The position numbers were made by a program, and so were the translations under genes. A stretch of DNA of 64,000 nt from Parvularcula maris (GTDB taxonomy: Bacteria > Pseudomonadota > Alphaproteobacteria > Caulobacterales > Parvularculaceae). A model generated the notes under the pieces. That model made no database searches, was not told the DNA's origin, and saw only the letters and a program-made list of their open reading frames with translations. Within the stretch, counting starts at the first letter, position 1, and each line of letters starts with the position of its first letter. Shown piece after piece: positions 1 through 64,000 of this stretch. The stretch spans positions 434,001-498,000 of the forward strand of contig NZ_JANIBC010000001.1 of the NCBI RefSeq assembly GCF_024505085.1, written 5' to 3'.

Positions 1-1
1 C

Positions 2-640
2 GACCCGGAGACCGACGACATCTATAACGGCGCCCTCGACAACGCGACGGGCACGGCGATCATCATGGAGGCCGCGCGGATGCTGGCTAAGGAAGGCGGC
101 CACAAGCGCACCATCATCGTCGCTGCCCTGACCGGCGAAGAGAAGGGCCTGCTCGGCGCGGCGCATCTCGCGCGCAATGTGCAGGAGCTCGGCTACGAGC
201 CGGTGGCCAACGTCAATATCGACATGCCGGTGCTCACCTATCCGGTGCGCGACATGATCGCTTTTGGTGCGAAGTACTCGACCCTCGGTCCGGTCTTCGA
301 CGCGGCGGCGGGCGAGGTGGGGCTGCGCGCCACCCCCGACCCGGTGCCGGAGATGAGCCTCTTCGTCCGCTCCGACCACTACCGCTTCGTGCAGGAGGGC
401 ATTCCCTCCCTCTTCCTCTTCAACGGCATGGAAGGGGAGGGGCTGGAAGGCTTCCAGGCCTTCATGGCAACCCACTACCACAAGCCGTCCGACGACATGT
501 CCCTGCCCATCAACTGGGAGGACGGCGCGAAGTTCACCGAGCTGACCGCCGAGATCGTCGGCCGCATCGCCGATATGGATGAGCGCCCGCGCTGGAACGA
601 GGGCGTGGTGTTCGCCAAGGATGAGGGGCCTCGGGGGTAG
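2..640 (+). CDS. M28-family zinc peptidase, C-terminal fragment
   Basis: The reading frame is open at the window edge, so the N-terminus (signal peptide and first zinc ligand) is missing. What remains is the catalytic domain of a peptidase family M28 aminopeptidase. Visible are the bridging aspartate in GALDNATG, the general-base glutamate in the GEEKGLLG motif, a downstream NIDMP aspartate, and the final zinc histidine in THYHKPSDD. Family members hydrolyse N-terminal amino acids and are usually exported to the periplasm. It is followed by a palindromic repeat and then recN on the same strand. Substrate cannot be told from this fragment. Confidence 0.85.
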   Translation, partial: DPETDDIYNGALDNATGTAIIMEAARMLAKEGGHKRTIIVAALTGEEKGLLGAAHLARNVQELGYEPVANVNIDMPVLTYPVRDMIAFGAKYSTLGPVFDAAAGEVGLRATPDPVPEMSLFVRSDHYRFVQEGIPSLFLFNGMEGEGLEGFQAFMATHYHKPSDDMSLPINWEDGAKFTELTAEIVGRIADMDERPRWNEGVVFAKDEGPRG

Positions 641-654
641 GAACCCTTTCAGAC

Positions 655-760
655 GCTTTCCTATGGTCGCGCAGCGATCCATAGGACCCATCTCCTGACG
701 GGTTACCCAGTTGAAGCCGCAGGAGTTGGGTCCCACGGACAAGCCGTGGGAAGGCGTCGA
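655..760. repeat. Family E intergenic palindromic repeat, copy 1
   Basis: Two half-elements face each other here. One carries CCATAGGACCCATCTCCTGA. The other, read on the minus strand, has CTTCCCACGG...CCGTGGGACCCAACTCCT. The second half matches copies near 22.2 and 55.2 kb. It lies between the M28 peptidase stop and recN. Confidence 0.6.
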
Positions 761-826
761 TATAAATGCCCTCCCCACGCCTTGAGTTGACGAGCGCCCC
801 GGCTTGGCCTTTCACCTCTTTCGTCT

Positions 827-2497
827 ATGCTGATCGAACTGACCATCCAGGACATCGTCCTGATCGACCGTCTGACCCTTCCCCTTGGTGGAGGGCTCAG
901 CGCGCTGACTGGGGAGACCGGGGCGGGCAAGTCGATCCTCCTCGATAGCCTCGGCCTCGCTGTCGGCGGCAAGGCCGAGCGGGGCCTCGTGCGCCAGGGG
1001 GCGGAGCAGGGCTCGGTCCAGGCCGTCTTCGAAGTTGCTGATGTCCATCCCGTCTGGGCGCTCCTCGAAGAAGAAGGCCTCACACCCGAGGACGACCTCG
1101 TCATCCTGCGCCGTATCCAGAAGGCCGACGGCAAGTCCCGCGCCTTTGTCGGCGATCGGACGGTGCCCGTCAGCATGCTGCGCCGCATCGGGCAGAGCCT
1201 GATCGAGGTGCACGGCCAGCACGAAAGCCAGGGCTATCTCGACCAGTCCGTGCACCGCGCTCTTTTAGATGATTACGCCGCCCTGGAGCGCGACCGGGAG
1301 GGGGTGAAGGCCGCCTTCCGTGAGCTGAAAGCCATCCGTTCGGAGATAGCCGAGCGCGAGGAGCAGCAGGACCGCGCCGTGCGCGAGGCGGACTATCTGC
1401 GCCACGTGGCGGGGGAGCTCGAAAAGCTCGCTCCAGAGCCGGGCGAAGAGGCTGAGCTTGCCGAGCGGCGCGCCGTGCTGCAGGCGGCGGAGAAAGTGTC
1501 CGAAGACCTCTCTTCCGCCATCGCGGCGCTCGGAGATGACGGGTTAGAGGCCAAACTGTCCTCCGCCGCCGGACGGATCGAGCGGGCGGCCAGTCGGCTC
1601 GGCGAAGACGCCGCTGCGCCGCTGATCGAGGCAGCCACCCGCTTGGACGCAGCGCTCAGCGAGTTCGGCGAGGCGCGTTCGGCGGTCTTGGATGCCGCCG
1701 AAGCCTTCACCCAGGACGAGGACGCCCTGGGCGAGACCGAGGAGCGGCTCTTTGCGCTCAGGGCGGCGGGCCGCAAATATGGGCGTGCTCCCGATGACCT
1801 TCATGCGTATCGGGAGGAAGTGGAGCAGCAGCTCACCCTCCTCGACGAAGGCGAAGCCAGCTTCGAGGAGTTGCGGGGCCGGGAGAAGTTGGCCGCTGGT
1901 GCCTATGCCGAGAAAGCCGCTAAGCTCTCCGCCAAGCGCCAGAAGGCGGCAGGAAGGTTCGCGAAAGAGGTAATGGGCGAGCTCGCCCCCCTCAAGCTCG
2001 ACAAGGCCAAGTTCAAGGTGGTGGTCGAGCAGCCGGACGGCCTGGAGGGCGAGGCGGGCATCGACCGCGTCGCCTTCGAGGTCTCCACCAACCCCGGCGC
2101 GCCCTTTGGCCCCCTCAAACAGATTGCATCCGGCGGCGAGCTCAGCCGCTTCGTCCTGGCGCTGAAGACCGTGCTGACGGCGAAGGACGGGCGCTCGGTC
2201 ATCGTTTTCGACGAGGTGGATTCCGGCGTAGGCGGCGCGGTGGCGGACGCCATCGGCGAGCGGCTGGCGCGGATCGCGGACGATGCCCAGACCCTGGTGG
2301 TGACCCACTCGCCCCAGGTGGCGGCCCGCGCTCGCAGTCATCTCAAGGTGGAGAAGGCCGGCAAGAAGACCGTCCGCACCGATGTCCGCGTGCTGAGCGA
2401 GGAGGAGCGGCGCGAGGAGATCGCCCGCATGCTCTCCGGCGCGACGGTGACCGAAGAGGCAAGGGCTGCGGCGAAGAAGCTCTTGGAGGCGGCGTAA
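827..2497 (+). CDS. recN: DNA repair protein RecN
   Basis: SMC-like ATPase of double-strand break repair, 556 residues, the usual length. It has an N-terminal ABC half with Walker A GETGAGKS at residues 29-36, a Glu/Ala-rich coiled-coil middle (roughly 150-370), and a C-terminal half with the ABC signature around ASGGELSR and Walker B VIVFDEVDSGVGG near residues 458-471. The start MLIELTIQDIVLI matches the family N-terminus, but no Shine-Dalgarno is visible in the CACCTCTTTCGTCT before it, so initiation may be leaderless or weak. No GAAC-N7-GAAC LexA box was found upstream, although recN is SOS-controlled in many bacteria. ligA follows on the same strand, a common alphaproteobacterial order. 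Confidence 0.96.
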   Translation: MLIELTIQDIVLIDRLTLPLGGGLSALTGETGAGKSILLDSLGLAVGGKAERGLVRQGAEQGSVQAVFEVADVHPVWALLEEEGLTPEDDLVILRRIQKADGKSRAFVGDRTVPVSMLRRIGQSLIEVHGQHESQGYLDQSVHRALLDDYAALERDREGVKAAFRELKAIRSEIAEREEQQDRAVREADYLRHVAGELEKLAPEPGEEAELAERRAVLQAAEKVSEDLSSAIAALGDDGLEAKLSSAAGRIERAASRLGEDAAAPLIEAATRLDAALSEFGEARSAVLDAAEAFTQDEDALGETEERLFALRAAGRKYGRAPDDLHAYREEVEQQLTLLDEGEASFEELRGREKLAAGAYAEKAAKLSAKRQKAAGRFAKEVMGELAPLKLDKAKFKVVVEQPDGLEGEAGIDRVAFEVSTNPGAPFGPLKQIASGGELSRFVLALKTVLTAKDGRSVIVFDEVDSGVGGAVADAIGERLARIADDAQTLVVTHSPQVAARARSHLKVEKAGKKTVRTDVRVLSEEERREEIARMLSGATVTEEARAAAKKLLEAA

Positions 2498-2502
2498 CCA
2501 CC

Positions 2503-4842
<2,340 letters not shown>

Positions 4843-4855
4843 GAGAATTAGCGCC

Positions 4856-4987
4856 GTCATCCCGGAAAGCCGAAGGCTTATCCGGGATCCATGGACCGAA
4901 CCGTTGCAACAGCTTTCTGCGTTCTGTCCATGGGTCCGTCGATCCGCTCTGCGGCTCGACCCCCGCTTCGCTGCGGCCGGGATGACG
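4856..4987. repeat. Family C repeat, copy 2
   Basis: Starts 13 nt after the ligA stop with GTCATCCCGG and ends CCGGGATGAC. The internal pair GGATCCATGG / CCATGGGTCC is kept, but the right half carries an extra palindrome, CGATCCGCTCTGCGGCTCG. Confidence 0.75.
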
Positions 4988-5069
4988 GCGAGAAGGAAGC
5001 GACAGCACCAAACCCTTGCCATCTGCCCCGCCCCGCGCCACGCCATCCCCAACCAAAGGGAGGCCCACC

Positions 5070-6212
5070 ATGGCAAAGGACTTCGATATCGTCGTCTACG
5101 GCGCGAGCGGTTTTACGGGGCGCCTAGTCGCCGAGTATCTGGGCTCCATCGGCCATCAGCGCTTCGCCATGGCTGGGCGCAACGAAGCCAAACTGAAGGA
5201 AGTCCGCGATGAGCTCGGCATCGACGCGCCGCTCCTCATCGCCGACGGCGAGGACGAGGCGGCGCTCAAGAAGCTTGCCGAGAGCACGAAGGTGGTCACC
5301 ACCCTGGTCGGCCCCTACCAGCTCTACGGCGACAAGCTGCTCAAGGCCTGCATCGACGCAGGAACCGACTATACGGACCTTTGCGGCGAGCCTGCCTGGA
5401 TGGCGGAGAAGATCCGCGAGGCGAACGATACGGCCAAGGCTTCGGGCTCGCGCATCGTCTTCTCCTGCGGCTTCGATTCGATCCCCAGCGATATCGGCAT
5501 GTTGGACCTGCAGGAGAAAGCGAAAGCTGCGGGCGCCCCGGCGGAGCGGGTCAAGCTCTTTGTGCGCGGCATGAAGGGCACCTTCTCCGGCGGCACGGCG
5601 GCGAGCTTCAAGGCGACCATGAAGGCCGCCTTCTCGAACCCGCAGGTGCTCGAGGACCTCAAAAACCCCTTCTCCCTCTGCCCCGGCTTCACCGGGCCGA
5701 AGCAGCCCAACCCCCAGGCGGTCAGGTATGACGAGGAGGCGCAGACCTGGCTCGCCCCCTTCATCATGGCGTCGATCAACACCAAGAACGTCCACCGCTC
5801 GAACTACCTTCAGGGCCACGCCTACGGTGAGGGTCTCGTCTATGACGAGATGATCCCGACCGGCGACGGCGAGGAGGGTAAGGCGCGGGCGGAGGCCATC
5901 GCGAACGACAAGTCCATGGCTGGCGACGACGCGCCTAAGCCCGGCGAGGGGCCTTCCAAGGACGAGCGCGAAAACGGCAGCTTCCACCTCCAGCTCATCG
6001 GCAGCGGGCCGGACGGCGTCATCGCGCAGACAGAGGTGAAAGGCGACAAGGACCCAGGCTACGGCTCCACCTCCAAGATGATCTCCGAGGCCTCGATCTG
6101 CCTGGTGGAGGACAGGCCGGACGGGCAGGGCGGCATCACCACCCCCGCCGCTTGCCTGGGTTCCGACCTGCGCAAGCGGCTTCACGAGCGGGCAGGGGTC
6201 ACCTTCTCCTAA
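5070..6212 (+). CDS. Saccharopine dehydrogenase-like oxidoreductase
   Basis: 380-residue protein that opens with a Rossmann motif (VVYGASGFTGRLVAEYL) typical of the saccharopine dehydrogenase / trans-acting enoyl reductase superfamily. The ATG at 5070 is chosen because AAAGGGAGG sits just ahead of it. An in-frame ATG 54 nt upstream would only add a Pro/Arg-rich tail. Members include mycobacterial lipid enoyl reductases and many uncharacterised proteins, so the substrate is unknown. The middle contains a conserved-looking FSCGFDSIPSDIG segment, which is frequent in this subfamily. It is separated from ligA by a repeat and from rfbC by 53 nt. Confidence 0.85.
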   Translation: MAKDFDIVVYGASGFTGRLVAEYLGSIGHQRFAMAGRNEAKLKEVRDELGIDAPLLIADGEDEAALKKLAESTKVVTTLVGPYQLYGDKLLKACIDAGTDYTDLCGEPAWMAEKIREANDTAKASGSRIVFSCGFDSIPSDIGMLDLQEKAKAAGAPAERVKLFVRGMKGTFSGGTAASFKATMKAAFSNPQVLEDLKNPFSLCPGFTGPKQPNPQAVRYDEEAQTWLAPFIMASINTKNVHRSNYLQGHAYGEGLVYDEMIPTGDGEEGKARAEAIANDKSMAGDDAPKPGEGPSKDERENGSFHLQLIGSGPDGVIAQTEVKGDKDPGYGSTSKMISEASICLVEDRPDGQGGITTPAACLGSDLRKRLHERAGVTFS

Positions 6213-6265
6213 CGGGCGTCCGGCACGAAGCTTGCGGTAGCGCTAGGAAAGTTTAGGGCATTCCC

Positions 6266-6826
6266 ATGTTCACACGCCTCGCCATTCCCGATGTCATCCT
6301 CGTGCAGCCCAAGCGGCATGGGGACCACCGCGGCTTCTTTGAAGAGAGCTTCGTCGCCTCCCGCTACGCCGAGGGGGGGATCGAGGGGCCGTTCGTGCAG
6401 GACAACCACTCGCTGAGCGGTGGGGTGGGCACGCTTCGCGGGCTGCACTTTCAGACCGAGCCGTCACCGCAAGGCAAGCTCGTGCGCTGCACGCGCGGGC
6501 GCATTCTCGATGTGGCGGTGGATATCCGGCAAGGCTCACCGACCTATGGCCAGCATGTGAGCGAAGAGCTTTCGGCCGAGAACGGGCGGCAGCTCTGGGT
6601 GCCGGCAGGCTTCGCCCACGGCTTCGTCACGCTCGAGCCCAACACGGAAGTTCAGTACAAGGTGACAAGCTACTACGACCCCGAAGCCGATAAGGGCCTC
6701 GCCTGGGACGATCCGGCGCTCGGCATCGACTGGGGGCTTGGTGGGAAAGAGCCGGTGCTCTCGGGCAAGGATACACAGCACCCGGTGCTCGCTGACCTTC
6801 CGACCTACTTCACCTATAAGGGCTGA
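6266..6826 (+). CDS. rfbC: dTDP-4-dehydrorhamnose 3,5-epimerase RfbC
   Basis: Third step of dTDP-L-rhamnose synthesis. This is a cupin-type epimerase of 186 residues, normal length. Visible are RGLHFQ with catalytic H61, D88, and the Tyr-containing EVQYKVTSYYD segment with Y131, together with WVPAGFAHGF. First gene of a tightly packed rfbC-rfbB-rfbD-rfbA unit, with only 6 nt to rfbB. An AGGG lies 7 nt before the ATG. The product feeds a rhamnose-containing surface polysaccharide. Confidence 0.95.
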   Translation: MFTRLAIPDVILVQPKRHGDHRGFFEESFVASRYAEGGIEGPFVQDNHSLSGGVGTLRGLHFQTEPSPQGKLVRCTRGRILDVAVDIRQGSPTYGQHVSEELSAENGRQLWVPAGFAHGFVTLEPNTEVQYKVTSYYDPEADKGLAWDDPALGIDWGLGGKEPVLSGKDTQHPVLADLPTYFTYKG

Positions 6827-6832
6827 ACCATC

Positions 6833-7894
<1,062 letters not shown>

Positions 7895-7896
7895 TC

Positions 7897-8784
7897 ATGG
7901 CGAAGATTCTCGTTGCAGGCCGCTCCGGCCAGGTCGCGCAGAGCCTTGCGGAGGCTGCCGCTGATCGTCCGGGTATGGAGCTAGTCTGCCTGGGACGCCC
8001 GGACCTCGACATCGCGGATCTCGATAGCGTCAAGAAGGCGTTCGCCGCGCACGCGCCGGACCTCGTCATCAACGCGGCGGCGTACACGGCGGTGGACCAG
8101 GCGGAGACGGACCGCGACGAGGCCTATGCGGGGAACGAGGGCGGTCCGAAGAACCTAGCCGAGGCGGCATCGGCTGCCGGTGTTCCGCTCTTTCATATCT
8201 CCACGGACTATGTCTTCGACGGCGAGGGAACGGAACCCTACGAAGAGACGGACCCGGTCTCGCCTTTAGGTGTCTACGGATCGTCCAAGCTGGCCGGGGA
8301 AGAGGCCGTTCTTAAAGCGCACGAACAAGCCGCGATCTTCCGCACGGCCTGGGTCTACGGCGTCTACGGTAAGAACTTTCTCAAGACCATGCTGCGCCTC
8401 GCGGCGGACCGTGATGAGCTAGGCGTGGTCGCCGACCAGAGGGGCGCGCCGACCTCCTCACACGACATCGCGAAAGGCCTTCTGGACGTCGCCGAAGCCT
8501 GGCTCGGCGGCAAGGTGGAGCGGGGGATCTACCACATGACGGCGGGCGGTGAGGCGGTGTGGGCGGACTTCGCCGAGGCCATCTTCGAGGAGAGCGCGGC
8601 GCAGGGCGGCCCCTCCGCCACCATCAGGCGTATTCCGTCTTCGGAGTTTCCAACCCCGGCGAAGCGCCCCTCCTACTCCGTTCTCTCCTCCGACAAACTG
8701 GCAGCGACCTATGATGTCCGTCTGCCCCACTGGCGCGACCGGGTGGCCCCCATCGTGGCGCGCGTTCTCAACGAAGGGTCCTGA
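7897..8784 (+). CDS. rfbD: dTDP-4-dehydrorhamnose reductase RfbD
   Basis: Final step of dTDP-L-rhamnose synthesis, an NAD(P)H-dependent reduction. 295 residues with the atypical family glycine motif [22 protein letters not shown], the STDYVFDG segment, and the YGSSKLAGE Tyr-x3-Lys pair. Its stop is 4 nt before the rfbA ATG, consistent with one transcript. Confidence 0.95.
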
Positions 8785-8788
8785 TCCG

Positions 8789-9655
8789 ATGAAGGGCATC
8801 ATCCTCGCAGGCGGCCACGGCACGCGGCTCTACCCCATCACCCGCGCGGTCTCGAAACAGCTCCTGCCGGTCTATGACAAGCCGATGGTCTACCACCCGA
8901 TCACCACGCTGATGCTGGCGGGCATCCGGGAGATCATGCTGATCGCGACGCCGGACATGATGGACCTCTACAAGCAGCTGCTCGGTACGGGCGAGCAGTG
9001 GGGCGTCGAGTTTCAGTACGCGGTACAGGATGAGCCGCGCGGCCTCGCCGAAGCGTTCCTGATCGGCGAAGAGTTCGTAGGCGGACAACCCTGCGCACTC
9101 GCCCTTGGCGACAACATGTTCTATGGCGCTGGGTTGTCCGGCGAGCTACAGCAGGCGGGAAAGATCGAAGACGGCGCCGTGGTTTTTGCCTACCGCGTGC
9201 CCGATCCCGAGGCTTTCGGTGTCGTCGAGATCGATGAGAACGGCCGGGCGCTGAGCATCGAGGAGAAGCCGCAGAAGCCGAAAAGCGACTGGGCGGTCAC
9301 GGGCCTCTACTTCTACGACCAGGACGTCACCAAGATCGCCAAGGAAGTCAAACCCTCCGCCCGCGGAGAGCTGGAGATCACCTCGATCAACGACGCCTAC
9401 CTCCAGGCGGGCAAGCTGAAGGTCAGCCGCCTTCCGCGCGGCACGGCCTGGCTCGACGCAGGCACCTTCGACGGCCTCCTTCAAGCCAGCCAGTTCGTAC
9501 AGACCCTGGAAGCGCGCCAGCGTTTCAAGATCGCTTGTCCGGAGGAGGTCGCCTTCCGCAAGGGGTTCATCACCAAGGAAAGGCTCATCGAGCTGGCCGA
9601 CGCGTTCAAGAACGACTACCAGACCTATCTGCGCGACGTAGCCGAGAACGGCTGA
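8789..9655 (+). CDS. rfbA: Glucose-1-phosphate thymidylyltransferase RfbA
   Basis: First enzyme of the pathway, forming dTDP-glucose. 288 residues from ATG 8789. The conserved [18 protein letters not shown] start fixes this codon, although the frame stays open upstream inside rfbD. The nucleotide-binding GGHGTRL motif, [15 protein letters not shown], and the ALGDNMFYG metal-binding segment are all visible. It ends 9 nt from the convergent ugd stop with no clear terminator between them. Confidence 0.97.
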
Positions 9656-9664
9656 GCCAGGCGA

Positions 9665-10987
9665 CTACTCGCGGCCGATCGAGCGGTACTGGAAGCCTGC
9701 CCCGCGCACCGTTTCAGGGCGGTAGATGTTGCGCAGATCGACCATGATGGGCGTGTTAAGCGCCGATTTGATCTTCTTGAGGTCAAGCGCTCTATAGGCG
9801 TCCCACTCGGTGACGATGACCACGCAGTCGGCCCCCTCGCACGCATCGTAGGGGCCGGTGCAGTAGGTGATGGCGTCCTCGCCCAGTAGCTTGCGGGCCT
9901 CTTCCATCCCCTCCGGGTCGTGCGTCCTGATCGAGGCGCCCGCTTCTCTCAGCATGGGTACGATATCGAGGCTGGGGCTGTCGCGCATATCATCCGTATT
10001 AGGCTTGAAGGTCAGGCCGAGCATGGCCACCGTCTTGCCCTCTGCCGTGCCGCCCAGCATCTGAACGATCCGCCCCGCCATGCTCTTCTTCCGCTCGGCA
10101 TTGGCTTCGACCACCGCGTCGACGATACGCACGGGGGAGTCGAAATCCGCGGCGGTCTTGGTCAGCGCCAGCGTGTCCTTGGGAAAGCAGCTCCCGCCAT
10201 AGCCAGGCCCGGCATGGAGGAACTTCGTCCCTATACGGCCGTCCAGCCCGATGCCCTTGGCCACCTGCTGCACATCCGCGCCCACCTTCTCGCAGAGGTC
10301 CGCCATCTCGTTGATGAAGGTGATCTTGGTGGCGAGAAACGCGTTGGCCGCGTATTTGATCAGCTCCGAGGTCGCCCTTTTGGTAAATAGGATAGGCGTC
10401 TCGCTGATATAGAGGGGTCGGTAGATCTCGCGCATCACCTCCACGGCGCGCTCGTCCTCCGTACCCACCACGACCCGGTCGGGCTTCTTGAAGTCGTTGA
10501 TGGCCGCGCCCTCGCGAAGAAACTCGGGGTTCGAGGCGACGGAGAAGTGCACACCTTCGGCGAACTCCTTGCGGGTCCGCTTGATGACCTCGGCCACCTC
10601 TCGGCCCGTGCCGACGGGTACGGTCGATTTGGTCACCACCACGGTGTAGTCGGTGATCGCCTCGGCGATCTCCTCGGCGGCGGCGTAGACATAGGAGAGG
10701 TCGGCATGCCCATCACCTCGCCTCGATGGCGTACCGACGGCGATGAACACCGCGTCCGCCCCCGGCACGGCCTCGGCGATATCGGTGGTGAAGGAGAGCC
10801 TTCCCGCGCGCACGTTCTTCTCGACCAGCACGTCGAGACCCGGCTCGTAGATCGGCATCACACCGTCCAGAAGCCGGTCAATCTTGCCTCGGTCCTTATC
10901 GACGCAGATGACGTCGTGCCCGAAATCGGAGAAGCAGGCCCCCGAGACGAGCCCCACATAGCCGGTACCGATCATTGCAATGCGCAT
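9665..10987 (-). CDS. ugd: UDP-glucose 6-dehydrogenase
   Basis: Oxidises UDP-glucose to UDP-glucuronate with two NAD+. 440 residues, usual for the single-chain bacterial enzyme. N-terminal Rossmann motif GTGYVGLVSG at residues 7-16, the catalytic cysteine in GYGGSCFPKDT, and the C-terminal UDP-binding domain containing GLTFKPNTDDMRDSP. Convergent with rfbA and transcribed from the side of the AGE epimerase. It supplies an acidic sugar, probably for the same surface glycan as the rhamnose genes. Confidence 0.96.
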   Translation of the reverse strand: MRIAMIGTGYVGLVSGACFSDFGHDVICVDKDRGKIDRLLDGVMPIYEPGLDVLVEKNVRAGRLSFTTDIAEAVPGADAVFIAVGTPSRRGDGHADLSYVYAAAEEIAEAITDYTVVVTKSTVPVGTGREVAEVIKRTRKEFAEGVHFSVASNPEFLREGAAINDFKKPDRVVVGTEDERAVEVMREIYRPLYISETPILFTKRATSELIKYAANAFLATKITFINEMADLCEKVGADVQQVAKGIGLDGRIGTKFLHAGPGYGGSCFPKDTLALTKTAADFDSPVRIVDAVVEANAERKKSMAGRIVQMLGGTAEGKTVAMLGLTFKPNTDDMRDSPSLDIVPMLREAGASIRTHDPEGMEEARKLLGEDAITYCTGPYDACEGADCVVIVTEWDAYRALDLKKIKSALNTPIMVDLRNIYRPETVRGAGFQYRSIGRE

Positions 10988-11048
10988 GGTGCGACTCCCT
11001 TTCCGGTTCGGGCGGGGTTAGCTTTCCACCGGCCTGCAAGTCCAGCCG

Positions 11049-12176
11049 CTAACCATCATAGGCCAGCAGCTCATCGGCCAGGGTGATGATGTGGTAGAGA
11101 AGACTGGTCGGCATCAGTTCCGACGCGGCGCTGCCGTCGGCGTTCAGCCGGTCGACCCACCCGCCTTTGGCGACAGGAGCGAGGTAGAGCTCGACGAATG
11201 TCTCGAGCAGCCTGCCCGCTTCCTCGTGGTAGGCGGCCTCGCCGGTCAGACGGCCAAGGGTTGCTGCCGCCCTGATATGCTCGGTCTGACACCACAGGCG
11301 CCCCGTCTGCAGAGCCTCGTCGGCGGCGAGATCGACCTCGTCGCTCAGGATGCCATATCTTCCGATACGGCCCAGCCGCCTGGCGTTCTCGTACAGCGTG
11401 ACGAGGTGCGGAAGGTCGGTCTCGCCAGCCCGCTGCAGCAGCCAGAGCCATTCCGTCATGTGCCCTGGTTCGATCAGTGCGCCCTTGCGAGGGTCGGGTA
11501 TCCAATCCTCGGTGAAGAACTCCAGGAGTACACCCCTATCCGGGTCCCAGAAGTGCTCGTGATAGAGGCTAAGCACCTCGCGCTGCGCCTCTTCTGCGAA
11601 GGCTGAAGCACCGGCTTCCAACCGCAAGGTGGACGCCTCGAAGAGGTGCATATGCGGGTTCTGCCGCCGGGGCAGGGAGGGGGGGAAGGCCTCGGCGTAG
11701 CCGCCATGCTCGTGCCGAAGCGCGGAGAAGTAGCCCTCCACCACGCTGTCCACCTCTTCGGCTTCCGGGTCGTCATAGACCGCCCGCCGCTCGGCCGAGG
11801 CGAGGAGGGCAAAAGTGTGGTCGTAGCCGTCGCGCGTGTCGTTCAGCACCTCGCCCTCGGGGCTGAACACGTGGACGAAGCTGGGCACGAAGCCTTCCTT
11901 GGGCAGAAGCCCCCGGTCGATCATGAAGCGCCAGCCGTGATCCGACGCGGCGCGGCCATCCGCCATCAGACCCAGCAGCTCCGCCCGCGCAAAGGAGAAC
12001 GCCTGGCGCGCCTGCACCCGCCAACGCTTGGGCGCATCCACGACCGGCTCGCCGTTATGGGTGAGGGACTCGTGGTAGCCGCCGCGCGGGTCCAGCGCCG
12101 CTGAAGACCACAAAGGCAGGGCATCGTCCCGAACCCAAGCCAGGAACCACTCGCGCTGCTCGTGATAGGTGGTCAT
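11049..12176 (-). CDS. AGE-family sugar epimerase/isomerase
   Basis: About 375 residues with the (alpha/alpha)6-barrel signature of N-acylglucosamine 2-epimerases and mannose isomerases. Visible are YHESLTHNGEPV near the start, HEHGGYAEAFPPS and NPHMHLFEAS in the middle, and GHMTEWLWLL towards the end. These histidines form the active site in the family. The ATG at 12176 is preferred because GGGAG lies about 9 nt upstream; a TTG two codons earlier is possible. Neighbouring ugd suggests nucleotide-sugar metabolism. The exact substrate (mannose, mannose-6-phosphate, GlcNAc, cellobiose) cannot be read from sequence. Confidence 0.85.
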   Translation of the reverse strand: MTTYHEQREWFLAWVRDDALPLWSSAALDPRGGYHESLTHNGEPVVDAPKRWRVQARQAFSFARAELLGLMADGRAASDHGWRFMIDRGLLPKEGFVPSFVHVFSPEGEVLNDTRDGYDHTFALLASAERRAVYDDPEAEEVDSVVEGYFSALRHEHGGYAEAFPPSLPRRQNPHMHLFEASTLRLEAGASAFAEEAQREVLSLYHEHFWDPDRGVLLEFFTEDWIPDPRKGALIEPGHMTEWLWLLQRAGETDLPHLVTLYENARRLGRIGRYGILSDEVDLAADEALQTGRLWCQTEHIRAAATLGRLTGEAAYHEEAGRLLETFVELYLAPVAKGGWVDRLNADGSAASELMPTSLLYHIITLADELLAYDG

Positions 12177-12285
12177 CTGCAAGGTCTCCCAACGGTCCAG
12201 GCCTCATAGCCAGCTCCGCGGCAAACGCCATCACCCCGAGGCGGTTCGCAGGCCTTGGACGAGAACATGGCAATCGTACGGAAAG

Positions 12286-12361
12286 TGGTGCCCCCAGTCC
12301 GACTCGAACGAACGACCTACTGATTACAAATCAGTTGCTCTACCAGCTGAGCTATAGGGGC
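12286..12361 (-). tRNA. tRNA-Thr (anticodon UGU)
   Basis: Reading the minus strand, GCCCCTA pairs with TGGGGGC, with discriminator A and an encoded CCA. The anticodon stem ACTGA/TCAGT encloses TTTGTAA with TGT as anticodon. The TTCGAGTC T-loop region is present. Confidence 0.97.
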
Positions 12362-12406
12362 TTTGTGGGGGTAGGGATTGCCGCAAACGGGGCGGCAGAT
12401 CAATCG

Positions 12407-13309
12407 TCAATCGCCTGCCGGCTCGTTCTCCTGGGCTAGCCTCACGCGCAGGCGGGTTCGGACGCGCTCGGCGTAGCGCGCGCAGGCTGCTTCGTCCCGC
12501 AGTCCTTCTCCGCCCTCGATCTTTGTTCGCATGCCGCTGGCGGAGGGGTGGGGGGTGAGGAGGATTGTGCAGGGGCTGGCGGCCAGGCGGTCGAGCCCCG
12601 CCTCATAGGCCTCCACATAGGCGGGGTGGTCCGAGAAGCGGTAGTCGTCGCTGCTTACAGGGGAGAGGCTGTCGGCGTAGACGATGGTCTCGCAGCCCTC
12701 CTCGGCGCAGCTCTCCCAGCGCCAGCTCAGCGCGCCCGCGGCATGGCCCGGCGTGGCGATGGCGGTGAGTTCGAGCCCACCCTGACGCACCGTCTCTCCA
12801 TTCTCCACCACCGCGCTGACTTCGGCGGCGGGGAAGGGCTCGTGCATGCCGTATTGGGGGTCGGAGGGGGCGTCCTCGCCGGTCGAGAGCACCGGTGCGG
12901 CGGCCTTCGAGGCGATCAGCCTCGCGCCGCTACGCCGCTGCAGCTCGGCCAGACCCGCCACGTGATCGAAATGCTCGTGGCTGTGCAGGAGAAATTCGAC
13001 GTCCTCCAGGTCGAAGCCGAGCGCTTCGATATTGGCCGCGATCAGAGCCGCTCCCTCAGCGGTGCCCCCGTCGATCAGCACGTGGCCCTCTTCGCCTGCG
13101 ATCAGCACCGCGGCGATGCCGCAGGTTCCCACATAGTAGGTGTTGCCGTGAACGCGGAAGGGCGGGCCGGGCTTGTCCCACTCGTCCCAGTCCTCGCAGG
13201 CTTCGGCCCAACGCTCGGCGGAAAGGTCGCGGGAAGCAGCTTCCCCTGCATGCTGCTCGGAGCAGGCGACCAGCGCGAGCGGTAGAGACATCCGAAGAAA
13301 CGCTCTCAA
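12407..13309 (-). CDS. Subclass B3-type metallo-beta-lactamase, putative lipoprotein
   Basis: Metallo-hydrolase of 300 residues with the B3 pattern: the HEHFDH zinc motif, TPGHAAGALSW (equivalent of the H196 region) and LLTPHPSASG (equivalent of H263). An N-terminal signal with lipobox LVAC predicts a lipidated, membrane-anchored periplasmic enzyme. The TTG start at 13309 is preferred because GAGAGG lies about 7 nt upstream and it supplies two arginines to the signal n-region; an ATG at 13291 would leave a very short signal. Beta-lactamase activity is likely from family but unproven, since related lipoproteins can have other substrates. It sits alone between tRNA-Thr and tRNA-Asn. Confidence 0.85.
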   Translation of the reverse strand: MRAFLRMSLPLALVACSEQHAGEAASRDLSAERWAEACEDWDEWDKPGPPFRVHGNTYYVGTCGIAAVLIAGEEGHVLIDGGTAEGAALIAANIEALGFDLEDVEFLLHSHEHFDHVAGLAELQRRSGARLIASKAAAPVLSTGEDAPSDPQYGMHEPFPAAEVSAVVENGETVRQGGLELTAIATPGHAAGALSWRWESCAEEGCETIVYADSLSPVSSDDYRFSDHPAYVEAYEAGLDRLAASPCTILLTPHPSASGMRTKIEGGEGLRDEAACARYAERVRTRLRVRLAQENEPAGD

Positions 13310-13334
13310 CGCAACCTCTCTTCATGTCGGGAAG

Positions 13335-13409
13335 TGGCTCCGGTGGAGGGATTCGAACCCCCGACCCAGCGATTAACAGTCGCTTGCTCTACCACTGAGC
13401 TACACCGGA
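13335..13409 (-). tRNA. tRNA-Asn (anticodon GUU)
   Basis: The minus-strand acceptor TCCGGTG pairs with CACCGGA, with discriminator G and an encoded CCA. The anticodon loop CTGTTAA gives GTT. The TTCGAATC T-loop is present. Confidence 0.97.
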
Positions 13410-13496
13410 ACGAAGGGCGCCGATAGCGCATCGGGGTTGAGGTGAAAAGCCCTGTTCGCGCTCGCCCGGCAATTTTTTGGAAGGGTTCGAGCCGCC

Positions 13497-13531
13497 GCAA
13501 AGAGAAACGGCCCCGCCGAAGCGAGACCGTT
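13497..13531 (-). terminator. Rho-independent terminator with UUCG tetraloop (RND operon)
   Basis: On the minus strand an 11-bp stem (AACGGTCTCGC / GCGGGGCCGTT, two G-U pairs) is closed by a TTCG tetraloop and followed by TCTCTTT. It lies about 90 nt beyond the RND transporter stop and before tRNA-Asn, on the same strand. Confidence 0.75.
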
Positions 13532-13618
13532 CCTTTGGGGGTATGGTGGGTATGTCTTCCTGGGAGAAGAAGACCCTTCCTTCATCCTCCCTTAGGGTTA
13601 AGCGCCAGTTAAGACGGA

Positions 13619-16600
13619 TCACTCCGCCGGAGCGTGCTGGCCCGATCCTTTGATCTCCGGGATGCCGTCGAGGGACGCGCCTTCGCCCAGGCGGGGCTGG
13701 CGCTCGCCGGTCCAGAGGCTTCGGAAGAAGCGCTGGATGTCCGCGCCCACCGCGTACATGGCCGGGACGAAGAACAGCGTCACGAAGAGCGCGAACAGCA
13801 CGCCGAAGGCGAGGCTGATCACCACGGGCTTCAGGAACTGCGCGTCCAGGCTCTGCTCGAAGAGGATCGGCAGAAGACCGATGAAGGTCGTCACCGAGGT
13901 GAGGAGGATCGGGCGGAAGCGCACCGTGCCGGCCTCGACCAGGGCGGCGAACGCGCCTGCTCCCTCGCTGCGTAGGCGGTTCACATAGTCCACCAGAACC
14001 AGGTTGTCGTTCACCACCACCCCTGCCGCGGCGGCGATGCCGAAGAAGGAGAACATGGCGAAGTCCACGCCCCAGATCAGGTGGCCGAACACCGCCCCCA
14101 TGAAGCCGAAGGGGATCGCCGACATGATCAGGATCGGCTGGAAGTAGCTGCCGAAGGCGATGGCCAGCAGCATATACATGCCGAAGAGCACCGCGATGCT
14201 CAGCACGAAGAGCTCGCCCAGGAACTTGTTCTGCTCCTGGTCCGCGCCGCGCTGCTTGACCGAGACGTCCGGGTACTTCGACAGGATCTCCGGCACCACC
14301 TGGCCGTAGAACTGGCCGCGGAAGGGGCCTGCATCGGCGCCGTCGCGAATGCGCGCGAAGACAGTGACCGAGCGCTTCCTGTCCGTGCGCCGGATGAAGC
14401 GGACGGCGGGGCCGTTCTCGAACTCGGCGACGGAGGAGATGGGGATCTGACGCCCGTCGGGGGTCCTGATGCGGAAGTCGGAGAAGAGCCCCTCCAGGCT
14501 GCGCCGCTGGGCTTCGGGGTAGCGCACGATGACGCGCACGTCCTGGCCATCGCGGGGGAGGCGCTGGACCTCCTCGCCGAAATAGGCCTGGCGAAGCTGC
14601 AGCGCCACGTCCTGCACGGTCACGCCGAAACGCTCCGCACCCGGCTTGAGCACCAGGCGCTTCTCGTCGAGCGGCGCCTGGAGGTTGTCGCGCACATCGT
14701 AGAGGATGGGCACGGAGCGCATATACTCCTTGATCTCGTTGCTGGCGGCCGCCGCCTGGTCGAGATCGGTGGCCTCGATCGAGAGGAAGAAGCGGTTGTT
14801 CGAGCCGGAGAAGTTCGAGCTGATCTCGATCTCCTCCGCATCCGGAACGGGGCCGATCTTGTCGCGGTAGATATCGCCGATCTCGGCCATGGTGATGTCA
14901 CCGCGCTCCTCGCTGTCGAGGAAGACGTTGAAGCTGAAGACGGTGCCGGTCCACGCCCTGGTCGAGGTGCTGTTGACGACGTCCTTGCCCAGGCGTTCCT
15001 CAAGCTCCTTACGGAGCTCGGCGTCGGCGGCCTGGACCTGGTCGAAGACCTGCATCTGCCGCTCCCAGGAGGTGCCTTGCTGCATGGCGATCCGTGTCTG
15101 GATGAAGCGGTTCTCCACGTCGGGGAAGAAGGCGAACTGGATCCAGCCTTGGTTGAGAAGCGCCACTGAGACGGCGAAGAGACCGATGAACAAGGTGATG
15201 GTGATGGCCCGCCCGTGGATCGCCATGGTGATCAGTGGACGGTAGAAACGGTCCGCGAACCAGAGGAGGCCGTCGGCCAGCTTGCGCTGGAACTTCAGAA
15301 TGCCCGTATCCGAGGGCGGCTTGAGATGCGCGAGGTGGCTGGGCAGAATCAGGAAGCTCTCGATCAGCGAGAAGGTCAAGGCCAGGATCACCACCCAGGA
15401 GATCGAGGACAACCAGCCGCCGAAATCGCCCCCGATGATGAGGAAGGGGGAGAAAGCCAGCATGGTGGTCAGCACCGCGAAGAGCACCGGCTTGGCGACG
15501 ATCTGCGTACCGATCACCGCAGCGTCGAGGCCCGTCTTGCCGACCTCCACCTGGCGGTTGATGCTCTCGCCCACGACCAGTGCGTCGTCCACCACGATGC
15601 CGATCACGAGCAGGAGCCCGAAGAGCGACAGCATGTTGAGGCTGACCCCCAAGATGGGGAACAGGATGAAGGTGCCGAGGAACGACACGCCGATGCCTGC
15701 CGCCACCCAGAACGCCACGGTGGGGCGTAGGAACAACATCAGAATGATCAGGACGAGGACGAGGCCCTGCGCCGCGTTGCCGGTGACCAGCTTGAAACGG
15801 CCTTCATAGAACTCGGCCAGGGTGAAAGCGAAGGTGAGCTCGACGCCGGGGGGCAGGGTCTTGCTGCGCTCCTCGACCCAGTTCTCGAGGACGTCGACGA
15901 TGGCGATGACGTCGGAGTCGGTGGGCTGGCGGACCGTGAGGGTCATGCCGATCTTGCCGTCGATCTCGTAGATGTAGTTGCTGTCCGGGAAGCCGTCGAT
16001 GACGGTGGCGATGTCCTTCACCCGGATGATCGAGCCGTCGAGGTTCTGGCGCACGACGATCTCGCCGAACTCTTCCGAGGTGTCGGCGAGGTTCCTGGTG
16101 GCGAGGGGGATGTTGCCGGTGGTGGTCTGGACCTCGCCCATGGACAGGTTCAGGGACGCCCGGCGCACGGCCTGGGCGACCTCGCCGAAGGTGAGGCCGT
16201 AGCGCCTGAGGGCCGTCTCCGAGATCTCGATCGAGACCTCCTCGGTGCGAAGACCGTCCACATCGACGATCGGAGAGCCGCCGGGGAGGGCGGCGAGCTC
16301 GTCGCGGAGCTCCCGCGCCAGCCGGTTGAGGTCCCTGAACTCGACGGTCTCGTCGCCCGTCAGGTCCATGAAGGCGAGCTCCTGCTGGAAGTTCTGACGG
16401 CGCACCACCGGGGGGAAGCTGTCCTGGGGCAGGTTCGACACGCCGTCGATGCGCGACTTCACCTCGTTCAGGAAGCTGTCGAAATCGCCGCCCTTCTCCA
16501 TCTCCACGGTCATGGAGGCGCCGCCCTCATAGGCGGTGGAGGTCAGCTCCTCGATGTTCTCGAGATTGGCGACCGCCTCCTCCATGCGCAGGAGGAGCTG

Positions 16601-16789
16601 CTCCTCGCTATCCGTGGGCGAGGCGCCGGGCCAAGAGATGTTCACCTCGACCGCTTCCTGGGCGACCGAGGGGAAGGTCTCGCGGCTGAGGGAGTTGTTG
16701 TAGGTGAAGATGCCAATGATGATGATGAAGAACATCAGCAGATTGGCGGCGACCGAGTTCTTGGCCCACCATCCGATCAGGCCGTTCAT
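13619..16789 (-). CDS. RND efflux permease, HAE-1/AcrB-like
   Basis: Inner-membrane proton-driven pump of 1056 residues, the typical size. It has the RND architecture: TM1 near residues 10-30, a large periplasmic domain, a TM2-6 block containing GIVVDDALVVGES with the proton-relay aspartate pair, a second periplasmic domain, and a TM8-12 block ending around residue 1030. Third gene of a leftward operon, overlapping the adaptor gene by 4 nt (ATGA). The nearby B3 lactamase is not in the operon, because tRNA-Asn and a terminator lie between them. Substrate spectrum unknown. Confidence 0.95.
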   Translation of the reverse strand: MNGLIGWWAKNSVAANLLMFFIIIIGIFTYNNSLSRETFPSVAQEAVEVNISWPGASPTDSEEQLLLRMEEAVANLENIEELTSTAYEGGASMTVEMEKGGDFDSFLNEVKSRIDGVSNLPQDSFPPVVRRQNFQQELAFMDLTGDETVEFRDLNRLARELRDELAALPGGSPIVDVDGLRTEEVSIEISETALRRYGLTFGEVAQAVRRASLNLSMGEVQTTTGNIPLATRNLADTSEEFGEIVVRQNLDGSIIRVKDIATVIDGFPDSNYIYEIDGKIGMTLTVRQPTDSDVIAIVDVLENWVEERSKTLPPGVELTFAFTLAEFYEGRFKLVTGNAAQGLVLVLIILMLFLRPTVAFWVAAGIGVSFLGTFILFPILGVSLNMLSLFGLLLVIGIVVDDALVVGESINRQVEVGKTGLDAAVIGTQIVAKPVLFAVLTTMLAFSPFLIIGGDFGGWLSSISWVVILALTFSLIESFLILPSHLAHLKPPSDTGILKFQRKLADGLLWFADRFYRPLITMAIHGRAITITLFIGLFAVSVALLNQGWIQFAFFPDVENRFIQTRIAMQQGTSWERQMQVFDQVQAADAELRKELEERLGKDVVNSTSTRAWTGTVFSFNVFLDSEERGDITMAEIGDIYRDKIGPVPDAEEIEISSNFSGSNNRFFLSIEATDLDQAAAASNEIKEYMRSVPILYDVRDNLQAPLDEKRLVLKPGAERFGVTVQDVALQLRQAYFGEEVQRLPRDGQDVRVIVRYPEAQRRSLEGLFSDFRIRTPDGRQIPISSVAEFENGPAVRFIRRTDRKRSVTVFARIRDGADAGPFRGQFYGQVVPEILSKYPDVSVKQRGADQEQNKFLGELFVLSIAVLFGMYMLLAIAFGSYFQPILIMSAIPFGFMGAVFGHLIWGVDFAMFSFFGIAAAAGVVVNDNLVLVDYVNRLRSEGAGAFAALVEAGTVRFRPILLTSVTTFIGLLPILFEQSLDAQFLKPVVISLAFGVLFALFVTLFFVPAMYAVGADIQRFFRSLWTGERQPRLGEGASLDGIPEIKGSGQHAPAE

Positions 16790-18057
16790 AGGTTGGTCCC
16801 CGTATCGGCTTCACCGCTGAGGGCGGTGGCGGCGCTTTCGTCCGCGTCACCCTCGTCGGCTTCGGGCGGACGGCGGCTGGCGCTTTCGCCGCCTTCGTAG
16901 AGCGGGCGGACCCGGCTGCCGACGGCGGAGTTGACCGGGCTCGTCACCAGGAGGTCGCCCTCGTCGAGGCCGCCGGTGGCAAGCAAGCCGCCGCCGATCT
17001 GCGCCACGATCTCGGGCCGCTTGAGCTGCAGCTCGTCCATCTCGTCCACCACATAGACCTGGCCGTCGCGGCGCAGGGAGAGGAGGGGGATGAGTGTCGC
17101 GTTGCCGATCTCGGGGCCGGTGACGACCGCGTCCACGAACAGGCCGAAGGCGAGGGGGAAGCCGTCATCGGCGCCCTCGCCGTAGGGGTCCTGGACCTCG
17201 GCGATGGCGGCGATCTGACGGGTGGAGCTGTCGATGGCGGCGTCGATCCGGCGGACATGGCCGCGCCAGGTGCGCGGCTGGCCCGCCACCGTGGCGGTCA
17301 GCACGACCGCAGGGCCTTCGCCCGCCTCGGCCTGGAAGGCGAAGGGGAGCTGGAGCTTGCCCAGATCCTCGTCGGTCAGCGGCAGCCTGATCTCGGCGAC
17401 ATCGGTGGCGAAGATCTCGCCGAGATTGAAGCCGGGGGAGACATACTGGCCGACATCGGCGGTCACCGTGCGGATACGGCCGTCAAAGGGCGCACGCACC
17501 TTGGTCCGGGCGAGGGCGAGCTGGGCATCGGCCAGGTTCGCCTTAGCCGAGGCGAGGTCGGCCTTGGCGGCGGTGAGCTGCGGCTTGCGCAGCGCCAGGA
17601 GCGAGGGATCGCTGGAGGCGTCGCGGCCCGAAAGCTCTTCGTAGTCACGGGCGGCCAGAACACCCTCCGCCTCCTCCACCGCCAGGCGCTGCTCGGCCTG
17701 GGCGACGGTGGCCTGGGCGCGGGTGACGGCGAGGCGGTAGTCCGCGTCCTCGATCTCGAGGAGAACATCGCCCTTCTTGAAGGTGCCGCCATCGGCGTAG
17801 GACGGGAACACGTTGGAGACCCTACCTGCGATCTGCGCCGAGAGCTGGATCTGCCGCCGGGGCTGAACCTCGCCCTGGGTCCTGACCTCCACCGTGGTCG
17901 GCTTGTAGTTCACGTCCTGGACGAAGGCGATAGGAGCTACGGGCTCCGCCTCCACCCGCTCGGGCTCGGGACGCATGCTGCCGCCGATGGCGATCAGCGC
18001 GACGAAGAAGACACCGAGCCCGAGGGCGCCGAGAAGGACGATAAATTTGCGGATCAT
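16786..18057 (-). CDS. RND periplasmic adaptor subunit (membrane fusion protein)
   Basis: 423 residues with an N-terminal membrane anchor (about residues 5-27), a barrel-sandwich/lipoyl half containing GEVQPRRQIQLSAQIAGRV, a coiled-coil hairpin rich in Ala/Glu/Arg around residues 110-175 that includes repeated LASAKANLADAQ-like heptads, a second lipoyl half (VRAPFDGRI), and beta-barrel domains. It bridges the inner-membrane pump and outer-membrane channel. It overlaps both neighbouring genes by 4 nt, so the three are translationally coupled. The acidic, Asp/Glu/Ala-rich C-terminal tail is unusually long. Confidence 0.94.
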   Translation of the reverse strand: MIRKFIVLLGALGLGVFFVALIAIGGSMRPEPERVEAEPVAPIAFVQDVNYKPTTVEVRTQGEVQPRRQIQLSAQIAGRVSNVFPSYADGGTFKKGDVLLEIEDADYRLAVTRAQATVAQAEQRLAVEEAEGVLAARDYEELSGRDASSDPSLLALRKPQLTAAKADLASAKANLADAQLALARTKVRAPFDGRIRTVTADVGQYVSPGFNLGEIFATDVAEIRLPLTDEDLGKLQLPFAFQAEAGEGPAVVLTATVAGQPRTWRGHVRRIDAAIDSSTRQIAAIAEVQDPYGEGADDGFPLAFGLFVDAVVTGPEIGNATLIPLLSLRRDGQVYVVDEMDELQLKRPEIVAQIGGGLLATGGLDEGDLLVTSPVNSAVGSRVRPLYEGGESASRRPPEADEGDADESAATALSGEADTGTNL

Positions 18058-19568
18058 AGGACGCCTCCTTCAGGCGTTTCGGCGTCGGGGCCGGCGGCGT
18101 CTGCCAGGGTGGTCTCCCCCGGCAGGACATAGGGGGCGCCCAGCGCCAGATACAGGGCCACCCGGTTGGTGAGCCTGGTCCGGCGGGCGTCGATGAGCTG
18201 GCCCTCGGCCTGGATGCGGCGCTGCTGGGCGCTGATCAGGTCGAAGATGTTGGTGGTGCCGGCGAGGTAGCGGCGCTCGGTCAGGTCCTCGGCGGCGGCG
18301 GCCTCCTCGAAGGCGAGCTGCAGGGCGCGCTCGCGGCTCGTCAGAAGGTCCTCGGCGGCGAGCGCGTCCTCGACCTCGCGCCAGGCGTCGAGCGCCGTCT
18401 GACCGTAGTCGTAGAGGGCGGCCTGGGCCAGATCGTAGGCCGCGCGCTCATTGGCGATGAGCCGCCCGCCCTGAAAGATCGGCTGGGTCAGGTTGCCGAA
18501 CAGGGTCTTGGTCAGCCCCTCGATGTCGAAGTCGAAGACGTCGTTGATGTCGGCAGCGTTGGAGCCGGGTCCCGGCACGGCGTTCCTGGTGGCGTTGGCG
18601 GCGAGGGACAGGCGGGGGAGGAAGGCTTTGCGCGCCTCGCTGACCCTCAGACCCGCCGCCTTCAAGCGCCGCTCGGCGGCCACCATGTCGGGGCGGCGGC
18701 TGAGAAGCTCCTCCGGCGTGCCGAGGGGCGCGCCGCTGGCGGTCCTCAGCGGGGCGAGGGCGGGCAGGTCGCTGGCCGCCTCGATGGTGGCTGCGGGGTA
18801 CTCGCCCAGCAGCACTTCGAGCTGGCGGCCCGCCTCGAGCTCCTGCTGGATGCGCGACTGCAGCGCCGCTTCGGAGCTGGCGAGGCTGGAGCGGGCCAGG
18901 CGCAGATCGAGGCTCGTGGAGATGCCGCGCTCGTAGCGGCGCTCGATGATGTTGAGGTTGGCCTGGCCGGTCGCCACATCACGCTCGGCGAGCTGGCGTT
19001 GCAGCCGGGCGGCGGTCAGGGCGTAATGGCCCTGGGCCGCGTTGCCTGCGAGGGACAGCCGCGCGGCGGCGAAATCGGCACGCTGGGCCGCGGCATCAAG
19101 ATAGGCGGCGCGGGTCTGATCCGTCAGGCGGCCCCAGACATCGGCTTCCCAGTTGAGGCTCAGCCCGAGGTCGAAGTTGGTCTGGAAGGTATCGCCGAGC
19201 TGCTGACCCTGAACGATGATCGGGCCGCCGAACCGGCTGGCGTTGAAGCCCAGGCTGAGCTGCGGGAACAGCCCGGCCCTCACCGCGCGGGCCTGCTCGC
19301 GCTGGGCGTTCACGCGGGCGAGCTGTGCCTTGAGATTGAAGTTGTTGGTCAGGGCATCGGCCACGACATTGGTGGCCACCGGATCGCCGAGATCGCCGAG
19401 CCAGTTGCCGGTGATCGGCCGCGCCTCTTCGGCGGCGACGATGGACGCCCAGCTATCGAGCTCGGCCTCGATCGGCTCCAGCGCCTTTTTCGGGCCGGGG
19501 GTGGCGCAGGCGGAAAGGGCGGCTATCGCCACCAATGCACCCAACCGATGCTGCGTACCCCTAAGCAT
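18054..19568 (-). CDS. Outer-membrane efflux lipoprotein, NodT/TolC family
   Basis: First gene of the operon, 504 residues from ATG 19568. The start is chosen because GGAGG lies about 7 nt upstream and the signal with lipobox LSAC begins there; the frame is open 264 nt further 5' without coding character. Two tandem OEP repeats contain long Ala/Leu/Arg-rich helices (for example ARSSLASSEAALQSRI and the ARKAFLPRLSLAANATRN strand segment). NodT-type lipoproteins trimerise into a periplasm-spanning channel, so this gene completes a tripartite pump with the two downstream genes. Confidence 0.94.
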   Translation of the reverse strand: MLRGTQHRLGALVAIAALSACATPGPKKALEPIEAELDSWASIVAAEEARPITGNWLGDLGDPVATNVVADALTNNFNLKAQLARVNAQREQARAVRAGLFPQLSLGFNASRFGGPIIVQGQQLGDTFQTNFDLGLSLNWEADVWGRLTDQTRAAYLDAAAQRADFAAARLSLAGNAAQGHYALTAARLQRQLAERDVATGQANLNIIERRYERGISTSLDLRLARSSLASSEAALQSRIQQELEAGRQLEVLLGEYPAATIEAASDLPALAPLRTASGAPLGTPEELLSRRPDMVAAERRLKAAGLRVSEARKAFLPRLSLAANATRNAVPGPGSNAADINDVFDFDIEGLTKTLFGNLTQPIFQGGRLIANERAAYDLAQAALYDYGQTALDAWREVEDALAAEDLLTSRERALQLAFEEAAAAEDLTERRYLAGTTNIFDLISAQQRRIQAEGQLIDARRTRLTNRVALYLALGAPYVLPGETTLADAAGPDAETPEGGVL

Positions 19569-19925
19569 TCCTGACCTCCACCTTGTCGTTCCCCACGACC
19601 GATCCCGACCGCCCTTTATCGAAAAACATTGAAAATGTGGAATCGAATTCAAGAAGGTCGTGTGTTTTTTTTCACCTGCGGCCAAGGGGCCACGCCCTAA
19701 CCATGCGGAAAGAGGGGGGTTGCGGGGCAGCGGCCCCCTCCGCCCTGACGGGCACCTCCCCCATGGTATGGGGGAGGGAAGCAGACCAACCGTCGCTCCC
19801 CACGACGGAGGAGAAGCCACAAACCAACCCAAGTCACCGAGAACGCGAGCGAAGCGAAAGCGAAGTCGAGCCAGCGCTCAAGTAGGAGGCCGGTCAGGCC
19901 GACGGTAGCGCCACTATTGGAAAGT
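19569..19925. promoter_or_regulatory. Upstream region of the RND operon, with candidate operator
   Basis: No gene is seen in these 357 bases. The part nearest the operon is AT-rich, unlike its surroundings, and contains the inverted repeat ACATT-GAA-AATGT at 19626-19638 and an 8-T run at 19665-19672. This fits an operator/promoter, but no regulator gene is adjacent. A partial family A repeat occupies about 19728-19790. Confidence 0.4.
19728..19790. repeat. Family A repeat, partial copy 1
   Basis: Contains CCCCCTCCGCCCTGACGGGCACCTCCCCCAT and GGGGGAGGGAAGCAGA. This is the reverse-side half of the fuller copies at 21.8, 38.1, 60.3 and 61.7 kb. Confidence 0.6.
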
Positions 19926-19999
19926 TGGAGGCACCACCCGGAATCGAACCGGGGTACACGGATTTGCAATCCGCTGCGTCACCACTCCGCCATGGTGCC
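19926..19999 (-). tRNA. tRNA-Cys (anticodon GCA)
   Basis: The minus-strand acceptor GGCACCA pairs with TGGTGCC, with discriminator T and an encoded CCA. The anticodon loop TTGCAAA gives GCA. The GTTCGATTC T-arm is present. Confidence 0.97.
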
Positions 20000-20060
20000 G
20001 TCCGAGGTGCGTCTCTAGGCGAGGCCCGCGACAATCACAAGCGGTAGGCGTCTCGGCTCA

Positions 20061-20093
20061 GGCATCTTTTGCGCCGCGAACCGGTTCCCACTT
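20061..20093. repeat. Family F repeat (GAACCGGTTC core), copy 1
   Basis: GGCATCTTTTGCGCCGCGAACCGGTTCCCACTT resembles, in reverse complement, the sequence at 42969-43017. It is similar in shape to a dispersed GAACCGGTT / AAGATCATGC repeat I recall from Rhizobiales genomes. Confidence 0.45.
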
Positions 20094-20175
20094 AGCGGCC
20101 CGGTGCCCTATCCAAGCCGTCAAAAGCGTTCTATCAGCCCGGCGAACGAGAAGAGAAGGCCCGAAGGAGCGCCCC

Positions 20176-20832
20176 TTGGACACGGCAACCCAACGCAAAC
20201 ACATGGTCGACAGCCAGGTCAGGCCGAACGACGTGACCGACTTCGCGCTGCAGGCCGCGATGCTCGAGCTGCCGCGTGAGCGCTTCGTGCCCGCCGACAA
20301 GCGCGCTCTGGCCTATGTGGAGCAGGACGTGCCCCTGTTCGAGGACCGCTACCTGATCGAGGCGCGTGACTTCGCCAAGCTGGTGAACGCGGCGGCGATC
20401 CAGCCCACCGATCTCGTGCTCGATATCGGCTGCGGTTACGGCTACTCCGCGGCCGTTCTCGCCAGGCTCGCCTCGGTGGTGGTGGCGATCGAGGAGAACG
20501 AGACCGTCGCGGCCAAGGCGACCGACCGCTTGGCCGAGCTCGGCATCGACAACGCCGTGGTGATGAACGAGGCCCTGACCAAGGGCTGCCCGAACCAGGG
20601 GCCTTACGACGTCATCGTCATCGCCCACGGGGTGGAGGAGGGGCTGGAGCCGCTTCTCTCCCAGCTCAAGGAGGATGTCGGGCGGCTCGTGACCATCAAG
20701 AGCGAGGGCCGGGTGGGGCACGCCACGCTCTACACCCGCTCCGGCGAAGCTTACGGCGAGCGGCGCCTGTTCGAGAGCTACCCTCCCGGCATCCTGCCCG
20801 GCTTCCGCAAGAAGGCAGCCTTCCAGTTCTAG
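20176..20832 (+). CDS. Protein-L-isoaspartate O-methyltransferase family protein
   Basis: 218-residue class I SAM methyltransferase of the Pcm family, which repairs isoaspartyl residues. The SAM motif VLDIGCGYGYSAAVLA is near residues 79-94 and the acidic ribose-binding VVAIEENE follows. The start is TTG, supported by AAGGAG about 6 nt upstream and the family N-terminus (RKHMVDSQVRPNDV). In many alphaproteobacteria this divergent Pcm paralogue sits directly before tolC and the popZ gene. Here popZ follows at 138 nt and no tolC intervenes. The divergent subfamily may not have true repair activity. Confidence 0.88.
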   Translation: MDTATQRKHMVDSQVRPNDVTDFALQAAMLELPRERFVPADKRALAYVEQDVPLFEDRYLIEARDFAKLVNAAAIQPTDLVLDIGCGYGYSAAVLARLASVVVAIEENETVAAKATDRLAELGIDNAVVMNEALTKGCPNQGPYDVIVIAHGVEEGLEPLLSQLKEDVGRLVTIKSEGRVGHATLYTRSGEAYGERRLFESYPPGILPGFRKKAAFQF

Positions 20833-20871
20833 GGACTTTCTTTACTTTTTCCTGTTCGCGCGGCTGAATAG

Positions 20872-20888
20872 TAAACGCTGCGTTAACC
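20872..20888. promoter_or_regulatory. Candidate CtrA-type site upstream of popZ
   Basis: TAAA-N7-TTAACC differs by one base in the first half from the CtrA consensus TTAA-N7-TTAAC. It lies about 85 nt upstream of the popZ start in a locally AT-rich stretch. Supported only by sequence similarity. Confidence 0.35.
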
Positions 20889-20970
20889 ACTTTCCCGTGT
20901 ATGTGGCCTTGCTCCCGAGTCCGAACAATTGGATGGTAGGCGCTTAAGGTTGACGAGTGAGGTTGGTCCG

Positions 20971-21720
20971 ATGGCGGCGGCACAAAGCGAACTGAGCATG
21001 GACGAGATCCTCGCCTCGATCCGCAAGATCATCCATGACGAGGACGAGCCGCGGCCCGCGCTGAACCCCGACACCACCAACACCGTCGCCCTGCGGGAGC
21101 AGCAGGCCGAACCTCAGCCCGCCGCCCCGGCCCCGGCGGCGCCCGAGCCCAGCCTCGCCGACCAGCTCCGCCAGGTTCAGGTGACGAGCGCCGAGCCCGC
21201 CGCTCCCGTGCCTGCCGCCGAGCCGGTCGTCGCGGCGCCCCAGCCTGCTCCAGCGCCAGCAGCGCCCCAGCCCGCTGCAGAGCCGCAAGCTCAGCCTGCC
21301 GCCGCTGCTCCCGAGCCCTTTCCGGCCGAGATGGCGACTGCCCAGCCCGAAGCTCCCGCCGAACCGGCCCCCGCCTCTGTCGCCACGATGGAGCCCGATG
21401 CGGTCGCGACGGAAACTGCGGCGCCGACCGACACCACTTTCGACGAGGCGTCCAAAGAACCCGCGGCCGGTGTCGAGAAGACTTCGGAGGACACCGCTAC
21501 GGGCCTCCTCGACGAAGCCGTCAGCTCCGGCGCCGCCAAGGCCTTCGCCCAGCTCCGCCAGGGCATCGAGGTCTCCAAGGGCACGCCCCTGACCCTCGAG
21601 GACATGGTCCAGGACATGATGCGCCCCATGCTGAAGGCCTGGCTCGATGACAACCTCCGCGCCATCGTGGAAGAAAAGGTCGAGGCCGAGATCGCCAAAG
21701 TGGCGGGCCGCAAGGCGTAG
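20971..21720 (+). CDS. popZ: PopZ-like polar organising protein (DUF2497)
   Basis: 249 residues with the three-part PopZ layout. A short N-terminal helix SMDEILASIRKIIHDEDE (about residues 10-27) recruits partners. A long, low-complexity Pro/Ala/Glu-rich middle (about 30-180) follows. The conserved C-terminal assembly helices (LTLEDMVQDMMRPMLKAWLDD onward) complete it. In Caulobacter PopZ forms a polar scaffold that anchors the ParB-parS centromere. ATG 20971 is chosen because the conserved helix follows it; the frame is open 42 nt upstream. Compared with usual gene order it lacks flanking tolC and valS. Confidence 0.85.
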   Translation: MAAAQSELSMDEILASIRKIIHDEDEPRPALNPDTTNTVALREQQAEPQPAAPAPAAPEPSLADQLRQVQVTSAEPAAPVPAAEPVVAAPQPAPAPAAPQPAAEPQAQPAAAAPEPFPAEMATAQPEAPAEPAPASVATMEPDAVATETAAPTDTTFDEASKEPAAGVEKTSEDTATGLLDEAVSSGAAKAFAQLRQGIEVSKGTPLTLEDMVQDMMRPMLKAWLDDNLRAIVEEKVEAEIAKVAGRKA

Positions 21721-21756
21721 GGCCGCTGCCTGTCTCCTGATCGTCTGCCGCGCCCC

Positions 21757-21871
21757 GCCCCCTCAGCCTACTTCGCTCCCCCACGAGGTGGGGGAGCGAA
21801 GTAGGTGGCGAAGGCTAGTTCTGCTTCCCTCCCCCATGGAATGGGGGAGGTGCCCGAAGGGCGGAGGGGGC
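21757..21871. repeat. Family A repeat, copy 2
   Basis: CCGCCCCCTCAGCC ... GCTCCCCCACGAGGTGGGGGAGC ... TCCCTCCCCCATGGAATGGGGGAGG ... CGGAGGGGGC. Nested palindromes lie 36 nt after the popZ stop. Confidence 0.8.
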
Positions 21872-22191
21872 AGCGGCACCAGCCAACTTATCCCCGCCCT
21901 CGCAGTTTCAGCTACAACCCTTTTGTCCGGTCTTTGCGGGGGAGAGACGTCACTTCTCTTGGGTCCGGACGGGTCTTCGCGCCTTGTGTATAGTGACAGG
22001 CGGATGGCGAGAGCTGCGGATCGGCCGCCAGAAGAAGAAGGCCCAGCGCGCGGGCGGTGGTTTGGTCACTTCAGGCCACGGCCGACCCTAGATTGAACCA
22101 ACACCACCAGCCGTGGCCACGCCCGCGCGCTCCCCGCTTCCGGTGAACTGCCTACGGGCAGGTTTTGGTGCTGAACCAACGTTCCACAGGC
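21872..22191. other. Unassigned 320-nt stretch between repeats
   Basis: No convincing gene. A 30-codon frame (ATG 22003, MARAADRPPEEEGPARG...) follows a TATAGT box at about 21989, but there is no good -35 and no recognisable product. A short non-coding RNA is possible but unsupported. Confidence 0.3.
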
Positions 22192-22302
22192 ACGCTTCCC
22201 ACGGCGCAGCGCAGCGAAGACCGTGGGACCCATCACCTGAAGGCTGAACATGATCGCACCCATAGGAGCTGGGCACCATGGTCTTCGCCGTGGTGAGCGC
22301 TA
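22192..22302. repeat. Family E repeat, copy 2
   Basis: CGCTTCCCACGGCG...GACCGTGGGACCCATCACCTGAA, then GGGCACCATGGTC...GCCGTGGTGAGCGC. Same layout as the copy at 55.2 kb: two hairpins with a conserved linker. Confidence 0.75.
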
Positions 22303-22351
22303 TAGGGAAAGTGAGTGCTAAGGAACGGGCGCTGCAACAAGGACCCAACCC

Positions 22352-22432
22352 GTAGGGCGGTCAGCGAAGCTGGCCGCGTTCTAAGCGCCGAGTCTCGCAA
22401 ACGCGGCCAACTCTGCGAGCTGACCGCCCTAC
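22352..22432. repeat. Family D repeat (GTAGGGCGG ... CCGCCCTAC), copy 1
   Basis: Outer arms GTAGGGCGGTCAGC / GCTGACCGCCCTAC are perfect, and inner TGGCCGCGTT / AACGCGGCCA also pair. It ends 4 nt from the phoD stop codon. Confidence 0.85.
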
Positions 22433-22436
22433 GGCT

Positions 22437-24149
22437 CTACCGGTACAGCACCCGCTCCTTGAAACCGAGGCCCCTGGGGTTGGCGAGCTCGACCGTCCCC
22501 CGACGGCGCTTCAGGTCGAAGGCCGCCGAGCGCAGCGCCATGTAGTCCGGGCTCTCGATCGTCGACATGGCGATGAAGTCCACATGGCCCTCGTCGCCAT
22601 CGAGCTCCAGGAGGAAGTAGCCGTTGCTGACCGGGTCCGTGTACCGAACTTCCGGGTTCTCGCGGCGGAGAAGCAGTGTGTAGTCGAAGGCCTTGTCGCC
22701 GAGATAGCTGCCGGGGCCGGGGGAGGTGATACCCGTCGTGCCCAGTTCGACCCCCATGTCGCGCCCGTCGTCGCGCTTGAGGTCGTTGGCCCAGAACTGG
22801 TGGGTGTCGCCGGTGAGGACGATGAGGTCCCTGGCCCCCGCCGCCTCGGCTGCATCATAGAAGCGTTCGCGAGCCGCAGGATAGCCGTCCCAGCTGTCGG
22901 TGTTGAGGGGCAGCCCCAGGGCGGAGAAGGTGAGGAAGTCGCGCACTTCGGGCCATTGCGGCTCGATCACAGCGATGTCGTCCTCGCTCACATACTCGCC
23001 GAGGTCAGGGGCCGCCACGCGGGCGAAGAGCACCTGGTTGGCGATCAGGCGCCAGGTGGCGCCCGAGTTCACCGACGCAGCCAGGCTACCTTCTACGAAC
23101 TGCCGCTGGGCGTCGCCGAGAAGCTCCCTAGACGGATCACCGAGCACCTCGCGGCGGAAGCGGTCGATGGCTTCGGGCGAGGTCAGGGTGGGGACGATCT
23201 CGCTGTACTGAAGCTGCTTGGTCCTTGCGGTCAGGCGGCTCTCGATAGCCGTCAGGGTCAGGAGCTTGCCCCAGGAGTAGGAGCGGAACAGCGCCTCCCG
23301 CGCGCCGCCGGGCGCCGGGTCGCGCACGGGCATGTACTCGTAATAGGCCTGGAGCGCGACGAGTTTTCTTGCCTCCCACCGGCCTTCGGTTGCCGGGTCG
23401 TGGTTCTCCGCCCCGTCCCGCCAGCTATCGTTCGACGTCTCGTGGTCGTCCCATACGGCGATCAGCGGGTGCGCCGCGTGCATCCTGCGGGAGGAGGGGT
23501 CGGCCTTGTACTGACGGTGGCGGCGGCGGTAGTCGTAGAGCGCCACGATCTCATGGGTAGGCTCGTGCTGGCGGCCCAGCTTTTCGCCCTTCTCGCCGCC
23601 GTAAGCGTCCCGGCCATACTCGTAGATATAGTCGCCGAGATGCAGCACAGCGTCGATATCGTCCTGCCGTGCGATGTGGTCGTAGGCGTTGAAGTAGCCG
23701 AAGGGGTAGTTCGAGCAGCTCGCCACGGCGAACTTGGCCCGCTCGGCGTCCTGAGGCAGCGTCCTCGTCATGCCCACCGGGCTCACCCGATCGAAGACCA
23801 TGAAGCGGTAGGCGTAGCGGCGGCCCGGCTCAAGGCCGTCGGCCACCACCTTCACCGTGTAGTCCCGCGAGGCATCGGTCTCGGTCCGCTCGGTCCAGAC
23901 GAGCCGCGAGAAGCTCGCATCCTCGGCGATCTCGACCTGGACGGGTACCGCGCCGCCCTCGACCCCGCCGATGCGGGTCCAGAGGACCACGCTGTCCTCC
24001 GCCGGATCGCCCGAGGCCACACCGCAGGAGAAGGTCGCTTCCTCGGCCAGCGCTTCCGCCTTGAACGTGCCGAGTTCGGGCTTGGTGGCGCAGGCCGCGG
24101 CGGAGCCTGCAAGGCCGGTCAGAAGGGCGGTACGCCTGGAAATATGCAT
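22437..24149 (-). CDS. phoD: PhoD-family alkaline phosphatase (Tat-exported)
   Basis: 570 residues. The N-terminus SRRTALLTGLAGSAAACA carries a twin-arginine signal with a possible lipidation cysteine, so the enzyme is exported folded. Metal-binding PhoD motifs are visible: FAVASCSNYPFGYFNAYDH, VLHLGDYIYEYGRDAYGG, AVWDDHETSND and VLTGDTHQFW. These hold the Ca/Fe centre that releases phosphate from mono- and diesters. ATG 24149 is preferred because AGGAGG lies 10 nt upstream; the frame extends 33 nt further 5'. The gene is convergent with popZ, and its stop abuts a family D hairpin that could end its transcript. Confidence 0.93.
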   Translation of the reverse strand: MHISRRTALLTGLAGSAAACATKPELGTFKAEALAEEATFSCGVASGDPAEDSVVLWTRIGGVEGGAVPVQVEIAEDASFSRLVWTERTETDASRDYTVKVVADGLEPGRRYAYRFMVFDRVSPVGMTRTLPQDAERAKFAVASCSNYPFGYFNAYDHIARQDDIDAVLHLGDYIYEYGRDAYGGEKGEKLGRQHEPTHEIVALYDYRRRHRQYKADPSSRRMHAAHPLIAVWDDHETSNDSWRDGAENHDPATEGRWEARKLVALQAYYEYMPVRDPAPGGAREALFRSYSWGKLLTLTAIESRLTARTKQLQYSEIVPTLTSPEAIDRFRREVLGDPSRELLGDAQRQFVEGSLAASVNSGATWRLIANQVLFARVAAPDLGEYVSEDDIAVIEPQWPEVRDFLTFSALGLPLNTDSWDGYPAARERFYDAAEAAGARDLIVLTGDTHQFWANDLKRDDGRDMGVELGTTGITSPGPGSYLGDKAFDYTLLLRRENPEVRYTDPVSNGYFLLELDGDEGHVDFIAMSTIESPDYMALRSAAFDLKRRRGTVELANPRGLGFKERVLYR

Positions 24150-24269
24150 GGAACTTGCGCCTCCTCGCGGCTTTCTGGGCAAGCGTTAACCCGTCTCACC
24201 GTTGAAGACACCCCCTTCACTTCACAACTTTACAATTGTCGCCAAGGGCGCTAGCGGCGCGCTCTGCCG

Positions 24270-24391
24270 TATCCCACCTAAAGCCTCCGAACGGTTGAGG
24301 AGGCCCACTGCACGGGGTCCGGCACTCATGTCTAACGGCGGTCAGGGGGCGGGGAGCCTCGTAGTCGTCTTACACACGGGGGTCCCATGCG
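24270..24391 (+). ncRNA. Candidate speF-type leader RNA of the ornithine decarboxylase gene
   Basis: The 5' region of the decarboxylase gene is long and structured. A perfect 6-bp hairpin GCCTCC-N10-GGAGGC lies at 24283-24304, followed by CGGGGTCCGGCACTCATGTC and a distal GGGGAGCCTCG (24351-24361) whose GCCTC could instead pair with the GAGGC of the first hairpin. This switchable layout is what one expects for a cis-regulatory leader. Rfam describes a speF RNA upstream of such genes in alphaproteobacteria. The match is recalled, not computed. Confidence 0.5.
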
Positions 24392-25570
24392 GTGGTCCAA
24401 TTCGATAACGCGCGGCAGCTAGTCGCGAAACTCGCGCCCGAGAGGCCGGTGCTCTGCCGCCGTCCGCACCTGGCGCACCGGGCAGCATCCTTCTTCAAGG
24501 AGCGTTTTCCAGGCCACGTCTTCTATGCGGTGAAGGCGAACCCTGCGCCGTGGCTGCTCGAAGCGCTGCATCAGGGCGGTATCGACCATTTCGATGCGGC
24601 GAGCCTCACCGAGATCAAACTTGTCCGCGCCCATGCGCCTGGTGCTACGATCGGCTTCATGCACCCGGTCAAGGCCGAGGCGGCGATCCTCGAGGCGTAT
24701 CAAGAGCACGGCGTGCGCATCTTCAGCCTCGACAGCCTGTCGGAGCTGGCCAAGTTCGAGCGGGTGCTGCCGGACGCCCGTGATCTGACTTTGTGCGTCC
24801 GCCTTCAAGTGGGCTCGGACCTCGCCAAGATCAGCCTCGGCTCCAAGTTCGGCGCCGGCGAGGATACCGATGCCGAGCTTCTGCAGCAGGTCCGCGCGCG
24901 GGCCGAGCGTCTAGGCGTCTGCTTCCACGTAGGCAGCCAGGCCATGAGCCCGGTGGCCTTCAAAGGTGCTCTCGACCGGGCGGCAAGGGCCGTGCGGCGG
25001 GCAGGAGTGATCCTCGACGTGCTCGACGTGGGCGGCGGTTTTCCGGCGGTCTATCCGGGCATGGAGCCGCCCAGCCTCGAGCGCTACTTTGCCGAGATCG
25101 AGCGCTGCTTCGAGACCTTCCCCTCGGCGGCGAACGCAGAGCTATGGTGCGAGCCGGGCAGGGCGCTTTCGGCCGATGCGGAGAGCGTCATCGTCAAGGT
25201 GATGGGGCGGCGGGGCGACTCGCTCTTCATCAATGACGGCGCCTACGGAGCGCTCTACGACGCGGCGCACCTGGGCTGGCGCTATCCGGCGCAGAACCTC
25301 TCGCGCGGCGGCGAGGAGCAGACCTTCGGTCTTTACGGTCCGACCTGCGACGACGCCGACCAGATGCGTGGCCCCTTCTTTCTGCCTGTAGATACGCAGG
25401 AGGGCGACTATATCGAGTTCGGCACTCTAGGGGCCTACGGACGAAGTATGGTGACCGGCTTCAACGGATACGGATCGTATCTTGAGGCCGGGCTGACCGA
25501 CGAACCTTTTTCTTCACTTTATCATACCGGCGCCGAACAGAAGATGGCAGCCGAGGAGATGACTCGATGA
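24392..25570 (+). CDS. PLP-dependent ornithine (or ornithine/lysine) decarboxylase, fold type III
   Basis: 392 residues of the alanine-racemase-like decarboxylase fold. The Schiff-base lysine is K48 in YAVKANP. HVGSQ, the phosphate-binding GGGFP loop, EPGRALSA and the active-site cysteine C319 in GPTCDDADQM are visible. It makes putrescine from ornithine (cadaverine if lysine is also accepted). The start is GTG 24392 with only a weak GGGGGT ahead. It heads a polyamine unit and overlaps speD by 4 nt. Carboxynorspermidine or diaminopimelate decarboxylase is less likely because of the eukaryote-like GPTCD segment. Confidence 0.9.
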   Translation: MVQFDNARQLVAKLAPERPVLCRRPHLAHRAASFFKERFPGHVFYAVKANPAPWLLEALHQGGIDHFDAASLTEIKLVRAHAPGATIGFMHPVKAEAAILEAYQEHGVRIFSLDSLSELAKFERVLPDARDLTLCVRLQVGSDLAKISLGSKFGAGEDTDAELLQQVRARAERLGVCFHVGSQAMSPVAFKGALDRAARAVRRAGVILDVLDVGGGFPAVYPGMEPPSLERYFAEIERCFETFPSAANAELWCEPGRALSADAESVIVKVMGRRGDSLFINDGAYGALYDAAHLGWRYPAQNLSRGGEEQTFGLYGPTCDDADQMRGPFFLPVDTQEGDYIEFGTLGAYGRSMVTGFNGYGSYLEAGLTDEPFSSLYHTGAEQKMAAEEMTR

Positions 25571-26001
25571 GCCAGACTGCACTGCAACTCACCCCCGCCA
25601 ACGACATCCTCGCGGGCAACACCGAGGCCGACCACTTCATTCAGCGGGGCGGCAAGGTCTATGCCGGAACCCACCTCATCATCGACCTTCTGGGCGCGAA
25701 GAACTTGACCGACAAGGCGCTGATGGAGGCCACCTTCAAGCGCATCGTGCGCGAGTGCGGGGCGACGCTGCTCCATATCCACGTGCACACCTTCCTGCCG
25801 TCGGGCGGGCTGTCGGGCGTGGCGGTCCTGGCCGAGAGCCATATCTCCGTACACACCTGGCCGGAGCGCGACTACGCCGCCTTCGACGTCTTCATGTGCG
25901 GCGACGCCAAGCCGGAGCTGGCCGTGGACATCCTGCGCGAAGCGTTCTCAGCCGAGGAAGCTAATGTGCAGACCTTCTACCGCGGCGAGGGTGTGGCGTA
26001 G
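25567..26001 (+). CDS. speD: S-adenosylmethionine decarboxylase proenzyme
   Basis: 144 residues, the short bacterial/archaeal (class 1B) form. The self-processing site is E90-S91 in AESHISVHTWPE, where S91 becomes the pyruvoyl cofactor. Downstream FDVFMCGDA holds the conserved cysteine. The product, decarboxylated SAM, is the aminopropyl donor for SpeE. ATGA overlap with the decarboxylase gene implies translational coupling. The gene ends 6 nt before an orphan of different composition that separates it from speE. Confidence 0.95.
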   Translation: MSQTALQLTPANDILAGNTEADHFIQRGGKVYAGTHLIIDLLGAKNLTDKALMEATFKRIVRECGATLLHIHVHTFLPSGGLSGVAVLAESHISVHTWPERDYAAFDVFMCGDAKPELAVDILREAFSAEEANVQTFYRGEGVA

Positions 26002-26007
26002 GCTGCC

Positions 26008-26295
26008 ATGGAGATAACTCTGGATGGGTTTGAGTGGCACGACGCGACGTTGGGCGAGTTCTGCATCGTCGGTCGGAAGCTCCGGCTAAAAATCATCCGT
26101 TCAGAAAGTATCCACAAGATCGAGTTGGTGCCGCAACATAAGCTCGAAATTGACTATGCGAATGATTGGGGACCTTCCAACCAGATTCACGAGTTTGAAG
26201 AAGGGGACGGCGGCGTTCGTATGGCTTTGCAGTCGGGTTTGGAAATTACGATCACGGGGTGTGAACTTGTTTCTCACGAAGTGACCTGGAGATAG
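26008..26295 (+). CDS. Orphan 95-residue protein inside the polyamine unit
   Basis: I do not recognise a family with certainty. The gene lies 6 nt after speD and 4 nt before speE, so it is almost surely co-transcribed. By hand count its GC is about 51%, against about 65% for its neighbours. The product is a small soluble protein with alternating beta-type hydrophobic stretches and an N-terminal EWHDATLGE. WHD(A/S)-type openings occur in several small immunity-like or DUF proteins, which is only a weak hint. No signal peptide or membrane segment is seen. Transfer into the operon is plausible. Confidence 0.75.
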   Translation: MEITLDGFEWHDATLGEFCIVGRKLRLKIIRSESIHKIELVPQHKLEIDYANDWGPSNQIHEFEEGDGGVRMALQSGLEITITGCELVSHEVTWR

Positions 26296-26299
26296 GCGA

Positions 26300-27169
26300 A
26301 TGAGCAAGTACCTGCATAAGATCGGCGGCGAGCTCTGGTTCAAGGAGGAGATGGAGGAGGGCATTGGCCACTCCGCCCGCGTGGACAAGGTCCTCTTCGA
26401 CGATGAGATCGACCACCAGCACCTCGTCGTCTTCGAGAACGCCAAATACGGACGAATGTTCGCGCTGAACGGTATCATTCAGATGACGTCCTCGGACGAG
26501 TTCGTCTATCACGAGATGCTGACCCATGTGCCGCTCTATGCACACGGCGAGGCGAAGCGGGTCCTCATCATCGGCGGCGGCGATGGCGGGATCCTGCGCG
26601 AGGTGCTGCGTCACAAGTCCGTCCAGAGTGCGACCCTGGTCGAGATCGAGAAGGACGTGATCGAGTTCGCTCGTCAGTGGTTCCCTGAGACCTCGAACGG
26701 CGCCTTCGACGATCCGCGCACGAACATCGTCATCACCGACGGCGCGAAATATGTCGAGGAAACCGACGAGCGCTTCGACGTGGTCATCGTCGATTCGACC
26801 GACCCCGTCGGCCCCGGCGAGGTCCTCTTCACCGAGGAGTTCTACGCAGGCTGCAAGCGTGTTCTGAACACCGGCGGCATCCTCACGGTGCAGGGAGGCC
26901 TCCCCTTCCTGCAGCCCTGGGAGCCGAAGATGATCAAGGAGCGCCAGGAGAAGAGCTTCGCCAATGTCGAGTTCTATGTCGCGGCCGTGCCGACCTATAC
27001 GGGCGGGCTGATGACCCTCGGCTTCGCGTCCGACGCTCAGTACCCGCACGACGAGACCTGGCTGGCACGGCGGACGTCGGCCAACCCGCTGGAGATGGGG
27101 TACTACACGCCGGAGGTGCACGCGGCGGCGTTTGCGCTGCCTGCTTATATACGGAAGGGGTTGGAGTAG
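26300..27169 (+). CDS. speE: Spermidine synthase
   Basis: Aminopropyltransferase of 289 residues that joins the decarboxylated-SAM aminopropyl group to putrescine. Visible are the N-terminal beta domain, the GGGDGGILREV nucleotide motif (about residues 92-102), VEIEKDVIEF, the catalytic aspartate region DSTDPVGPGEVLF and TYTGGLMTLG near the end. Last gene of the ODC-speD-orphan-speE unit. A long perfect hairpin (family D) begins 4 nt after its stop. Confidence 0.96.
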   Translation: MSKYLHKIGGELWFKEEMEEGIGHSARVDKVLFDDEIDHQHLVVFENAKYGRMFALNGIIQMTSSDEFVYHEMLTHVPLYAHGEAKRVLIIGGGDGGILREVLRHKSVQSATLVEIEKDVIEFARQWFPETSNGAFDDPRTNIVITDGAKYVEETDERFDVVIVDSTDPVGPGEVLFTEEFYAGCKRVLNTGGILTVQGGLPFLQPWEPKMIKERQEKSFANVEFYVAAVPTYTGGLMTLGFASDAQYPHDETWLARRTSANPLEMGYYTPEVHAAAFALPAYIRKGLE

Positions 27170-27173
27170 GACC

Positions 27174-27249
27174 GTAGGGCGGCTCGCGAAGCGTGCCGCC
27201 TTCGACGGTAGCGCTTATGAACGGCGGCACGCTTCGCGAGCCGCCCTAC
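27174..27249. repeat. Family D repeat, copy 2 (perfect 27-bp arms)
   Basis: Arms at 27174-27200 and 27223-27249 are exact reverse complements over 27 nt, with a 22-nt loop. It lies between the convergent stops of speE (4 nt away) and a small membrane-protein gene (7 nt away), so it is well placed as a bidirectional transcript end. Confidence 0.93.
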
Positions 27250-27256
27250 AAGGACC

Positions 27257-27463
27257 TCAAGACTTCAACTGCCACCCAGATAGTAACGCCAGCAAGTGCC
27301 AAATGGCATTCACAGCCGTGCCTACACAGATGAAACCTACGGTTCCTGAAAAGGCTAGTTTTGTGAACTCGGACCCCGCGGAACTCGCGCTAACCAGTCC
27401 GTAGAGGTCAGCACTCAACCCAACTACGAAGAAAATCGTTCCAATAGCCAGGGAAAGCTTCAC
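27257..27463 (-). CDS. Small orphan membrane protein
   Basis: 68 residues with two predicted membrane helices (about 3-22 and 37-60), and no family that I recognise. The GTG at 27463 is preferred because GGAGGT sits 7 nt upstream; the frame is open to 27526, which would add 21 basic residues. Local composition is AT-richer than neighbours, like the orphans at 26.0 and 35.9 kb. Its 3' end abuts a family D hairpin. It is divergent from speB. Confidence 0.6.
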   Translation of the reverse strand: MKLSLAIGTIFFVVGLSADLYGLVSASSAGSEFTKLAFSGTVGFICVGTAVNAIWHLLALLSGWQLKS

Positions 27464-27528
27464 GACGGAAACCTCCCAGAGTAAAAACCTACGGAAGTTA
27501 TATTCCACCCTCTCGGAAAACCTCACCC

Positions 27529-28398
27529 ATGACCCTCATGTTCGAACACGATCGCATCCCGGCGCCTGATGATGCGCCGAAGGTCCACATCATCCCCTTC
27601 GGCCTCGAGGACACCGTCTCTTACGAGGGCGGCACGGCCAAGGCGCCCCAGGCGATCTTCCGGGCGGCGAAGGAGGTGGAGCTTTTCGACGACGAGCTCT
27701 GGCAGGAGCCGATCCGAAAGTTCAACGAGGAGATCGTCGAGACCGGCCCCATCGCCCCCACCATCGAGGAGGGCATGGGCCAGCTCGAAGACCTCGTGCG
27801 CAAGACCCTGGACGCAGGCGCCTTTCCCATGACTTTGGGCGGTGAGCACTCGATCACCCCCGGCGCCATCAAGCCGCTGGTCGAAAAACACGGCGAGCTG
27901 CACCTCCTCCAGTTCGACGCCCATGCCGACCTGCGCGACATGTTCCGCGGCGACTATTACAGCCACGCCAACGCCATGCGCCGGTGCCTCGACGATGACC
28001 GCGTGACGCTGACGAGCTTCGGCATCCGCAACATCAGCCGCACGGAAATCCCCTTCTACGAGGAGCACAAGGACGAGCGCATCCGCATCCACTGGGCGCG
28101 GGAGAAGGCTAAGTGGGACGTGGAGGAGGCGGTCGAGCACCTGCGCGGCAAGCCGGTCTATGTCACCTTCGACGTGGACGGCTTCGACAGCTCGCTCATG
28201 CCGGCCACCGGGACGCCGGAGCCAGGCGGCATGTTCTGGGACGACGTCATCCCCATCCTGCGCCGGACATTCGAGATTGCGGACGTTGTCGGCGCCGATA
28301 TCGTCGAGCTAGCGCCCCGGCCCGAGCTGCACGGTTGTGATTTCCTGGCCGCTAAGCTCTGCTACAAGATGCTGTCTTACAAATTTGCTCTCGATTAA
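27529..28398 (+). CDS. speB: Agmatinase/ureohydrolase SpeB
   Basis: Binuclear Mn2+ hydrolase of the arginase family, 289 residues. Metal ligands lie in GGEHS, FDAHADLRD and FDVDGFDSSLMPATGTPEPGG, the pattern expected for agmatinases. It would give putrescine plus urea from agmatine, a second putrescine route beside the ornithine decarboxylase 2 kb away. No arginine decarboxylase gene is in the window, so the agmatine source is unknown. An ATG three codons downstream is an alternative start. Confidence 0.92.
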   Translation: MTLMFEHDRIPAPDDAPKVHIIPFGLEDTVSYEGGTAKAPQAIFRAAKEVELFDDELWQEPIRKFNEEIVETGPIAPTIEEGMGQLEDLVRKTLDAGAFPMTLGGEHSITPGAIKPLVEKHGELHLLQFDAHADLRDMFRGDYYSHANAMRRCLDDDRVTLTSFGIRNISRTEIPFYEEHKDERIRIHWAREKAKWDVEEAVEHLRGKPVYVTFDVDGFDSSLMPATGTPEPGGMFWDDVIPILRRTFEIADVVGADIVELAPRPELHGCDFLAAKLCYKMLSYKFALD

Positions 28399-28476
28399 CT
28401 CGCTTTTCGCACTGTGCTCCTCTTGAATATGTGGTAAGCTTTGCCCAGTTGCGTCCTAGGAGAGAGGACAACGACG

Positions 28477-28878
28477 ATGAAACCGACAGAAAACGCCATG
28501 AGCCGCCGGACCCAAATGGCCAGGGGAGCGGGCGCCGCCGTCGGTACCTTCATCATCGCCACGGTTGCTTTGGCGCTGACCGTCACCCTCACCGGCAACA
28601 CTGAGCTGGTGCATGGCGGCGAGGCTGCCGCCGGGCAGGGCTTCATTCAGATGACCAGCGCCGCCGCCTTCAGCATCGCCAGCGCGGTGATGAGCCTGGT
28701 GATGGCGTCGGTTTCCTTCGTCACCGCTGCGGGTGCCACCGTGCTTAGTCTCGCCTTCGGCGCCGCCGGGATTGTCGGTGCCGCCGTGGTCGGCCTCGGC
28801 GTGGTGACCGGTCCGGTGCTGTTGATCGCCGCTATCGTTATCCTGGTGAAGCGCCGCTTCTTCCCGGACGTTATCTGA
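28477..28878 (+). CDS. Hypothetical small integral membrane protein
   Basis: 133 residues. ATG 28477 has AGGAGAGAGG about 9 nt upstream. The protein is hydrophobic and Ala/Gly/Val-rich, with about three helices (roughly 20-42, 57-84 and 88-122) and a basic C-terminus (KRRFF). No family is recognised. Its TGA is 4 nt before the TTG start of the HAD phosphatase, suggesting translational coupling of the pair. Confidence 0.7.
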   Translation: MKPTENAMSRRTQMARGAGAAVGTFIIATVALALTVTLTGNTELVHGGEAAAGQGFIQMTSAAAFSIASAVMSLVMASVSFVTAAGATVLSLAFGAAGIVGAAVVGLGVVTGPVLLIAAIVILVKRRFFPDVI

Positions 28879-28882
28879 GGCG

Positions 28883-29311
28883 TTGTTCGTCGTCTTCGAT
28901 TTGGACGGCACGCTGGCGCTGATCGAGCATCGCAGGCACTTCATTCAAGGCGGGCGCCGGAACTGGCCCGCCTTTTTTCGTGCCTGCAGCGATGACGAGC
29001 CGAACCGGCCGATCGTCGCAATGTTTCAGGAGCTGAGCGCCGCCGGGCACCGGGTGGAGATCTGGTCAGGCCGCTCGGACGAGGTCCGTGCCGAGACCGA
29101 TGAGTGGCTCGCACAGCATGTGGGGGAGGGCGTCACCGCCAACCGGATGCGGCCCGAGAAGGACTACCAGCCAGACGTCGCGCTCAAGGAGAGCTGGCTG
29201 CGGGAGGAAGCATTCCCGCCGGACCTCGTCTTCGACGACCGACAGGGCGTGGTGGATATGTGGCGGCGCAACGGCATCGTCTGCGCCCAGGTGGCACCGG
29301 GCGACTTCTGA
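28883..29311 (+). CDS. HAD-superfamily phosphatase, polynucleotide-kinase-phosphatase-like
   Basis: 142 residues with HAD motif I DLDGTLA at residues 6-12, motif II in WSGRSDE and a late DDR for motif IV. The HFIQ...WPAFFRACSDD region resembles the 3'-phosphatase domain of polynucleotide kinase and related phage phosphatases. It has to start at TTG 28883: an in-frame stop lies just upstream and DLDGT follows at once. It probably depends on coupling to the preceding gene. An intrinsic-terminator-like hairpin lies inside its reading frame. Confidence 0.8.
   Translation: MFVVFDLDGTLALIEHRRHFIQGGRRNWPAFFRACSDDEPNRPIVAMFQELSAAGHRVEIWSGRSDEVRAETDEWLAQHVGEGVTANRMRPEKDYQPDVALKESWLREEAFPPDLVFDDRQGVVDMWRRNGIVCAQVAPGDF
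28947..28978 (+). terminator. Terminator-like hairpin inside the HAD phosphatase gene
   Basis: The 9-bp perfect stem AAGGCGGGC / GCCCGCCTT with a 10-nt loop runs into six Ts (28973-28978). It lies 64 nt inside the coding sequence, on the coding strand, and would also be read as the codons for GGRRNWPAFF. Confidence 0.6.
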
Positions 29312-29314
29312 TCC

Positions 29315-29857
29315 CTACTTCACCCCAGGAAGCCGGAGGATACCCCGGTCATCGGTCGCGATGGTCACAGCGTTGCCCTCGCCTACCACCGAGCGGATGG
29401 AGTTACGGCGGCCTTCGAGCCACTCTTCACGGTTGTCGACCACCAGCGGCGCGCGGCTGTCGTCGATCTCGTCGCCGTTGAAGTCCCAGAAGAGGAGGCG
29501 GGTGGTGAGGCTGTCGCTCTTCTCCGCGCGGCCGCCATTCTCAGCGGCGAGGATCGCCCTGATCGAGGGGTCCACATCGAGGGCGCCGACGGCGGAGACC
29601 AAGGCCAGCTCACCGTTCGATGGCGGCTCCGAAGACTGATCACCGAGGAGGAGCTGCTGCGTGCGCTGGGTGGTGGAGAGCTCCTCGGGCCGGGTCTCGC
29701 CGGGGCGCGGGGGCTCCAGCGCATAGTCCGGCGGCACGGTGAGGGGCGGCTTGGTGATGACGGCGAACTCGTCCGGCGCGTTGCGGTCGGAAAGGGGACC
29801 GCTGCTGCAGGCCGCCAGAAGCGCGGCGGAGGACAAAAGGACGAGCTGACGACGCAT
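29315..29857 (-). CDS. DUF3035-family lipoprotein
   Basis: 180 residues with a signal peptide and lipobox LLAAC (cysteine at about residue 17), followed by the DUF3035 hallmark RNAPDEFAVITKPPLTVPPDYAL. Function unknown; the gene regularly follows lspA in alphaproteobacteria, as here (62 nt downstream of the lspA stop). ATG 29857 is chosen for the signal peptide and AAGGTG upstream. The C-terminal half is acidic and probably disordered. Expected in the outer-membrane or periplasmic face. Confidence 0.85.
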   Translation of the reverse strand: MRRQLVLLSSAALLAACSSGPLSDRNAPDEFAVITKPPLTVPPDYALEPPRPGETRPEELSTTQRTQQLLLGDQSSEPPSNGELALVSAVGALDVDPSIRAILAAENGGRAEKSDSLTTRLLFWDFNGDEIDDSRAPLVVDNREEWLEGRRNSIRSVVGEGNAVTIATDDRGILRLPGVK

Positions 29858-29919
29858 AGACACCTTCGGAACTGTTGTGCGGCTCACGTCCTACAACGGG
29901 GGAGCGGAACCACCAAGAC

Positions 29920-30450
29920 CTAACCGGATGAAGAACCGGCACGCTCGCGCCGCTCCACCACCAGCCAGTCATAGAGGAGGAAGGCGACGCCGATATTGAT
30001 CGCGGCGTCGGCCACGTTGAAGACGTAGCCGAAGCCGATGCCGCTGAAGTCCAGAAAATCAACCACATAGCCGTAGAAGACCCGGTCGATCAGGTTCCCG
30101 ACCGCGCCGCCCAGGATCAGCCCGGCGGCAATGGCGGAGAAACGCCGCTCGGTCTTGGCGAGCCACCTTACAATGAAGACGGAGACCACGATGGAAACGA
30201 GCGACAGGAACACCCGGCTCGCCATACCCCCTGCGAGAAGGCCGAAGCTGATGCCTCGGTTCTCTACGTAAGTGAGGTCAAAGATGGGGCTGAGTTCGAC
30301 CTTACCGCCGATCCGGCCCGGCAGCTCGAGAAGGTGCAGTACCCAGAGCTTCGTCGCCTGGTCGAGCACCAAGGTCACTGCCGCCAGGATCATCCCCATA
30401 CGGAAAAGCGGGCGCTTGTGCACCGGCGGAAGAGGCCAGAGGATGGTCAT
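29920..30450 (-). CDS. lspA: Lipoprotein signal peptidase (signal peptidase II)
   Basis: Aspartic protease that removes signal peptides from prolipoproteins. 176 residues, four membrane helices, with the catalytic aspartates in GGAVGNLIDR and FNVADAAINIG. ATG 30450 overlaps the ileS stop by 4 nt, the classic ileS-lspA coupling. The substrates would include the DUF3035, NodT-type and metallo-beta-lactamase lipoproteins of this window. Confidence 0.95.
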   Translation of the reverse strand: MTILWPLPPVHKRPLFRMGMILAAVTLVLDQATKLWVLHLLELPGRIGGKVELSPIFDLTYVENRGISFGLLAGGMASRVFLSLVSIVVSVFIVRWLAKTERRFSAIAAGLILGGAVGNLIDRVFYGYVVDFLDFSGIGFGYVFNVADAAINIGVAFLLYDWLVVERRERAGSSSG

Positions 30451-33326
30451 GCTCCGGTCGCCTCTTTGCAGCGTAGGCAAAGAGCGCCTTCCTCCGGCAC
30501 CTCCGGCAGGATACGCCAGCACCGGCCGCATTTATCGCCCTCGGCACGGGAGATGATGACCGCGACGCCCGGCTGTTCGGCCAGGCGGAAGGCGCTGTCC
30601 GCTGCAGGGCTCGGCCCAAGCATGGCCTGCGAGGTGATCGCCAGTTCGGCCCAGTCCTGGTCTTTCGCCAGTTCGGCCAGTTCTGCGTCGTCGATATAAA
30701 GGCCCGTGGCCGCGTCCAAGCTGCCGCGGATCTCCTTCTCGTTGCGCCGCTCTTCGATGGCGCCGGTGACCACACGGCGAATGCCGCGCAGCTTGGTCCA
30801 GCGTTCGGCAAGCGCTTCGTCGCGGTAGCTTTCCGGGAGTTCGCTAAACTGAAGAAGGTGCACGGAGGGTTTGCGCTCGCCGAGGCCTTCGGGGAAGTGG
30901 TCGTAGACCTCCTCCGCCGTGAACGGACAGACGGGGGCGAGGAGCCTGACCATGGTTTCCAGGAGCTGCGCCATGACCGTCCGGGTGGAGCGGCGCTTCA
31001 CGTTGTCCGGCGCGTCGCAGTAGAGGCAGTCCTTGCGCACATCGAAATAGAAGGCCGAGAGGTCCTGGATGGCGAACTCGGAGAGCGCGCGCCAGGAGGC
31101 CTTGAAGTTGTAGTCCTCGAAACCCTTCCTGACGCGGGCGTCCACCTCGTGAAGCCGGTGGAGGATGTAGCGCTCCAGCTCCGGCATCTCAGAGGCCGAC
31201 ACCGCTTCCTTCGCGTCGTAGCCGTCAAGTGCGGAGAGAAGATAGCGCAGCGTGTTGCGCACCTTACGGTAGGCATCGACGGCGGAGGAGAGGATCTCGT
31301 CACCGACGCGGATGTCCTCCTGCACGTCCGAGCTCGCCACCCAGATGCGCAGGATATCAGCGCCGTATTTGTTCGTGATCTCGTCAGGACCCACCACATT
31401 GCCCAGGGATTTGGACATCTTGCGGCCCTTATCGTCCATGACGAAGCCGTGGGTGAAGACCGCCTTGTACGGAGCTCTGCCGCGCGTACCGCAGCCCTCT
31501 AGAAGCGAGGATTGGAACCAGCCGCGGTGCTGGTCCGAGCCTTCCATGTAGAGGTCGGCGGGCCAGGTGAGGTCGTCCCGCGCCTCCAGCGTGAAGGCAT
31601 GGGTGCAGCCCGAATCGAACCAGACATCGAGGATGTCGTTCACTTTCTCGTACTGGCTGGCATCGTAGGAGCCGCCGAGGAAATCCTCAGCAGGCGTACC
31701 GAACCAGGCGTCGGCTCCACCTTCGCGAACGGCTTCGATGATGCGCTTATTGACGGCCTGGTCCACCAGCGGCTCGCCCTTGGCGTCCACGAACAAGGTG
31801 ATCGGTACACCCCAGGCCCGCTGGCGGGAGACGAGCCAATCGGGCCGCGTCTCGACCATGCCGCGCAGGCGGTTGCGGCCGGAAGGGGGGTAGAACTCGG
31901 TGTCCTCGATGGCCCCGAGGGCTACCTCTCGCAGCGAGCCTTCGCCCTCGCCCACACGGATGAACCATTGCGGCGTGTTGCGGAACAGGACCGGCGCCTT
32001 GGAACGCCAGGAATGGGGGTAGGAGTGGGTGAGGCGGCCGCGCGCGAGGAGCGATCCGTGTTCGGTCAGCGCCTTAATGACCTCGGGGTTGGCATCGCCG
32101 TCCTTGCCCGCCTTCTTGCCGTCGGTGCGGAAGATCTTGCGGCCCTCGAAGCCTGGCGCCTCGTCCGTATAGGCACCGTCCGGGCCGACCGTGTAGGGGA
32201 TGGCGTCGAGGGGCAGGCCGGCGGCGAGCCAGGCGAAGTAGTCCTCCTGGCCGTGGCTCGGTGCCGTATGCACGAAGCCCGTACCTGCCTCGTCGGTGAC
32301 GTGATCGCCGGGCAGCATGTGCACCTCGAAGCCATACGCATCAGCGTGCCCGGCCAGGGGGTGCTTCAGCTTGGTGCCAGCGAGCTGCGATGGTGCGACA
32401 TCGGAAAGGCGTTTGAAACCACTGACGAAGGCTGCCGCGAAGACATCCTCATGAAGAGCATCGGCTAGGATCAGCCGGTCGCCAGGCTTGGCGAAGGGTG
32501 CGAAGTCGAGGTCGTCTCGGACGCTCTCCACCTCGTAGAGACCGTAGCCGAGGCCTTCACCATAGCAGACCGCGCGGTTGGCCGGGATGGTCCAGGGGGT
32601 GGTGGTCCAGATGACCACATCCGCGCCTTCTAGGCCTGCCGGGGCGTCTACGAACGGGAAGCGCACCCAGATGGTGGTGGACTGATGATCGTGGTACTCG
32701 ATCTCGGCCTCGGCGAGCGCGGTCTGCTCCACCGGCGACCACATGATCGGCTTCGAGCCTCGATAGACGAGGCCCTTCTCGGCGAAGGTCAGGAACTCGG
32801 CGACGATGGCGGCTTCGGTGCCGAAATCCATGGTCTTGTAGGGGTTCTGCCAGTCGCCCTCGACACCGAGGCGGCGGAACTCTTCGCGCTGGATGTCGAT
32901 CCACTTGGCGGCGTAGGCCCGGCACTCGGTGCGGAACTCCGAGGGCGGAACGTCTTCCTTCTTGCGTCCTTTGCCGCGGAAGGCCTCCTCCACCTTCCAC
33001 TCGATGGGCAGGCCGTGGCAGTCCCAGCCGGGCACGTAGTTCGCATCGAAGCCTGCCATCTGTCGGGTGCGGACGATCAGGTCCTTGATGGTCTTGTTGA
33101 GCGCCGTGCCTAGGTGCAGGTGCCCGTTGGCGTAGGGCGGGCCGTCATGCAGCACGTAAGGGGTCCGCCCCTTCGCATCCTCTCGCAGCTTGCCGTAGAG
33201 CCCCATCTCGTCCCAGCGCTTCAGGATCTGCGGCTCTTTCTTGGGCAGGCCGCCGCGCATCGGGAACTCGGTCGCCGGGAGGAAGAGGGTGTCTTTGTAG
33301 TCGTTCTTGGGTTGATCGTCAGCCAT
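30447..33326 (-). CDS. ileS: Isoleucyl-tRNA synthetase
   Basis: Class I synthetase of 959 residues. The HIGH motif appears as HLHLG near residue 71, the KMSKS motif is intact in GRKMSKSLGNV, and a C-terminal zinc site CGRCW...CLRC is present. The large CP1 editing domain lies between the two catalytic halves. It heads ileS-lspA-DUF3035 on the minus strand. Confidence 0.98.
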   Translation of the reverse strand: MADDQPKNDYKDTLFLPATEFPMRGGLPKKEPQILKRWDEMGLYGKLREDAKGRTPYVLHDGPPYANGHLHLGTALNKTIKDLIVRTRQMAGFDANYVPGWDCHGLPIEWKVEEAFRGKGRKKEDVPPSEFRTECRAYAAKWIDIQREEFRRLGVEGDWQNPYKTMDFGTEAAIVAEFLTFAEKGLVYRGSKPIMWSPVEQTALAEAEIEYHDHQSTTIWVRFPFVDAPAGLEGADVVIWTTTPWTIPANRAVCYGEGLGYGLYEVESVRDDLDFAPFAKPGDRLILADALHEDVFAAAFVSGFKRLSDVAPSQLAGTKLKHPLAGHADAYGFEVHMLPGDHVTDEAGTGFVHTAPSHGQEDYFAWLAAGLPLDAIPYTVGPDGAYTDEAPGFEGRKIFRTDGKKAGKDGDANPEVIKALTEHGSLLARGRLTHSYPHSWRSKAPVLFRNTPQWFIRVGEGEGSLREVALGAIEDTEFYPPSGRNRLRGMVETRPDWLVSRQRAWGVPITLFVDAKGEPLVDQAVNKRIIEAVREGGADAWFGTPAEDFLGGSYDASQYEKVNDILDVWFDSGCTHAFTLEARDDLTWPADLYMEGSDQHRGWFQSSLLEGCGTRGRAPYKAVFTHGFVMDDKGRKMSKSLGNVVGPDEITNKYGADILRIWVASSDVQEDIRVGDEILSSAVDAYRKVRNTLRYLLSALDGYDAKEAVSASEMPELERYILHRLHEVDARVRKGFEDYNFKASWRALSEFAIQDLSAFYFDVRKDCLYCDAPDNVKRRSTRTVMAQLLETMVRLLAPVCPFTAEEVYDHFPEGLGERKPSVHLLQFSELPESYRDEALAERWTKLRGIRRVVTGAIEERRNEKEIRGSLDAATGLYIDDAELAELAKDQDWAELAITSQAMLGPSPAADSAFRLAEQPGVAVIISRAEGDKCGRCWRILPEVPEEGALCLRCKEATGA

Positions 33327-33373
33327 CAGGCGCGCTTAGCGGGGGTTTGGCCCAAGGGCTAGGAGGTTGTGAG

Positions 33374-33829
33374 ATGGTGCGCATCATCGAGGTCCCTAGC
33401 GACAACGAGCGGGTGCAGACGCTGATCGCCGTGCAGAAAGCCTACTCCATCGAGCACACCCCGCCCGGCAGCGGGCACGCCATTGTAGCAGGGGGAAAGC
33501 CCGAGGGGCGTTTCTTTCTGGCGGTCCTGGGGGAGGAGGCTGCTGGCTGCATTGCGTTGAAGGGGCTCGGGGAGGGCGTTGCGGAGATCAAGGCGATGCA
33601 TGTCTATGAGCGCTTCCGGGGGCAGGGGATCGCATCGGCGCTGGTGGCGCGTTTGGTCGAGGAGGCGAAGGTTGGCGGGGTAGAGGTGCTCAAACTGGAG
33701 ACCGGGCCGAACGAGCCCTGGGCGGCCTCGCGGGCGGTTTATACGAAGGCCGGTTTTACGCCGTGCGAGCGCTATGGGGAGTATGCGGCGGACCCGTTCA
33801 GCTACTGCATGGAGCTTCGGTTGAACTAA
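33374..33829 (+). CDS. GNAT-family N-acetyltransferase
   Basis: 151 residues. The acetyl-CoA binding motif A is visible as YERFRGQGIASALVARLVEEA, preceded by the AEIKAMHV strand. The substrate is unknown. ATG 33374 has AGGAGG 7 nt upstream. It is divergent from ileS, and a family C repeat begins 3 nt after its stop. Confidence 0.88.
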   Translation: MVRIIEVPSDNERVQTLIAVQKAYSIEHTPPGSGHAIVAGGKPEGRFFLAVLGEEAAGCIALKGLGEGVAEIKAMHVYERFRGQGIASALVARLVEEAKVGGVEVLKLETGPNEPWAASRAVYTKAGFTPCERYGEYAADPFSYCMELRLN

Positions 33830-33832
33830 GCC

Positions 33833-33949
33833 GTCATCCCGGACTTGATCCGGGATCCATGGCCTAACCGTGCTGAACATGCTGCCGTCGCGCAGGTTTC
33901 GGACCTCAGTCCATGGGTCCCGGATAGCCTTCGGCTTCCGGGATGACGG
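33833..33949. repeat. Family C repeat, copy 3
   Basis: GTCATCCCGG...GGGATCCATGGCC...CCATGGGTCCCGG...CCGGGATGAC. It fills the space between two convergent stops (GNAT, 3 nt away; ribF, 2 nt away) and probably serves both. Confidence 0.85.
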
Positions 33950-33951
33950 GT

Positions 33952-34875
33952 TCAAACCACCGCTCTTGCAGCCTCGCTGTCCTTGGCGATCTGCGCCTTC
34001 AGCGCGTCGAGCCCGTCCATCTTACGCTCCTCGCGGATGAAGCGGATAAAGTGGCAGTCGATGGTCTTGCCGTAGAGGTCGCCGTCGAAGTCGAAGAGAT
34101 GCACCTCCAGGCGCTCCTCCTTGCCGTCGACGGTGGGGCGGATGCCGATATTGGTGACGGCGCCGTGGGTGTTGCCGTCCACCACTGCCTGGCAGGCATA
34201 GACGCCGTACTTTGGGCGGATGACGTCGCCTAGGACGACGTTTGCCGTGGGGAAGCCCAGGGTTCTCGCCAGCTCCCGCCCACGTACCACCTCGCCGCGC
34301 ACGAACCAGTCTCGGCCCAGGACGGCCTTGGCATCTCCGGGCCTGCCTTCGCGCAAGGCGCCGCGGGCGGTGCTGGAGGAGTGCTTCTGCTCTCCCTCGC
34401 CCACCGGCTCGATGGCTCGGTAGGTCATGCCGACCTCGCCTGCGATCTTGGCTAGGGTTTCCGAAGAGCCCGCGCGGTCCTTACCGAACTGGAAGTCCTG
34501 CCCGGTGACGATACCGGAGAGACCGAGGGTCTCGGCGAGCACGCCGCGCACGAAGGCATCGGGGGACTGCTTGTAGAGCTCCGGGATGAAGGGGAGGGCG
34601 AAGATGTGTTCGCAGCCCGCCTCCTCTAGCAGCTCGGCCTTCACCTCCAGCGGGGTAAGGAGGAAGGGCGGGGCGTCGGGGTTGAAGACCCGCCGTGGGT
34701 GCGGCTCGAAGGTGACGGCGGCGAGGGGGCGACCCATTTCCTCGGCCACCTTTTTCGCCTCAGCGATGAGCGTCTGGTGCCCGAGATGCACGCCGTCGAG
34801 ATTGCCCATGACAGCCACCGCGCCGCGTAGGGGCTCGGCCAGGGAGCAGGCGAGGGGCGCGCGGACGAGGCTCAC
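33952..34875 (-). CDS. ribF: Bifunctional riboflavin kinase/FAD synthetase
   Basis: 307 residues. The N-terminal FMN adenylyltransferase half shows VMGNLDGVHLGHQ, and the C-terminal flavokinase half shows GRELARTLGFPTANV and the Thr-Asn pair VTNIGIRPTV. It makes FMN then FAD. The start is GTG, overlapping the upstream HAD gene by 4 nt (GTGA). No FMN riboswitch can exist here because there is no leader. Confidence 0.95.
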   Translation of the reverse strand: MSLVRAPLACSLAEPLRGAVAVMGNLDGVHLGHQTLIAEAKKVAEEMGRPLAAVTFEPHPRRVFNPDAPPFLLTPLEVKAELLEEAGCEHIFALPFIPELYKQSPDAFVRGVLAETLGLSGIVTGQDFQFGKDRAGSSETLAKIAGEVGMTYRAIEPVGEGEQKHSSSTARGALREGRPGDAKAVLGRDWFVRGEVVRGRELARTLGFPTANVVLGDVIRPKYGVYACQAVVDGNTHGAVTNIGIRPTVDGKEERLEVHLFDFDGDLYGKTIDCHFIRFIREERKMDGLDALKAQIAKDSEAARAVV

Positions 34876-35729
34876 CAGGCAATCGTGTCCATGGCGTACT
34901 CGGCGTGCACCCCGTCGGCATCAAGTGCTTGGGCCAGCTTGTCCCCGGAGAGCTTACCGTCCTTGCGCGCCGCTTCGGCGAAAATGCCATCGGCGACGAA
35001 GACGCAGTCGATGCCCTGCGCGTTGGCGCCCTTGATGTCGGTGCCGATGCCGTCGCCGATGGCGAGGAGCTTACTGGGCTCGCGGCCTGCGATCTGGGCC
35101 ATGCGGGCCTTGGCGAGCTCGTAGATCGGCGGGTGGGGCTTGCCGCCCAATAGCACCTTCCCGCCAAGCTGTTCGTAGAGCTGACCCAAGGCGCCTGCGC
35201 AGTAGATCAGCTTGTCGCCGTAGCGCACCACGATGTCGGGGTTGGCGCAGACCATGGGCAGGCCCCGCTTGGCAGGCTCAGTCAGGAGGCCGCGATAGTC
35301 CTCGGGCGTCTCGGTCTCGTCGTCGTTCGGGCCTGAGCAGAAGATGGCGTCGGCCCCCGAGAGAGGCGCCAGCTCGATGTCCACGGCGGCGAAGAGGCCG
35401 TCATCCTTGGAGGGGCCGATGCGGTAGAAGCTCTTGCCTGCCATCTCGCGCACGATCTGGCGGGTGGCGTCGCCCGAGGTCACGACCGCATCGTAGGCCT
35501 CGCGCGGTAGGCCGAGCCTGTCGAGCTGGGCGGGGATCACGTCTGAGAGGCGCGGAGCGTTGGTCAGCACCACCACCGGGCCGCGGGTCTCGCGGAACTT
35601 CGTCAGCGCTTCGGCAGCGCCGGGGAACAGCTCGCGCCCATTATGAATGACTCCCCAGGCATCGCAGAGAAGGCCGTCATACTCGCCCGCGATCTCGGAG
35701 AGACCGGTGATCAGCTTGGTCGCGCTCAT
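34872..35729 (-). CDS. HAD-IIA family hydrolase (TIGR01459-like)
   Basis: 285 residues. HAD motif I is modified: LLCDAWGVIHNG has D-A-W in place of DxD, typical of this alphaproteobacterial subfamily. VVLTNAPR (motif II), GKPHPPIYE (motif III) and IGDGIGTDIKGA (motif IV) follow. It belongs to the NagD/4-nitrophenylphosphatase-like group; substrate unknown. Coupled to ribF by a 4-nt overlap, so it may act in flavin turnover (inference). ATG 35729 is chosen because the conserved core follows; the frame runs 96 nt further upstream. Confidence 0.88.
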   Translation of the reverse strand: MSATKLITGLSEIAGEYDGLLCDAWGVIHNGRELFPGAAEALTKFRETRGPVVVLTNAPRLSDVIPAQLDRLGLPREAYDAVVTSGDATRQIVREMAGKSFYRIGPSKDDGLFAAVDIELAPLSGADAIFCSGPNDDETETPEDYRGLLTEPAKRGLPMVCANPDIVVRYGDKLIYCAGALGQLYEQLGGKVLLGGKPHPPIYELAKARMAQIAGREPSKLLAIGDGIGTDIKGANAQGIDCVFVADGIFAEAARKDGKLSGDKLAQALDADGVHAEYAMDTIAW

Positions 35730-35788
35730 GGTTCGGCGATAGGGGCGAATGGGGAGAGGGGCAAGCGGGAGATGGGCCGGGGTATGCC

Positions 35789-35861
35789 GTAGGGCGGAAC
35801 GCGAAGCTTTCCGCCTCGCGGGCACTCAACGAATGGCGGATGGCTTCGCAATCCGCCCTAC
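35789..35861. repeat. Family D repeat, copy 3
   Basis: Ends GTAGGGCGGA / TCCGCCCTAC, with internal GCGAAGC / GCTTCGC pairs. The right end is 3 nt from the stop of a small membrane-protein gene. Confidence 0.85.
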
Positions 35862-35864
35862 GAA

Positions 35865-36209
35865 CTATTGCTTGGCAATCGGGATGTTCTCCAGCCAGCG
35901 AATGATTGCTGGAACCCTTCTACCAGATGCCTTCCAAGCCGCTCTACCTCCGTCGAGGAAAACGACCGCTAGAAGTGCTATCGGTCCCCATACGATAACA
36001 TTACCGAGGATGAGCATCCAACTACGTTGAAGACCATCGTCGAAACAGAGCTCGGGTAGATCTTCTCCGCCACAATGCTTCCAATCGAGATACAGGTCTA
36101 TCCCTAGAGAAGACAAACCTGCGAACAGTATGAAGAGTACGAACAGGACGCAGACAAAACTGAGCGAGAACAGAACGCCCGCAAGTGCTATAAAGACGAC
36201 GTTGCGCAC
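35865..36209 (-). CDS. Hypothetical small membrane protein
   Basis: 114 residues from a GTG start. Strong N-terminal hydrophobic segment (about residues 4-35), a short exterior loop with two cysteines (HCGGEDLPELC), and a second helix (about 65-85) before a basic tail. No family recognised. Its AT-richer composition contrasts with kbl upstream and the HAD gene downstream. The Shine-Dalgarno is weak. As with the orphan at 27.3 kb, a family D repeat lies immediately at its 3' end. Confidence 0.6.
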   Translation of the reverse strand: MRNVVFIALAGVLFSLSFVCVLFVLFILFAGLSSLGIDLYLDWKHCGGEDLPELCFDDGLQRSWMLILGNVIVWGPIALLAVVFLDGGRAAWKASGRRVPAIIRWLENIPIAKQ

Positions 36210-36228
36210 CAGCTAACTTACCGCTCGT

Positions 36229-37431
36229 TCAAATCGCCCCGACCTCGCGCCCGACCTTCACGAAAGCATCCACCGTGCGTCTCACCTGTTCTTCCGTATG
36301 AGCAGCATTCATCTGGGTGCGTATTCTCGCCTTGCCGCGCGGGACCACGGGGAAGCTGAAGCCGGTGACGAAGACGCCCTCGTCCAGAAGCTTGGCCGCC
36401 ATGGTCTGCGCCTTCTTGGCGTCGTAGAGCATGACGGGGATGATGGGGTGCTCGCCGGGGAGGAGGTCGAAGCCTGCTTCGGTCATCAGGGAGCGGAAGA
36501 GCTCGGCGTTCGCGAAGAGCTGCTTGCGCAGATCGCCCCCCTCGCGGACGAGGTGGAGGGCGCGGCGGGAGGCTTCGACCAGCGCCGGGGCGAGGGCGTT
36601 GGAGAAGAGGTAGGGGCGGGCGCGCTGGCGCAGCAGGTCCACGACTTCCTGACGTGCGCAGATGAAGCCGCCCATGCCGCCGCCCAGCGCCTTGCCCAGC
36701 GTGCCGGTGAGGATGTCGACCCTTCCCATGACGCCGCAATGCTCGTGGGTGCCGCGGCCACCTTCGCCCATGAAGCCGGTGGCGTGGCAGTCATCCACCA
36801 TGACCAGAGCGCCGTACTTGTCGGCCAGGTCGCAGATGGCGCCAAGCTGGGCTATAGTGCCGTCCATGGAGAAGACGCCGTCGGTGACGATGAGTTTCGT
36901 CCGTGCCCTCGCTTCATCGGCGTCCTTCAGCTGCTGCTCCAGCGAGGCCATGTCGTTGTTGTCGAAGCGGTAGCGCTGCGCCTTACACAGACGAACCCCG
37001 TCGATGATCGAGGCGTGGTTGAGGGCGTCGGAGATGATGGCGTCTTCCTTGCCGAGGAGCGGCTCGAAGACGGCGGCGTTGGCGTCGAAACACGCCGCGA
37101 AAGTGATCGTGTCCTCGAAGCCCAGCCAGTCGGCCAGCTCGCGCTCGAGCTTGCGGTGGATCTCTTGCGTGCCGCAGATGAAGCGCACCGAGGCCATGCC
37201 GTAGCCGTGGCTCTCGGCGCCTTCTTGCGCGGCGCGGATCAGCTCGGGGTGGTCGGCGAGGCCGAGATAGTTGTTGGCGCAGAAATTGAGCGCGCGCACC
37301 TCGCGGCCCTCATGGCTGATCGTGACCTCCGGTCCCTGTTTGGAGGTGATGAGGCGCTCGGGCTTGGTCAGGCCCTCCTCCTCGATCTCATGCAGGGTAT
37401 CGCGGATGCGGGCGTAGAATGCGTCGGTCAT
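36229..37431 (-). CDS. kbl: Glycine C-acetyltransferase (2-amino-3-ketobutyrate CoA ligase)
   Basis: PLP enzyme of the alpha-oxoamine synthase family, 400 residues. [14 protein letters not shown], the [12 protein letters not shown] and [11 protein letters not shown] segments, and the PLP lysine in [14 protein letters not shown] are visible. It cleaves 2-amino-3-ketobutyrate to glycine and acetyl-CoA in threonine breakdown. ATG 37431 has GGAGG just upstream. The usual partner tdh is not adjacent. 5-Aminolevulinate synthase is a relative, but the N-terminal sequence and length fit Kbl better. Confidence 0.9.
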
Positions 37432-37521
37432 CGGTTCCTCCGTCGGGGTGCTGCGCACCGCGGTCGTGTTCTTCCTGCCCGGTAGCTAGGCTCTTTGGCG
37501 CAGTGATGAAAGGTAGAGGGC

Positions 37522-38001
37522 ATGGAGCAGCCTGAAGGAACGCATCTCGCGGAGATCAATATCGGGCGGACGAAGGGCACGGTGGATGACCCGGTGATGA
37601 AGGAGTTCTTCGACCGTGTCGACGCGATCAACGCGCTGGCCGAACGCTCGCCGGGCTTCGTCTGGCGCATGACGGGGGAGGGCAACCACGCCATGGATGT
37701 GCGCTGGACGCCAGACCCCTTGGACGCCGTCAACCTGTCCGTATGGGAAACGCCTGCCGATCTCGCCAACTATGTTTGGAAGACGGCCCATCAACATGTC
37801 TACAACCGCAAGGCGGAATGGTTCGTGCCCTCGGAGAAGCCGCATTTCGTCATGTGGTGGGTGCCGATCGGGCACCTTCCCAGCCTCGACGAGGCCGTTG
37901 GCAGGCTCGAGCAGTACCGCGCTCACGGCCCTTCCGACCAGGCTTTCGGCTGGCAAGAGCTTCCCGAAGCGAAGCTCTTCAGGGAGCGCCGCTGCGCTTG
38001 A
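37522..38001 (+). CDS. DUF3291-family protein
   Basis: 159 residues, matching DUF3291 with LAEINIGR, DPVMKEFFDRVDAINALAERSPGFVWR and the Trp-rich FVMWWVPIGHLPS. The fold is likely a dimeric alpha/beta barrel, as in antibiotic-monooxygenase-like proteins; no reaction is known. AGGTAGAGGG precedes the ATG. Divergent from kbl; its stop is followed by a family A repeat. Confidence 0.88.
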   Translation: MEQPEGTHLAEINIGRTKGTVDDPVMKEFFDRVDAINALAERSPGFVWRMTGEGNHAMDVRWTPDPLDAVNLSVWETPADLANYVWKTAHQHVYNRKAEWFVPSEKPHFVMWWVPIGHLPSLDEAVGRLEQYRAHGPSDQAFGWQELPEAKLFRERRCA

Positions 38002-38012
38002 GTTTTGGTACT

Positions 38013-38129
38013 GCCGCCCCCTCAGCCTGCCGGCAGCTCCCCCACCAGTGGGGAGCGAAATAGGGAACAACGGTTGGTTTGCTTCCCTCCCCCATGGAAT
38101 GGGGGAGGTGCCCGAAGGGCGGAGGGGGC
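38013..38129. repeat. Family A repeat, copy 3
   Basis: CCGCCCCCTCAGCCTGCCGGCAGCTCCCCCACCAGTGGGGAGC...CCTCCCCCATGGAATGGGGGAGGTGCCCGAAGGGCGGAGGGGGC. Spans the gap between two convergent genes and touches the ABC permease stop. Confidence 0.85.
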
Positions 38130-39721
38130 TACCGCGCCGCGTTCTCCCGCGAGGTTCGGGCGGCATCCAGCATGCCCTTGAAGGTCGCCTTGCCGCCGGA
38201 CTGCAGGATGCCCGCCCGGTAGATGCGGCCCATGAAGCCGATCAGCAGAAGCGCGGAGCCCGCTAGGATCGCCGTGCCCGCGATGATCTCCCAGACCGGC
38301 GGGTTGGCCGATAGCCTCAGCATCATGGTGACGTGGCTGTAGAGGGGGATGAAGGTCAGGACCCTGGCGATCACCCCGTTGGGGTCGTCGACGATGATGC
38401 CGACAAAGGCGAAGGTCGGCAGCAGCACCAGGAAGGTGAGCGGCGTCGAGAGGTTCTGGGCGTCCTGGATGGTCTCGCACATGGCGCCGATGCCCAAGTA
38501 GACCGCACCGATCAGCAGGTAGCCGAGCACGAAGTAGAGGAAGAAGAACGGCACCAGCGGGCTGCCGGTGACGACGTCGAGCACCAGTCCGAAAAACTCG
38601 TCGCCTGCGCCGAAGACCGATAGGATGGCGATCCCAACGGCGGCGAAGAAGACCATGGGGGTAAGGCCGACCAAGGCCAGGGCGATCAGCTTGCCGATCA
38701 TGAGCTGGCCTGCCGAGACCGACGAGAGCAGCATCTCGACGATCTTGTTGGACTTCTCCTCGATCGTATTGGTCAAGAGCATCGAGCCCACGGAGAAGGC
38801 GCCGAAGAAGAGGACATAGGCGAGACCGAAGGGCAGGAAGCGCTCGATCTGGTCGCGCTGGTTCTGAGCCTCGTCGCCCTCCTGAGTGCCCGCCTTCACC
38901 GTGCGGACGGAGGCGGAGAGGCCGGTGATGCGGACCACCTCGGCCTCGCTGACGCCCGCTTCGAGGAAGGCCCTGGTGCGCAGGTTCTCGCTGACCGCGC
39001 CGCGCACGAAGCCTGCAATGCCGGTGTCGTTGAGGTTGTCCGTGAGGTAGACGGCGCTGATCTCTGGGTCGTCGCCAAAGCCCTGGGGGATGAGGACCAC
39101 ACCGGTGAGGCGGCCGCCATCCGGCAGATCCTCGTCGCCGCGCATATAGGGGGCGTAGGCGGTGCCGATCTCCTCCGCGCCCGCATCGGCGCCCAGCCCT
39201 AAGTCCAGCTCCACCACGCGGTAGCGCAGCTTGGGCTCCTCGATCTTGGGGAGGTCCGCGGAGGCAAGTTCGGAGAGGCGGCGGCGGCCTTCTTCCAGCC
39301 CGCCCGCCTCGAAGAAGGCTTCCCGGCGGGCGCTGGGTCCGACCGAGCTGGTCATGCTGGCGGCGATGGCCTCCGCGTCGGGCATGCCGGGTGCACCGCT
39401 GTCGGCTTCAGGCCTGAAGGGGTAGCCGAGCGCATCGGCGTCGACGATGCCTGCGGTGGCAAGGCCGGTGACGAAGTCGTCCCAGCGGCGCAGCACGCGC
39501 TCCTGCCGATCGGTCTCGACGGCCTCGGCGATGGTCTCTTGGTAGTCGCCGGTGCGGTCGATGATGACGAAGGTCTTGGCCGTCTCGGTGGCCTCCTGAA
39601 GGAAGGCGACGCCTAAGCCCACCGCCATGCCGAGGGGGATCAGGAACAGGAAGGCGATGAAACCGCGGGTGAAGACGTATTTGCGGTACTCGTGGGAGAT
39701 GATCTCGAAAAGGCCGCTCAT
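38129..39721 (-). CDS. ABC-2 type transporter permease, NatB/YhaP-like
   Basis: 530 residues. One membrane helix lies near the N-terminus (about 20-42), then an extracytoplasmic domain of about 220 residues, then a block of about five helices (280-510). This is the ABC2_membrane_3 layout of NatB. It overlaps its ATPase gene by 4 nt. NatAB-type systems export sodium or peptides, or act in stress tolerance; the substrate here is unknown. Last gene of a leftward run that may begin at the receiver protein at 42.8 kb. Confidence 0.9.
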   Translation of the reverse strand: MSGLFEIISHEYRKYVFTRGFIAFLFLIPLGMAVGLGVAFLQEATETAKTFVIIDRTGDYQETIAEAVETDRQERVLRRWDDFVTGLATAGIVDADALGYPFRPEADSGAPGMPDAEAIAASMTSSVGPSARREAFFEAGGLEEGRRRLSELASADLPKIEEPKLRYRVVELDLGLGADAGAEEIGTAYAPYMRGDEDLPDGGRLTGVVLIPQGFGDDPEISAVYLTDNLNDTGIAGFVRGAVSENLRTRAFLEAGVSEAEVVRITGLSASVRTVKAGTQEGDEAQNQRDQIERFLPFGLAYVLFFGAFSVGSMLLTNTIEEKSNKIVEMLLSSVSAGQLMIGKLIALALVGLTPMVFFAAVGIAILSVFGAGDEFFGLVLDVVTGSPLVPFFFLYFVLGYLLIGAVYLGIGAMCETIQDAQNLSTPLTFLVLLPTFAFVGIIVDDPNGVIARVLTFIPLYSHVTMMLRLSANPPVWEIIAGTAILAGSALLLIGFMGRIYRAGILQSGGKATFKGMLDAARTSRENAAR

Positions 39722-40635
39722 GCCGCTTGCTCCTGCGTCTGGTCAGCGCCCGCGAGGCGGAAGAAGATGTCGTGAAGGCGCGCTTCCTCGCGGCCGAAGC
39801 TGATGACGTGGATGCCGGCGGCGAGGATCGCGGCGAGGACGGACTGGCTGTCCGTACCTTCCTGCACTGACAGGGCGTAGCGGTCGCGGCCGAGCGGCGT
39901 GACGGCGGTGATGCCCGCGTGACCGACGAGGCGCTGCGGGTCGTCCGGCGTAGCGAGGATCAGGCGCCGTTCATAGGCGTCGCGCGCCTCCTCGATGGTG
40001 CCTTCGAAGACCTTCTCGCCCGCTTTGATCATGACGAAGCGGTCGCAGAGGCGCTCGGCATGCTCCATGGTGTGGGTGGAGAAGAGCACCGTCGCGCCCT
40101 CCTTCCGCAGGTCCGAGATGAGGTCCTCGAGCAGCTTCTGGTTCACCGGGTCGAGGCCGGAGAAGGGTTCGTCGAGGATCAGGAACTTGGGCGCATGGGT
40201 CAGCACGCTGAGGAGCTGGATCTTCTGGGCGTTGCCCTTGGAGAGGGTCTCGATCTTGTTCTGCGCGTACTGGGTCATGCCGAAGCGTTCGAGCAGCTCG
40301 TTCGCGCGCTTCTTGGCGGTCTTGCCGGGCACGCCCTTGAGGCGGCCGAAATAGGCGATGGTGTCGACGGCCTTCATCTTGCGGTACAGCCCGCGCTCCT
40401 CGGGCAGGAAGCCGACCTTGAGGCGCCCGTCACGCAGGTTCTTGCTGCCGAACAGCTCGATCCGCCCCTTGGTGGGGGGCAGGATGTCCATGACCATGCG
40501 CAGCGTCGTGGTCTTGCCAGCGCCGTTCTGACCGAGAAAACCGACGATCTCCCCCTCGGTGACGCTGAAGGAGAGGTCCTTCACCGCTTTGAACGCACCG
40601 AAATGCTTGGAGACCCCTTCGAGGGTGAGAATCAT
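39718..40635 (-). CDS. ABC transporter ATP-binding protein, NatA-like
   Basis: 305 residues. Walker A GQNGAGKTT, the Q-loop region LPEERGLYRKM typical of NatA, ABC signature LSKGNAQKIQLL and Walker B FLILDEPFSGLDP are visible; a C-terminal extension of about 80 residues follows the nucleotide-binding domain. ATG 40635 is chosen because the conserved ILTLEGVSKHFG follows. Coupled to the permease. Confidence 0.93.
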   Translation of the reverse strand: MILTLEGVSKHFGAFKAVKDLSFSVTEGEIVGFLGQNGAGKTTTLRMVMDILPPTKGRIELFGSKNLRDGRLKVGFLPEERGLYRKMKAVDTIAYFGRLKGVPGKTAKKRANELLERFGMTQYAQNKIETLSKGNAQKIQLLSVLTHAPKFLILDEPFSGLDPVNQKLLEDLISDLRKEGATVLFSTHTMEHAERLCDRFVMIKAGEKVFEGTIEEARDAYERRLILATPDDPQRLVGHAGITAVTPLGRDRYALSVQEGTDSQSVLAAILAAGIHVISFGREEARLHDIFFRLAGADQTQEQAA

Positions 40636-40792
40636 GTGCCGTCTACCTTGGATTACCCGCCATGCCACCTTGCAGGTGGTCGATGACAGTGAGTTTAGCA
40701 AGCTGTCCGTAAATATCGAGTCTCGATGTGCCCACATGCCGCAGGCACGGCCGAGGAAGAAGGTGGTGACCTCCCTCGGCTCGCCGAGTTTC

Positions 40793-40975
40793 CTACCGGC
40801 TGCTTCGCCTTACGGCGGCGAACACGGTCGCCAGCATCAGGACGATCGGTACGAAGAGCACGGAGGTCTTCGGGTCGATCACGCCGAAAAGGGCGCCGAT
40901 GATCGCCAGGAAGGCAAAACCGAAGGCGATTCCCAGAACGGTTGCCGTGAGCAGGCGGTTCTCGCTCCTGTTCAC
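40793..40975 (-). CDS. 60-residue two-helix membrane microprotein
   Basis: GTG start overlapping the preceding 56-residue gene by 4 nt (GTGA). Two hydrophobic helices (about 9-30 and 36-54), short basic ends (NRSENR..., RRSSR), and a GVIDPKTS turn. No family recognised. The overlap argues that it is a real gene. It lies between a putative anti-sigma factor and an ABC exporter on the same strand. Confidence 0.65.
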   Translation of the reverse strand: MNRSENRLLTATVLGIAFGFAFLAIIGALFGVIDPKTSVLFVPIVLMLATVFAAVRRSSR

Positions 40976-41142
40976 CGGCTTTCCCCCTCGCCGCCAAGCC
41001 AGGTGGGGGTGTAGCCGTCCCAGATACCGCCCTCATCGGGCTCGAGGATGATCCCGGCCAGAAGGGTGAGGGTGACCAGCAGCCACACCGCGCTCACGGC
41101 GATGGTGCTCCGGCTCGGCTTGCACTTTGTTTCGTCGATCAT
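40972..41142 (-). CDS. 56-residue single-helix membrane microprotein
   Basis: Short gene reading MIDETKCKPSRSTIAVSAVW at its N-terminus. One hydrophobic helix (about residues 13-33) is followed by an acidic, Gly/Trp-containing tail (EPDEGGIWDGYTPTWLGG). AGGAGA lies about 9 nt before the ATG, and the stop overlaps the next microprotein start as GTGA. No family recognised. Single-pass topology with an external acidic tail is predicted. Confidence 0.65.
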   Translation of the reverse strand: MIDETKCKPSRSTIAVSAVWLLVTLTLLAGIILEPDEGGIWDGYTPTWLGGEGESR

Positions 41143-41196
41143 GGGTCCTGTCTCCTGCGTTTATGCAAAGGGACAGTCGCCAAAGGTGCGATCCTC

Positions 41197-41796
41197 TTAC
41201 AGATCCTCTTCCAGCTCGCGCAGGCGCTGCTCCAGCGCCGCTATCTCGCCTACCTTACGGCGCGCCGTGCGGAGCCCCCAGACCATGCAGCCGGCAACGC
41301 CTGCCAGGATCGGCAGGGCCAGCGCCCAGAACGACCATTCGGGGGTAGCCAAACGGCCGCCGGGGGCCGCGAGAAGCGGACCGAGCAGCATCCCCAACAC
41401 CAAGCTTCCCGGCATCACCCCGTAGAACACCCTGGCGTTGCGCAGCGAGACCTTCGCCTGGCGGATGGCAAAGCGCACAAGCTCTATAGGCGGCAGCGCG
41501 GCAGGCTCGCCGCAGTGCGCTCTCGCCTGCCTGCTCTTGCGGTACTGCCAGGCGATGGACCCGACCAAGAGCAAGGTGAACAGGCCGGGTACACGGAACA
41601 AACCCTGTAGATCAAGGTAGAGCGTCAGAAGGAGCGACGCGAAGCCTAGGGCGTAGCAGGCGCGGAGGAACCGGCGCTGCTGGGCGTGCTCGGCTTCCAC
41701 CACCCGCAACATCTCGCCTGGATCGACGGCCTGGTGCTCCGACTGCCAGAGGGCGGCGAGGGCGTCATCGCCGCCGTGATGGGGCTGGAAGGTCAT
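41197..41796 (-). CDS. Putative anti-sigma factor, membrane protein
   Basis: 199 residues. The cytoplasmic N-terminus (about 1-45) with DDALAALWQSEHQ is followed by two pairs of membrane helices (about 48-85 and 120-170) and a charged coiled-coil C-terminus (IAALEQRLRELEEDL). Position is the main evidence for function: its ATG overlaps the ECF sigma gene stop by 4 nt, the usual arrangement for a cognate anti-sigma. No zinc-binding ZAS motif is visible, so it would be a non-classical type. Confidence 0.65.
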   Translation of the reverse strand: MTFQPHHGGDDALAALWQSEHQAVDPGEMLRVVEAEHAQQRRFLRACYALGFASLLLTLYLDLQGLFRVPGLFTLLLVGSIAWQYRKSRQARAHCGEPAALPPIELVRFAIRQAKVSLRNARVFYGVMPGSLVLGMLLGPLLAAPGGRLATPEWSFWALALPILAGVAGCMVWGLRTARRKVGEIAALEQRLRELEEDL

Positions 41797-42293
41797 GCGG
41801 CAACTCCCATTAGGCGGCGTAGCCTCTCCCGCGCGCGGGTCAGGCGGACCGCGACGTTGCCCGGCGTCAGGCCGAGGGCGTCCGCCACTTCTGGGTCGGA
41901 GAACCCTTCGAGGTGGAGCGTCACGACCTGACGCTGGCCGATCGGCAGCTTCCTGACGGCTTCGAGCAGGCGCTTGCGGGCCAGACTTCGGCCTGCTTCC
42001 TCCTCCGGCCCTGGCAGGTCCGAGGGGGTTTCCGGTTCGAGATCGGCATGGGTGACGCGCGATTCCCGCCGGACGTGACTGACGCAGGTGTTGTGCGCGA
42101 TGCGCGCCACGAAGGTGCGAAGCGACGCCTCTCCCCTGAAGCGGAGCAGGGCTCGCCAGAGCGCGGAGAAGGTGTCCTGGACGAGCTCTTCGGCGAGGGC
42201 CGGGCGCGCCTCATAGCTGGAGCAGATGCGCGAGACCAGGGGACCGTGCGACCGCACGGCCTCCTCGAACATCTTCGCTTCGCCACCTGTCAT
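41793..42293 (-). CDS. ECF-type RNA polymerase sigma factor
   Basis: 166 residues. Sigma region 2 is visible as ALAEELVQDTFSALWRALLRFRGEASLRTFVARIAHN, followed by an acidic linker and region 4 LPIGQRQVVTLHLEGFSDPEVADALG with HTH TPGNVAVRLTRARERLRRL. The start is uncertain (ATG 42293 or 42272; neither has a strong Shine-Dalgarno). It does not look like EcfG. It lies 37 nt after a receiver-domain gene on the same strand and overlaps the putative anti-sigma gene. Confidence 0.9.
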   Translation of the reverse strand: MTGGEAKMFEEAVRSHGPLVSRICSSYEARPALAEELVQDTFSALWRALLRFRGEASLRTFVARIAHNTCVSHVRRESRVTHADLEPETPSDLPGPEEEAGRSLARKRLLEAVRKLPIGQRQVVTLHLEGFSDPEVADALGLTPGNVAVRLTRARERLRRLMGVAA

Positions 42294-42330
42294 CCGATGG
42301 ATAGTCGCGATGGGTGCGGTTCTCTTACAT

Positions 42331-42774
42331 TCAATCGTCGTCCGAACGGGACGAGGAGGAGATCTGGCTGGCCAACGCGCCGACGATATCGGCCATCTCG
42401 GCTGGCTTGCTGAGCCAGAGGGCGGCGGGGTAGCGCCTGGGCAGGTCGGTGAGCAGCTCGGCGTGGCCGGAGTGGAACACCAGCGGCACGCCCTGCTCCT
42501 GCAGCATGTTGGCGAGGGGGAAGACGGTGAGACCGCCAAGGTTCACATCAAGAAGGGCAGCGTCGATCTGGCCCTTGTCGGTGGTGAGCTTGGAGAAGCC
42601 CTCGTCCAGACTGGCCGCCATGAGGACGTCGCCGCCGCAGTTCTCGAGGTTCTCGCAGAGGTCCAGGCCGATCAGGAACTCGTCCTCCACCAAGAGGATC
42701 TTCCTCCCAGCCAGGGGCGGCGGGGTGGTGGTGCGCCCGCTATCCTGCGGTGCCTGAAACAGACCTGACGGCAA
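42331..42774 (-). CDS. Single-domain response regulator (receiver protein)
   Basis: Receiver fold with the acidic pair in ILLVEDEFLIG, phospho-acceptor aspartate in AALLDVNLGG, FHSGHAE (Thr/Ser position) and the conserved lysine in LSKPAEM. There is no output domain; the C-terminus is a Ser/Asp tail. TTG 42774 is proposed because AGGAG sits 8-9 nt upstream, giving 147 residues; the frame is open to a GTG at 42879. No histidine kinase is nearby. Similar stand-alone receivers occur near regulators of stress sigma factors. Confidence 0.8.
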   Translation of the reverse strand: MPSGLFQAPQDSGRTTTPPPLAGRKILLVEDEFLIGLDLCENLENCGGDVLMAASLDEGFSKLTTDKGQIDAALLDVNLGGLTVFPLANMLQEQGVPLVFHSGHAELLTDLPRRYPAALWLSKPAEMADIVGALASQISSSSRSDDD

Positions 42775-42968
42775 AACGCTGTCTCCTCTTGGGCCGGCGC
42801 AAGGACCGGAAGATAGGCTTGTAGCCGCCCTGCGATAGGACAGGAAATGGCCGCTGGCGTTGGATGGTTCCCTTGCCACATCGCCATGTTCGTGGCGCAG
42901 GCTGAGCGCGAGATGGACATCGCCGTGCCCCGCATGGCATAGAACCTAGGGCATCGAACCGCGAGGCA

Positions 42969-43017
42969 GGAACCGGTTCGCGGTGGAAAGATGCTTCAAG
43001 ACAAAGACCTAGAGCAG
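42969..43017. repeat. Family F repeat, copy 2
   Basis: GGAACCGGTTCGCGG...AAAGATGCTTCAAGACAAAGACCTAGAGCA; its first half matches 20061-20093 in reverse complement. It lies in the divergent region between the receiver gene and the sterol desaturase gene. Confidence 0.45.
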
Positions 43018-43071
43018 TAGACTGATCTCATGAGGCCGTCCGCTGCCTTAGCCTTGGAAGAAGAGGTAGCG

Positions 43072-44034
43072 ATGTCGATCACCGATCTCCCTGACGTATC
43101 TGTCATGGCAGCGCCCATCTATATCCTGCTGATCGCCGTCGAGATCGTCCTGCTGTCGCGCCTCGGTCGCGGCGAAGAGGTGCGGAAGGATCTCTGGGTG
43201 AACCTTGCCATGGGGACGGGCAACGCGGTCTCCGCCCTGTTCCTGTTCGGCGGGGTGGCGGCGCTGTTCCTTCTCGCCTGGGAGTTCCGCATCGCCGATC
43301 TGGGGCTGAGCTGGTGGAGCTTCCTCTTCGCCATGGTGGCCAAGGACTTCACCTATTACTGGACCCACCGGCTGCAGCACCGCATCCGCTGGGGCTGGGC
43401 GAGCCATGTGGTCCATCATTCGAGCCAGGGCTACAACCTGTCCACAGCGCTGAGGCAGCCCTGGTTCGGGTTTCTGACCGGGACCTATGTGTTGGGCTTG
43501 CCCTGGGTGTTTCTAGGGGTTCACCCCGCGCTCTATGCGTTGGCAGGTGGGCTGAATCTCTTCTACCAGTTCTTCATCCACACCCAGTCGGTCAAAAGGC
43601 TGCCCGCACCGATCGAATGGCTCTTCAACACGCCGAGCCACCACCGGGTGCATCACGCGACCAACCCGCAATATCTGGACACGAACTATGGCGGCATCCT
43701 GATCGTGTGGGACCGGCTCTTCGGCACCTTCGAGCCGGAGGACGACGAGGACCCGTGCGATTTCGGCCTGGTCTCGAACATCACCACCAAGAACCCGGCC
43801 CTGGTGGCGAGCCACGAGTATATCGCCATCGCCCGTGATGCCACGGGGAAAGGGCTCAGCCCGATCGAGCGCTTCCGCTACCTCTTCGCGCCGCCCGGCT
43901 ACAGCCATGACGGCTCGCGCCTCACCACCGCGGAGATCAAGGCGAGGGCCGGGAAGGGGGCGCCTTCGCGGTTGCGGGAGGGGGAGACTGCCCTTATGTC
44001 CGGCGCTTCCCATAAAGGAGCGCCTGCGCCTTGA
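43072..44034 (+). CDS. Sterol desaturase / fatty-acid hydroxylase family protein
   Basis: 320 residues, integral membrane di-iron protein. The histidine boxes are HRLQH, HVVHHSS and HHRVHH, with several hydrophobic helices before and between them. Family members hydroxylate or desaturate lipids; the substrate is unknown. ATG 43072 (AGAGGT upstream) is preferred over ATG 43030. Its end overlaps yggT by 4 nt (TTGA). Confidence 0.9.
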   Translation: MSITDLPDVSVMAAPIYILLIAVEIVLLSRLGRGEEVRKDLWVNLAMGTGNAVSALFLFGGVAALFLLAWEFRIADLGLSWWSFLFAMVAKDFTYYWTHRLQHRIRWGWASHVVHHSSQGYNLSTALRQPWFGFLTGTYVLGLPWVFLGVHPALYALAGGLNLFYQFFIHTQSVKRLPAPIEWLFNTPSHHRVHHATNPQYLDTNYGGILIVWDRLFGTFEPEDDEDPCDFGLVSNITTKNPALVASHEYIAIARDATGKGLSPIERFRYLFAPPGYSHDGSRLTTAEIKARAGKGAPSRLREGETALMSGASHKGAPAP

Positions 44035-44321
44035 ACGCTATCTTCGACCTTCTCTACGCCGTCCTCGAACTCTACAAACTCGTCCTTATCGTGACGATCA
44101 TCATGGGCTGGCTGTTCGTCTTCGGCGTCATCAACCGCTACAACAAGGTGGTGGACACGATCTGGAACGTCTGCACCTCGCTGACCGAGCCGGTGCTGAG
44201 GCCCATCCGCAACATCCTGCCGAACATGGGCGGGCTCGATCTCTCGCCTATCGTGGTGTTCCTAGGCATCCTGTTCCTGCAGTCCTTCATCGCGAAGGAC
44301 CTCCGCCCCGCGCTGACCTGA
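44031..44321 (+). CDS. YggT-family membrane protein
   Basis: 96 residues, two hydrophobic segments (about 5-32 and 70-88), and the YggT signature LTEPVLRPIRNILPNMGGLDLSPI. TTG start, overlapping the sterol desaturase stop; AAAGGAG about 10 nt upstream. YggT proteins are linked to osmotic tolerance and cell-envelope processes. folD starts in its stop codon (TGATG). Confidence 0.92.
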   Translation: MNAIFDLLYAVLELYKLVLIVTIIMGWLFVFGVINRYNKVVDTIWNVCTSLTEPVLRPIRNILPNMGGLDLSPIVVFLGILFLQSFIAKDLRPALT

Positions 44322-45199
44322 TGGGCGCGCAGCTCATCGACGGCAAGGCGGCGGCGGCCAGGCTGCGCGCCGACGTCGCCGAGGCGGCCGCGATGCTGCC
44401 CAGAAAGCCGGGCCTCGCCGTGGTGCTGGTCGGCGACGATGCCGCAAGCCAGGTCTATGTCGCCAGCAAGGAGAAGGCCGCCGCCAAGGCGGGCTTCGAG
44501 GGCCGGGTCCACCGTCTGCCTGCGGACAGCTCCCAAAACGCCGTCGAGGAGGTCGTGCGCAGCTTGGGCGCCGACGACGCCGTGGACGGCATCCTGGTTC
44601 AGCTTCCCCTGCCGAAGGGCCTCAACGAGGATGCGGTGATCGCCTGCATCCCGACCGAGAAGGACGTGGACGGACTGACCGCCGCCAGCGCGGGCCAACT
44701 CGTCCTCGGCGGCGAGGGGCTGGTGCCCTGCACGCCGCAGGGATCGATGCTTCTCATCCGCGACGAGCTGCCGGACCTCTCTGGCAAGACGGCGGTGGTG
44801 GTCGGCCGGTCGATCCTGGTGGGCAAGCCCCTGGCGTTGCTTCTTCTCGAGAAGAACGCGACGGTGACGGTGGCTCACTCGCGGACCAAGGATTTGGGCG
44901 CGGTGTGCCGCGAAGCGGATGTTCTCTGCGTGGCGGTGGGGCGGCCCGAGCTCGTCACGAAGGATATGATCAAGCCCGGCGCGATCGTCATCGACGTGGG
45001 CATCAACCGCGTCGAGCGGGGCGGCGAGAGCAAGCTCGTCGGCGACGTCGCCTTCGACGAAGCGAAAGAGGTGGCGGGCGCCATCACCCCCGTCCCTGGC
45101 GGCGTCGGCCCGATGACCATCGCCTGCCTCCTGCGCAACACGGTGGTCGCCTCGGCCAGGCGGCAGGGTGTGGCGGTGCCTGAGGTGGTGGCTGACTGA
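44321..45199 (+). CDS. folD: Bifunctional methylenetetrahydrofolate dehydrogenase/cyclohydrolase
   Basis: 292 residues. The catalytic Tyr/Lys segment YVASKEKAAAKAG, DGILVQLPLP, the dinucleotide site VVGRSILVGKPLA and PVPGGVGPMT are all visible. It interconverts 5,10-methylene-, methenyl- and 10-formyl-tetrahydrofolate. The start overlaps the yggT stop by one base. In the segment after DGLT the usual N-x-G is AASAG, a minor variation. Confidence 0.96.
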   Translation: MGAQLIDGKAAAARLRADVAEAAAMLPRKPGLAVVLVGDDAASQVYVASKEKAAAKAGFEGRVHRLPADSSQNAVEEVVRSLGADDAVDGILVQLPLPKGLNEDAVIACIPTEKDVDGLTAASAGQLVLGGEGLVPCTPQGSMLLIRDELPDLSGKTAVVVGRSILVGKPLALLLLEKNATVTVAHSRTKDLGAVCREADVLCVAVGRPELVTKDMIKPGAIVIDVGINRVERGGESKLVGDVAFDEAKEVAGAITPVPGGVGPMTIACLLRNTVVASARRQGVAVPEVVAD

Positions 45200-45281
45200 G
45201 AGTTCAGATCGTTGGGATGCTGCTATCATCTATCGCATCCCTCTCTCGCTTGCGGGGTTGGGCGTATACGACCAACGGACC

Positions 45282-45393
45282 GAGGGTGAGGGTGTTCTGA
45301 GCACCCAAGCTGAAGGCAAGCGAAGCAGTACTGCTTCGCCGATCCCTTCACCCAAAATCGTAGATTTTGACCTCTCCCGTGAACGGGAGAGGT
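45282..45393. repeat. Family B repeat, copy 1
   Basis: GAGGGTGAGGGTGTTCTGAGC...GCTTCGCCGATCCCTTCACCC...GACCTCTCCCGTGAACGGGAGAGGT. Lies between folD and the convergent deacetylase-like gene, ending 14 nt from the latter's stop. Confidence 0.75.
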
Positions 45394-45406
45394 AGCGGCG
45401 CTCCCG

Positions 45407-46216
45407 CTAAACCCCAGCGCCCGTCTTCCGCAGCTCGGAGGCCAGCTCCCCCGTCGTCACCAGCCTGAAGCGGCCCTGCGCCCCCTCCGCCCATTCCTTC
45501 AGCACGGCGAGGGTCTCCGGGTAGGGGTGGCCGACGCCGATGGCTGCTCCGTCCCGCGTGGCCTCAGCCTCCAGCGCTTCGAGCTGCCGCCTGACATGTC
45601 CGGCCCCCAGCTTGCCCATGCCGCCGTCGAGGAAGCGGTTCGCCTGTAGCACCACAGCCCCGGTCTCGCTCGCTAGGTCAGCGCTGACGCTCCTAGGTGT
45701 GGTGCGGGTGTCGAGAAAGTAGAGGTCCTGGCTCGCCAGCGTCTGCAGCACGGTGCGCATCGCGCTTCGGTCGGCGGTGAGCTTGCTGCCGGTGTGGTTG
45801 TTCACGCCCCTATAGCCGGTCAGCATGGCGAGGTTGCGCCTGACCCCGCGCCGGACCTCATTGGCGCTTCCGGTCATCACCACGCTCGGCCCCGCATCAT
45901 GGAGGCGCACCGTGGGCTCCATCGGCATATGCAGCATCGCCTCGTGGCGCGGACTGGTATCGTCCAGCATGGCTTGCGCCTCCTCGCCATAGGGCAGGAA
46001 GGCGAGGGTCACCGGGAAGGGAAGGGCGTTCACCGCCTCGAACTTGGCCCTGCCGAGACCAAGATCGTCGATGACGATGGCGATCACCGGGCGGTCGTCG
46101 GGCTTGGCTTCGAGCCGCATGGGCACATCGCCGCGCAGCTGCGCGGAGGCGGTGCCCATGATTGCCATGAGCGCGAGGGCTGCTAAGCGGACGAGCTGCA
46201 AGGGCGACGGCACCAT
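45407..46216 (-). CDS. Divergent polysaccharide deacetylase family protein (DUF610/YibQ-like)
   Basis: 269 residues with an N-terminal signal peptide (LVRLAALALMAIMGTASAQ) and the family blocks AIVIDDLGLG, VNNHTGSKLTADR, YFLDTRTTP and VGHPYPETLAVL. The fold is that of NodB deacetylases, though activity of this subfamily is unproven. It is expected in the periplasm. ATG 46216 lies on the same CATG as the divergent trpG start; a TTG at 46198 is an alternative. Confidence 0.88.
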   Translation of the reverse strand: MVPSPLQLVRLAALALMAIMGTASAQLRGDVPMRLEAKPDDRPVIAIVIDDLGLGRAKFEAVNALPFPVTLAFLPYGEEAQAMLDDTSPRHEAMLHMPMEPTVRLHDAGPSVVMTGSANEVRRGVRRNLAMLTGYRGVNNHTGSKLTADRSAMRTVLQTLASQDLYFLDTRTTPRSVSADLASETGAVVLQANRFLDGGMGKLGAGHVRRQLEALEAEATRDGAAIGVGHPYPETLAVLKEWAEGAQGRFRLVTTGELASELRKTGAGV

Positions 46217-46808
46217 GATCCTCATCGTCGATAATTACGACAGCTTTACCTACAACCTCGTCCAGCTTCTCGCGCCGTTCGGGGTCCCTGCCAAGGTGAT
46301 TCGTAACGATGCCATGGGCGCCGAGGAAGCGCTAGCGCTGAAACCGGGTGCGGTGCTTCTGTCGCCGGGGCCGTGCACGCCGGATGAGGCGGGGATCTGC
46401 CTGGACCTCGTGGCGCTTTGCGCGAAGGAGGGCGTGCCGCTCCTGGGCGTCTGCCTCGGCCACCAGGCCATCGCCCAAGCCTTTGGCGGCAACGTAGTGC
46501 GCGCCGGGCGACCTATGCACGGCAAGGTCAGCCCGATGCGCCACAGCGGCAGCCCGCTCTTCGAAGGTATCCCGTCTGCGTTCGAGGCGACGCGCTATCA
46601 CAGCCTTTCGGTGGAGCGAGACAGCCTGCCCGAACGGGTCGAGGTCTTGGCCGAGGCCGAGGACGACGGCGAGATCATGGCGCTGAAGGTACGGGACACC
46701 TCCGTCTACGGCGTACAGTACCATCCGGAGAGCTATCTCTCGCCATCGGGCGGCAGGCTGCTGGGCAACTTCCTGGGCCTTGCCGGGCTGGGCGCGAAGG
46801 CTGCATGA
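46215..46808 (+). CDS. trpG: Anthranilate/aminodeoxychorismate synthase glutaminase subunit
   Basis: 197 residues, class I glutamine amidotransferase. The N-terminus MILIVDNYDSFTYNLVQ fixes the start; catalytic cysteine in LLGVCLGHQ, His-Glu in YGVQYHPES. It supplies ammonia to the chorismate-using TrpE or PabB; neither partner is in the window. It overlaps trpD by 4 nt, so tryptophan is the main role, though such subunits often serve folate synthesis too. No leader peptide or attenuator is possible because its start abuts the divergent gene. Confidence 0.95.
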   Translation: MILIVDNYDSFTYNLVQLLAPFGVPAKVIRNDAMGAEEALALKPGAVLLSPGPCTPDEAGICLDLVALCAKEGVPLLGVCLGHQAIAQAFGGNVVRAGRPMHGKVSPMRHSGSPLFEGIPSAFEATRYHSLSVERDSLPERVEVLAEAEDDGEIMALKVRDTSVYGVQYHPESYLSPSGGRLLGNFLGLAGLGAKAA

Positions 46809-47812
46809 GCTTCAAGGCGACCCTAGAGCACGCCCTGACCGGCGCGCCGCTGCCGCCTGAGATGATGGCCGCGGCGATGGAGGACCTCTTCGCGAGGGAG
46901 GTGCCGCCGGAGCAGGCCGCCGCCTTCCTCACCGCATTGCGGGTCAGGGGCGAGACGGCGGAGGAGCTCCTCGCGGCGGTCCGCTACCTGAAGAGCAAGG
47001 CAAGGCTCATCTCCTCTCCCCCCGGCACCATCGACACCTGCGGCACGGGCGGAGACGGGGCGGACACCTACAACATCTCCACCGCCACGGCGCTCGTCGT
47101 GGCCGGAGCAGGGGCGCCGGTGGCCAAGCACGGCAACAGGGCCGTCTCCTCCGCCTCCGGATCGTCGGACGTGCTTTCGCGGCTAGGGGTAGACCTGACC
47201 GAGAGCGTTGAGACTCAAGAGAGGCGCTTGGCCGAGGACGGCATCGCCTTCCTGTTCGCTCCCAACCACCACCCGGCCATGGTGGCGGTAGCCCCGGTGA
47301 GGAAGGCGCTCGGCTTTCGTACCCTCTTCAACATGCTCGGCCCGCTGATGAACCCGGCCCAGGCGAAACGCCAGCTCATCGGGGTTTATGACGAGAGGAT
47401 CAGGCAGCTCTTCGCCAAGGTGCTGATCGCCGAGGGGGCGGAGCGGGCCTGGGTCGTGGCAGGGGCGGACGGTCTCGACGAGCTCTCACCCAGCGGCGAG
47501 AACCTGGTGACGGAGGTCTCGGACGGAAGCATCCGTGAGCTGACGGTGCATCCTTCCGATGCGGGGCTCGACGTGGTGCCCGTCGCTGCGCTGAAGGGCG
47601 GGGACGTGGAAGCCAATGCGAAGGCTCTCCGCGCGCTTTTGGACGGCGAGAAGAGCGGCTACCGCACGGCCGTGATGTTCAATGCAGCCGCCGGGCTGGT
47701 GCTTGGCGGCAAGGCCGCCGACCTTAAAGAGGGCGCCGAGAGGGCCGCCGCCGCCATCGACAGCGGCGCTGCCAGGGAAAAACTCTATAGGCTGACAAGG
47801 AAGCTTCCATGA
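46805..47812 (+). CDS. trpD: Anthranilate phosphoribosyltransferase
   Basis: 335 residues. TCGTGGDGADTYNIST (phosphoribosyl-pyrophosphate site), KHGNRAVSSASGSSDVL and MLGPLMNPAQAKRQLIGVY are intact. It joins anthranilate to PRPP. ATG 46805 is in the trpG stop overlap (ATGA), and the gene overlaps trpC by 4 nt. Confidence 0.97.
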   Translation: MSFKATLEHALTGAPLPPEMMAAAMEDLFAREVPPEQAAAFLTALRVRGETAEELLAAVRYLKSKARLISSPPGTIDTCGTGGDGADTYNISTATALVVAGAGAPVAKHGNRAVSSASGSSDVLSRLGVDLTESVETQERRLAEDGIAFLFAPNHHPAMVAVAPVRKALGFRTLFNMLGPLMNPAQAKRQLIGVYDERIRQLFAKVLIAEGAERAWVVAGADGLDELSPSGENLVTEVSDGSIRELTVHPSDAGLDVVPVAALKGGDVEANAKALRALLDGEKSGYRTAVMFNAAAGLVLGGKAADLKEGAERAAAAIDSGAAREKLYRLTRKLP

Positions 47813-48612
47813 CCACCGTGCTCGACCGCATCATGGCCTATAAGCGCGAGGAGGTGGCCGAGGCGAAGAAGGTCCGCCCCATCGAAGGCGTGGCCGAGCG
47901 CGCCCAGGACTACTCCCCGCGTGGCTTCGCCACGGCGCTTCACGAGAAGGCGGAGGACGGCATCGGCATCATCGCCGAGGTCAAGAAGGCCAGCCCCTCC
48001 AAAGGCCTCATCCGCAAGGATTTCGAGCCCGGAGAGCTCGCCGCGGGCCTCGAGGCGGGCGGCGCGGCCTGCCTTTCCGTCCTCACCGACACACCGAGCT
48101 TCCAGGGGCATCTCTCCTACCTGGAGGTCGCCCGGTCCAGGGTCTCGATCCCCATCCTGCGCAAGGACTTCATGGTGGACCCCTACCAGGTGGCCGAGGC
48201 CCGGGCGGCTGGAGCGGATGCGATCCTCCTGATACTCGCAGCGCTCACCGACGCCGAGGCGGCGAGCCTTCGCGAAGAGGCTGCGAAGTGGGGTCTCGAT
48301 GTTCTCGCCGAGGTGCACGACGCCGAAGAGATGGAGCGGGCGCTCCGGCTGGAGCCGGACCTTCTCGGCGTCAACAACCGCGACCTCAGGACGTTTGAGA
48401 CCCGCATCGAGACCACGCTGGAGCTTGCCCCCAGCGCCTCCATGCCGGTGGTCAGCGAATCGGGCGTGGACGGGGCGCAGGCCATGAAGACTCTCATGGC
48501 GGGCGGGATCAGGCGTTTTCTCATCGGCGAGCATCTGATGCGCCAGCCCAGCGTGGATGCGGCCTTGCGGGACCTTTTGCAGAACGTGTCCTCCTCGAAA
48601 CCGTCCTTCTAG
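47809..48612 (+). CDS. trpC: Indole-3-glycerol phosphate synthase
   Basis: 267-residue TIM barrel. The catalytic EVKKASPSKGLI (Glu and Lys), RKDFMVDPYQV, DLLGVNNRDL and VSESGV segments are all present. Third gene of the coupled trpGDC set. moaC and moeA, which often follow in alphaproteobacteria, are absent; lexA follows directly. Confidence 0.97.
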   Translation: MTTVLDRIMAYKREEVAEAKKVRPIEGVAERAQDYSPRGFATALHEKAEDGIGIIAEVKKASPSKGLIRKDFEPGELAAGLEAGGAACLSVLTDTPSFQGHLSYLEVARSRVSIPILRKDFMVDPYQVAEARAAGADAILLILAALTDAEAASLREEAAKWGLDVLAEVHDAEEMERALRLEPDLLGVNNRDLRTFETRIETTLELAPSASMPVVSESGVDGAQAMKTLMAGGIRRFLIGEHLMRQPSVDAALRDLLQNVSSSKPSF

Positions 48613-48623
48613 CGCGGAAGCTG

Positions 48624-48652
48624 TTGACGGCCGCGCGGAACAACCCTAGAAC
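48624..48652 (+). promoter_or_regulatory. lexA promoter with overlapping SOS box 1
   Basis: TTGACG (48624-48629), a 17-nt spacer, and TAGAAC (48647-48652) form a good promoter. The LexA site GAACAACCCTAGAAC (48638-48652) overlaps the -10, matching the alphaproteobacterial consensus GAAC-N7-GAAC exactly. Confidence 0.8.
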
Positions 48653-48663
48653 GTGCGTGCTTT

Positions 48664-48678
48664 GTTCCTAGAGGGTTC
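48664..48678 (-). promoter_or_regulatory. SOS box 2 in the lexA leader
   Basis: GTTCCTAGAGGGTTC is an exact GTTC-N7-GTTC, opposite in orientation to box 1. It covers the ribosome-binding GAGGG just before the lexA ATG (48680). LexA bound here would add a second block to expression. Confidence 0.7.
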
Positions 48679-48679
48679 C

Positions 48680-49354
48680 ATGCTCACAGCCAAACAGCGC
48701 ACGCTTCTGATGTTCATCCATGAGCGCCTGGAGGCGACGGGTGTCTCTCCCTCCTTCGAGGAGATGAAGGACGCGCTGGACCTCAAATCGAAATCGGGCA
48801 TCCACCGCCTGATCACGGCGCTGGAGGAGCGGGGTTTTCTCAAGCGGCTGGCGCATAAGGCGCGGGCCTTGGAAGTGATCCGCCTGCCCGAGGATGCAGC
48901 GCCCCAGAAGCGTGAGCCTTTCCGCCCGGCCGTGATTGAGAACCTGCAATACGATAAGGGCCCCGGCATGGAGGAGGAGCAGGTGCCGCTCCTCGGCCGT
49001 ATCGCCGCCGGCACGCCCATCGCTGCCATCCAGCACGAACAGGCGCGTGTCACCGTGCCCCCAACCATGCTGCGGGGTGGCGAGCACTTCGCCCTCGAAG
49101 TCCACGGCGACTCGATGATCGAGGCGGGCATTCTCGACGGCGACACGGTCATCATCCGCCGCTGCGACGACGCTCCGAACGGCGAGATCGTGGTGGCCCT
49201 GGTCGAAGACGAGGAGGCGACCCTCAAGCGCATCCGCAAGAAGGGCAACTCCATCGCCCTCGAAGCAGCCAACCCCGCCTACGAAACCCGCATCTTCGGC
49301 CCGAACCAGGTCAAGGTGCAGGGACAGCTTGCCGGTCTCCTCCGCGAGTACTGA
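48680..49354 (+). CDS. lexA: LexA repressor
   Basis: 224 residues. The N-terminal winged helix ([38 protein letters not shown]) is followed by a linker and the self-cleaving peptidase domain: cleavage dipeptide A-G in GRIAAGTP, catalytic serine in HGDSMIEAG, catalytic lysine in EATLKRI. It represses SOS genes until RecA filaments trigger cleavage. ATG 48680 is preferred over an upstream GTG. Autoregulation is supported by two operators in its own promoter and leader. Confidence 0.97.
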
Positions 49355-49373
49355 GCGAGGCGGCTCGCCCAGC

Positions 49374-49432
49374 TCTCCTCTCGGGAGAGGTCGAAGGCTG
49401 CTTTAGCAGGCTTCGGGTGAGGGCTTCTGAGC
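49374..49432. repeat. Family B repeat, partial copy 2
   Basis: CTCTCCTCTCGGGAGAGGTCGAAGGCTGCTTTAGCAGGCTTCGGGTGAGGG. Corresponds to one half of the copies at 45.3 and 62.8 kb; starts 20 nt after the lexA stop. Confidence 0.65.
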
Positions 49433-49565
49433 AAGATGAGGTTGGAAGAAGCGTTGGAACGTGCAGCCACGGAGCGGCTTCGGGGCTGTCTTCCGACCCT
49501 TGGCATCAGACGAGCCCTGCGCCTATGAGCGCCCCTGTCGCTCATAGGGTTCGCAAGGAGGCTCC

Positions 49566-50222
49566 ATGCTAGGCACCATCATCGTCACCGGCGCCGCGGG
49601 CGTGCTTGGCCGAGCCGTCTGCGCCAAAGTCGAGGAGGCCGGGGGCAGGGCTCTCGGTGTCGATCTGGCTCCTGAGGTGCCCAGCGGTGTCGGCGGGGTC
49701 GATCTGACCGACGAGGCGGCGGTGACCGAGGCCTTCGGCAAGCTCGCCGCCTCGGGACCGATCCAGGGTCTTGCCAACATCGCGGGCGGCTTTGTCTGGG
49801 AGAAGGTCGAGGGCGGCAGTGCCGAGAGTTTCGACCGTCTGTACCGCATGAACTTGCGCACCGCGGTGCTGGCCTCGAGGGCCGTGCTGCCTCATCTTTC
49901 CCAGGGCGGAGCAATCGTCAATGTGGGCGCTGCCGCTGCTGCTGCGCCAGGTGAGGGAATGGCGCCCTACGCAGCGTCCAAAGCGGGGGTCTCAGCGCTT
50001 ACTGAAAGCCTGGCCGAGGAACTCAGGGTGCGCCGCATCCGTGTCAACGCGGTGCTGCCGACCATCCTCGACACGCCGACCAACCGCGGCGATATGCCGG
50101 ATGCGGACTTCGCCGCCTGGGTCGATCCTGAGGACGCCGCTGAAGCCGTGGTTTTCCTGCTTTCCGAACAGGCGAGGGCGGTGACGGGAGCCAGCCTGAA
50201 ACTCTCCCTCGGGCGGGGATAG
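49566..50222 (+). CDS. Short-chain dehydrogenase/reductase (SDR)
   Basis: 218 residues of the classical SDR fold. The cofactor motif is [11 protein letters not shown], the NIAGG segment replaces the usual NNAG, and YAASKAG carries the Tyr-x3-Lys pair. DLTDEAA at the acidic position suggests an NAD preference. Substrate unknown. AAGGAGG precedes the ATG. It stands alone between lexA and proS. Confidence 0.9.
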
Positions 50223-50319
50223 CCGAAGCGGGGCGGAAAGTCGGCCCGAACCTAGCCCCCTACCTAAGCCCGTACCGTTCACTTGCCCTTCCACCAGTTT
50301 CCAAGACCGGATCAGCGCC

Positions 50320-51669
50320 ATGCGGCTTTCGCAGTTCTACCTTCCCACCCTGAAAGAGACACCCGGCGAAGCGCAGATAGCGTCGCACCGCTTCATGCTG
50401 CGTTCGGGCATGATCCGTCAGCAGGCGGCGGGCATCTATGCCTGGCTGCCGCTGGGCCTTCGTGTCCTGCGCAAGATCGAGGCTATCGTCCGTGAGGAGC
50501 AGGAGCGGGCCGGTGCTGTAGAGCTCCTCATGCCGACGATCCAACCCGCGAGCCTGTGGGAGGAGAGCGGGCGCTTCGACGCTTACGGCCCCGAGATGCT
50601 GCGCATCAAGGACCGCTCGGGCCGGGACATGCTCTACGGGCCGACCAATGAGGAGATGATCACCGAGATCGTCCGTGCCTCGACCAAATCCTATAAGCAG
50701 CTTCCCCAGCTCCTCTACCACATCCAGTGGAAGTTCCGCGACGAGCTGCGCCCGCGCTTCGGCGTCATGAGGGGCCGGGAGTTCCTGATGAAGGATACCT
50801 ACAGCTTCGATGCGTCTCCGGAGGATGCGCGTAAGAGCTATCTGAAGATGTTCGCCGCCTACCTGCGTACTTTCCGCCGGATGGGGCTCGAGACCGTGCC
50901 GGTGAAGGCCGATCCCGGCCCCATCGGCGGCGATCTCACCCATGAGTTCGTGGTGCTGGCTGAGAACGGCGAGAGCGACGTGTTCCTCGACAGGCGCCTC
51001 CTCGGAAAGGGCGTGCCCGGAGCGGATACCGATTTCAGTGGCGATCTGGAGCCGATGTTCAAGGACTGGACCTCGCACTATGCCGCCACCGACGAGATGC
51101 ATGACGAGGCCGCATGGGCCGAAGTGGAGGAGGCGGAGAAGCTCTCCTTACGCGGAATCGAGGTCGGGCATATCTTCTATTTCGGTACGAAGTACTCCGA
51201 GCCGCTGCGAGCCAAGGTGCAAACCGCCGAGGGCGAAGAAGTGGCCATGGAGATGGGCTCCTACGGCATCGGCGTCTCCCGTCTTCTCGGTGCACTGATC
51301 GAAGCGCACCACGACGAGCACGGGCCGAAATGGCCGGTCTCGGTGGCGCCCTTCCATGTCGGCATCGTCAATCTGCGCCCCGGCGACGAGGGAACCGACA
51401 AGCTGACGGCAGAGGTGGAGGCCGAGCTGACGGCGGCGGGGGTCGAGGTGCTGACCGACGACACCAAGGACCGGGCTGGGGAGAAGTTCGCGCGCATGGA
51501 CCTTTGCGGCCTGCCCCATGTCCTGACGATCGGACCAAAGGGGGTGGCCGCCGGCGAGATCGAGTGGAAGCGGCGTGACACGGGCGAGAAGTCCGCACTA
51601 CCACAAGCTGAAGCGGCCAAGACCATTACACGCGAAGTCCAGGAGGCCCTCGCGGCCCTTCAGAGATAG
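50320..51669 (+). CDS. proS: Prolyl-tRNA synthetase, short alphaproteobacterial type
   Basis: Class II synthetase of 449 residues. It lacks the INS editing insertion between motifs 2 and 3, as usual for the short ProRS of alphaproteobacteria and mitochondria. Motif 1 around [21 protein letters not shown], motif 2 around [22 protein letters not shown], motif 3 near [16 protein letters not shown], and a C-terminal anticodon-binding domain from about residue 345 are visible. Confidence 0.97.
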
Positions 51670-51761
51670 ATAACAGGGCCGAATGCGAAGTATGGTTAAG
51701 AAATACTGGATAGCGCACCCTGCAATTAACGTAAAACGCTCACGTTCCTATCAGTAAAAAG

Positions 51762-51770
51762 TTATCCACG
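51762..51770 (+). promoter_or_regulatory. DnaA box upstream of the DnaA-domain gene
   Basis: TTATCCACG matches the DnaA box TTATCCACA at eight of nine positions, in an unusually AT-rich interval (about 51680-51780) 57 nt before a gene for a DnaA domain IV protein. Confidence 0.6.
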
Positions 51771-51826
51771 CAGTGTTTCCGTGCGATAGAGTCGCGGGGC
51801 AGTAGTCTGTAGTAGGGGAAGAAGGC

Positions 51827-52267
51827 GTGGTGATTCCGACGAGTGAGAGGCCTGAGACGTCCGGGCAGTGGTGCCGTGCAGCCGGGATCGTCATCTCCCT
51901 GACGGCAAGGGCGTTCGACGTTCCGGCCTCCAAACTGGTGCTGAAGAACAGGTGCCGTCAGCCCATCGCCCACGCCAGGCAGGTCGCCATGTATCTTCTG
52001 CATACGGTCTTCGGCGGCACCTACGAGCAGGCCGGCATGCATTTTCGGCGTGACCGAACCACGGTGAAGCATGCTTGCAGCATGATCGAGGACGAGCGCG
52101 ACGACCCAGCCTTCGACCGCAAGCTGGAGTTTCTTGAAGAGACGCTGATGCGGCTCTGGTCAGTCGAGAGGCTTCGCCCCCCGGCTAGCATCGCGGCGGG
52201 CCTAGACCCAGCCGCCGACGAAGTGCTTCGGGCGCATGTCCCTCGCGGCGCCATGAGCGCAGCGTAG
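51827..52267 (+). CDS. DnaA domain IV-like DNA-binding protein
   Basis: 146 residues. There is no AAA+ domain. The core corresponds to DnaA domain IV: a basic helix NRCRQPIAHARQVAMYLLH followed by a helix-turn-helix GGTYEQAGMHFRRDRTTVKHACSMIED, where DnaA proper has (D)HTTVxHA; here the histidine is arginine. It should bind DnaA-box-like DNA. The start is GTG with AGGGGAAGAAGG ahead. Its 3' end overlaps the convergent gluQ gene by 83 nt. Stand-alone proteins of this type are widespread in alphaproteobacteria; their function is poorly known. Confidence 0.82.
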   Translation: MVIPTSERPETSGQWCRAAGIVISLTARAFDVPASKLVLKNRCRQPIAHARQVAMYLLHTVFGGTYEQAGMHFRRDRTTVKHACSMIEDERDDPAFDRKLEFLEETLMRLWSVERLRPPASIAAGLDPAADEVLRAHVPRGAMSAA

Positions 52268-53027
52268 CCGCCCGATCGCGCTTGGCGAGCCTCTTCCCGT
52301 CCGGCCCCAGGATAAGCTTGTGGTGCCGGTAGCTGGGGATGGGCAGGCGCAGGAGTTCGTGCAGCAGAAGCTGAACCGGCAGTGAGGCGCGAAGGTCCTC
52401 GCCGCGCCAGACGAGATCTACCCCCTGATGGGCATCGTCGATAACACAGGCCAGATGATAGCTGGCCGGAAAGTCCTTTCGGGCGATGATCGGGTCCTGC
52501 TCACCGGTGAAGGTTACCGCCGCCTCTTCGCCGTCGACGAAAGCGGTGACCGTCCCTCTACTGATGATCTCTCTGGCGCGCTCGACGGATAGGCGCCAGG
52601 CGAAAGGGCGGTCCTCTTCAAGGAGGCGAGCCTCCTCCGCCTCGTCATGGGGGCCGGGGGAAAGCCCGGCGGGAGGGGCACCATGGGGTGCGCGGAGCAT
52701 CTCGTTCAGCTCGCTGCGGGTACGGAAACAGCGGTAGAGAAGACCGCTTGTGCGAAGATGCTCGATGGCTTTTTCGTAGATTGGCAGACGGCCTGACTGG
52801 CGCACCACCTCGCCGTCCGGCTCGATGCCGAGCCAGGCCAGGTCTTCGAGAACGGCCTCCTCGAACTCCGGTCTGCACCGGCCTGCGTCGATGTCCTCGA
52901 TGCGCAGGCGGAAAGCGCCTCCGTTCTCCCGCGCGTGGTCGTGGTTGAGGAGCGCCGAATAGGCGTGCCCCAGATGCAGATAGCCTGAAGGTGAAGGGGC
53001 GAAGCGGGTAACGGGAGAGGGCGGCAC
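52185..53027 (-). CDS. gluQ: Glutamyl-Q tRNA(Asp) synthetase
   Basis: 280 residues, class I synthetase core without an anticodon-binding domain. The HIGH-type motif is in FAPSPSGYLHLGHA and the KMSKS equivalent is KRLAKRD. It attaches glutamate to queuosine of tRNA-Asp. The usual zinc site (CxC...Y...C) is degenerate: YRCFRTR keeps only the first cysteine. Start is GTG. It overlaps the DnaA-domain gene tail to tail by 83 nt and is divergent from the J-domain gene at 36 nt. Confidence 0.88.
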   Translation of the reverse strand: MPPSPVTRFAPSPSGYLHLGHAYSALLNHDHARENGGAFRLRIEDIDAGRCRPEFEEAVLEDLAWLGIEPDGEVVRQSGRLPIYEKAIEHLRTSGLLYRCFRTRSELNEMLRAPHGAPPAGLSPGPHDEAEEARLLEEDRPFAWRLSVERAREIISRGTVTAFVDGEEAAVTFTGEQDPIIARKDFPASYHLACVIDDAHQGVDLVWRGEDLRASLPVQLLLHELLRLPIPSYRHHKLILGPDGKRLAKRDRAATLRSWRREGHAPEALRRRLGLGPPRC

Positions 53028-53063
53028 GGGTTCTGCATAGACGGGTCCGAGGAAGGACTGAAG

Positions 53064-53576
53064 ATGCTGGGTTTCCGCCGCCCCGAAACGCTTGGCCCCC
53101 GCGAGGTCGTCATTGAGCTACGCGACGGAAGGAAGCTGCGCGGCCGGTTGCAGCTCGCCGCGAGCGAGACGGGCGCTGGCCTCTTGGCCAAGGCGAAGCC
53201 TTTCCTGACGATCAGGACGCCACAAGGGGACGTCGCCTTCCACAGGGACATGATCGCGGCCGTGCTGCTGAAGGACGAGCGGGCGGTGCTAGCCTCCAAG
53301 ACTGAGACGGCCCGCAGCGTGCCGCCGACGGGTCCTGACCAGCGCAAGGAACGTGCCGCGGAAGTGCAGGGCTTCGATCCCTGCCGCATCCTCGATGTGA
53401 GGCCGGGGGCCAGCCGCGAGGAGCTGAAGGCCGCCTGGCGGAAGCGCATCGCCGAGTGCCACCCCGACAAGATGGCGGCCCGAGGAGCGCCTGCGGACAT
53501 CGTGGCCGCCGCGCAACGACAGGCAGCGCAGATCAACGCAGCGTATCAGACGCTTTCAGTGATGCGGCGGGGGTGA
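53064..53576 (+). CDS. J-domain (DnaJ-like) protein
   Basis: 170 residues. A C-terminal J-domain (about 105-170) has the HPD motif in AECHPDKMA, so it should stimulate a DnaK partner. The N-terminal about 90 residues form a small beta-rich region (ELRDGRKLRGRLQLA) of unknown role. No zinc finger or G/F region, so a class C J-protein. A family D repeat starts 10 nt after the stop. Confidence 0.88.
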   Translation: MLGFRRPETLGPREVVIELRDGRKLRGRLQLAASETGAGLLAKAKPFLTIRTPQGDVAFHRDMIAAVLLKDERAVLASKTETARSVPPTGPDQRKERAAEVQGFDPCRILDVRPGASREELKAAWRKRIAECHPDKMAARGAPADIVAAAQRQAAQINAAYQTLSVMRRG

Positions 53577-53586
53577 AGCCAGCTCT

Positions 53587-53661
53587 GTAGGGCGGTTTGC
53601 GAAGCCAACCGCCTCGCCGCGTATCTACTCGAGCGGCGGAAAGCTTCGCGTTCCGCCCTAC
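53587..53661. repeat. Family D repeat, copy 4
   Basis: GTAGGGCGG...GCGAAGC...GCTTCGC...CCGCCCTAC. Lies between convergent stops, 10 nt from the J-domain gene and 7 nt from tldD. Confidence 0.87.
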
Positions 53662-53668
53662 GCATTTG

Positions 53669-55081
53669 CTAGCCAGCGCCGCCGACGGTGATCGCGTCGA
53701 TCTTCAGCGAAGGCTGGCCGACGCCGACAGGGACGCCCTGACCGGCCTTGCCGCAGACGCCGATGCCGGGGTCGAGTTCGAAATCGTTGCCGATCATGGA
53801 GATGCGCTTCATCACCGTCGGCCCGTCGCCGATCAGGGCCACGTTCTTCAGCGGCTCGCCGATCTTGCCGCCCTGGATGCGGTAGGCCTCGGTGCAGTTG
53901 AAGACGAACTTGCCGCTGGTGATGTCCACCTGGCCGCCAGCGAAGTTCACAGCATAAATCCCGTCCTTCACGCTGCCAATCAGCTCCTCGCGGGAGTGGT
54001 TGCCGCCGAGCATGAAGGTGTTGGTCATGCGCGGCATAGGAGCATGCTGATGGCTCTCGCGGCGGCCATTGCCGGTGGGGGCTACACCCATCAGGCGGGC
54101 GTTCATCCGGTCCTGCATGAAGCCCTTGAGGATGCCGTCCTCGATCAGCGTGGTGCGCGAGGTGGGGGTGCCCTCATCGTCCACGGTGAGGGAGCCTCGG
54201 CGTCCAGGAATGGTGCCGTCGTCGATCACGGTGACGCCCTTGGCGGCCACCTGCTCGCCTAGGAGACCGGCAAAAGCCGAGGTCTTCTTACGGTTGAAGT
54301 CGCCTTCGAGGCCATGGCCAACGGCTTCGTGGAGGAGGACACCGGTCCAGCCCGAGCCGAGCACCACCTCCATCTCGCCCGCCGGGGCAGCGACGGCTTC
54401 GAGGTTCACGAGCGCCATGCGCAGGGCCTCGTCTACCTGGGCCTGCCAGAAGGAGGGCTCCAAGAGACGGTCATAGGTCTCGCGCCCGCCCGCGCCGGTG
54501 GAGCCGGTCTCGCGGCGGTCGCCGTCCTGGGCGGTGACCGAGACGTTGAGGCGCACCAGGGGCCGCACGTCGCGCACGGCCTCGCCGCCGGGGCGGACGA
54601 TCTCGACCGTGACCCACTCGCCTGACAGCGAGACCGAGACCTGATCCACCCGCGGGTCTTTGTCGCGGGCGTAGCGGTCGATGGTCTCGAGGAGCTTGGT
54701 CTTCACCTCGAAGGGCACGGCGGAGAGGGGGTCGTCCGCTGAATAGAGGTGCCGGTTGGTGCGGGCAGGGGGCGCAGCCAGGGTGCCGCCGTGCCCGCGC
54801 TTGACCGCCTCCACGGACTGGGCGGCGCGCTTGAGGGCCGCTTCGGAGAGCTCCGAGGCATGGGCGAAGGCGATGGTCTCGCCAAGGACCGAGCGGAGGC
54901 CGAAGCCCTGCGACATATCGTAGGAGGCGTTCTTCAGCCTGCCGTCATCCCAGACGAAGCTTTCGGACTGCGCATATTCGAGGAACAGCTCGCCGTCATC
55001 GGCGTGGCCGAGCGCCTCGTCCACCAGCGCGCGGGTGCGAGCTTCGTCGAGATCGGTCTGGGAGAAGAAGAAGGAGGACAT
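53669..55081 (-). CDS. tldD: Metalloprotease TldD
   Basis: 470 residues. The zinc motif HExxxH is visible in LLHEAVGHGLEGD, and the conserved GSAKDGIYA-like segment (GSVKDGIYAVNF) and C-terminal strands are present. With TldE (PmbA) it degrades unfolded peptides, for example microcin precursors and CcdA; the partner gene is not in the window. In alphaproteobacteria it commonly stands divergent to coxB, as here. Confidence 0.96.
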   Translation of the reverse strand: MSSFFFSQTDLDEARTRALVDEALGHADDGELFLEYAQSESFVWDDGRLKNASYDMSQGFGLRSVLGETIAFAHASELSEAALKRAAQSVEAVKRGHGGTLAAPPARTNRHLYSADDPLSAVPFEVKTKLLETIDRYARDKDPRVDQVSVSLSGEWVTVEIVRPGGEAVRDVRPLVRLNVSVTAQDGDRRETGSTGAGGRETYDRLLEPSFWQAQVDEALRMALVNLEAVAAPAGEMEVVLGSGWTGVLLHEAVGHGLEGDFNRKKTSAFAGLLGEQVAAKGVTVIDDGTIPGRRGSLTVDDEGTPTSRTTLIEDGILKGFMQDRMNARLMGVAPTGNGRRESHQHAPMPRMTNTFMLGGNHSREELIGSVKDGIYAVNFAGGQVDITSGKFVFNCTEAYRIQGGKIGEPLKNVALIGDGPTVMKRISMIGNDFELDPGIGVCGKAGQGVPVGVGQPSLKIDAITVGGAG

Positions 55082-55501
55082 GGGGGACCTTTGGTTGAGC
55101 CGGTCCGGTTATCTGGGTGAAGGGGCAGGGGGGATGCAAGGGGTTGGCTTCCCAGGCAGGAAAGGTTCTGTTCATACGCCTTCCCACGGCGTAGCGTTAG
55201 CGAAGACCGTGGGACCCAACTCCTGAACCTTGAAAACTAGTCCACCCGCAAGAGATGGGCACCACGGTCAAGCCGTGGTGAGCGCTTCGAAAGAGAGGAA
55301 GGTATTTGGGTGGCGCTTGTTCTCGGGAACGAACGGCGACACGGGAAGGCACCTGAGCAGGTGCCCGGACCGGGCAGGTCCGCCCCGCCGGAGCGCCCTT
55401 GGCGCGTGAGGCAGAATGCGCGGCAGAAAAACTCTTCTGCGACGAAAAATCTGCGCCTAAGGGGGCGACAAACGTAAGGCTTCTTCTGTAGGTGCCCCCG
55501 C
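55082..55501. promoter_or_regulatory. tldD-coxB intergenic region
   Basis: 420 bases without a gene. The left part carries a family E repeat. The right part is the coxB leader and contains small inverted repeats: GCACCT-GAGC-AGGTGC, CGGACC-N5-GGTCCG, GTTC-TCGG-GAAC near 55320 and GCAGAA-N6-TTCTGC (55423-55440). These may be regulatory. TAGGTG lies about 8 nt before the coxB ATG. Confidence 0.4.
55178..55286. repeat. Family E repeat, copy 3
   Basis: CGCCTTCCCACGGCG...GACCGTGGGACCCAACTCCTGAA...GGGCACCACGG...CCGTGGTGAGCGC. Two hairpins with a conserved linker, as at 22.2 kb. Confidence 0.78.
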
Positions 55502-56728
55502 ATGAATCGAATTTCCGTCGCCGTGATCCTCAGCGGCCTGCTCGCACTTCTTATGATGGCTGACCCTGCCTTCGCGCAGGAGGCGGCCGACACCACCCCC
55601 GCCATCGTGGACGGCCTGGAAGAGGACCGCCCCGACGCTATCGGCACGGGCCTTCGCGAGGCCGCCTCGCCGGTGGCCGAGGAGATCCACAGCTTCTACG
55701 AGCTGACCCTTCTGCCGATGAAGCTGCTGATCAGCTTCTTCGTGCTCGGCCTCCTCGTCTGGGTGATGATCCGCTACAACGCCAAGGCCAACCCCGTCCC
55801 CAAAAGATTCAGCCACAACACGCTGGTCGAGATCCTCTGGACGGGCATCCCCGTGCTGATCCTCTTCATCATCGCTATTCCGTCCTTCGACCTCCTCTAT
55901 CTTGAGGACGTCATGCCCGACGGTCAGGTGCACGAGTATGACGAGGCGCCGGGCCAGACCGAGTTCCAGTTCGCCAACGACTTCCCCGCCAGCCGCATGG
56001 TCAAGAAGGAGCGTCACCTCGACGTCTTCGCCGTGCGCGGTGAGGAGCGCCGCCTGCTTCAGCCCGGCGACGACTTCGAGGTTGAGGGCCTGGGCGATGA
56101 GAACGTGCTGGTCCGTCTGGAGAACCCGCTGCCCGCCGGTGAGCGCCTGCGTATTGTCGCTGGCCGCGCGCGGGTCGGTGCGAAGAAGGCCCTTTGGCTC
56201 TTCGGCGAGGACACGACGCGCGTCATCGAAGCACCGACCCTGACCATCAAGGCGACGGGCTACCAGTGGGGCTGGGCCTACTCCTATCCTGACTACGGCG
56301 ATTTCGAGTTCGACGCCCTCATGGCGCCGCCGGATGCGACCACCGAGGAGCTTTATCGCTTGGCCACCACCAACGACATCGTCGTTCCGGCCGGTGAGAC
56401 CGTCCGCGTCATCACCACGGCCCGCGACGTCATCCACTCCTGGGCCATGCCGGCCTTCGGCGTGAAGATCGACGCCATTCCCGGCCGCCTCAACGAGACT
56501 TGGTTCCAGACGGATATGGAGAAGACCTTCTACGGCCAGTGCTCGGAGATCTGCGGTAAGGACCATGCCTTCATGCCGATCTCGGTACGCGTCGTCTCCC
56601 GCGAGGAGTTCGAGGCTTGGGTCGATGAGCGCCGGGAGCTGGAGGGTATGGAACCCTTCTTCGCCGGACAGGAACTAGCAGCCGCGGAGAGCGGTGAAGA
56701 GCGCCAAGCGGCGCTGCAGCAGAACTAA
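55502..56728 (+). CDS. coxB: Cytochrome c oxidase subunit II with a large insertion
   Basis: 408 residues against about 280-300 for typical alphaproteobacterial CoxB. Signal peptide (to about A25), two membrane helices (about 73-92 and 112-133), then the cupredoxin domain, with KATGYQWGWAYSYPD starting at residue 250 and CuA ligands H312, C347, E349, C351, H355 and M358. Between the second helix and the cupredoxin domain lies an extra segment of about 100 residues (about 141-245), charged and apparently beta-rich. All copper ligands are intact, so the subunit should work. Confidence 0.95.
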   Translation: MNRISVAVILSGLLALLMMADPAFAQEAADTTPAIVDGLEEDRPDAIGTGLREAASPVAEEIHSFYELTLLPMKLLISFFVLGLLVWVMIRYNAKANPVPKRFSHNTLVEILWTGIPVLILFIIAIPSFDLLYLEDVMPDGQVHEYDEAPGQTEFQFANDFPASRMVKKERHLDVFAVRGEERRLLQPGDDFEVEGLGDENVLVRLENPLPAGERLRIVAGRARVGAKKALWLFGEDTTRVIEAPTLTIKATGYQWGWAYSYPDYGDFEFDALMAPPDATTEELYRLATTNDIVVPAGETVRVITTARDVIHSWAMPAFGVKIDAIPGRLNETWFQTDMEKTFYGQCSEICGKDHAFMPISVRVVSREEFEAWVDERRELEGMEPFFAGQELAAAESGEERQAALQQN

Positions 56729-58405
<1,677 letters not shown>

Positions 58406-58502
58406 GGTCTCCGGCCTCCGCGGCCAATTAACAGAGTCACGCGCCGCGCTCTTGCCCCCCGGGCGCGCCGCTTCGATGTCGGGGTGAGGAGAAACGCCTT
58501 CC

Positions 58503-59414
58503 ATGAACGACGCAGCCACCGAGAACGACATCCCGGCCCACCTCACTGCCAGCGCGAGGGACTACGCCTCGCTGCTCAAGCCGCGGGTGATGAGCCTGTC
58601 GATCTTCACCGCGATGGTGGGGATGGTGGTGGCCCCCGGTCCGGTGCCGAGTTGGGGCCTGGCGGTGCTCTCGGTGATCGCCATCGCCCTCGGTGCGGGT
58701 GCGTCGGCGGCGCTCAACATGTGGTGGGACAGCGACATTGACGGCCGCATGGCCAGGACCGCCGCCCGGCCTATCCCCACTGGTAAGGTGCCCGCGGCCG
58801 AGGCGTTCGGCTTGGGCATCGTGCTATCCGCCCTCTCTGTCTGGCTGCTGGCTCTCTCGGGGGGCTATCTCGCGGCCGGGCTTCTGGCGGTCACCATCGG
58901 CTTCTACGTGGTCGTCTACTCCATGCTATTGAAGCGGCGCACGCCGCAAAACATCGTCATCGGTGGCGCGGCAGGTGCGCTGCCGCCCGTCGTCGGCTAC
59001 GCGGCGGTGACCGGTGCGGCGCCTCTCGAGGCGTGGCTTCTCTTCGCGCTCATCTTCATCTGGACGCCGCCCCATTTCTGGGCGCTCAGCCTCCTGAAGA
59101 AGGGCGACTACGAAGCGGCGGGCATTCCCATGCTGCCCAATGTGAAGGGTGATGCGGTCACGCGGGAGGAGATCTTCCGCTACTCCGTGGCGCTGGTGGT
59201 GCTGGCGCCGATGCTGGCGGTCGCGCCGCTCGCCGGTTGGCTCTATGCGGCCGCCGCCATCATTCTGGGAGCGGAGTTTCTGCGCCGGGCCTATCTCCTT
59301 CGCCGCTCACCGGACAATACCGGAGCAGGGGGGCTGTTCGGCTTCTCCATCTTCTACCTCTTCGCGCTTTTTCTCGTGCTGTTGATCGAGCACTGGGCAG
59401 GTTTTCATGGATAA
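58503..59414 (+). CDS. ctaB: Protoheme IX farnesyltransferase (heme O synthase)
   Basis: 303 residues of the UbiA prenyltransferase family, about eight helices. The aspartate-rich NMWWDSDIDGRMART motif and YSMLLKRRTPQNIVIGGAAGALPP are intact. It adds the farnesyl tail to heme b, the first step to heme a for CoxA. It follows coxA by 97 nt and overlaps the next small gene by 8 nt. Confidence 0.96.
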   Translation: MNDAATENDIPAHLTASARDYASLLKPRVMSLSIFTAMVGMVVAPGPVPSWGLAVLSVIAIALGAGASAALNMWWDSDIDGRMARTAARPIPTGKVPAAEAFGLGIVLSALSVWLLALSGGYLAAGLLAVTIGFYVVVYSMLLKRRTPQNIVIGGAAGALPPVVGYAAVTGAAPLEAWLLFALIFIWTPPHFWALSLLKKGDYEAAGIPMLPNVKGDAVTREEIFRYSVALVVLAPMLAVAPLAGWLYAAAAIILGAEFLRRAYLLRRSPDNTGAGGLFGFSIFYLFALFLVLLIEHWAGFHG

Positions 59415-59616
59415 GGACGAACGCAGCCTCGACCTCGCCGAGGCGAGGGAGGGGCTGCCCACGGGCGAGCTTCATCAGCCTACGGAGGCCGAGATCAAGG
59501 CCCGCGACAAGCGCAACATCGCTATCGCGCTGGCCGTGGTGGCGTTCATCGCGCTGGTCTTCGCCACGACCATGCTGCGGCTGTCCCAGAACCTGCCCCA
59601 GGGGGGAGCATCGTGA
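59407..59616 (+). CDS. CoxF-like small cytochrome oxidase assembly protein
   Basis: 69 residues. A charged cytoplasmic N-terminus is followed by a single helix (about 39-58: RNIAIALAVVAFIALVFATT). The basic RDKRN before the helix and its place between ctaB and ctaG match the poorly characterised CoxF proteins of alphaproteobacterial cox operons. Overlaps both neighbours. Confidence 0.85.
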   Translation: MDKDERSLDLAEAREGLPTGELHQPTEAEIKARDKRNIAIALAVVAFIALVFATTMLRLSQNLPQGGAS

Positions 59617-60191
59617 TGGTGAGCAAGAACGGCAAGGTCGCGGCCTCCGTCGCGCTCGTCGCGGCACTGATGGTGGGTGCGTCCTTTGCCGCCGTGCCCC
59701 TCTACCGCATCTTCTGCCAGGTGACGGGCTGGGGCGGCACGACCCAGGTGGCCAAGGCAGAGGCCGACCGGGTGCTGGACCGCCGGGTGACCGTGCGCTT
59801 CGACGCCTCGATCGCCAAGGGTATTCCGTGGTCGTTCAAACCGGCCCAGGTGAGCCAGACCCTACGCATAGGCGAGACGGGGCTTGCCTACTACGAAGCC
59901 ACCAACAATGCCGACTACCCCGTGATCGGCAGCGCCAGCTTCAACGTGCAGCCCGCCAAGGCCGGGTCCTACTTCATGAAGGTGGACTGTTTCTGCTTCG
60001 AGGAGCAGATCCTTCAGCCCGGCGAGACCATGCTGATGCCGGTGACCTACTATGTGGACCCGGAGATGGCCGATGAGCGCCGCCTCGACGATGTCCGCGA
60101 GATCACGCTGAGCTACACCTTCTACCGCAACGAGGACGCGGAGGAGCGCGAAGATCTGGGGACGGAGCGCCGAGCCGAAGCGGGGCGGTAG
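59616..60191 (+). CDS. ctaG: Cytochrome c oxidase assembly protein CtaG (Cox11)
   Basis: 191 residues. One N-terminal membrane helix and a periplasmic immunoglobulin-like domain with the copper-binding pair in KVDCFCFEEQ. YRIFCQVTGWGGTTQ after the helix is typical. It delivers copper to the CuB site of CoxA. ATG 59616 (in the TGATG overlap) has better Shine-Dalgarno spacing than GTG 59613. Neither coxC (subunit III) nor surf1, which normally follow, is present downstream. Confidence 0.95.
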   Translation: MVSKNGKVAASVALVAALMVGASFAAVPLYRIFCQVTGWGGTTQVAKAEADRVLDRRVTVRFDASIAKGIPWSFKPAQVSQTLRIGETGLAYYEATNNADYPVIGSASFNVQPAKAGSYFMKVDCFCFEEQILQPGETMLMPVTYYVDPEMADERRLDDVREITLSYTFYRNEDAEEREDLGTERRAEAGR

Positions 60192-60215
60192 GCGTTCATC
60201 CTGTAAGGTTCTTTA

Positions 60216-60330
60216 CCGCCCCCTCCCCCTCAGCCTGCCGGCAGCTCCCCCTCCAGAGGGGGAGCGGAGTAGGGGGGAAGCGGTTGTTCTGTTTCCCTCC
60301 CCACTGGTGGGGGAGGTGCCCGAACGGGCT
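60216..60330. repeat. Family A repeat, copy 4
   Basis: CCGCCCCCTCCCCCTCAGCCTGCCGGCAGCTCCCCCTCCAGAGGGGGAGC...TCCCTCCCCACTGGTGGGGGAGGTGCCCGAACGGGC. Begins 24 nt after ctaG. Confidence 0.8.
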
Positions 60331-60425
60331 TCGTAGCTGGTTTGCAGTCAGGCAAAACATTTGGTCCGGGGGAGCAAATGTAAGCGCAGAAGGCCACGGC
60401 AGTGGCCGGGAGGGGGCAGCAACGC

Positions 60426-61547
60426 CTACGCCCAGACCAGCTTGTGGTTCTCACGCTTCACCGGTGCCTTGATCATCTCGGGCTTGATGAAGTCCCCGCC
60501 GATCTGTCCCAACAGTCCGTCCACGCCCTTTCTATCTTCGTCTGACAGTCCCGCTTGATGGTCCGTTGCGCGCTGCAGCAGCCACTGCCCGTAGGGGAAG
60601 ACGAGGCGCTGCCCGGTCTTCTCCTCGCCGCTGCGGTCTTCCAACGTGAAAGGCTGCATGCCGAGGGCGCGGGGAATGTCCGCGTCCGGACTGGACTGTT
60701 TGAGCGCACCGACCTTATCCGTCATGTCCTGGATGCAGGGGCCTTGTTCCCTCATCATGCGGCGAAGGACCGGAAGGAGGGTCTCGGGTATTTCGTCGCC
60801 GTCCAGGAACTCGCCGCTTTCGGGTTCGGCACCTTCGAGCTCGTGCATCCGCCTCACCCAGGCGACAACGTTCGGGGCGAGGCGCTTCATGATCTCGCCG
60901 GACGCAGGGTCGCGGTAGAGGTGGGCGTAGAGGGGGCCGATCAGGCCGTAGTCACCGATCGAGGGGCGGGTGCCGAAGAGGTAGGAGTGCCGAGCGAAGT
61001 GGGCGTCCAGCTCACCGAGAAGCGCTTCGTAGGAGGCCTCGATGGCGTCCGTCATCTCCGGCGTGGCGCCCAGCATGGGCACGACGCCCTCGAACATCTT
61101 GGAAGCCTTGCGCCCAGCCTCGATCTGGGCCGCTTCGTCGCCATCGGGCAGAGCGGTCTTGCCGAACTCGGCATGGGCGAAGTCGCGGTTGTGCCGCCAC
61201 CGGTAGTGCATGGCCGGGATCAGCAGCCACTCATCGCCGTAGAACTCGAGAAGATGAGCCGCGAAGCGCTGTTTCGGCGTATCAGGAAAAACCGAAGGTC
61301 CGTCCGTGTGCTTCTCGAAATGGTCGATAATCTCGGTCGTGTCCTGGATGGTCTGGCCGTCCGGCGTCTCGATGACCGGGATCATAGGGTAGCCGATACG
61401 CGGTATGATGATCGTCTTGTAGACCTCCGGCGTCGACAAACGCTCCTCGAACGGCACACCGCGCCAGCGCAGGTAAGCGCGCGCCTTGCCGGAGAAGAGG
61501 GAGAGCGGGGCGCCGTAGAGGACGGTCTGCTGGTCGGTGCTGGTCAT
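60426..61547 (-). CDS. Glutathione S-transferase family protein with long C-terminal extension
   Basis: 373 residues. An N-terminal thioredoxin fold (VLYGAPLSLFSGKARAYLRWRGVPFEE; cis-proline near IPVIETPDG; TTEIIDHFEK) and an all-helical second domain to about residue 230 (LFGTRPSIGDYGLIGPLYAHL). A further stretch of about 130 residues follows, unusual for soluble bacterial GSTs, which are about 200-230 long. Substrate unknown. It sits after the cox genes on the opposite strand, where coxC would be expected. Confidence 0.88.
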   Translation of the reverse strand: MTSTDQQTVLYGAPLSLFSGKARAYLRWRGVPFEERLSTPEVYKTIIIPRIGYPMIPVIETPDGQTIQDTTEIIDHFEKHTDGPSVFPDTPKQRFAAHLLEFYGDEWLLIPAMHYRWRHNRDFAHAEFGKTALPDGDEAAQIEAGRKASKMFEGVVPMLGATPEMTDAIEASYEALLGELDAHFARHSYLFGTRPSIGDYGLIGPLYAHLYRDPASGEIMKRLAPNVVAWVRRMHELEGAEPESGEFLDGDEIPETLLPVLRRMMREQGPCIQDMTDKVGALKQSSPDADIPRALGMQPFTLEDRSGEEKTGQRLVFPYGQWLLQRATDHQAGLSDEDRKGVDGLLGQIGGDFIKPEMIKAPVKRENHKLVWA

Positions 61548-61630
61548 GCCCGCGCTTATGGACCGCCGGGCTGGGTGCTGGCCAGCGCGGCTTGCTGTTT
61601 GCCGACGTTAGGATTTCTGCTGCTCCGTTG

Positions 61631-61748
61631 CCTCCCCCTCAGCCTGCCGGCAGCTCCCCCTCAAAGAGGGGGAGCGAAGTAGAGAGCAGGCAGTAGTTCT
61701 GCTTCCCTCCCCCACTGGTGGGGGAGGTGCCCGAAGGGCGGAGGGGGC
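61631..61748. repeat. Family A repeat, copy 5
   Basis: CCTCCCCCTCAGCCTGCCGGCAGCTCCCCCTCAAAGAGGGGGAGC...CCTCCCCCACTGGTGGGGGAGGTGCCCGAAGGGCGGAGGGGGC. Ends 4 nt before the stop of the leftward GNAT gene. Confidence 0.85.
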
Positions 61749-61752
61749 GCGA

Positions 61753-62250
61753 CTACCCCAGCTCCCCGAACGGCGCTGCGTACTCGGCCTTTCCCGACTT
61801 CGGCGCGTCCTCATCGAGGAAAGCCACCTGCCAGTAGGGGCCGTCATAGGCGCTCTTGAAGCGGGTAGCGTCATCGACCGAGAAGCCGAAGCGCTCGTAG
61901 AAACCAGGGTCCCCGAGGAGGAAGGCGAGCTGGAAGTCGTGGGCCGTAGCCAGTGCCAAGCTGCTCTCGATGAGGGAGCTGGCGATGCCTTGGCCCTCAA
62001 ACCCTTTTGCGGTCGCGACCGGTCCCAGGCCGAGGGCTCTGGCGGGCGACTGCATGAGCGAGAGGATGATGTGGCCGACGATCCGTCCGCTCGCGTCGGC
62101 AACAAGCTCGATCTCGGCATGGCCGCCGGTGCGGAGCTTCTCGGTGAGGTCCGCTTCGGCAGGCGTCTCGAAGCGTTCCAGGAGGAGCGATCGTACGCTC
62201 TCGGTGTCGGCGGGTTCGAAGGACCTGACCTCCCAATCGAGCTCGCTCAT
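61753..62250 (-). CDS. GNAT-family N-acetyltransferase
   Basis: 165 residues, YhbS-like. Acetyl-CoA motif A is ATAKGFEGQGIASSLIESSL, followed by LLGDPGFYERFGF, typical of this subfamily. ATG 62250 overlaps the sufE stop by 4 nt, so it is coupled to sufE; the frame itself is open further 5'. Substrate unknown. Confidence 0.9.
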   Translation of the reverse strand: MSELDWEVRSFEPADTESVRSLLLERFETPAEADLTEKLRTGGHAEIELVADASGRIVGHIILSLMQSPARALGLGPVATAKGFEGQGIASSLIESSLALATAHDFQLAFLLGDPGFYERFGFSVDDATRFKSAYDGPYWQVAFLDEDAPKSGKAEYAAPFGELG

Positions 62251-62657
62251 GCTGCGGCCTCCGCCCTGATCTTCTGGACCATGCTGGCGACGCCGTTGGA
62301 GCGCTGGGGGGTGATGTGCTCCTTGAGGTCGATCTCGGCGAGGCGGGCCTCGGCGTCGAGGGAGCGGGCCTCGGCCTTGGGCTGGCCGGAGTAGAGGCTC
62401 ATCATCAGGCCGACGAGACCCTTGACGATGGCCGCGTCGCTGTCGCCGCGGAAGCGTAGCGTGTCGCCCTCGCCCTCGAAGACCAGCCAGACCTGGCTGG
62501 CGCAGCCGCGCACCTTGTTGGCCTCGCTGCGCTCCTCGTCCGTCAGGGGAGGGAGGTTGCGGCCGAGGTCGATCAGGTAGCGGTACTTCTCGTCCCAATC
62601 GTCGATGAAGGCGAAGTCGGCGGCGATGTCGCTAAAGGAGGGCAGGCTGTCGGTCAT
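62247..62657 (-). CDS. sufE: SufE-family cysteine desulfurase acceptor protein
   Basis: 136 residues. The sulfur-accepting cysteine is in NKVRGCASQVWLV, with WDEKYRYLIDLGRNLPPL upstream and the ITPQRSNGV motif near the end. It takes persulfide sulfur from SufS for Fe-S assembly; no other suf gene is in the window. The ATG 62657 lacks a clear Shine-Dalgarno; the frame runs into a family B repeat upstream, which is unlikely to be coding. Confidence 0.93.
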   Translation of the reverse strand: MTDSLPSFSDIAADFAFIDDWDEKYRYLIDLGRNLPPLTDEERSEANKVRGCASQVWLVFEGEGDTLRFRGDSDAAIVKGLVGLMMSLYSGQPKAEARSLDAEARLAEIDLKEHITPQRSNGVASMVQKIRAEAAA

Positions 62658-62723
62658 GGGGGGCAGGTAGGGGATGTCGGGGCGGGGGCAAAGGGTGGTT
62701 TGCTCTTCGCCTGCTTCTAGCGT

Positions 62724-62852
62724 CTCCCTCTCCCCTCTGGGGAGAGGGACCAAGGGTGAGGGGGCTTCGGAGCGCAACGCTACGGCTTCGCCGATGCCCT
62801 CACCCAAAGCCTGCTACGCAGCCGTTGACCTCTCCCGCAGGCGGGAGAGGTA
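62724..62852. repeat. Family B repeat, copy 3
   Basis: CCCTCTCCCCTCTGGGGAGAGGG...AAGGGTGAGGG...GCTTCGCCGATGCCCTCACCC...GACCTCTCCCGCAGGCGGGAGAGGT. The fullest copy of this family. Confidence 0.8.
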
Positions 62853-62856
62853 GGAC

Positions 62857-62893
62857 GCAAAAAGAAAACGCCGCGACCTTTTCGGATCGCGGC
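62857..62893 (-). terminator. Rho-independent terminator of the secreted unknown gene
   Basis: Minus strand: GCCGCGATC pairs with GGTCGCGGC (9 bp, one G-U) around a CGAAAA loop, then GTTTTCTTTTT. It lies 28 nt past the stop of the upstream leftward gene. Confidence 0.88.
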
Positions 62894-62920
62894 GCTTCGA
62901 ACTTCAGTGGCTTGCTAGGT

Positions 62921-63880
62921 TCAGGACCCGGCCGCGCCGACCCCGGCAGGCCAGCCGACGCAGGAGGACACGTCGTTCAGCGCGTGCTGGCCGAGGCAGA
63001 AGGCCTCTTCATAGGGCGTGCGGGTGGCCGCGATGCACTGGTCGAGGTTCATCTTGGCGTTGGTGAAGCAGCGCTCGGACTTCTTCGAGGTGCCGAAGGA
63101 AGCGAGGTGCTCCTGCTCCGCCGTGTTGGTGGCGTAGCGCACGCCGAGCACCAGGGCCTTGGTGACGATGGTGCCGGGGCGGGCCGAGGGGTTCACCTGG
63201 GCGTCTTCCTTGGACCATTCGGGCGACCAGCTTGCGAGGCTGACGAGGTCCGGGCGGACCGTGCCGTTCTTCGAGGGCTTCACCTTGCGGCCGTAATCAG
63301 CCCAGCGGCGGGTGGCGGCGTATTTCAGCGCGTCCTCGACACGCTGGGTGCCGCCCTTGCTGATCGGCGCCTTGGCCCAAGAGACCTTCTGCATCTCGTA
63401 GGCTTCGGAGATGAAGCTGTCGCCCACCTTGCGGATCCTGGAGGCGTCGTTGGTGGCGAAGGCCATGATGGCGGCGACCGCCTCCTCCGAGCCCTTCATG
63501 TTGCGCACCACGGCGGGGTTGCTCTCGAGTTCCTCGAGGAAGGCTTCGCGGCCACCGCGCTTCTTCACGCGGCGTGCGATCTCCGCGGCGAAGTCGGGCT
63601 GGTCGGCGGCGATCATGGCCGCATAGGCGATCCAGGACGCGGCCATGGTGCGGTTGTCGTGGCTGGCGAGGCGGAAATAGGTGTCCCGCATGGCGCCCTC
63701 GTCGGCCGGCATCTCGCCGGAGACGTGGTCGATGTCTTCGCGGTACTGGATGTAGGGCTGAGCGGCGTACTCGATGAGCTGCGCGCCCTTCATGCCCTCG
63801 ACCGCGGTGCTGGAGGCAAAAGCGGGGCTGACGCACATCGTTGCCGCGGCAATGCCTGCGGTGAGCCAAGACTTCTTCAT
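62921..63880 (-). CDS. Secreted protein of unknown function
   Basis: 319 residues with a clear signal peptide (MKKSWLTAGIAAATMCVSPAFA). I do not recognise the mature part. It is mostly helical, basic in the centre (RRVKKRGGREAF, KVKPSKNG), and carries four cysteines in its last 60 residues (RCFTNAKMNLDQC, FCLGQHALNDVSSC), which could form two disulfides in the periplasm. ATG 63880 has AGGGGT 7 nt upstream. A strong terminator follows. Confidence 0.8.
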   Translation of the reverse strand: MKKSWLTAGIAAATMCVSPAFASSTAVEGMKGAQLIEYAAQPYIQYREDIDHVSGEMPADEGAMRDTYFRLASHDNRTMAASWIAYAAMIAADQPDFAAEIARRVKKRGGREAFLEELESNPAVVRNMKGSEEAVAAIMAFATNDASRIRKVGDSFISEAYEMQKVSWAKAPISKGGTQRVEDALKYAATRRWADYGRKVKPSKNGTVRPDLVSLASWSPEWSKEDAQVNPSARPGTIVTKALVLGVRYATNTAEQEHLASFGTSKKSERCFTNAKMNLDQCIAATRTPYEEAFCLGQHALNDVSSCVGWPAGVGAAGS

Positions 63881-64000
63881 GCTACTACCCCTGCCGCTGG
63901 ACCCGGCCGGATTAAGATTCCGGTCACGAGTCCTAATGTCCATCAATGATGGTTTCCAAAGTCTAAACGATCCCAGTGCGTTCGAATACATAATTTGCTC

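Follow-up and report, generated by a model that had tools for sequence, protein, structure and literature searches.

A candidate ECF sigma/anti-sigma cassette with twin promoter-like elements and two membrane microproteins in Parvularcula maris

The window, by which we mean the whole 64,000-nt stretch of DNA analysed (Parvularcula maris contig NZ_JANIBC010000001.1, positions 434,001–498,000, assembly GCF_024505085.1), carries on its minus strand a receiver-like gene, the genes of an ECF sigma factor and its putative anti-sigma, two microprotein genes and the genes of an ABC exporter (Table 1). The receiver and sigma genes are 37 nt apart, and the reading frames overlap by 4 nt at sigma/anti-sigma, m56/m60 and NatA/NatB; order, strand, spacings and overlaps all agree with the initial annotation. 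Two promoter-like elements, P1 and P2, were absent from that description. P1 begins 1 nt past the receiver stop codon, and the first ATG of the sigma gene lies 9 nt past its −10 element. Searches of the region for sigma-70 promoters and, with the 157-nt gap included, for Rfam RNAs returned none, and base composition does not mark the sigma, anti-sigma and microprotein cassette as foreign DNA.

Table 1. Genes and predicted elements of the locus, with positions in the window.
Feature	Position	Strand	Remarks
Receiver-like protein, stand-alone	42331–42774	−	TTG start; 147 aa
P1, ECF-type promoter-like element before sigma	42299–42329	−	TGTAAG-N16-CGACTATCC
ECF sigma factor	41793–42293	−	166 aa; second in-frame ATG at 42272
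Putative anti-sigma, four-span membrane protein	41197–41796	−	199 aa; N-terminal LWQ helix
P2, near-copy of P1 ahead of m56 and m60	41171–41201	−	TGTAAG of P2 contains the anti-sigma stop codon
m56, 56-aa protein	40972–41142	−	one predicted membrane helix
m60, 60-aa protein	40793–40975	−	GTG start; probably two membrane helices
Gap before NatA, 157 nt	40636–40792	−	hairpins; clear terminator absent
NatA-like ABC ATPase	39718–40635	−	ABC_tran and DrrA1-3_C matches
NatB-like ABC-2 permease	38129–39721	−	ABC2_membrane_3 match

The sigma factor consists of regions sigma2 and sigma4 only, the domain make-up of ECF factors (Pfam Sigma70_r2, E = 2.2e-18, and Sigma70_r4_2, E = 6.8e-14; TIGR02937, 97.5 bits against a cut-off of 42.9), and its gene overlaps that of a membrane protein, as expected of an ECF/anti-sigma pair. 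A hydropathy scan of this protein gives four membrane spans, the first preceded by about 42 residues, and inspection of the sequence found no Hx3Cx2C zinc motif, which bears out its initial description as a four-helix putative anti-sigma lacking that motif. The motif occurs in about half of class I anti-sigma domains, and class I, as set out in PMC7406223, calls for an anti-sigma domain of at least 50 residues outside the membrane, shorter ones being set aside as possible class II; the N-terminal segment here falls in that shorter range, and further cytoplasmic helices of the modelled protein could add to its extramembrane domain. The AlphaFold2 model has a pLDDT of 81.5, and a fold search with it gave nothing below E 0.001, only helical bundles with Z up to 8.9, scores that the tool deems uninformative for helical models. 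Scans against Pfam and NCBIfam found no family match for the window protein. The same scans of 45 anti-sigmas, in all of which W17 is invariant, found among the matches listed no known anti-sigma domain and scattered weak matches; among the best 25 of 60 and best 25 of 39 families, DUF2207_C recurred in at least 19 of the 45 (best E = 8.3e-5) and DUF2721 in at least nine. A membrane ORF occupies the anti-sigma position in 72 of 74 related loci. From this position, the gene overlap and the conserved WQ motif, we infer an anti-sigma role for the product.

P1 and P2 are identical at 25 of 31 bases, share the −10 sequence CGACT, and are the only two places in the genome within three mismatches of the element (a reversed-pattern control found none). 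The core TG[TA]AA-N17-NGACT lies upstream of sigma in eight of 12 alphaproteobacterial loci, a count made with a pattern loosened after sites had been inspected, and is missing from the other four; of 49 gammaproteobacterial loci, which represent one locus type, 47 have it at the same spacing ahead of the operon that contains sigma, and it is found in only one of 18 other loci (17 without). Ten other spacings of the dyad (12 to 22) gave a single match in total across 79 regions, and shuffled-sequence controls gave 1/600 and 8/2450. As judged from the sequences, the dyad is characteristic of part of the sigma group only. Its conservation before sigma may reflect autoregulation, and locus L036 shows the same arrangement as that at P2. 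A further site stands before dnaK; as it lies within inverted repeats and 247 nt from the gene, we left it out of the regulon. Because P2 is a near-copy of P1 and the dyad recurs before the sigma genes of relatives, we suggest that the locus holds an ECF/anti-sigma cassette whose promoter is defined and whose likely targets are the microproteins. A single operon from receiver to exporter becomes unnecessary, since P1 and P2 would begin new units.

The receiver is probably a bystander, a resident neighbour of the cassette. Its Pfam Response_reg match (E = 1e-4) falls below Pfam's own cut-off, and it adjoins the exporter in the congeners G054 and G052, both without a sigma of this group; in G054 the same neighbours stand in the same order, with the cassette missing between them. 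None of 79 related loci, three of which repeat the same place, has a similar receiver. On these grounds we have rejected it as a cassette member, although the initial annotation had counted it into a module. The other part of that proposal, a single regulatory unit made up of sigma, anti-sigma and microproteins, survives: these genes have promoter-like elements in common, and short membrane proteins recur behind such elements in relatives. What works as a unit is, rather probably, a cassette of 1.5 kb (40793–42329) composed of the ECF sigma, the four-span anti-sigma and the microprotein pair.

Third-position G+C of m56 and m60 (0.86 and 0.85) is similar to that of neighbouring genes, a coding signature, and an AGGAG precedes m56. 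Hydropathy scanning gives a single span for m56, and for m60 a pair of segments that overlap and are probably two spans; neither protein matches a Pfam or NCBIfam family. A short membrane protein is found behind a dyad-type site in seven of 12 alphaproteobacterial genomes (the window, L036, G148/L011, G181/L130, L037, L044 and L047). In the tree the window sigma is one of five in a supported clade (support 99/92), four of which have such a protein behind the site, and L039, from the nearest clade, lacks one next to its sigma. Aquisalinus luteolus also has a relative of the sigma. By sequence comparison these proteins are at least two separate families, and the conservation of the microproteins alongside the ECF/anti-sigma pair, a question raised by the initial annotation, extends to the presence of a short membrane protein but not to a single family. 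Two of these proteins are weakly similar to m60: the one in L011 (z 5.8) and, in L036, the 79-aa product that follows the second promoter (z 5.8; 0 of 500 shuffles). A profile of m60 and the L036 protein, run over 299 genomes of the order, found nothing else convincing; six other genomes matched at E 0.004–0.009, all in frames of 161–533 aa. No convincing relative of m56 was found, and a match in G128 (41% over 46 aa, E = 4.9e-5) was rejected as the N-terminus of a 298-aa frame with no correctly spaced site.

We place a probability of about 60% on a switch built around P1 and P2, with the microproteins as its output and with receiver and exporter as residents. When there is no signal, the anti-sigma would tether sigma to the membrane, using the short LWQ helix at its N-terminus together with further cytoplasmic helices. 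A disturbance of the membrane or envelope would release sigma, which, to judge from promoter conservation, would start transcription at TGTAA-N17-CGACT. Firing of P1 would yield more sigma and anti-sigma, and firing of P2 would yield m56 and m60; because P2 would be driven by released sigma, the microproteins would be outputs of the switch, produced only on its firing. The exporter, apparently a resident at the site, may be co-induced through read-through from P2, and the receiver would take no part. At slightly better than even odds, m56 and m60 serve as membrane feedback parts that help the anti-sigma to recapture sigma, by analogy with YhdK and YhdL. In the B. subtilis sigM-yhdL-yhdK system (PMC6827917), an ECF sigma is paired with a membrane anti-sigma, and full inhibition requires a second membrane protein; yhdK, however, lies within the sigM operon, whereas the window microproteins have their own promoter-like element.

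The odds that m56 and m60 are membrane-protecting effectors fall somewhat short of even. As a full alternative, in which they are stress-made proteins that shield or repair the membrane and not regulators, much as other ECF regulons make membrane proteins, we regard this as possible though doubtful. Relatives carry a range of genes behind this type of promoter, most of them with a link to the membrane. L043 has a protein weakly similar to Rce1 (CAAX-protease type), below the Pfam cut-off, and L047 an amidohydrolase; 47 of the 49 gammaproteobacterial operons have an alpha/beta hydrolase and an ABC-2 exporter; G181 and G148 have TraB/GumN-like proteins, in G148 as the second gene past the site. 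Different families in one slot would suit varied effectors. Against it stand the position of m56 and m60, straight after the anti-sigma and led by a near-copy of P1, and the annotation of the B. subtilis genes yxlD and yxlE in PMC4326333 as an anti-sigma component and a negative regulator.

We consider rather unlikely a larger module without the receiver, in which P2 drives an m56-m60-natA-natB transcript and the exporter is a genuine output, on the pattern of the sigY operon. The exporter has the make-up of the NatAB sodium exporters, a NatA-type ATPase (Pfam ABC_tran, E = 2.5e-27) with an ABC-2 permease (ABC2_membrane_3, E = 6e-40). Its genes lie on the same strand as the microproteins, no terminator was called in the 157-nt gap (fold z −1.43), and in G054 a weak dyad-type element stands 59 nt before natA. 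Of 74 loci of the sigma group, 49, all gammaproteobacterial, have a linked ABC-2 exporter, and an ABC ATPase lies behind the anti-sigma in L041. The gap nevertheless holds strong hairpins, and NatB occurs without the sigma in eight of nine other genomes of the genus (window-type anti-sigma in none of the nine), NatA being syntenic in G054 and G052. In the four nearest relatives sigma has no exporter as a neighbour, the window NatB shows hardly any similarity to its gammaproteobacterial counterpart (21%, E 0.006), and the G054 element, in a genome without a sigma of the group, scores 12.2 against 18.7–26.0 for the training sites.

The locus does match the order of the sigY operon, sigY-yxlC-yxlD-yxlE-yxlF-yxlG, namely sigma, anti-sigma, two small membrane proteins (there YxlD and YxlE), ATPase and permease. 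With ECF sigma, anti-sigma, anti-sigma component, negative regulator, ABC ATPase and ABC permease given as its gene kinds in PMC4326333, the same kinds as here, calling the module undescribed was too strong. Unlike in sigY, a second sigma-type promoter here splits off the microproteins and the exporter is resident behind the gap; the microproteins have no Pfam or NCBIfam family. The likeness is one of gene kinds and order. The gammaproteobacterial hydrolase-NatA-NatB-sigma-anti-sigma operons (Colwellia, Thalassotalea and kin) have the same sigma/anti-sigma group, the dyad and a linked exporter, but differ in that the exporter lies upstream in one operon, an alpha/beta hydrolase is present, no microproteins were seen and NatB is hardly alike. 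The anti-sigmas of ECF16 carry DUF1109, which gave no match to the window anti-sigma at E up to 1. Like the ECF16 systems EcfF-OsrA and BcrS-AbcS, the locus would join an autoregulated sigma/anti-sigma pair to a second sigma-dependent operon, with a similar −35 (TGTAAC there) and similar spacing. That another sigma, for example of ECF16 type, serves P1 and P2 while the local sigma reads something else is very improbable, for although ECF16 promoters, (T/C)GTAAC-N17-CGAA (PMC8315932, PMC3420878), have the same −35, their −10 is CGAA and not CGACT, the dyad goes with the present sigma group in both classes, and only three exact dyads occur in the window's genome, two of them at the locus.

The preferred reading, a P1/P2 switch with feedback-type microproteins, may extend further, in a proposal that is distinctly tentative and has the odds well against it: an anti-sigma family with four membrane spans and the short LWQ helix, and without a Pfam or NCBIfam model, would define an ECF group whose promoter, TGTAA-N17-MGACT, is common to Alpha- and Gammaproteobacteria, the alphaproteobacterial sigma message would be leaderless or nearly so, and the duplicated promoter would give leadered messages of fast-evolving microproteins that close a delayed negative feedback at the anti-sigma. 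In the open-licence literature we found no description of this ECF group. The cassette lends itself to testing: its promoter can be scanned for in other genomes, there is an anti-sigma family to solve and name, and induction of the microproteins is predicted. Regulated membrane microproteins beside an anti-sigma are already known from Bacillus (YhdK, YxlD and YxlE), and little is understood of how they work; with a proteobacterial example under a sigma-type promoter of its own, one could ask whether they serve as feedback parts or as stress effectors.

The seven genes of the neighbourhood all lie on the minus strand in the order described by the initial annotation, with 4-nt overlaps at sigma/anti-sigma, m56/m60 and NatA/NatB, and a shared bipartite sequence occupies both the gap before the sigma gene and the gap before m56. 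This twin element is absent from that sequence-only annotation. Its two copies, P1 and P2, agree at 25 of 31 positions, 12 of the 17 spacer bases among them, and the common spacer suggests that one copy was derived from the other. Across the whole genome (48 contigs, 3.19 Mb), the combined P1/P2 pattern with up to three mismatches occurred at these two places only, and a reversed-pattern control gave no occurrences. We read the pair as putative promoters served by the local sigma itself. This genome has three copies of the bare dyad, TGTAA-N17-CGACT; the third, which lies within two inverted repeats 247 nt before dnaK, may belong to the regulon or be there by chance.

Coordinates of features in the window and in compared genomes (G, genomes, G000 being the window's own; L, loci)
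Feature	Position	Strand
Receiver gene	42331-42774	minus
Cassette (P1, sigma, anti-sigma, P2, m56, m60)	40793-42329	minus
P1	42299-42329	minus
Possible later sigma start	42272	minus
P2	41171-41201	minus
NatA/NatB exporter	38129-40635	minus
Third exact dyad (L135, L148)	G000:C1:236283-236312	
HWE kinase, congener G052	L121:5514-6590	
Dyad before natA, congener G054	L120:9753-9779	
Small-protein gene, Kordiimonas sediminis	L047, from 7360	minus
TraB/GumN-like proteins (presumed)	L146; L011:3000-3555	

Profile A1, built from five sigmas, found 74 loci of the sigma group in named genomes; its members are rare within the class, occurring in 2 of 384 other genomes (E 1e-34; at most nine candidates scored per genome). 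Upstream regions were compared for these loci plus the window, L011, L021, L173 and L174 (n = 79). The form TG[TA]AA-N17-NGACT, loosened after sites had been inspected, matched 8 of 12 alphaproteobacterial regions (shuffled, 1/600) and 47 of 49 regions before a conserved operon of alpha/beta hydrolase, NatA, NatB, sigma and anti-sigma in Colwellia, Thalassotalea and kin (L049-L107; shuffled, 8/2450), where it mostly reads TGTAATAAA, then A/C/T-GACT at fixed spacing. Ten other spacings within 12-22 gave one match altogether in the 79 regions, and an earlier search for TGTAA-N16..18-CGACT with at most one mismatch had found 46 of the 49 hydrolase operons vs 13/980 shuffles. As only 1 of the 18 other regions carries the dyad (shuffled, 4/900), the 17 without it including Pseudoalteromonas, Dyella, Lysobacter and Verrucomicrobia, these counts show that the promoter is common to only part of the wider sigma group. 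Five loci from Dyella, Psychrosphaera, Alteromonas, Pseudoalteromonas and Arsukibacterium (L040, L046, L065, L069, L105) have a membrane protein of ~230-270 aa directly before sigma, and represent a further branch of the group, one with a different partner.

Among the 8 alphaproteobacterial loci that have a site, 5 have their first plausible in-frame ATG 8-11 nt past the -10 GACT; L035, L037 and L174 have no such short distance. Sigma translation may therefore start on a message with no leader or almost none; m56, by contrast, has a leader with AGGAG. A later sigma start in the window is possible.

Pfam matches are clear for sigma, NatA and NatB and weak for the receiver, while Pfam and NCBIfam scans assigned no family to the anti-sigma, m56 or m60; codon-position composition backs both microproteins as real genes. 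The predicted model of the putative anti-sigma (pLDDT 81.5), for which solved structures offered no informative match, has four long helices and a short one at the N-terminus. A membrane ORF follows sigma at 72 of 74 loci, a count that leans towards finding one because the ORF was chosen by position, length and hydropathy, and all 45 members chosen for alignment, out of 56 listed, have W17.

Conservation of the microproteins beside the ECF/anti-sigma pair in relatives, raised by the initial annotation, holds for the slot but not for the protein families. A short membrane protein follows such a site in 7 of 12 alphaproteobacterial genomes, the window included. L036 repeats the window's plan (sigma, anti-sigma, second promoter, 79-aa protein), and there, as in the window, the -35 element of the second promoter holds the anti-sigma stop codon. 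Membrane proteins of 79-82 aa stand behind sites at L037, L044 and L047, the last interrupted by an in-frame stop codon within its first membrane helix, and one of 119 aa in genome G148 (divergent from sigma) and one of 107 aa in G181 (distant from sigma). A weakly Rce1-like membrane protein fills the slot at L043; at L173 a relative of the L037/L044/L047 proteins adjoins sigma, with no matching site before its gene. What we take to be TraB/GumN-like proteins come first behind this promoter type in G181 and second in G148. Because similarity tests give two clear families (L037/L044/L047 and L011/G181), two weak links of m60, to the L036 and L011 proteins, and no convincing relative of m56, what recurs is gene position and kind, not the protein itself.

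The receiver and exporter are probably residents of the site older than the cassette, since congeners keep them without it, NatB occurs in 8 of 9 other genomes of the genus, the anti-sigma was not found in the other 61 family genomes (E 0.001), and the sigma profile met only generic ECFs in the nine other genus genomes (at most 55 bits vs 165-280 for group members). The gene order in congener G054 is kbl, DUF3291-like, NatB, NatA, receiver, desaturase, YggT, folD, the matches to NatA and the receiver being 108 nt apart; in G052 an HWE histidine kinase with a PAS domain, of which the receiver may be the partner, lies between NatA and the receiver. This receiver-NatA slot is variable. The receiver, first grouped with the module, does not belong to it, as it stands beside the exporter in both congeners without the cassette. 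The proposed linkage of exporter and ECF group survives in 49 of 74 loci, but the linked NatB is barely similar to that of the window, whose exporter is a resident. G054 carries the dyad 59 nt before natA (model score 12.2 only) yet no sigma of the group. This dyad is possibly a relic of a lost cassette; the cassette was either gained in the window or lost in G054, and the dyad hints at loss.

The Bacillus subtilis sigY operon reportedly runs sigma, anti-sigma, two small membrane proteins, ABC ATPase and ABC permease, which is the order in the window. PMC4326333 tabulates sigY together with yxlC (anti-sigma factor), yxlD (anti-sigma component), yxlE (negative regulator) and yxlF and yxlG (ABC transporter and permease), and for sigM-yhdL-yhdK PMC6827917 states that full inhibition requires a second membrane protein. 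ECF16 promoters, as given in PMC8315932 and PMC3420878, share the -35 with P1/P2 and differ in the -10. From these comparisons we infer that the kind of system is already known and that the variation at this locus is new, its mechanism being a proposal.
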